Virus record (IMG/VR): IMGVR_UViG_3300046425_000059
Span: 1-27,100 of that record
Origin: a virus
Reading direction: 5' to 3' (one strand)
DNA: 27,100 bases
The position numbers and the translations under genes were made by a program. A model generated the notes under the pieces. It was not told the origin of the DNA. It did no database searches and saw only the letters and a list, made by a program, of their open reading frames with translations. This document shows positions 1 to 27,100 of the stretch, piece after piece (position 1 is the stretch's first letter; each line of letters begins with the position of its first letter).

Positions 1-2590
1 AAGTGAGCATTAAACCACTCACACCATTAGTATCCTGACCGTAGGTAATATCAATTCCAGAGTAATTACCACTAGATACGCTTGAGTTATAATATGTAGT
101 TGCATTTACAGTAATAGTATTACTTGAAAATGAGAAAGTTTGGAATATGGCTCTGTAACTATAATCTTGCCGTCTATAACCAACTATTCCTAACTGATTA
201 ACTGGGTCCCAACCAACACATCCGTTATAACAACTAGTAGATAGTACTGTTATATCCCCACCCCAAGTATGTGAACCATCTGCTGCAACTGATATGTATT
301 TCATCATCAAGTATCCATTACTCTGGTTTCTCCAAACCATGATGAATTTTCCATCGCCAACGGAAGTTATATTCTGACCAGCGTATGATGAGACTGAAGA
401 AGCAGGACTTGCATTTAAAGTCCAACTTCCTGTTGTAAGAGTAGGTTCACTTACTGTTCCATTTGCATTAATAAGCACACCTTTTCCACTAGCTATTGCT
501 CCACTAGCTGTAGCTGTAATTGCACCACCAGAAGCAGGTAAGTTAGTTAAGTTTGCACCTGATATTGCAGGTAGTGTTCCTGTTAAATTTGCTGCTGGTA
601 AAGAAGTTAAATTTGCACCACTAGCAGCAGGCAATGTTGCAGGAAATCTTGCATCTGGAATTGTGCCAGCGTTTAAATTAGAAGCATTTACATTGATATT
701 TAAAGACTCAATATCGGACTTAGTTTGATCAGCAGTTGCAGCAGTTTCTATCCCATCAAGCTTTGTATGATCAGCATCTGTAAAGACGTTTGAATCTGTT
801 GCTGCTTCGACTGCTGTTCTTATCTCTGCATTAGTTTGATCTGCTGTAGCACCAGTTTCAATACCATCCAACTTAGTTCCATCAACCGATACATCTCTTC
901 CGTCAAAAGTTTGACCAGCAATAAAAGTTTGTGCCCCTGTAAAAGTGTTAGTACCTAACCCTGCTAAATTTCCTGTTGCTGTTACGCCACCCTGCCAAGC
1001 TGATCCGTTATAAACTCTTAATTCATTTGAAGTTGTATCAAAGTAAAGATCTCCTTCATCGTTATTACTTCCTGGGGCACTACTTGCAACACGGTATCTA
1101 TCTGCAAAATTATTAACTCCACTAAGATTTGTAGCGACAGTATTTACATTTGCTATTGATCCTCCGACGTTGGTGACATTTGTATTGTTACCAGCAACCG
1201 TAGTTACGTTGGCTGAAATACCAGCGACAGTAGTTACATTTGCAGCGATGCCAGCAACTGTAGTTATATTTCCTGAGATACCAGCAACCGTAGTTACTTC
1301 TGTTGCTTTAGGAGATAAACGATGGAATGTATAGGTGTGAAGTGTTGATGTTGTCTCGACAATTCCACCAAAACCAGCAGTTAAAACTGTTGATCCACAT
1401 CCTGTAATTGTTACTGTATTACCTGAACCTGCACCATTAGCAATAGTTACAGTTCCACCAGAAGGGGTATGAGAAGAAGCAAATTCCTTGATGCTGACTA
1501 AAGTTCCAGTTCCGTTATTTACATCAGGGTTTGCAGTGGGGAAGGATGTTTCATTTGCTATAGGAACAAAACCACCAACGTCATCAACTAGATCAATAAT
1601 CCTGTCATTGATAGCTGCTGTAGTTGCAATTGTTGTGTCGTTATCTGGGAAGGCATCACCATCTTTAATAGTCTCTCCGCTACTAATATTGAAATAACGA
1701 GCATCTGCTTCAGTTTCTGTAAAATACCTTCCGTCTAAAGCGCCTCCTGTTAATTCAGTTTCTGTAAAATATCTGTTATCTAATTGACCAGCGTTTAGTT
1801 CTGTTTCTGTGTAATACCTGTTGTCTAGTTGACCTGCATCTAACTCTGTTTCTGTGTAGTAGCGACCATCTAAAGTTCCTGTTGCTAAATCTCCTGCAAC
1901 GATTGTTCCATCTGTAATATTTGTAGTTGTAACAACGACGTTTGATAATTGCCCGCTACTAAAGACTTTTGTGTCTACATAGTTTTTTGTTGCTACATCT
2001 TGTGCTGCTGTTGGGTCTCCTACTCCTGTAACTTTATTTGTACCCATTGCCAAGGCACCTGTCATTGAGTCACCGGCTTTCGTGACTTGTAGTGCATCTT
2101 TTGTATCTACATAGTTCTTAGTTGCTGCATCCTGTGCTGCTGTTGGATCTGCAACTTTAGTCAGTCTTAAATTACCAGCACTAGATTCTCCCATTGAAGG
2201 AAGACCTGTATCTTCATCAACGCTGACTGTTTTACCTTGGTTATCTTTTAGCTCTTGGTCAATATATAAACTCTGTAATGCACTTGTATCTAAGTCATTA
2301 GCAGTAAGGGTTGAACCATCTGCATAATCGACAAGAGGTGAACCAAGTGATGAGTTTCTTCTTACTTCTACTCTTAAGTTTGCTGACGCTATACCTGTAT
2401 TAAGTCGTATAAGTTTAGGAGATACGTTAGTTATTACTTGGTACTGGGCTGATCCTGTCCCTTGAGTGATCTTGCTGTAATCAAGGTAAACCTCAATGTG
2501 CTCTTCCTTTATATAAGGGAAGGTGAACGTAAAGTCAGTAGTGTTCTGTGCTGAATTTGAATTGACTATGTACGATGCTGTGTAACTCAT
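1..2590 (-). CDS. Tail fibre protein (T7 gp17-like), C-terminal end cut by window edge
   Basis: I translated this reading frame directly. It starts at ATG 2590-2588 and stays open to position 1, giving at least 863 residues without a stop. The N-terminal ~130 residues (start MSYTASYIVNSNSAQNTTDF) look like the T7 tail-fibre N-terminal domain that attaches the fibre to the tail, and the gene follows the gp16-like gene as gene 17 does in T7. The middle is a chain of short repeats: four to five copies of a 15-residue RYYTETEL-type unit, six copies of a 10-residue VTTVAGIxxN-type unit, and two TKLDGIETxATADQT units. Such arrays are common in marine phage fibres and probably form the trimeric shaft. 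The last ~120 visible residues contain WR/YR-type strands (KFIMVWRNQSNGY, LGIVGYRRQDYSY) that resemble beta-propeller receptor-binding repeats; that role is inferred. A GGAAG lies 2 bases before the ATG, which is close for an SD sequence. Confidence 0.9.
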   Translation of the reverse strand, partial: MSYTASYIVNSNSAQNTTDFTFTFPYIKEEHIEVYLDYSKITQGTGSAQYQVITNVSPKLIRLNTGIASANLRVEVRRNSSLGSPLVDYADGSTLTANDLDTSALQSLYIDQELKDNQGKTVSVDEDTGLPSMGESSAGNLRLTKVADPTAAQDAATKNYVDTKDALQVTKAGDSMTGALAMGTNKVTGVGDPTAAQDVATKNYVDTKVFSSGQLSNVVVTTTNITDGTIVAGDLATGTLDGRYYTETELDAGQLDNRYYTETELNAGQLDNRYFTETELTGGALDGRYFTETEADARYFNISSGETIKDGDAFPDNDTTIATTAAINDRIIDLVDDVGGFVPIANETSFPTANPDVNNGTGTLVSIKEFASSHTPSGGTVTIANGAGSGNTVTITGCGSTVLTAGFGGIVETTSTLHTYTFHRLSPKATEVTTVAGISGNITTVAGIAANVTTVAGISANVTTVAGNNTNVTNVGGSIANVNTVATNLSGVNNFADRYRVASSAPGSNNDEGDLYFDTTSNELRVYNGSAWQGGVTATGNLAGLGTNTFTGAQTFIAGQTFDGRDVSVDGTKLDGIETGATADQTNAEIRTAVEAATDSNVFTDADHTKLDGIETAATADQTKSDIESLNINVNASNLNAGTIPDARFPATLPAASGANLTSLPAANLTGTLPAISGANLTNLPASGGAITATASGAIASGKGVLINANGTVSEPTLTTGSWTLNASPASSVSSYAGQNITSVGDGKFIMVWRNQSNGYLMMKYISVAADGSHTWGGDITVLSTSCYNGCVGWDPVNQLGIVGYRRQDYSYRAIFQTFSFSSNTITVNATTYYNSSVSSGNYSGIDITYGQDTNGVSGLMLT
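722..877 (-). repeat. Two 45-base tail-fibre repeats (TKLDGIETxATADQT)
   Basis: Two in-frame 15-codon units at 833-877 and 722-766 encode TKLDGIETGATADQT and TKLDGIETAATADQT, 66 bases apart. The DNA copies differ at many third positions while the protein is nearly identical, so the repeats are old or kept by protein-level selection. This motif recurs in marine phage fibres. Confidence 0.85.
1118..1297 (-). repeat. Six tandem 30-base tail-fibre repeats (VTTVAGIxxN)
   Basis: Six consecutive 10-codon units (1297-1268, 1267-1238, 1237-1208, 1207-1178, 1177-1148, 1147-1118) encode VTTVAGISGN, ITTVAGIAAN, VTTVAGISAN, VTTVAGNNTN, VTNVGGSIAN and VNTVATNLSG. They degrade progressively towards the C terminus. 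The regular spacing of V, T and G fits a beta-structured fibre shaft. Confidence 0.88.
1691..1864 (-). repeat. Tandem 45-base tail-fibre repeats (RYYTETEL unit)
   Basis: Units start at 1864, 1819, 1774 and 1729, with a partial fifth at 1699. They encode RYYTETELDAGQLDN, RYYTETELNAGQLDN, RYFTETELTGGALDG and the shorter RYFTETEADA, followed by RYF. The 15-residue period with conserved R-Y-[YF]-T-E-T-E suggests a trimeric coiled or beta-helical shaft segment. Copy number could change by recombination without breaking the frame. Confidence 0.88.
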
Positions 2591-2606
2591 GGCTTCCGTT
2601 TACTGG

Positions 2607-5600
2607 TCATTGTACTGATTGTATATATTCTGTCGCACTAACCCTCTTTTTGGAACCTGCTTTTATATCTCCTGGTGGAGTTTGCTTTGATCCGAACTTA
2701 ACAGCAAAGTCTCTATCTAGCTCTTTTAGTACCTGAGTTGCTCTTGTTGGTAGTACTTCTAGTACATAAGGATTGTTAGGATCATTAATAAATAGCCATT
2801 TAGCATTCTTTCTAAACTTGCTAAATACAGGCCGTAGCATTTCTGCTCTTGCTGATCTTGTCAATTCATCACCTTCTGCCTCTCTGGGTTGGTTTTGATA
2901 TTTTTTAGAGTTCATTATCTTAAACAATTCCTGAGATAAAGTCATTTTGGATAATGGATCAGGAGATTGGGAAAGATATTTAAGGTATTGATCGTATCCT
3001 TCTGTTGTTAGTTTTGTTCCTGCTTGTATGTCTTCTGGGCTAGGTGGTGCATATCTTGTTCCAAATCCTCTTAATCTCATCAATTCATTCATTACATAAT
3101 CCTGTTGTGCAGTTATTTCGTGACCTGTTCTGCCTGTTACTTTTGGTAATGCTCCTACAAATGGTATAGCAGAATAAGCTATTGGTGCATGTGTAAGAGT
3201 GAAAGCTGATGTTAATCTGTGTAGCCAAGGTTCATCGTCTAAAGGTAAAGAATCATCATGCAAGAAGCCAGCGTTATAAAGAGGTTGTCCTGTTACCCAA
3301 TTACGTCTAACAGGTAATGTCTCTGACCAGAAAGGAGTATTCCTTTTGACTTCGTTTATAAAACTTTCAAACAACATAAGTTTAAAAGTTGTTCTATAAG
3401 GGTATTTCCCTCCAATAGTTTCACCATCACCTCCCCATTCCCAGACCATTCCTTCTTTCCCTCTTCCAATCTCTTCATCAATTACTTGTCCACTGACATT
3501 GCTAGGTGTCCGTTTGTATGGATCAATCGCTTGGGTTAATGCTCTAACTCTTGAACTATGAGGGAAAGAACTAACAATCATTTTATTAAGCCATCTTTGT
3601 GTCCTTGATGTTTCTCCTGGTCTTTTAGGTCTTCCAAAACCTGCTCCAGTTTGACCCCATGCAGAACCTGTCATTGGAGTTACGACACCATCTAAGAAAT
3701 CTAAAATACCTTGGTAATAAGTTGCATGAAGATTCCCTTTCATAACTTCCCCTGCGACATTAAAGATTAAAAGTGCTGATGCGTTCTGTCTTTCCTGATG
3801 TGTCATTGATACGCTTAATTCTCTATAATCAGCTATCGTTCTTATAAGTGTTGCAACTGGTTCATAAGCTCTGTATGACTCAAATTCTGACCATCTCTGA
3901 ACACCATCTTCACCTGTAAATTTATATCTAATTGACATTGGCCTTAGTCCTCTTGCTTCCCATAAGCTTTTGCTTTCGTTATTTAATGGGCCAGCACCTG
4001 TGATCTGTACATCTTCATTGTCTAGTATCTGCATCATCACAGTAATTGCTGTTGCACCTGTTGCTAGTTCTGCTTTCCAGTGATTAGAAAAGAAAGCAGA
4101 TTCATCAAAAGCATCTCTATAAAAAGTATCGACAGTAAGATTTAATCCAGGGATTGTTCTTGCTGCTTGCTTCATTATTTCTGCTGGTGATCTAACGAAA
4201 GGTTGAATGTGAGTAGCAATCCAACCCCATTTTTCGTTTTGAAGTCGTGCCCATATAGAAGGTAAATATGACCATACACCTGTTAAAGCAGGTGTTTTCT
4301 CTCCTGCGAGAGGAATACTTTTGTCGCCTCCTCTTAGGAATGACAATTTATTATTTAAGAAACCTTTTGCTCCTTTTACATCCGCAGTACCTTTTACATA
4401 TTCCAATGCAAACTTGTTAATTGCATCGAAATCATTAGGGTCTATTCCTGATTCTCTTGCTAGTTCTTGTCCAAAGGAGAATGATCTGTTCTCCATTCTT
4501 GCTCTTATATCATCTGTAAATGTAAGCATCCGACCAAACTTCAATGCAGTTGGGTGAGAGTTAATTGCACCTGTAATAGTTTTTCCATTAACTATTGCAT
4601 CGTGGGTGAAGTAATCAACTTTTGCTTTAGCCCATTCTGCTGCAAAGCTCCACTGTTCCTTACCTGTTAATCCTTCTTTAGCTGCCTGTATATATCCTTC
4701 TTCTATTCCTATTGCATACAACATACTATTTCCTGCTAATGCCTTCTGGAATGTTTCAATAGCGGCTTGTGCTCTAACATCGAAAGTTGCAAATTTCCAA
4801 TAGGCATCTGCTACTTTGATCGCTGCTGGATTATCAGTCATTGCTCTCATCGCCTCTGCTTCATTAAGATTGAAAGCACCTCGTTTATTAGGTAGTTTGA
4901 TAGGTTGACCACCTTCTGCTTGTCTCACTGCTGCTGCGACAGTTTGATTGGTATGAGTATCAAATGAACCTGGGTGTCTAAAAGCATCGAAATAAGTTTG
5001 TCCATCTCTAAATGCTTTTGCTGCTAGTTTTAATGCTCCCCAATGTTCTAAGAATATTTGTTTATACCAGATACCAGTCATAGGTAACTTCTGTAAACCT
5101 CCATCTATATCTACAGGCAATAAGTTTGATCCCTTCTGAACTAGAACGGATTGGTTGAATAAATCTAAGGCTGGTTCTGTTAATAATCTTGCGTAGGGAA
5201 TAGATGACTGAACTGCATACGTTCCACCTGCACTAAGGATTCCACTTACTTTATGAGTGGCGGTACTTCTTCCAAAGAGTTCAACTTTCTGCATGATTTT
5301 ACTTTTAGACTTAAGAGTTCCACCACCTATTTCATCTTGCTTTGAAGGGTCAACGTCTAATCCATCTTCATAATGTGGCCCTTTGATTTGCTTATCAATG
5401 TGACCAATACCTTCACCACTTCTATAAGCAGAATCTGAAATACTATTTGCTATTTGATTTACTTGAGATTTAGCACCTGGCCCCCATTTTCCTGTCGCCA
5501 TTGCTTCTCTTACCTCTTCTCCAAAAAGTGATCCAAAGTTAATATCATTTGTCTTGCCACGTTCAATAATATTCTGTTCTATGTTTTCTTTGTAAACAGG

Positions 5601-8600
5601 TAACTTCTCTCCTTTTTGAATAAGATTAATGTCATCAATTTCAGAACCAAATTTAACTTGTAAAGCTCTAAAATTTTGAGCTAACATTCTTGTTATCTTT
5701 TGATATTCTCTGAAATAATGAAGAGCTTCAACTGTTGATACTTCTAATTCTTTAACAGCTTTATTCCAATTTATTGTTCCATTATTCATTGCGTTCATTA
5801 CGTTTGCTGCTTTAGTTCCTGCTATTTTTCCTAATCTATTAACTGCTATTCTTAACTCCATAACACTTCTTACATACTTCGGATTATTGGCAGCAATATA
5901 TCGGAAGACCTTGGTTGCATTATCAACTTGATCTAGGCTTAAACCAAACATATCTAGATCACGCAATACTTCTGACCTCATTTGGTCTAGATTTATAGAA
6001 GGCATATCTGTTGCACTTTGTCTATCTAAAAGATCGGAAGCAGCTTTTAAATATAATTCAAGATTTTGATCTCTTTGCATATAAAGTGTTTTATTTTTTC
6101 CAGCACTTTGAATATTAATAACATCTTGCATTGCATAACCATAAGCCTCTTCTAGATCTAACTCACCCCTTTGTACTTTCTCTAAATTCTCTCTGAAATT
6201 ATCAAGCATTTGCTCTGTAATTTTATAATTAGTACCAGTCTCCCCAGGTCTATTAGGATCTCCATCTACTTCTCTGTCTTTCCTGAAATCAGGTAGGTCA
6301 GCCATGAAATCATCTGGACTTTGTGGTGCATCTTTTCCGATAGAATCAAATTCTAATTTTTTATTTCTATATATTTTTGAATATCTCTGATTAATAAAGT
6401 TATTAAATATTTTTTGAGTAGCATTAAGTCCTAATTCTGCTCTGATATTATTAAGTATTTGATTAAAGAAATTCCGTACTGTTTCAGCAATAGCCTGTAA
6501 ACTACCTCTTGGTGGAACTGGCATCTTGTCGTATGCCATCCATAGATCTAACATTGTTTCTGTAAAGTATTCGTCAATATTTGCATATCTATAATTTGCT
6601 TCTGTGTACTCTCCTCTCTTAAATGCTTCTAATTCTGGTTTTGGTATCTTGTTTAAATATTTTGTTCTCTCCCAATTAAATTCACTCGTTAATTGTTTTA
6701 GTTCTGCTTTTGGTATGAAACGAGAAAGTGTATGCCAGAGTTCGTGAATTGCAGTTCTTTTAAGCTCATTATTTTTAATAGCTTCTTTCTGGATGAGTAC
6801 AACTTTTCTAAGGAAATCGTATCTACCTTTCTTAGGTAAATTAGCTAACACCTGTGGTGCTATGTCTTGAAACATTTCTCTTCCAAGCTTATCCATAAAC
6901 CCAAGAGTTTGTTCTATTTCACGCTTATTACCACCCTGTTTTGAAAGAGTCTCATCCCAAGCACCATAACCTCTACGACTTAAATCACTTACATCATCAA
7001 ACCATCCTGCCTCGTAAGGATTCCATGTAAGGAACTTTCCAGTTTTGGGGTCTTGGTAACGAGCGTCAGGTCTTTTCTTTGAACTTGTACTTTCAATCTT
7101 AGTTTGAAATTCTTCAGGATTTAATTTAGTTTCGACAGGAGCATCGACCTTCTTTTGATTAGCTCTTATTTCTGCTTGATTAGCTTTAATAAGTTTGTTG
7201 ATTTTATCTATAGTAGGTTTTGCTTCTCGCTGCCACTTCATATATTTCTTATAAGCAGGAGTCTGTGTTTTCTTTAGTTCTCCTGGTGCTTGATAATAAC
7301 TTTTACCTTTGCCTGGTTTAGCTGGTGCTGGCCCTAGTGCTTCTAATTCTGCTGTTAGTTGAGCAATAGCATCTCGATATTCTTTACTTGCGTATTGTTG
7401 AGGAACAGTTTGTTGAGGAGTAGTTGGTGTTTTTGTTCCTGGTGTTGGTGGTATCTCTGTTGCTGCTGGAGGTGTAGGTACTACGTTCTGAGTCGGTGGC
7501 CCTTCTGGTATTTGTTTAGTAGAAGGTACTGTTGGTTGATCTCCCAACATTTGAGTGACTTGTCTATTGGTTGCAAGTTTCCCTGCTTCCATTTTCTTTC
7601 TCCATCCTTGTACTCCTATTAACAGTTCTCTTTCAGGTCTTTGATCTGGAGGTAAAAGTAGATTGTTTACATCTCTAAGTGCTTTTTGTACACCTTCTTC
7701 TGTCGCAACTCTTGCAACATTTAATAAATTAACTAGATCACCGACAGTATCTAAAGGTTGTCTTGGCTTACCTCCTCTATCTGGAGCGACAAACTTATTC
7801 ATTGCTTCTTCTAATCTATGAATAGCAATGAAAGCCTGATCTTCAAAGGCAGCAGTTCTGAGGAACAAAGAAAGAGGTTGATTCTTATCTGCCTGTTCTA
7901 ATGCTTTAGGTAGTGGTAGTTCAGGTGCTTGGTAGCTCTGTCCTTCTAAATATTTAAGGAGAGGATTCTTTTCTAAAAGCTCTGCTTGCTTTTCTATTTT
8001 CGTTTGTATTGCTTTAACTTCTGGACTCTCTGCACCGAAAGTTCTTGTTGCTTCTGCTAACTGTTCAGTATATCCAGTTGCTTTTGTTACTCCTGCTAAC
8101 AGGTCAGGAAAGAATTTTGAAAGAGATGCTTCTGCTCCTTTTAATAATCCACCAAATGCCCAATCAACACCCCATCCTTCTGCTAATTGTTTAAATCTAC
8201 GCTCTGTCTCTGTGTCATCAGGATCAAAAATTAATTCTTTAGCAACAGGAAAACCTTTTAACCAACCACCTATTTCACTATTCGCAGCCATAGTAATTAA
8301 ATTACCTTCCCAAGGATCAAAGCCAGCGAAATCAATGGCAAGACCTTTTGGTTCTACTGTTGATCTAACAGTTTGAGCAGCAACGAATCCACCACCACGG
8401 GCTAATGTTTTACCAGCGATGGGTGTTAGACCTTTAGTAACTGCCTGTGAAACAGCTTTATCTGCTTGTGCAACTTTTGAGAAACCTTTGCTTGCTTTGA
8501 CAAGTGCTGGTACTTTTGAAGTTTTTAATGCCCAGTTAGCACCCTTTAAAACTTTAGAAAGAGCAATCCATTCAAGTGCAAATTGACCGACACCTGTACC

Positions 8601-8999
8601 AAAATCTTCTACACCACTTAACCAAGCTTCTTGATTATTTGCCTTTACAGGTTTCCAATTTCCGAATACAGGTTTGTCTGGTTCCTCTTGAGTAGTTGAT
8701 GTACCTGGTTCTAGTAATCCTGTTGCTTCTCCTAAGTATCTAGCAGAGTCGCTGGTTTCCTGTATTGCTCCTGCCATCATGTTGACAGGCATCCTTAGTG
8801 CTGTCTTCCCTGTACCGACAAAAAAGTTATCATCTTTGTCGGCTCTTAATGCACCTGCTGCTCCTTTTAATTGTTCTTGTGCGTCACCGTGAAGAGTAGG
8901 GAGGATAGCAGCGTTGCTACCCCTTTCTCTCATTTGATCTTCATCTAAATATTCATAGCCAGTAGAACCATCTTCTCTAGTTACAAATGTAAGTCCCAT
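2607..8999 (-). CDS. Very large internal virion protein (gp16-like) with metallopeptidase-like segment
   Basis: This 2130-residue protein occupies the position of T7 gp16 (1318 residues), between the gp15-like gene and the tail fibre. T7 gp16 is ejected with the DNA and helps form the trans-envelope channel. I see no transglycosylase motif near its N terminus, unlike T7. Residues ~490-536 form a proline/threonine-rich linker. Residues 752-756 read HELWH in the context RTAIHELWHTL, with NIDEYFTE at 807-814: the pattern of a gluzincin-type zinc metallopeptidase (two His, a Glu, and a distal Glu at 810 or 814). The C-terminal half includes HIQPFVRSPAEI, reminiscent of segments in large polyvalent phage proteins. 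The start ATG is 1 base after the gp15-like stop, and the only SD-like AGG is about 12 bases upstream. Assignment to gp16 rests mainly on position and size; the peptidase activity is an inference. Confidence 0.82.
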   Translation of the reverse strand: MGLTFVTREDGSTGYEYLDEDQMRERGSNAAILPTLHGDAQEQLKGAAGALRADKDDNFFVGTGKTALRMPVNMMAGAIQETSDSARYLGEATGLLEPGTSTTQEEPDKPVFGNWKPVKANNQEAWLSGVEDFGTGVGQFALEWIALSKVLKGANWALKTSKVPALVKASKGFSKVAQADKAVSQAVTKGLTPIAGKTLARGGGFVAAQTVRSTVEPKGLAIDFAGFDPWEGNLITMAANSEIGGWLKGFPVAKELIFDPDDTETERRFKQLAEGWGVDWAFGGLLKGAEASLSKFFPDLLAGVTKATGYTEQLAEATRTFGAESPEVKAIQTKIEKQAELLEKNPLLKYLEGQSYQAPELPLPKALEQADKNQPLSLFLRTAAFEDQAFIAIHRLEEAMNKFVAPDRGGKPRQPLDTVGDLVNLLNVARVATEEGVQKALRDVNNLLLPPDQRPERELLIGVQGWRKKMEAGKLATNRQVTQMLGDQPTVPSTKQIPEGPPTQNVVPTPPAATEIPPTPGTKTPTTPQQTVPQQYASKEYRDAIAQLTAELEALGPAPAKPGKGKSYYQAPGELKKTQTPAYKKYMKWQREAKPTIDKINKLIKANQAEIRANQKKVDAPVETKLNPEEFQTKIESTSSKKRPDARYQDPKTGKFLTWNPYEAGWFDDVSDLSRRGYGAWDETLSKQGGNKREIEQTLGFMDKLGREMFQDIAPQVLANLPKKGRYDFLRKVVLIQKEAIKNNELKRTAIHELWHTLSRFIPKAELKQLTSEFNWERTKYLNKIPKPELEAFKRGEYTEANYRYANIDEYFTETMLDLWMAYDKMPVPPRGSLQAIAETVRNFFNQILNNIRAELGLNATQKIFNNFINQRYSKIYRNKKLEFDSIGKDAPQSPDDFMADLPDFRKDREVDGDPNRPGETGTNYKITEQMLDNFRENLEKVQRGELDLEEAYGYAMQDVINIQSAGKNKTLYMQRDQNLELYLKAASDLLDRQSATDMPSINLDQMRSEVLRDLDMFGLSLDQVDNATKVFRYIAANNPKYVRSVMELRIAVNRLGKIAGTKAANVMNAMNNGTINWNKAVKELEVSTVEALHYFREYQKITRMLAQNFRALQVKFGSEIDDINLIQKGEKLPVYKENIEQNIIERGKTNDINFGSLFGEEVREAMATGKWGPGAKSQVNQIANSISDSAYRSGEGIGHIDKQIKGPHYEDGLDVDPSKQDEIGGGTLKSKSKIMQKVELFGRSTATHKVSGILSAGGTYAVQSSIPYARLLTEPALDLFNQSVLVQKGSNLLPVDIDGGLQKLPMTGIWYKQIFLEHWGALKLAAKAFRDGQTYFDAFRHPGSFDTHTNQTVAAAVRQAEGGQPIKLPNKRGAFNLNEAEAMRAMTDNPAAIKVADAYWKFATFDVRAQAAIETFQKALAGNSMLYAIGIEEGYIQAAKEGLTGKEQWSFAAEWAKAKVDYFTHDAIVNGKTITGAINSHPTALKFGRMLTFTDDIRARMENRSFSFGQELARESGIDPNDFDAINKFALEYVKGTADVKGAKGFLNNKLSFLRGGDKSIPLAGEKTPALTGVWSYLPSIWARLQNEKWGWIATHIQPFVRSPAEIMKQAARTIPGLNLTVDTFYRDAFDESAFFSNHWKAELATGATAITVMMQILDNEDVQITGAGPLNNESKSLWEARGLRPMSIRYKFTGEDGVQRWSEFESYRAYEPVATLIRTIADYRELSVSMTHQERQNASALLIFNVAGEVMKGNLHATYYQGILDFLDGVVTPMTGSAWGQTGAGFGRPKRPGETSRTQRWLNKMIVSSFPHSSRVRALTQAIDPYKRTPSNVSGQVIDEEIGRGKEGMVWEWGGDGETIGGKYPYRTTFKLMLFESFINEVKRNTPFWSETLPVRRNWVTGQPLYNAGFLHDDSLPLDDEPWLHRLTSAFTLTHAPIAYSAIPFVGALPKVTGRTGHEITAQQDYVMNELMRLRGFGTRYAPPSPEDIQAGTKLTTEGYDQYLKYLSQSPDPLSKMTLSQELFKIMNSKKYQNQPREAEGDELTRSARAEMLRPVFSKFRKNAKWLFINDPNNPYVLEVLPTRATQVLKELDRDFAVKFGSKQTPPGDIKAGSKKRVSATEYIQSVQ

Positions 9000-9000
9000 T

Positions 9001-12000
9001 TCAAGCTAAACCTGACGATGGATCTATGGTACTGGATTCTTGGGGTTGAAGCTCAATAATTTCTTTTGCTATCTTCCTTGCTGCATCCATGTGTTCAAGA
9101 TGTAGTTTATCTTTATAAGAAGCCCAAGCATTAAATAGTCCTTCTAAATCTTTATTTAGCCAAGGTTCATTCTTATAAATATCATAGGCAGCTTTTGCAT
9201 TTAAATTAATATCAAACAAGTCACCTCTGTTTTTTAGCCAAGGCCATTTAGCTTCACGCCATTTACCTAAATCTTTTGTCATACCTGTGTCTAACATATT
9301 TATTTGAAGAGGCCCATAGCTTTCGTCTGTATCATTTAAGTCAGGATGATTTCTAATACTGCGTGTTCCTGTCTCTGACATCGCAATAGCAATCATTGTT
9401 GTAAGTTCTTCTTCATCTTTAAAACCTGCGGAATATAAAGCAGTACCTAGTTCTGTTTGTCTTTGTTTTAAAGGTGTATTAGGTTCCCAAGTTCTATCAA
9501 ATTTTGATTCTGCTAATGGTTTTAATCCTGAAGGTACTGTTTTTATATTAATTTGTGGAAGCATACCAGCTTGTAAGTTACCAGCAATTAATAGTTCATC
9601 TTCTCTGTCAAGAATCATTGCTTGATCTTTGTCGTTGTTAACTTTATTTAATAGTCCTTTTCTAAATAAAGGATTTTCTATTTTGCCATGCCCTTCTATT
9701 TTCTGAGTAGATAATCTTTTGATAATTCTTTCTTTAAGTTTTTCTGGCATCTCATCTCCTGTATGAACTTTATATTGTTTAACCAAGAAATCAATAGGTT
9801 GTGTACCTGTTTTTTTAAGAATTATATTTAGATCGTGAGCATAAGGAATCCACGGTGCTTGTGCATCTAATGCGTTTATTTGTTCTAAGAAAGTATATTT
9901 TTCATATAAAGCTTTTTCTGTCATCTCTATTCTTAATGTATTTCTATCGTTTAATTTTCCTCTCCCTTCTCCAAGTTTTTCGACAATCTGAAAAGGTGTC
10001 TCTGCAAAGAATGTACCTCTCATTTCCATTAAAGTTATCTCATGTGGTTCTGGTGCTGCTGGATCAACACCTTGTCCGAAATATGTAAATAATTCTTCTT
10101 TTCTTTTGTTATTATAATTTTTTAAGATAGAAGAACCAAGGAGTTCTGAAGCCTCTAATTCATTGTCTAACCATCCTATATGTATGAGTGGTTTATATAT
10201 CCCTCTAAATTTCTGATTAAGTTCTGTCTTTGTTCTTTCCTTTGCTAGTCCTCTTGCATCTGCTTGAGCACTTACATTTTCTTGAAATGCAGCAGAGAAA
10301 GTAGGAATGTATTTATATTCTTTTCCACGTGTTGATAGTTGATTAGAACTGTATCCGTTCCAATGTAAATTAGATTGGAAAACAGGATCATTAGCTTGTT
10401 CAGATTTATCTATTAATAAGTCAATATCTTTATACATTTGATCTAATATTTCTGGTGAAAGATAGCCAGCATTATCTTTAATCGCCTTCTCTAATCCTGC
10501 TGTTAAGAAAGAACTGGTTGCAGTATATGGTTTAACACGTTGCCAAGCTTGAGGATCTTTTCTTAAGAGGTCTAGGTCGGGCATTAATATCTGATCTCCA
10601 TCTTTAATTGTTCCATCTCCAACTAATTTTTTATAGTACTCACTTAGAGTTTCCCAGTTGTAAACAGCTTCTTCTACATCACTAACAGCTAATTCATATT
10701 CTTCATTATCTGAATAAGAAGTGTCGGGTACTGTATATACAGAGTTGTCTAATCTTGTGATTGTAACTTGTTCTACTTCTCCATCTTTTAAATTTGGTTT
10801 ACCACCTTCAGTTCTCTGAACATCGGATTGTTTACCTAGTATCCGTTCATATTCTTTAATGTATGGATTGTTAGCATTTAGTTTATCTTTAGCCTCTACA
10901 TTCATCTTATTAAATTTGTCTTTAGTAACACCCCATAACTTTCTTATCTCAGCAAGTTTCTGGCGTTTATTAAGTTTGTCTTCTTTATCTGCCCATATAC
11001 GACTAGATTCAAGAACAGTTTCATCTAGTAGGGCTGCTATCCTGACTTGCTCATCACCAGTTACTTGATTCCTGCTTTCTATTCCTGCAACACCTAGCAG
11101 GTCATTTAGTGCAGCTTGATTTAATTCATTTTGTACAAGATCATTGTAGGCAGTATCAATAACATATTTCACTTCAGCTTCCTGAAGTCTAATTAAACCA
11201 TCTACTCTACTTGTTAAGTCATTAGCTTGATCTTTAGAAATAAGATTATATCTTTCAGCGTGTCTTACCTTTGCAAGTTTTAGTTGAGGTGAAACATTAA
11301 AGAGTCCAATATAATCCTCTAATTCTTGGCCTGCGGTATATTGATCTCCTTCTAATCCTTTAAGATGTAAGGATACTAAATCTTCTAGTACTTCTATTTT
11401 ATCTTTGCGAGTTTTGTAATCACCAGGTGCATTAAGAATCTCTTGTTTTCTGGTAGTTGCGTATTCTGTTAATCGTTTAGGGTTAAGGGAGAACTTAACA
11501 TTTCTAGGATTTTTTAAACCACCAACATTTATGACCCACGGTTGAATACCTTCTGTTTTCTCATCTGCATCTTTAAAACTTTCTAATTTGCTGTAGAAAA
11601 GATTTTGTTCACTGTTAACTGCTGCTAATTTATTTGTAAGTTCACGACTGTTTTTCGCCTGATAATATTTATTACCAAGTTCTGTTTCTAATTCTGCTAT
11701 AAAGAATGGGCCTAGTTTACCTTTGTCACTTATTAATAAAGATCTCTTTTCATTAGTAAGTGGCCCTGTTTCGGCTGCTTTTAATTCATCTATTATATAA
11801 TCTTTAACTGAATCAAATAAGGCAGGGTCTATATTTCCTTCCTTATTTATTGAATTTGCTATAACTAAATTAGTTAATGTCGTCTTAAAATTAGTCTCTA
11901 TATCTTCACGACCTTTGAAGCTCATTCCTGAGATAAATAAGGTATCAAAAGCTTCAGTAAGATCTGTTCCTTTTACATAGTTTTTCCTTTCAGTTAAAAA

Positions 12001-12855
12001 ATTACTTTTTATTTTATTGTTAATATCATAAATGAAAGCATCTTTATGAAATCCATCTTGTTGATCAGCATATTGTTTACTTACTGTCCTTTTTATATTT
12101 GCATTTTGATTGACCATCGATTGCCTTAAGTCAATTAAAACACTTGGAGTACCAACACCTGCATCGCTATAGTATTTAGTTAAGGCAATATCTAATGGAC
12201 TTGGAGTTCCATCTTCTGTATATGGTTTTAATATAATAGGTTTGTCATCTTCATCTCTTAAGTTGTTTATATAATCAGGTGCATTAGCTATTAACTGTAA
12301 TCCCTTTTGGTATTCTAAAGATCTTGCTAAATAATCTCCTGCTCTGGGGTCTAATGACTTAAGTAAGTTGTAATTATCCTCGGCTAATGTTATTTGTTGT
12401 GCTGATAATACCTTGCTATTTCTATCTCTATCTGCTTTCTCAAGAAGTTTATTGTAATCACCCATCAAGTTTCCATTTGTCTTAGAAAGCTTGACAGCAA
12501 CTTCTTCTGCTCTTTCTTTTGCTAATTTATTTTCTTGTTGTTCATAAGAAAGATAAGAAGTCGTAAAATTTTGAAGATTAGTATTTAAACTTTTAAGTGA
12601 TGTTGCAAGGTTATCTAGGTCAGGACTTGGCTTGGCAACAGTAGATCCTTGTGGAACTGCTGTTGGCCCTGCTGCTCTAGGTGCAGTAGGAGCGACAAAA
12701 GTACTAGCACCTGAAGCTTGAGGTTGAAGGCTTGGAATCCTTAGATCTAAACCTTGTCCAATAGGTAAGGAACTAGCTCCCATCGAAGGGCCACCACCTC
12801 TTTTCTTAGAAGTAGTTACGTCAGGAGAACCGAAAGAGAATTTTTTAGTAGCCAT
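9001..12855 (-). CDS. Internal virion protein (gp15-like) with C-terminal lysozyme/transglycosylase-like domain
   Basis: This 1284-residue protein takes the place of T7 gp15 (747 residues) between gp14-like and gp16-like genes. Residues 1-90 are low in complexity and rich in Ser, Gly, Pro and Ala; most of the rest looks helical and charged, with no domain I can name. Residues ~1135-1270 resemble a lysozyme-like transglycosylase: the candidate catalytic Glu is E1161 in AIAMSETG, followed by SYGPLQINM at 1179-1187, a typical substrate-cleft motif, and by a helical tail with AAYDIYKNE and NAWASYKD. Such a domain would open peptidoglycan locally during DNA ejection. In T7 this activity is at the N terminus of gp16, so the domain has a different carrier here. 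Its ATG overlaps the gp14-like stop by one base (TGATG), suggesting translational coupling. No SD sequence is visible. Confidence 0.82.
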   Translation of the reverse strand: MATKKFSFGSPDVTTSKKRGGGPSMGASSLPIGQGLDLRIPSLQPQASGASTFVAPTAPRAAGPTAVPQGSTVAKPSPDLDNLATSLKSLNTNLQNFTTSYLSYEQQENKLAKERAEEVAVKLSKTNGNLMGDYNKLLEKADRDRNSKVLSAQQITLAEDNYNLLKSLDPRAGDYLARSLEYQKGLQLIANAPDYINNLRDEDDKPIILKPYTEDGTPSPLDIALTKYYSDAGVGTPSVLIDLRQSMVNQNANIKRTVSKQYADQQDGFHKDAFIYDINNKIKSNFLTERKNYVKGTDLTEAFDTLFISGMSFKGREDIETNFKTTLTNLVIANSINKEGNIDPALFDSVKDYIIDELKAAETGPLTNEKRSLLISDKGKLGPFFIAELETELGNKYYQAKNSRELTNKLAAVNSEQNLFYSKLESFKDADEKTEGIQPWVINVGGLKNPRNVKFSLNPKRLTEYATTRKQEILNAPGDYKTRKDKIEVLEDLVSLHLKGLEGDQYTAGQELEDYIGLFNVSPQLKLAKVRHAERYNLISKDQANDLTSRVDGLIRLQEAEVKYVIDTAYNDLVQNELNQAALNDLLGVAGIESRNQVTGDEQVRIAALLDETVLESSRIWADKEDKLNKRQKLAEIRKLWGVTKDKFNKMNVEAKDKLNANNPYIKEYERILGKQSDVQRTEGGKPNLKDGEVEQVTITRLDNSVYTVPDTSYSDNEEYELAVSDVEEAVYNWETLSEYYKKLVGDGTIKDGDQILMPDLDLLRKDPQAWQRVKPYTATSSFLTAGLEKAIKDNAGYLSPEILDQMYKDIDLLIDKSEQANDPVFQSNLHWNGYSSNQLSTRGKEYKYIPTFSAAFQENVSAQADARGLAKERTKTELNQKFRGIYKPLIHIGWLDNELEASELLGSSILKNYNNKRKEELFTYFGQGVDPAAPEPHEITLMEMRGTFFAETPFQIVEKLGEGRGKLNDRNTLRIEMTEKALYEKYTFLEQINALDAQAPWIPYAHDLNIILKKTGTQPIDFLVKQYKVHTGDEMPEKLKERIIKRLSTQKIEGHGKIENPLFRKGLLNKVNNDKDQAMILDREDELLIAGNLQAGMLPQINIKTVPSGLKPLAESKFDRTWEPNTPLKQRQTELGTALYSAGFKDEEELTTMIAIAMSETGTRSIRNHPDLNDTDESYGPLQINMLDTGMTKDLGKWREAKWPWLKNRGDLFDINLNAKAAYDIYKNEPWLNKDLEGLFNAWASYKDKLHLEHMDAARKIAKEIIELQPQESSTIDPSSGLA

Positions 12856-13577
12856 CAGGGTTTTCTATACATATTGAACCAGGTTTTAGCACCACCAGTA
12901 TCTGTTCTTGTGTAACCAGCTTGACCAAGGCTTGCTTCTGCACTTAAGCCAGCACTTGCACCTTGTAAGCCAGCACTTAGATACCCAACTAAACCAATAC
13001 CACTAGCTTTCCCTCGCATCATTGGTTTTAACGGGTCAAGGTACATTCGTTCTAAGTATGGCTGTTGGCTAGTAATTCGTCCTGCTCTTTCTATCGCTGC
13101 ACCTCTCTTCTCTTGTGTCGCTGCTGCTCCTGAGAAGGCTAAGTTTCTATCTGTTGCCCAATCAAATGCTGCTTTCTGTCTTCGATAGTCAGCCAGCAAA
13201 CTACTTACACTATTACCTACACGACCAGAAGCCAGTACTTCTCCACGACCTTCCAGAAATTCTTTTTGTGCTGCTTGTTTTTGTTGTGCTGATGCTGCTG
13301 ACTCTTGCATCATTCCTAAATTTATCTGAGCAATTCTATTTTCAAAGTCTTCATTAGCTAGAGATGTAGTTTGTGCTATGAGATCTTCTTGTAAAACTTT
13401 CTGTTGTTGTTCTGCTGTCCTATTCGCTGTGGTTTGTAATACTTGTTGATCGTATTGCTGTTGTGCTGCTTGGTTCTCAAAATCTATCTGAGCATTTTGT
13501 GCTTGGACAGCAGCCCTTTGCTGCATGATCGACAGAGCAGCAGTAGCAATACCAAGACCAATAACGGGATCGCACAT
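12855..13577 (-). CDS. Internal virion protein (gp14-like)
   Basis: This 240-residue protein matches T7 gp14 (196 residues) by position, size and composition. It starts MCDPVIGLGIATAALSIMQQ, a short hydrophobic segment, followed by a long Gln/Ala-rich helical region (residues ~20-130) typical of gp14. A second small-residue hydrophobic stretch (GIGLVGYLSAGLQGASAG) lies near residues 193-210. T7 gp14 is ejected first and forms the outer-membrane part of the channel; the same role is inferred here. It is one of few genes in the window with a clear SD sequence (GAGG, 8 bases before the ATG). Confidence 0.88.
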   Translation of the reverse strand: MCDPVIGLGIATAALSIMQQRAAVQAQNAQIDFENQAAQQQYDQQVLQTTANRTAEQQQKVLQEDLIAQTTSLANEDFENRIAQINLGMMQESAASAQQKQAAQKEFLEGRGEVLASGRVGNSVSSLLADYRRQKAAFDWATDRNLAFSGAAATQEKRGAAIERAGRITSQQPYLERMYLDPLKPMMRGKASGIGLVGYLSAGLQGASAGLSAEASLGQAGYTRTDTGGAKTWFNMYRKP

Positions 13578-13579
13578 AA

Positions 13580-14077
13580 TTAAATCCTCACGAACTCATA
13601 GAACAAACGACCTTCTGGCCCATATTCTGAGTGCTTTTTGATGAATGTAAATCCCATCCACTGAAGCCATCTAACATGGATTTTGTTTCTAGCATCTACT
13701 ACGTTAAATAATACAGGATACTCCTGAATAATCTTGTCTAGTTCTATCTTAGATCGTCTTAAGAACGTACGCTTGTCACGTGCATCATCTAACATTGACT
13801 GACAACCCAACATCCATATACGACCAGATGTCTCTGATTCAGGTACAACACCCCACATACCCATTGGGTGTCCATGCCTGCTAACCATAGTCATGCAGGG
13901 GTTACTCTTAAAGAAACAGTAGAACAAACTAGCCACAGGTGTTAACCCTGACTGTGCTCTGATCTCAGCTATATCTTCATCTCTCATATTGTCGCCAATA
14001 ATTCTAATATCTTCTAATTCTGTACGTCTTTGATAGGCTACATCCTTTTCGCTCTCGTATGATAGAACCCTTCCCAT
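13580..14077 (-). CDS. gp13-like virion protein with acetyltransferase-like fold
   Basis: The protein is about 165 residues from the ATG at 14077; a TTG at 14098 would add 7 residues. Its C-terminal half aligns by eye with T7 gp13: the segment LFNVVDARNKIHVRWLQWMG matches the NxxHIRFLKxxG block of gp13, and VDARN..H..WL...GF is the pattern annotated as GNAT acetyltransferase-like in related phages. T7 gp13 is needed for virion assembly, and an enzymatic activity is unproven. The gene overlaps the end of tail tube B by about 40 bases. No SD sequence is visible at either start, so the true start is uncertain; ATG at residue 31 of this version (MRDEDIAEI) would be too short for the family. Confidence 0.8.
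   Translation of the reverse strand: MGRVLSYESEKDVAYQRRTELEDIRIIGDNMRDEDIAEIRAQSGLTPVASLFYCFFKSNPCMTMVSRHGHPMGMWGVVPESETSGRIWMLGCQSMLDDARDKRTFLRRSKIELDKIIQEYPVLFNVVDARNKIHVRWLQWMGFTFIKKHSEYGPEGRLFYEFVRI
13586..13589 (-). promoter_or_regulatory. Ribosome binding site of the gp14-like gene
   Basis: GAGG on the minus strand lies 8 bases before the ATG at 13577, inside the last codons of the gp13-like gene. It supports the chosen start and stands out because most neighbouring genes have no such motif. Confidence 0.6.
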
Positions 14078-16761
14078 TCGGCTGATTGGAATCGACAAGG
14101 TAGTGGACTCGTAGAACTTATTACTATCTTAGTATCTATATTGCTTGCCATCACAGGAACACGGAAAGATCCTGTAAGAACTGAAGGATCTCCTATGAGT
14201 GGAGGTGATTGCCCAACGACAATTCCGTTATATGGATAAGTGTTTGTGTCTCTACTAGCAGGGGTAACTTTCAACTCAAAAGCTGACGACTCATCAAACA
14301 AGACAGTCCATGTCCTCATCTGTAGTTTCGGCCCTGCTGCTATTGCAACACCACCACCAGGGGGTTCTTCTTTTATGTAAGGAGTGCTGAACTCATAGGT
14401 CATTTCATACCTTTCACCTATAAAGAAGCGTGGTGTTTTACCTGCATTGTCACCTGAACTTGGAACTGTCTTGAGATCTCCAAGGACTGTGATTGAGTTA
14501 GAGGTAGTTAGATCAGCGATAGGCTCAATAACTTGTCCATGTCTAAGGAGAGTATTACCTGACTCGTATCTTCCTACTACTACCATCTGTGATCCTGCTG
14601 CTATTGGGTAAGGAAGAGTGATAGTTGTTTGAACTCCTAATGCACCAGGGTTTACAAGTGCTGTTGATAATCCTGACACTGATTCTGTTGTCTTTCTATC
14701 TAGCAGGATTTCTATCTCTGTACCTGCATCTACATTCTCAGGTCTTATAACTAGATGTTCTAAGTAAACACCATCGCTATATTCAACAACTGCATATAGA
14801 TCACTATCAACAATACCTGCTCCTAGTATTTTCTTAGCACCAGCGTCTGCGTTTACTTCCCAGTAAGACCAAGCTGATTGAAGTTTAGTGTCGTCTTCAT
14901 AGAAGAACTTATATATATACATCCTTCCAGGTTGATCCTTACTAATTAGAATCAATGCCTCTTCTGATACTGAGGCAATAAAGCTACAGATATTACTTGG
15001 TAGGTAACGAGGAATACTTGCAGTTATATCTTCTGATAAAGGAACTGAACCACTGGAGTCAGGTAGGAAGAACTCTCTTACACCTGAGAAGCTATCTCCC
15101 TTTGGTATAGGGAAGTAAAGGTTACGACCAACAGCAACAGGGTCAACAGTGTCAGCCATGTCAAAGGTTGTCATCGCTGTGATTGATGCAGTCTTTGGTG
15201 TTAAAGAAGAACCGACATTGATACCTGCATCTAGCCTGAACTGTCCATGTCTACTGAATAGGAGAAGAGTGTTAGCGAATGAGACTGCTGAGACAAGGAA
15301 GTTAATAGAAGTACCACCAGTGCTTAGATCTACTGGGTCACTATCTACAACAGTTTGCACAGTCTCAGGCCAGAACCTTTCAAAGGCAGCAGCAGCGCTA
15401 AGGATGACGTTCTCATCTGCTAGTAGTACCAGCCTGTTTCTAAAGAGGTTGATGTTTTGTATGTAGCTATCGACAAAGGAAGGTTCAGGTGCTGTTGTTT
15501 CATTACCAGCTAATCGTTCACCCCATGTATGTTTCTTAAATTCAAACGATACAGTTCCATTGGCTGCCACATTTCTAACTAAGACATGAGGCATTGTTGT
15601 TGCATTGAACTTGTATTCAATACCAGGTGCAACAGTTTCTTTCCATGTTCCATCTCCGAATCCAGTACCTGCTACTGTGTTGAACTTGATGAAGTAATCA
15701 TCCAGTTGTGTTGCTTTACTTCCTTGCACTCTGACAATAAAGCCATGCTCTGCAATGGTTGGCAGGTCACTCATATCATCAACAACTTCTTTAATAGCCT
15801 TGGTATCTTCTCCAGTTCTATTGTCTTTACTACTTAAGGTGTAAGCACCTCCATCATCTTTAGTAATACGAATGATGTAGTCGGTGTTTATAACAGTAAA
15901 CCCTGAGATTGTATCAAGCAGGGTGGCTAACTCATTAGCAATCGTGACGTTAGATAGTGTTGGGTTATAAACGACAGTGCAATTACCAGAAGCAGTGCTG
16001 GCTGAAGCAACTGTGTATTGGAATTGATTGGCACTACCACCTGGTACTGTGATCGTGTACTTACCAGCTACTCCTGCGACACCAGCAGGGAATGACATCT
16101 TGACTTCATCTCCTGTTGATAAGCCATGACCATTAGCTGTGACTGTGACAGTTGTGCTGCTAGTGGTAAAGGATGCAGGTGTTTCCCTACCTCCTGCTGG
16201 CATTGTCTTAAATACTTTTGTTGTGCCGTTTAAGTTGACGCTGTACTCAGTGTCATAGTTAGCTGCCTTTATAAATACCATTGACTTTGTTCCCCATACA
16301 GGAGACAAAGCAGTGTCCATTATTACTTTCTTTTCTCTATTAACAATGAATGTAAAGTCAGCAATACTTGCAACTCTAATTCCCTCTGATGGAGAATTTG
16401 TATTGTCTAAGTAATCAAGGGTACTAACACCATCTGGTGTGCTTGGTGTGTATGTTGTTCCATCTAAATCACATACCTTGATGGCTGGCCCACTACTTGT
16501 CTCGTAAATAATAATCATATATTGAACTGCTCCATCCCTATCGACCATGTGAATGAAAGGTCGATTGGTTCCACCTGAGTTCAATGCTGTGCCAGTAAAC
16601 AACTGAGCAATATGTTTCATTGATGGACGTTTCTTTAATCCTTCAACTGGACTAGGCAAACAATTAATTACAGCTTCTGCCTGTGATGCCAGTCTTAATG
16701 CAGGCGGCTGTTGGCTAACCCCATTGATGAGGTTGGGAATAGCAGAACTAATTAAAGGCAT
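14038..16761 (-). CDS. Tail tubular protein B / nozzle (T7 gp12-like)
   Basis: This 907-residue protein (T7 gp12 is 794) begins MPLISSAIPNLINGVSQQPP followed by a VEGLKKRP segment, which matches the T7 gp12 start (ISQSIKNLKGGISQQP... EGLQKRP). It forms the nozzle of the short tail. Residues ~191-267 appear to be an inserted beta-rich module (TANGHGLSTGDEV, NQFQYTVASASTASGN) of a type seen in other phage tail proteins, which may account for much of the extra length. It starts directly after the tail tube A stop (AGGTAGATG), so translation is probably coupled. Confidence 0.93.
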   Translation of the reverse strand: MPLISSAIPNLINGVSQQPPALRLASQAEAVINCLPSPVEGLKKRPSMKHIAQLFTGTALNSGGTNRPFIHMVDRDGAVQYMIIIYETSSGPAIKVCDLDGTTYTPSTPDGVSTLDYLDNTNSPSEGIRVASIADFTFIVNREKKVIMDTALSPVWGTKSMVFIKAANYDTEYSVNLNGTTKVFKTMPAGGRETPASFTTSSTTVTVTANGHGLSTGDEVKMSFPAGVAGVAGKYTITVPGGSANQFQYTVASASTASGNCTVVYNPTLSNVTIANELATLLDTISGFTVINTDYIIRITKDDGGAYTLSSKDNRTGEDTKAIKEVVDDMSDLPTIAEHGFIVRVQGSKATQLDDYFIKFNTVAGTGFGDGTWKETVAPGIEYKFNATTMPHVLVRNVAANGTVSFEFKKHTWGERLAGNETTAPEPSFVDSYIQNINLFRNRLVLLADENVILSAAAAFERFWPETVQTVVDSDPVDLSTGGTSINFLVSAVSFANTLLLFSRHGQFRLDAGINVGSSLTPKTASITAMTTFDMADTVDPVAVGRNLYFPIPKGDSFSGVREFFLPDSSGSVPLSEDITASIPRYLPSNICSFIASVSEEALILISKDQPGRMYIYKFFYEDDTKLQSAWSYWEVNADAGAKKILGAGIVDSDLYAVVEYSDGVYLEHLVIRPENVDAGTEIEILLDRKTTESVSGLSTALVNPGALGVQTTITLPYPIAAGSQMVVVGRYESGNTLLRHGQVIEPIADLTTSNSITVLGDLKTVPSSGDNAGKTPRFFIGERYEMTYEFSTPYIKEEPPGGGVAIAAGPKLQMRTWTVLFDESSAFELKVTPASRDTNTYPYNGIVVGQSPPLIGDPSVLTGSFRVPVMASNIDTKIVISSTSPLPCRFQSAEWEGFYHTRAKRM

Positions 16762-17370
16762 CTACCTAAGAACAGTACGACTTGGTTGATAAGTTTGAAA
16801 TACTCCTGTGTGATTAGGATTACCTCTGATCATATTGTGATCTCCTGCATTATTCTCCTCCTCCATGAACAAAGCTTTAGCTTCTGCTTCTGCTGTAATG
16901 TTTATCTTACTTAGATCTGCACTACCTAGTATCTGTTCTTGTAGTGTGCGACCTGCCTTTGTCATTATGAATTGACGGGCATGTTCAGGTAGGTCAGTCC
17001 AACTAAGAATGTAAGTAACATCTGCTTTTAAATCTTCAGTAAAGATAGAAGTATTTTTTCTTCTGTCGTATAACTTCAATCCTCTTTGCACTACCTCATT
17101 GTCTGGGTATTCATAAGGATCAACCTTCACTCTGCTTATATCTGAACTCAATTCAATTTCATTAGTACCAGCAGTACGAGCAAGGGTTCTCTCATAGTCA
17201 GTATTAAATGACCACCCCTCTGATTGGATTGTTCTGCTTGTTTCTTTAAGAGTATCGTGTGCTTGCTTTGCAAGACCGAACTGACCAGCCAAGGAGTTAA
17301 CAGGTGCTTCACCCATCATCCTTAATACTTTGTTGACTGCTTCTAGTTCTGAAGTGAGGTTAAGACCCAT
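16762..17370 (-). CDS. Tail tubular protein A / adaptor (T7 gp11-like)
   Basis: At 202 residues it is close to T7 gp11 (196). The N-terminal ELEAVNKVLRMMGEAPVNSL matches [21 protein letters not shown] in T7, and SEGWSFNTD, PEHARQFIMTKAGR and the acidic C-terminal helix also fit. It forms the ring between portal and nozzle. The ATG follows the U-tract of the capsid terminator immediately, so there is no SD sequence and translation must start without one. Confidence 0.93.
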   Translation of the reverse strand: MGLNLTSELEAVNKVLRMMGEAPVNSLAGQFGLAKQAHDTLKETSRTIQSEGWSFNTDYERTLARTAGTNEIELSSDISRVKVDPYEYPDNEVVQRGLKLYDRRKNTSIFTEDLKADVTYILSWTDLPEHARQFIMTKAGRTLQEQILGSADLSKINITAEAEAKALFMEEENNAGDHNMIRGNPNHTGVFQTYQPSRTVLR

Positions 17371-17396
17371 AAGAAAAGAGGGGGCATATAGCCCCC
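17371..17396 (-). terminator. Intrinsic terminator after the major capsid gene (T-phi equivalent)
   Basis: On the minus strand, GGGGGC, a 5-base loop TATAT, and GCCCCC are followed by TCTTTTCTT: a 6-bp all-GC stem plus a pyrimidine tract. The stem is at 17380-17396 and the U-rich tract at 17371-17379. It lies in the 33-base gap between capsid and tail tube A, the same place as T7 T-phi. It would partly stop transcription and so raise capsid mRNA over tail mRNA. Confidence 0.9.
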
Positions 17397-17403
17397 ACGG
17401 TAG

Positions 17404-18369
17404 TTAGCTGGTTGCCCAGTAGATTTCGATAGCACAGTCTGGACGTAGAACTCCAGTACCATGAGCCATAGATCCGACCATGAATGTACCCTGCCATAGT
17501 GCATGTACATCTGATCCTGTCTGTTCCATCTTCAAGTCCATCAACTTAACTGTACCAACAGCTTGCTTGTTGAAGACAAGTCCAACGCTGTCTGTGTAGT
17601 TAGCGTGGTATGTGTTGTTCTCACCAGTTACAGCAGAACGGTTTGTAGTTGGCAAGTGGTTAGACTTAACGATGCTGATACCAGCTACCTTCAAGACTGT
17701 TCCATCTGCGTATGCTCCAGAACCACCCCAATCTCTGTTGAGTACGTCTGTTGTCTGAGCTAACTTGTAGTACTCAGTTGGGCCAAGAACGATGTATCTA
17801 TCATTCTCTGGGACGTTGTTGATATCAAACTGCTCGGCTGCTGACCACATTGCAGCAACTAAGTTTGCACCTGTGATGGCTGCTTTGTTTGCAGCAACAA
17901 TCTTGATACGAGTACCACCAGGTAAGTCAGTGTTAGCGTTAGTGCTGGTTCTTGCTGCTTGAGCAATAGTAGCTGCTACGTTCTTGTCAAATGTGTACGC
18001 TAATGCGTTACCCATCTCAACAGAATACTGGCTACGCACGTCATAATGGTTCTTAGCCTCATCAATGTCAGCAATGAATACTTGTGATACAAGCTTGTCA
18101 TCGATGTTGATAGTTACTTCAGCGTGCTTAATAGCATTACCTGTAAGCTGCGTACCAGGTGTATGATATGAAGTTGAAGAATTTCCAATTATTGGAAACT
18201 GACTGCTCTTCCCTGATGCTATAGTCCGTACGTTATGTAGAGACTCGAACACTGTTGCTTTACGGAACGAAGACAGAACCTCTCCCGAAAAAGTTTTAAG
18301 GAATAAAGCGTCATAGCTAGTACCCGTAGCATTTACGAGACCTAGCCTTGAGCTAGTAAAGTTAGCCAT
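17404..18369 (-). CDS. Major capsid protein (T7 gp10-like)
   Basis: This 321-residue protein (T7 gp10A is 344) starts MANFTSSRLG and contains KTFSGEVLSSFRKATVF and KHAEVTINIDDKLVSQVFI, segments matching the HK97-fold capsid proteins of T7-like phages. The C terminus (CAIEIYWATS) is followed by TAA, with no slippery heptamer, so there is no sign of the T7 10B frameshift product. It sits between a structured leader and a strong terminator, in line with high expression. No SD sequence precedes its ATG. Confidence 0.95.
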   Translation of the reverse strand: MANFTSSRLGLVNATGTSYDALFLKTFSGEVLSSFRKATVFESLHNVRTIASGKSSQFPIIGNSSTSYHTPGTQLTGNAIKHAEVTINIDDKLVSQVFIADIDEAKNHYDVRSQYSVEMGNALAYTFDKNVAATIAQAARTSTNANTDLPGGTRIKIVAANKAAITGANLVAAMWSAAEQFDINNVPENDRYIVLGPTEYYKLAQTTDVLNRDWGGSGAYADGTVLKVAGISIVKSNHLPTTNRSAVTGENNTYHANYTDSVGLVFNKQAVGTVKLMDLKMEQTGSDVHALWQGTFMVGSMAHGTGVLRPDCAIEIYWATS

Positions 18370-18392
18370 ACAATTTGTACGGTAGATAGAAA

Positions 18393-18402
18393 GGGTTTAC
18401 CC
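18393..18402 (-). promoter_or_regulatory. GGGTAAACCC inverted repeat upstream of the capsid gene
   Basis: A 10-base inverted repeat (GGGT, AA, ACCC on the minus strand) lies 24-33 bases before the capsid ATG. The promoter of cyanophage Syn5, as I remember it, also has a GGG..CCC core, so this may be a late phage promoter, but one site is not enough to define a consensus. It could equally be a small hairpin in the capsid leader. Confidence 0.3.
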
Positions 18403-18421
18403 ATAACTATCTCTTCCACTT

Positions 18422-18482
18422 GGGGTATCCCTCGCAAGGGGCCGCCGCTTCTATGAGAAGTTAGGTGCTTTTATAATACCCC
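18422..18482 (-). other. Three-stem structured RNA or DNA element between scaffold and capsid genes
   Basis: A 7-bp outer stem pairs GGGGTAT (minus strand, from 18482, directly after the scaffold stop) with ATACCCC ending at 18422. Inside are two perfect hairpins: CTTCT-CAT-AGAAG (18460-18448) and CCCT-TGCG-AGGG (18440-18429), the latter abutting the outer stem. This is the fold of a three-way junction. The GC-rich hairpins stand out from the AT-rich surroundings. Possible roles are protecting the 5' end of capsid mRNA, a processing site, or a weak terminator-attenuator; none is proven. Confidence 0.6.
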
Positions 18483-19292
18483 TTACATTACGTTTGAGCG
18501 ACTAAGTTTTTCTTGTACTTGTTTTCTGTATGCCGAGTCAGTTGCATATCGTTCATCATTCATAGCTGCTACTACCTGTGCTGCTGACTCGTACTTAGTT
18601 GTATCTTCTCTAGCTGTTCTACCTCCTACAAGTTTAGGTTCTCTTGGTGCATTGTTCATGTATGCAGCTTGAAGACCAGCGACAGCAATCCTTATTTGAT
18701 GTGGGTTACTAGTCTTAAGCATGTCGTTGAACGCATCAATCTCACCTTGTTCTAAGTTTCCAGCAGCCCACGTAAGCATCTCGTCATACACTTTCTCTCC
18801 ACCAAACTCTTGTTTGATTGAAGTTACTTCTTTGGCTGCAAGCTCTGAGTCTTGTGCCTGTCTGTATTGCACACCATCTAGGTATGCTTCGACCATATCC
18901 TTGGTAAAGCCAGCACCTTCTAAGGATGTGTAGTCTTCGTCAGTTAACTTACCTGTCTCTTGCCACCTAGTATTCATACCTTGGTAGTCAACACCAACTT
19001 CATCAAGGCGACTACCTATGTATTCACCATAGATTTCTGTTGCATTACTAGGTTCTGATTCTTCTTTTGTTTCAGATACTTCTGGCTTGTCGCCTTCTTC
19101 TGGACTACCTAACTTCTTCTGAAGTTCTTCGTATCCTTTCTCTAAGTCTTGGACAGACTCATACTTGCCAGCAAATTTAACTGGCCCATTTTCTTGCGAC
19201 TCATTTATTAGTGCTTCGTCTTTAGCGTCAACCTCCTGTTCAGGAGACAAAGCACCAGTCTCAGGTTCTGAGATAGTAATAGGATCAGGCAT
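18483..19292 (-). CDS. Scaffolding / capsid assembly protein (T7 gp9-like)
   Basis: This 269-residue protein (T7 gp9 is 307) is very acidic in its first half, with many Glu/Asp and no Cys, as expected of a scaffold that leaves the prohead. The FAGKYESVQDLEKGYEELQK segment is typical of the family, and the C-terminal part (AMNDERYATDSAYRKQVQEK) matches the capsid-binding helix region. It lies between portal and capsid genes as in T7. It has no SD sequence. Confidence 0.93.
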   Translation of the reverse strand: MPDPITISEPETGALSPEQEVDAKDEALINESQENGPVKFAGKYESVQDLEKGYEELQKKLGSPEEGDKPEVSETKEESEPSNATEIYGEYIGSRLDEVGVDYQGMNTRWQETGKLTDEDYTSLEGAGFTKDMVEAYLDGVQYRQAQDSELAAKEVTSIKQEFGGEKVYDEMLTWAAGNLEQGEIDAFNDMLKTSNPHQIRIAVAGLQAAYMNNAPREPKLVGGRTAREDTTKYESAAQVVAAMNDERYATDSAYRKQVQEKLSRSNVM

Positions 19293-19310
19293 GGTGATGG
19301 GTGAGAGTAG

Positions 19311-19538
19311 TTATTTAATAGTGATATGGTTTGGGCTATCTTTAATAACCTGTGATTCCTTCACTTTCTTTTTCTTAGCGACAGGTTTATCTGCAACTAT
19401 TGGAGGTAGTTCCTTAACCTTCTCCTCCTGGGACTGGGCCACTGGGGAGTCCTTGAGCTGCTGCCCTGAGATCGGGGAGGGAGTTAGGGATACTTCCTGC
19501 TGCTCCGTCGTCGGAGTTTCCTGAGAATTGGGGGCCAT
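19311..19538 (-). CDS. Small ORF overlapping the 3' end of the portal gene
   Basis: This ORF of 75 residues from ATG 19538 reads in the +1 frame relative to the portal gene. It overlaps the last 125 bases of that gene and then fills the gap up to 18 bases before the scaffold start. The protein is rich in Pro, Glu, Gln and Lys (KPVAKKKKVKES near the end), looks disordered, and I do not recognise it. An AGGTT lies 8 bases upstream. In its favour, without it there would be a 121-base empty gap in a tightly packed genome. Against it, half the ORF is constrained by the portal frame. It might instead be expressed as a frameshifted portal extension. Confidence 0.45.
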   Translation of the reverse strand: MAPNSQETPTTEQQEVSLTPSPISGQQLKDSPVAQSQEEKVKELPPIVADKPVAKKKKVKESQVIKDSPNHITIK

Positions 19539-21165
19539 AAGGTGAACCTGGTTGAGTAAAGTTATCAGCAACTTTAGATGCAGCAGATGACTTCATCATT
19601 TCCATCATCTGTTGTTGCTGCTGGTCTTGTTGCTGTTGAGCTTGTGCAGCAGCAGCTTCTTGTTGTAGCTGCTCGCTGGTCTTGACTAAGTTAGTCGTAT
19701 CTATTGAAGCACTAGCTGCCAATCTTCGCAGTGCTTCTTCGTAGTTTACATATTGTTGTGCTATCTCTGGCCCTAGTACTTGCTGAGTAAGAGTTAAGAA
19801 CTCAGTTAACTTATTCATATCATCACCTCTACCTATACCTTCCAATCCTGTTACAGCTTTAGGTAGCACTAATGGTTCACCTGTCTCTTGACTATTAGGG
19901 AACTCAGGTAGCTTGCCTTTCTTCTGTAACATGTAGATCAACCTACGTACAAGTGGTAGCTGTAGTTCTTGAGTAAGTATGGAGTAGAACCCACCGATAC
20001 TTGCTTCAAGTTCTTGTGCCATGTATCTAATCTCTTCTGCTGTAACTCTTTCACCAGGTCGTTGGATAGCTGAGTTAAGTAAGAAAGCAAACTGCAACCT
20101 ACCTTCGATACGATCAATAGTTGAGTTAGCTATTTGTAGATCGGCTTGCTTGTTGGCTTGAACAACTGAAACATCCTGTGCATTTCCTTGAATGATAGCC
20201 CCATTCGCTGCTGACGACAGGGTTTTGGGTCGGGTCGTACCATTAGGATTACAAAGAAATAAAATCTTACTGGCTGCTGCTGCTGCTTCAATCACTGCTT
20301 GATACAAAGATTCAAGTGCAGTCAGATCACCGTAGTACTGCTCAGTATGTGAACGTCCATAGTCTTCAGAGTCAAGCTTCTCATATCTCAATACAATCCA
20401 AGGGCTACAGTTCTCTGGGCAACGACCATAAGTGTTAGGTACCTCCTTTCCTCGTACCTCCTGATACCAGGTGGCTACTCCGTTCTCAAACTTTACACAT
20501 GTATGTACCTTAATACTTTTCTTTGTCGCCTCTAACTTTTCTTCTTTTTCCTTCTGGTCAGGTAAGAATCCGTCAGGCAATGCTTCAGGGTAGACTTCTT
20601 CTTCTATTAAGATCTCAGTAACATGACCCATTGGATCACGAACGACACAATAATCTTGTAGATGTATAACTCTTATTCCATCTGGTAGTACATAGAGAAG
20701 AACATTACCTGTAACCAACAGTTGTCTAAAGGCTTGGTTCAATGAAGCTCTTGCACTCATTGTCTCAAGCGATGTCATGCAAGCTTGTTCGACCTTGACT
20801 AATGCTGTGTCTAGTTCTGTTTTAATCTCTGGCCCTTGCTCTTCTATTTGTAATGCAAGACTATCTATCTCTAACTTAAAAAATGGGGTGTTAGGAGGTA
20901 GAAGTGTAATCAAAAGTTTGTGCGACAAATGCGCTATACCACGTGCACCAGTTGACTGCCAAGGTGTCTTAAGTTTTCCATGATCTCCTTGGTTAGAGTC
21001 AGGACAGATAGATGGAATCGTTACCTTGCTACAGTCTCTACCCCTTTGAAGGAAAGGATCTCTTGTAGTTTTTAGTTGGTCGTATCTACCAGCAAGGGTA
21101 GTACCTTTCTTTTTCTTTCTACCTTTACCAGGTGCAAGATCAATGTCGTTGATTTTTAAATCCAT
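19414..21165 (-). CDS. Portal protein / head-tail connector (T7 gp8-like)
   Basis: This 583-residue protein (T7 gp8 is 536) has the family signatures: LAGRYDQLKTTRDPFLQRGR near residues 24-43, TPWQSTGARGIAHLSHKLL at ~67-85, LPPNTPFFKLEI, and RQLLVTGNVLLYVLPDGIRV. The dodecameric portal is the DNA entry point and tail attachment site. Its C-terminal region has a Gln-rich stretch (residues ~505-530) and a Gly/Pro-rich end. The ATG overlaps the stop of the preceding gene (TAATG), so translation is likely coupled. An AGGAGG lies just before its stop codon. Confidence 0.95.
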   Translation of the reverse strand: MDLKINDIDLAPGKGRKKKKGTTLAGRYDQLKTTRDPFLQRGRDCSKVTIPSICPDSNQGDHGKLKTPWQSTGARGIAHLSHKLLITLLPPNTPFFKLEIDSLALQIEEQGPEIKTELDTALVKVEQACMTSLETMSARASLNQAFRQLLVTGNVLLYVLPDGIRVIHLQDYCVVRDPMGHVTEILIEEEVYPEALPDGFLPDQKEKEEKLEATKKSIKVHTCVKFENGVATWYQEVRGKEVPNTYGRCPENCSPWIVLRYEKLDSEDYGRSHTEQYYGDLTALESLYQAVIEAAAAASKILFLCNPNGTTRPKTLSSAANGAIIQGNAQDVSVVQANKQADLQIANSTIDRIEGRLQFAFLLNSAIQRPGERVTAEEIRYMAQELEASIGGFYSILTQELQLPLVRRLIYMLQKKGKLPEFPNSQETGEPLVLPKAVTGLEGIGRGDDMNKLTEFLTLTQQVLGPEIAQQYVNYEEALRRLAASASIDTTNLVKTSEQLQQEAAAAQAQQQQDQQQQQMMEMMKSSAASKVADNFTQPGSPYGPQFSGNSDDGAAGSIPNSLPDLRAAAQGLPSGPVPGGEG

Positions 21166-21494
21166 TAGTTAATACCAAGGGAAGAGGTGGCTCTGTCTCT
21201 TGTCTCTTTCTTATATTCTGCTGATCTGTATTTCTTTCTGTTTGCACCACTAATCATTAGTTCGTCTATGGCTGGTGTTGCTACGCCTGCATCTTCTGCC
21301 GGTGGTGGAGGTGGAGCAGCTTCCGATATACGTTTTTGTTCTCTATATCTTTTCTGATTGTCATCCCTAGTTACTTGGAACTGACGCTTTTGTTCAGCCA
21401 TCTGTTCTCGCTGTAAAGCAAGATTCTCTTGATGTCTTTCATCAGCTTCTTCTCTTGCTTCCTCGTTAGAAGAACCGCCGCCGCCACCACACAT
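21165..21494 (-). CDS. Small virion-type protein before portal (possible gp7.3 analogue)
   Basis: 109 residues. It starts MCGGGGGSS, then has a charged, Gln/Glu/Arg-rich helical stretch (residues ~10-58), a PPPPP turn, and a basic C-terminal part ending in SSLGIN. T7 gp7.3, a small ejected tail protein encoded just before gene 8, ends similarly (SSGGGINI), so an equivalent role is possible; the rest shows no clear likeness. Its stop overlaps the portal start. I do not recognise a catalytic domain. Confidence 0.7.
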   Translation of the reverse strand: MCGGGGGSSNEEAREEADERHQENLALQREQMAEQKRQFQVTRDDNQKRYREQKRISEAAPPPPPAEDAGVATPAIDELMISGANRKKYRSAEYKKETRDRATSSLGIN

Positions 21495-21529
21495 GATGAA
21501 TCGTTCGTGTTATGCCTACCATACTAACC

Positions 21530-22441
21530 TTAACCAAAGATGTTTACACCACCACCACCTACTCTTCCCCCTGGTATTGGCCCCATGCCACCTTTACGTT
21601 CTTGTCTTGAGTAATCTTGTCGATTACCACCAGCTAATACGACTGGGTTCTGAGGCATAATCTTTAAAGCATCAGCAGCAGTCTTAGCTTGTGGCCCTTG
21701 TCCTGTAACGACAGTTGTATTACTACCACCGCCACCATAAACAACAGGTTGCATTGGCTGTTGGTTTAATGGAACAGAAGTATATGGAACTGTTGGTGAT
21801 TGACCTGCTGGTGGTTGACCTCCAGGTGAAGTTTCAGTTGTTGGGATAGGTTCAAGTGTTCGTGTTCCATCTGGCTTTGTAACTAATTGTTGTCCTGGTT
21901 TAAAAGGGCTGTTAAATGCTTCAGGATTATTACTTGGGTTCCAAGTACCAGCACCAGTAGCAAGAGGGCTAACATTTGCAACACCTGATTTGCTAAAATT
22001 TATTCCTTCGGTAGAGAATCCAGCATTTGCTGCCATATTTGCAAGTGCCATTCCCTTTGACTTTGGAAATGAATACCCATAATCTTCCATTAATGCACCA
22101 GTATCAGCCATTAAATCGTATGTAAAATATTGATGACCAACTGCTCCTGCATTTCTGCCTAGTACAGCTTGGAACACTGAATCAACTTCAGGTGCCCATG
22201 CTGCTACATCTTCTTTACTTACAAGTGATGGACTACCTTTTTCTAACTTTGGCCTAGTACCTGCTTTAAATTCTTTGTTATGTAAAACAGGTAAAGGTGT
22301 AGCCTTTCCTTTTGGTTTACCAATAGCAAGAGTATTCCATTCCTCCATAGTTAAAGGTCTGTCAACAGTAGTTTTATTAACAGAACTAGTAGGTGCTCCA
22401 GGTGCTGAAGTTAGTATTAGTGGTTCGTTGTAAGTTGCCAT
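21530..22441 (-). CDS. Unrecognised Pro/Gly-rich protein, probable virion component
   Basis: 303 residues. Residues ~85-125 (VFQAVLGRNAGAVGHQYFTY) faintly resemble the DUF4214 pattern (Y..LLGR..D..G..YW). From about residue 165 the protein is rich in Pro, Gly, Thr and Gln and probably disordered. It ends GGGGVNIFG, similar to the C-terminal tail of T7 gp7.3. It lies between the replication and head genes, where T7-like phages carry minor virion proteins. The ATG is 2 bases after the preceding stop, with no SD sequence. Its function is unknown. Confidence 0.75.
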   Translation of the reverse strand: MATYNEPLILTSAPGAPTSSVNKTTVDRPLTMEEWNTLAIGKPKGKATPLPVLHNKEFKAGTRPKLEKGSPSLVSKEDVAAWAPEVDSVFQAVLGRNAGAVGHQYFTYDLMADTGALMEDYGYSFPKSKGMALANMAANAGFSTEGINFSKSGVANVSPLATGAGTWNPSNNPEAFNSPFKPGQQLVTKPDGTRTLEPIPTTETSPGGQPPAGQSPTVPYTSVPLNQQPMQPVVYGGGGSNTTVVTGQGPQAKTAADALKIMPQNPVVLAGGNRQDYSRQERKGGMGPIPGGRVGGGGVNIFG

Positions 22442-22443
22442 CG

Positions 22444-22626
22444 CTATTCGATGTTGTTCTGCTCATTATATACAGATCGCAACATTCTTACTAGTTCTAC
22501 CTGTCCACCGTACCTCCATATCTCTCGGTCATGTGCATCTATCGATGGACATTTATCAGGGTAGATCTCTTCTAGTTTCCTAATGAGTACCTCATCTATT
22601 GGAGGCCAGAGTTCTTCGTCGATCAT
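22444..22626 (-). CDS. Small acidic conserved-type protein of unknown function
   Basis: 60 residues: MIDEELWPPIDEVLIRKLEE at the start, then a YPDKCPSID segment and a C-terminal helix with GGQVELVRMLRSVY. Proteins of this design (LWPP..D, FPD+CP, DREIW, GG/AGQ..VV..L) are, as I recall, frequent just after the exonuclease gene in marine T7-like phages, without assigned function. It overlaps the exonuclease stop by 4 bases (ATGA) and has GGGAG about 10 bases upstream. Confidence 0.75.
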   Translation of the reverse strand: MIDEELWPPIDEVLIRKLEEIYPDKCPSIDAHDREIWRYGGQVELVRMLRSVYNEQNNIE

Positions 22627-23363
22627 GTGGTGGGCGGCTCCCAGAGGGATACTTCTTGCTTATGTAAATTGTACTCCCCATGTCTCAAGATTCTAGTGAG
22701 TCGTGCTGAAAGCAATGCTGATTTGTATGTAAGTTTCCTCTTCTCGTATGCACCTATCACCTTGTCCCACATATCAGAAAGAGTCTCGGAATCTCCCAAA
22801 ATTTTTTCAGCAGTTTTTGGCCCGACACCTACAAGGCCAGGAATATTATCCGTTCGATCCCCTTGCAATACCTGCGACATCCAGTTTCTATCTGCCCTCT
22901 TTTCAGAAATGGTTTCAAGTTCTCCATTCCTCAGAAGAATACAGGGTATGGTCTTCATATCTTTATCACCTGAAACTATGACACGAGTAGGGTGCTGCTC
23001 CTCAGTTGCAAGTATGCCCATCACATCATCCGCTTCAAGGTTGGGATAGACAGCGACATCGTGATACCTTCTCACTGCTTCAGCTACATCTTTAAATGCC
23101 AAGGGTTTACGCTTGCCTATTCGATTAGCTTTGTACTCGCTATATACTTCATGTCTAAAGGTGGGATAGTCAGAGAAACACATGATGATCTTGCCTCTAT
23201 CACCAGTGATGGACTGATATTCTTCTAGCTTCATAGCTACATAGTCCAACGCATCACGTTCATCTGATACAAGTACGTGTTGATAGTCGTTGAACTTGAA
23301 GTCTTGCTCACTTGCACAGCAGGCAGAGTAAACAAGCATGTCAGCATCTATTAGTAGAGTCAT
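22623..23363 (-). CDS. 5'-3' exonuclease (T7 gp6-like)
   Basis: This 246-residue protein (T7 gp6 is 300) has the full FEN/5'-nuclease signature set: D6 and D8 (LLIDADML), the YKANR arch motif at 77-81, E110/D112/D113 (NLEADDVMG), D133/D135 (VSGDKDMK), and D169/D172 with the helix-hairpin-helix GLVGVGPKTAEKIL at 176-189. In T7 it degrades host DNA and removes RNA primers. Its ATG overlaps the helicase stop by 4 bases (ATGA). In T7-like phages the DNA polymerase gene normally lies upstream of it; here primase-helicase does. Confidence 0.95.
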   Translation of the reverse strand: MTLLIDADMLVYSACCASEQDFKFNDYQHVLVSDERDALDYVAMKLEEYQSITGDRGKIIMCFSDYPTFRHEVYSEYKANRIGKRKPLAFKDVAEAVRRYHDVAVYPNLEADDVMGILATEEQHPTRVIVSGDKDMKTIPCILLRNGELETISEKRADRNWMSQVLQGDRTDNIPGLVGVGPKTAEKILGDSETLSDMWDKVIGAYEKRKLTYKSALLSARLTRILRHGEYNLHKQEVSLWEPPTT

Positions 23364-24982
23364 TGGAAGAAAGTTGTTTGTTGTACTAGGCGACCAGTCT
23401 TCTCGTCATAGAGCAGGGTGTCGGCATCCCCTGTTGAGCCACTAAATCTATTCTTGAGTACACCTAACTGCAACTGGCTACGCTCACCAGCGTCACCCGA
23501 CTGGTTTCTGGAGCAGCTAATTACCATGTCACTTAGTTGGGCAATGCTGTGGCTACCTCTTAAATGATTAAGTGATACCTTCACTCCCTCTTCATGTCCC
23601 TTACCTTCAGGTCTACGGAGGTGCGACACAATTATTAAACCTATACCAGTAGATTCAACGCACTGTCTCAGCTTGGTACACGTAACATCCAAAGCCCTTC
23701 TCTCATCTAGGTCTGCGATCCCTGAGACAACGATGGTTAGATGGTCAAGTATTACAACATCAACTTCTTCAACGGTTGCGAGGTATGTAATCTTTTCAAT
23801 GAGGGTGTCGGGATTACAAGATCCGAAATGATCGTATAAAAAAAGTCGGCCTGATCCTAAGAGGGAATCAAAAGCCGACTTGATGATGGGGATCTCGACA
23901 CTCTCATCTAAATGCAAAGGCTTGTTAAGTGCAACCCCTACAATTCCTTGCAAGCTACGCTTGAGACTTTCTTCCAAAGCTATATACCCTACCTTTAAGT
24001 TCTGAGATAGGAAGTGATACGCTAATTCTCTACATACCGTACTCTTACCAGTACCTGAACCTGCTGCTATACACCACATCTCATTAGAACGAAAGCCTCT
24101 GCATTTCTCATTGAGTTCAGTCCAAGGCAAGTGAACAATAGCCTTGGCATTAGGTTCTATTAGTACATCCCATAAGGTTGATGCCTCTTTTATAGAATCT
24201 GGCCTGCTTGGGACTGCCTTCCATAAGAGATCCTTTAACTCTGCACCTTTACCATCAACGAGCATGTCGTTGGCATCCTTGTATGGATCAGGGATGCGAC
24301 AGATAGCCGCCTTGCCTGCTGGTAATAGTTCCAAGGCAGTTTGACTGGCCTGGATTCCTGGTGTGTCATTGTCAAAGCAGATGACCACCCATGCGAATTG
24401 ACTCAGCCACTTAAGGTTTGCACCTATTGCTTTCTTAACTGACTGTGTACCTGAAGGCAGTGATACGACAGGAAACTTGTTGCCTTGTACCTGACTCACT
24501 GACATACAATCCTTCTCGCCTTCTGTAATTACACAGAACACATTGGATTCTCTGCCGTGGTTCTGCCGCCACTTGCTTTGTGCCCAGAATTGCAGGTTAC
24601 TTATGCCATCATTAGAGATCCAGATAAATCTCTTGTCTCTAAATCGTAGGTGCTGTGCACATGGCAGTCCTTGCTGATCGTTATAAGTAGCAACGTGTAC
24701 CTGCTGCTCACGATAGAAAGCTTGGCAATAACTAAAGAAGTTAAGAGTTTCGACAGTGATACCACACCACTCTTTCTTAAAAGGTTGCAGGTTTTTAAGT
24801 AACTTGCTCCTTTGTGCAGCAGGTGTTGGTAGTGGGTCAGGTTTCTTTAGTCTTTCAGGTTGAACAGTTGTGTCGCAGGCGTAGCAATGTGTATGCCCGT
24901 CATCGAAGGTGACGTTGCCATGATCGGTATCGCAGTCAGGCTGTGGACATGGCCCTCTGCTTACTTCCTTACTTGAAGACAC
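23360..24982 (-). CDS. Primase-helicase (T7 gp4-like), GTG start, lacking the acidic tail
   Basis: 540 residues (T7 gp4A is 566). A zinc-binding primase motif uses C12, C17, C33 and C36. A TOPRIM core has E155 (VITEGEKD) and D204/D206 (CFDNDTPG). A RecA-like helicase has Walker A AAGSGTGKST (306-315), LEES at 336-339, Walker B VVILDH (D413) and SHLRRPEGKG (453-462), and ends with LKNRFSGSTG (509-518). After that the protein stops within ~22 residues at VQQTTFFQ; T7 gp4 has an acidic C-terminal tail here that binds the DNA polymerase. The next in-frame Met is residue 160, so there is no equivalent of the internal-start form gp4B. The start is GTG with AGGAG 7 bases upstream. Confidence 0.95.
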   Translation of the reverse strand: MSSSKEVSRGPCPQPDCDTDHGNVTFDDGHTHCYACDTTVQPERLKKPDPLPTPAAQRSKLLKNLQPFKKEWCGITVETLNFFSYCQAFYREQQVHVATYNDQQGLPCAQHLRFRDKRFIWISNDGISNLQFWAQSKWRQNHGRESNVFCVITEGEKDCMSVSQVQGNKFPVVSLPSGTQSVKKAIGANLKWLSQFAWVVICFDNDTPGIQASQTALELLPAGKAAICRIPDPYKDANDMLVDGKGAELKDLLWKAVPSRPDSIKEASTLWDVLIEPNAKAIVHLPWTELNEKCRGFRSNEMWCIAAGSGTGKSTVCRELAYHFLSQNLKVGYIALEESLKRSLQGIVGVALNKPLHLDESVEIPIIKSAFDSLLGSGRLFLYDHFGSCNPDTLIEKITYLATVEEVDVVILDHLTIVVSGIADLDERRALDVTCTKLRQCVESTGIGLIIVSHLRRPEGKGHEEGVKVSLNHLRGSHSIAQLSDMVISCSRNQSGDAGERSQLQLGVLKNRFSGSTGDADTLLYDEKTGRLVQQTTFFQ

Positions 24983-25163
24983 TGCCTGGCTCCTGGTCTA
25001 GGACAAGAGCCTTATGATCCTTGCCATACTTATCAAGCAGTGCTCGCTTGGCTCTCTCTTTATTAGCTGCGATGATGTACTCATCGAACTTCTCGTTTCT
25101 AGGAGTGAGGACACGAACCCTATATTTATAAGTAAGGTCACTCCCTGTTGTTCTGTAATTCAT
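24969..25163 (-). CDS. Small basic protein of unknown function
   Basis: 64 residues, rich in Lys, Arg and Tyr. It has YKYRVRVLTPRNEKFDEYI followed by a helix with AANKERAKRALLDKYGK, a likely beta-hairpin plus helix. I do not recognise it. It overlaps the previous small gene by 26 bases and the primase-helicase start by 14 bases, which fits a real gene in a coupled run. In T7 the lysozyme gene 3.5 lies in this position, but this protein is far too short to be it. Confidence 0.65.
   Translation of the reverse strand: MNYRTTGSDLTYKYRVRVLTPRNEKFDEYIIAANKERAKRALLDKYGKDHKALVLDQEPGSVFK
24990..24994 (-). promoter_or_regulatory. Strong ribosome binding site of primase-helicase
   Basis: AGGAG on the minus strand lies 7 bases before a GTG codon at 24982 and fixes this start. 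It is the best SD sequence in the window and lies inside the end of the preceding small gene. Confidence 0.7.
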
Positions 25164-25332
25164 TAGTAGCTTTTCTTATGTGGTCAAGCATGGTCTGAAG
25201 TTCAGCCCTGCGTTTCTTAATGTTCTGCACTCTCTCTGTATCAGGAGGTGCGTCAGGATCATACGGCTCCCAGTTGCCAGGACATTCCTCTCGGTAGAGT
25301 CTGCCCTTTATCCATCTGATTTCTTTATCCAT
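25138..25332 (-). CDS. Small protein of unknown function after endonuclease
   Basis: 64 residues: IRWIKGRLYREECPGNWEPY at the start, a PDAPPDTE linker, then a charged helix (VQNIKKRRAELQTMLDHIRK). I do not recognise it. Its ATG overlaps the endonuclease stop by 8 bases (ATGGATAA), so it is probably translated by coupling. Confidence 0.65.
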   Translation of the reverse strand: MDKEIRWIKGRLYREECPGNWEPYDPDAPPDTERVQNIKKRRAELQTMLDHIRKATNELQNNRE

Positions 25333-25693
25333 ACCAATCAGCAGGTATTACTTTGTGACACCACTTGAAACCATTGCGGTCACACCATTCGTAGTACCGC
25401 ATACTATTTTTCTTCTTGCTAATCTTTTCGTTAGCGTTCTGAAAGCAGAGGCGTATATCTAAATGGGGATGTTGCGTCTTAACTGCACGTAGTTTGCGTC
25501 TATCTTCCGTACGGAGGTGGCCTTTCGCTTCGACCAGTACGCCCGAAGGTAGTATGAAATCGGGTACATACGTCCCTTCGAGGGTGTACTCCAGTCGTAT
25601 GGATTCGTAGGTGAACGCAACATTTTTTGCATGTAAGTTAGCAGCGATTGAAGCTTCAAACTTGCTTCTGTATTTATTAGAAGTCGAAGTCAT
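25325..25693 (-). CDS. Endonuclease I, Holliday-junction resolvase (T7 gp3-like)
   Basis: 122 residues from ATG 25693 (T7 gp3 is 149). It contains YRSKFEA with the Glu equivalent to T7 E20, TYVPDFILPSGVLVEAKG with the PD...(D/E)xK catalytic core, QHPHLDIRLCF, and the C-terminal IPADWYG, all aligning with T7 gp3. It resolves branched DNA and breaks down host DNA together with the exonuclease. The frame is open further upstream to 25834, but that part would overlap the SSB gene by over 150 bases and has no family likeness, so the start overlapping SSB by 17 bases is preferred. Confidence 0.93.
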   Translation of the reverse strand: MTSTSNKYRSKFEASIAANLHAKNVAFTYESIRLEYTLEGTYVPDFILPSGVLVEAKGHLRTEDRRKLRAVKTQHPHLDIRLCFQNANEKISKKKNSMRYYEWCDRNGFKWCHKVIPADWYG

Positions 25694-26306
25694 TTGTTGA
25701 TGGGGTTCCTGTTCCCTGTTGTGGTGCATCAACTGTGAATCCCCAGTCCTCTGCTGTATTAGCCTGACTTCCAAAAGGTATAAAGTTCTTGATGTTGACA
25801 GCAGCAGGTGTAAGTCTGCATCCAGTACCGACACTCAGATTGTATTGACTGACATACAGGGCTACTTGTGCTGTAGTACCAGGGCCAATCTTGTCATACT
25901 TTGCTTTCTGCTCATCGTTTAGTGGTTCCTTCTGGCTGCTATCAAAAATTATTGGAGGTGCTTTAGGTGTGCCCTCTGGTGAGTGCGTCTTCTTGTTGCA
26001 CTTGAGGATCAAAGCGTTCTTAAGTTTTAATTCTTCGTGGTCTTCCCATTTCCAAGGGAGTTCATTCCACTTGTAGTCTTCCTTCTTCTTGTCAGGGTAG
26101 GCAGCCTTCAATGCTTTCTTAAAGTTCAGAAAGAAAGTATCTAACTGTTCTCCTATCTCAACAGCCCTTGGGCTATTAGGAATAACAAGTGTTGTCTGCC
26201 ATCTAGCAGGAGGATACTTGCTGTCTGCGTTAACAAGCCATGAATAGGTAAGGCATGTGTCGTCAGGTGTTGTCAGTTGGATTGGTTTTAAATCAACGAA
26301 GTCCAT
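25677..26306 (-). CDS. Single-stranded DNA-binding protein (T7 gp2.5-like)
   Basis: 209 residues (T7 gp2.5 is 232). It lies between RNA polymerase and endonuclease, as gene 2.5 does. KYPPARWQTTLVIP, a Lys-rich middle region, and LYVSQYNLSVGTGCRLTPAAV fit the OB-fold of marine gp2.5 relatives. It ends in NDFDF: acidic residues capped by an aromatic Phe, the hallmark of the gp2.5 tail that contacts replication partners. The acidic tail is short compared with T7. The ATG is 4 bases after the RNA polymerase stop, with no SD sequence. Confidence 0.87.
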   Translation of the reverse strand: MDFVDLKPIQLTTPDDTCLTYSWLVNADSKYPPARWQTTLVIPNSPRAVEIGEQLDTFFLNFKKALKAAYPDKKKEDYKWNELPWKWEDHEELKLKNALILKCNKKTHSPEGTPKAPPIIFDSSQKEPLNDEQKAKYDKIGPGTTAQVALYVSQYNLSVGTGCRLTPAAVNIKNFIPFGSQANTAEDWGFTVDAPQQGTGTPSTNDFDF

Positions 26307-26310
26307 TTGA

Positions 26311-27100
26311 TTAAGTAATGAAATAGTTTGAGGACAAGGTAGTGCTTGGATCGAAGTCGCCTAGCTGTGGCTCGGCTGGTAGATCCAGTTGTAGGTGCAC
26401 AGGTATCTGTGCTTTGAGTGTGTCTTTGATCTTAGTCAGCCAATCATCCTTGTATATCTCAACAAAAGATTCTTTAGCTGCATCTCTAACAACACTCATT
26501 GAGGTGGGATCAGTGACAAAAGCATCATGGATTCCACCTATATTTATAACATTTTTCTTACGACATTTCAATATTGTTAAGGCCATAATTGATGAGTCGA
26601 AACTATGCAATAGGTTGGCAGTGATAGCATTGCCCATCTTGTTAGTGTTCAGTGTAGGACAGTCTTCTTGTACCCTAATGTCTAAGTAAATGTCTGACAA
26701 ATACTTAAGTCTAACTCTACTATCTTTTGTACTATTGTATTGTTGATGTACTAATAATCCTGATGGTGATGTCCACCTTAAAGGGATATTATTCTTACCA
26801 GCTTTAACACCAATAGCCTTGAACCATTTCATTGCTTGCACTGCTGGTTGTATCATGCGTGATGATTCTTCATGCAGTATGCGAGCCATGAAGTGAACAG
26901 TACCCATTGATCCAGTCTTGTTAAGCCAACAGGTATTGCCGTATAAATCTTTAGCTCTCTTAATACCCCAGTTATAGGCGTACTTATAGAACGCAGTGTA
27001 CGTAGCTGCGTAGGGTATTGTCATCACTGCGGGTTTGGTGAGACTGCGATCAGGTTGTAGCATCAACCATTTCTTGCTGTCGTCACATCCATCTAGTCTT
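26311..27100 (-). CDS. Phage single-subunit RNA polymerase, C-terminal part (T7 gp1-like)
   Basis: About the last 263 residues are inside the window; the frame is open to position 27100, so the start is outside. RSLTKPAVMTIPYA matches T7 RSVTKRSVMTLAYG (with the catalytic Lys and Tyr of the O-helix), HSFDSSIMAL matches HSQDGSHL, and GGIHDAFVTDP matches the IHDSFG motif that carries a catalytic Asp. The C terminus is NYFIT instead of the FAFA of T7. It transcribes the phage middle and late genes. A TTG at 27066 is an internal Leu, not a start. Confidence 0.95.
   Translation of the reverse strand, partial: RLDGCDDSKKWLMLQPDRSLTKPAVMTIPYAATYTAFYKYAYNWGIKRAKDLYGNTCWLNKTGSMGTVHFMARILHEESSRMIQPAVQAMKWFKAIGVKAGKNNIPLRWTSPSGLLVHQQYNSTKDSRVRLKYLSDIYLDIRVQEDCPTLNTNKMGNAITANLLHSFDSSIMALTILKCRKKNVINIGGIHDAFVTDPTSMSVVRDAAKESFVEIYKDDWLTKIKDTLKAQIPVHLQLDLPAEPQLGDFDPSTTLSSNYFIT

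Follow-up and report, generated by a model that had tools for sequence, protein, structure and literature searches.

The primase-helicase of the MPP-C cyanopodoviruses has probably shed its polymerase-docking tail along with the DNA polymerase gene, and a host polymerase probably now synthesises the DNA of these phages. We examined a 27,100-nt window, the whole stretch of DNA analysed here, which comprises positions 1 to 27,100 of the virus fragment IMGVR_UViG_3300046425_000059. Its genes lie on the minus strand in T7 order, running from RNA polymerase through SSB, endonuclease I, two small open reading frames (ORFs) and primase-helicase to the 5′-3′ exonuclease, with bigger genes downstream of the exonuclease. 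The features are as follows.

26311..27100, minus strand: T7-type RNA polymerase, C-terminal part, cut at the window end (Pfam RNA_pol 6e-33; PHROG 414)
25677..26306, minus strand: SSB (PHROG 112, 3e-8)
25680..25694, minus strand: acidic-Phe tail of the SSB, NDFDF, kept; within-genome control
25325..25834, minus strand: endonuclease I, T7 gp3-like (Pfam Phage_endo_I 3e-33)
23360..24982, minus strand: T7 gp4-type primase-helicase with zinc site, TOPRIM primase and SF4/RecA helicase (540 aa, GTG start)
23387..23398, minus strand: TGRL, the final conserved helicase motif, residues 529-532 (alignment of 145 dereplicated helicases)
23363..23386, minus strand: residual C-terminal end of the helicase, VQQTTFFQ, 8 residues, 0 acidic
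23360..23363, minus strand: ATGA, 4-nt overlap of helicase stop and exonuclease start
22623..23363, minus strand: 5′-3′ exonuclease, T7 gp6-like, 246 aa (Pfam 5_3_exonuc_N 2e-14, 5_3_exonuc 3e-10; PHROG 107)

Between the endonuclease and the primase-helicase (24969-25332) lie two overlapping 64-aa ORFs with no Pfam or PHROG match. The isolates nearest to the window helicase were P-SCSP1a-u and P-SCSP2, at 50–52% identity, and in a tree of the helicase, one of nine core genes, the window protein grouped with P-SCSP1/P-SCSP2 with a clade support of 100/100. Judged by its sequence, the window phage appears to be a member of the known polymerase-less MPP-C cyanopodovirus clade (P-SCSP1/2), whose phages were described as having no DNA polymerase gene and make up almost half of surface-ocean cyanopodovirus reads (PMC9860041). 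The clade is further marked by genomes of about 37–38 kb free of auxiliary metabolic genes; the window covers a 27.1-kb fragment. P-SCSP1a-u and P-SCSP2 share with the window the absence of a polymerase, the short helicase end and the gene order (PMC9860041), except that P-SCSP2 has no recognised endonuclease.

The window helicase displayed the features of a T7 gp4-type protein other than the acidic-Phe C-terminal tail that docks the polymerase, which was absent. The protein matched Pfam DnaB_C (5e-15), Pfam Toprim_2 (2e-11) and PHROG 239, DNA primase/helicase (5e-150), and its family profile matched T7 gp4 in the PDB with an E-value of 5e-168. Both the TOPRIM primase and the SF4 RecA-like helicase core were present, and an N-terminal zinc-binding domain was recognisable in the translation (CPQPDC...CYAC), with the alignment to the T7 gp4 profile starting in the same region. 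Domain order and fold are shared with T7 gp4, and the entire core aligns; past TGRL, T7 gp4 carries a 24-residue acidic tail ending in DTDF, whereas the window helicase ends after eight non-acidic residues. Processed in the same pipeline, the C-terminus of T7 gp4 read EEESHSESTDWSNDTDF, and that of the window helicase read DADTLLYDEKTGRLVQQTTFFQ, also given as TGRLVQQTTFFQ, in each form followed by the stop.

The earlier note on this DNA had claimed that the final 11 residues of the helicase contain no acid, and the 540-aa translation bore this out (0 D/E), as did the identical helicase protein that we found in three more viral contigs (L004, L005, L010). A short end was present in 161/161 related loci. 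Identical or near-identical ends in many contigs ruled out a sequencing error or an overlooked frameshift as the source of this end; the other frames beyond the stop encoded either the start of the exonuclease or a short peptide without an acidic-Phe end. The non-acidic character holds for the window protein but not across the clade: a P-SCSP2-like branch of MPP-C, with ends reading YENDFADL, YEDFI or YENTFGDL, has kept 2–3 acidic residues. The isolates also differ from the window end VQQTTFFQ, the helicase of P-SCSP1a ending in ASDFFGEKL and that of P-SCSP2 in YENVFGD.

We modelled with AlphaFold both the window helicase and a homologue from a polymerase-encoding locus that shares 97% identity with S-TIP28. 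Both models, which are predictions from moderate-depth alignments, matched T7 gp4, and T7 gp4 was the closest PDB structure to the window model. The tail of the homologue would be flexible, since its pLDDT was about 50 over the final 16 residues after the last strand. The last predicted strand of the window model spans residues 531–534, after which six residues remain, the final three with pLDDT below 50. According to these models, the window helicase is predicted to have a complete folded core and to be missing the flexible tail.

The absence of the polymerase gene, also claimed in the earlier note, was confirmed: we detected no match to family A, B or C DNA polymerases (PF00476, PF00136, PF07733) in the 27.1-kb window or in the complete 37–38 kb MPP-C relatives (isolates and full-length contigs). 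We rejected a polymerase encoded elsewhere in the genome, as none of these three families gave a match. The DNA polymerase gene of T7-like phages sits between the primase-helicase and the exonuclease, and the interval from helicase stop to exonuclease start measured 1.7–5.3 kb, polymerase gene included, in nearly all polymerase-encoding loci; the same interval was −3 to +4 nt in 146/161 MPP-C loci. When we looked by eye for a polymerase remnant in those MPP-C members that have a gap, only ThyX-like, zinc-ribbon and other small unrelated genes were seen. Within a sister branch of MPP-C (L623, L632, L637, L647, L653, L657, L659), helicases ended like VVPMSHYFGT, and some contigs carried a ThyX-like or other small gene between helicase and exonuclease. 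Fused queries run against 50,697 phage records found adjacent helicase and exonuclease genes, among the matches listed, only in MPP-C, in three genomes of the "G9" Autographiviridae and in CRP-7, whose polymerase is encoded elsewhere; the T7-seeded fused query reported 22 further adjacent-gene records outside the matches listed. A phage-encoded sliding clamp, considered as a mark of Pol III use, was dropped, since PF00712 and PF02768 had no match in any of the MPP-C and G9 records tested.

We then compared helicase ends across related phages. Primase-helicases were gathered by eight viral-contig scans seeded with MPP-C, MPP-A, MPP-B, roseophage, pelagiphage and two other marine groups, and together with cyanopodovirus isolates these gave 573 classified loci, in which either a polymerase lay near the helicase or helicase and exonuclease were adjacent without one. 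Tail length was counted from the TGRL anchor, and an end was counted as T7-type if the last residue was F, Y or W and at least one of the three residues before it was acidic. Such an end occurred in 0/161 MPP-C helicases. Among polymerase-encoding helicases it was present in 71/72 of the MPP-A-like, 75/75 of the MPP-B-like, 68/70 of the pelagiphage and 84/118 of the roseophage-like and other loci, and T7 itself had it (1/1). All 13 polymerase-encoding cyanopodovirus isolates ended in ..DF, among them the outlier P-RSP2 with VVPDF. After dereplication at 85%, at least two acidic residues past TGRL were found in 100/100 polymerase-encoding helicases, a net charge of −2 or lower in 97/100 and an aromatic end in 87/100; the corresponding values for MPP-C were 4/20, 3/20 and 0/20. 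Polymerase-encoding relatives carried an acidic tail of 7–33 residues after the anchor, usually terminated by Phe, and the strict tail motif was missing in 19 of the 100 dereplicated helicases of this class.

The alignment check suggested in the earlier note thus came out as anticipated among cyanopodoviruses, with the tail gone in polymerase-less MPP-C and present in polymerase-encoding MPP-A, MPP-B and P-RSP2, and when we sought, as a refuting case, a polymerase-encoding cyanopodovirus with a short non-acidic end, none was found. The absence of the tail exceeds chance; the Fisher test of tail against polymerase gave 2e-19, a value that ignores relatedness and that we do not use as proof.

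The SSB provided a control within the same genomes. The NDFDF tail that the earlier note had ascribed to the window SSB was indeed in place, and an acidic-Phe SSB end was present in 127/128 MPP-C loci, in the same genomes as the tail-less helicases. Because the SSB tail was kept in these genomes, the loss of an acidic tail in MPP-C is specific to the helicase, and neither a general tendency of acidic tails to drift nor base composition nor the host environment would readily account for the helicase change. The retention further hints at selection on the SSB tail for a role independent of the phage polymerase; its acidic-Phe end presumably serves another partner or role, such as ssDNA mimicry, the helicase or a host protein.

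Outside the cyanopodoviruses the pattern of joint loss held less well. Two more polymerase-less groups were found, represented by S31-C1/S37-C6 and S39-C11, phages from Mediterranean fosmids, and PF00476 matched 0/44 additional polymerase-less records tested (the S31/S37 and S39 groups together with the MPP-C sisters). These G9 phages resemble the window in being marine, T7-like and without a polymerase and in having short helicase ends; their helicases are distant, with about 32–34% identity to a pelagiphage helicase. The S39-type helicase had nearly no tail (3–10 residues) and fits a rule of co-loss. The S31/S37 type fits it partly: its tails of 8–11 residues have stayed acidic and in most cases finish with an aromatic residue (WDDPTNSF, WEDQAIPF), and, unlike in the window, its SSBs mostly lack an acidic-Phe tail. 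Across the S31/S37 and S39 groups (L488, L489, L513-L558, L585-L609), the SSB acidic-Phe tail was present in 3/52, the opposite of MPP-C. One of these genomes, L488 (AP013546), carries at 13244-13975 a CDS annotated as 'DNA polymerase I (TIGR00593)' whose 243-aa product is of exonuclease type; this genome gave no match to a family A polymerase domain, and the misannotation masks a polymerase-less Autographiviridae group. By sequence, polymerase loss appears to accompany shortening of the tail in three groups, with loss of the acidic-aromatic tip not universal and at most two transitions on the tree.

Several polymerase-encoding lineages also lacked a terminal Phe. Some pelagiphage-like contigs ended in SEGDFDE or TEGTFDE, which are acidic and short, and CRP-7-like phages had yet another helicase end; because of these ends, the terminal Phe cannot be called strictly retained outside T7 and the cyanophage lineages. 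Polymerase-encoding roseophage-like helicases (L232, L220, L656, L234) ended in DSDIPF, SEIPF, AEIPF or SSIPF, which resemble the C-terminal tip of bacterial SSB. These ..IPF ends suggest that the helicases imitate the host SSB tail or compete with its binding.

A tree built from 73 helicase cores, from which the tail columns had been excluded, placed MPP-C as a 100/100 clade nested among polymerase-encoding roseophage- and pelagiphage-like helicases, with support of 88/85 for the enclosing group. Because MPP-C nests within a polymerase-encoding group, its tail-less helicase is most likely a derived state that arose by loss. The polymerase state required two changes on the tree, and a single polymerase-less clade was not rejected (AU p 0.39); the strict tail motif changed about ten times, in some cases in polymerase-encoding lineages. 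Since there are only one or two independent transitions, the correlation of tail and polymerase adds little in statistical terms to what the clear phylogenetic placement shows, and with one or two independent pairs we set aside a statistical proof of correlated loss.

The function of the tail in T7 indicates what its loss would mean. There, gp5 has two basic patches to which the acidic gp4 tails bind; the tails are required for polymerase loading and exchange, and once the tail is removed processivity drops to about 5 kb, from 17 kb (PMC12593628). Tail removal also abolishes polymerase-stimulated fork binding and leaves strand-displacement synthesis at ~50% with SSB and 12% without SSB (PMC8835902). 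The terminal Phe and the acidity have been stated to be essential (PMC12230644). The window helicase can be regarded as a natural counterpart of the T7 gp4 delta-C17 mutant, which fails to work together with T7 polymerase (PMC8835902). In MPP-C, loss of the helicase tail accompanies loss of the polymerase gene, which lies directly downstream in relatives; we infer that the tail, functionless without its cognate polymerase, was either removed in the same deletion or later not maintained, and that a host polymerase with no need for a T7-type helicase tail would perform DNA synthesis. Both Pol I and Pol III were put forward as replacements by the discoverers of MPP-C (PMC9860041); the clamp search in MPP-C favoured neither, and we consider Pol III the more likely of the two because it is the host's replicative enzyme.

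The order and cause of these events could differ from later decay. A single deletion may have begun at the 3′ end of the helicase gene, spanned the polymerase and stopped at the exonuclease start, making tail loss a by-product and not decay; this is a version of the explanation that we prefer, and although we lean slightly against it we regard it as a real possibility. The tail codons border directly on the missing segment, helicase and exonuclease genes touch or overlap in nearly all MPP-C loci, and the predicted model has the core cut shortly past its last strand, but the original junction has been masked by later divergence, with differing ends of 6–12 residues and small inserted genes, and neither an intermediate nor a trace of the polymerase was seen between helicase and exonuclease. 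The reading that a polymerase is present but too divergent to detect, or lies elsewhere, with the helicase docking differently, was one that the discoverers likewise could not exclude (PMC9860041). Given complete isolate genomes or full-length contigs of 37–38 kb with no family A/B/C match, and a helicase-exonuclease interval with no gene in nearly all loci, we think it highly improbable.

Two other readings concern the short end itself. It is unlikely, in our estimation, that the MPP-C ancestor was short-ended for unrelated reasons, with no functional link to polymerase loss: in its favour, only a single transition is clear and changes of the strict motif were frequent, polymerase-encoding lineages included, but all 100 dereplicated polymerase-encoding helicases retain some acidic tail, and the polymerase-less S39-type group is likewise nearly tail-less. 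Nor would we expect the short aromatic end ([FY]F, LFAL, VFGD) to have taken over from the old tail as a docking site for a host replisome protein, for instance the sliding clamp or a Pol III subunit. A near-terminal Phe is kept across MPP-C despite variable neighbours, and ends such as QTTFF and KLPLF are loosely like clamp-binding pentapeptides; yet the clade has no common motif, the Gln of the clamp motif is missing in most of it, aromatics stand at the same position in many tailed helicases (TALF, EALDF, SEHEF), the Phe may merely pack on the core, and no clamp gene was found in MPP-C with PF00712 and PF02768. Joint loss of tail and polymerase gene, with synthesis passing to a host enzyme, is the explanation that we favour.

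A comparable case is known from plant organelles, where AtTwinkle is a T7-like primase-helicase that has not conserved the acidic tail and works with a different polymerase partner; it has a 20-residue positively charged tail that aids polymerase binding (PMC12230644), unlike the window helicase, which is essentially tail-less. The polymerase-less clade itself was already known. Its description leaves the helicase C-terminus undiscussed, the term 'C-terminal' being absent from the text (PMC9860041), and the literature that we searched held no earlier mention of helicase tail loss with SSB tail retention, so the coordinated loss of the helicase tail, as read from these sequences, appears to be new.

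The freshwater cyanophage isolate S-SRP02 (L665, MW822601; positions 10903-11607 and 20596-23129) carries a gene annotated as 'DNA polymerase I' that is a 5′-3′ exonuclease. Its annotated 'beta subunit' gave only a sub-threshold sliding-clamp match, and a tblastn search of S-SRP02 turned up no T7-type polymerase and no T7-type primase-helicase. This phage may have an even more reduced T7-like replication system.

How MPP-C copies its DNA without a polymerase of its own is a question that its discoverers raised (PMC9860041). The loss of the helicase tail together with retention of the SSB tail offers direct genomic evidence of a dismantled helicase-polymerase contact, and the tail loss argues against a hidden T7-like polymerase in MPP-C. 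It suggests that the copying machinery has been rewired to host enzymes, and the kept tail of the SSB suggests that its function may be independent of a phage polymerase. We tentatively envisage, while thinking it rather doubtful, a hybrid MPP-C replisome in which the T7-type helicase, released from its contact with a T7-type polymerase, operates with host Pol III, coupled through the SSB tail or the short aromatic end. If this were true, marine and freshwater phages would display the T7 replisome being taken apart step by step in nature, up to S-SRP02, which, apparently also without a helicase, would stand at its far end.
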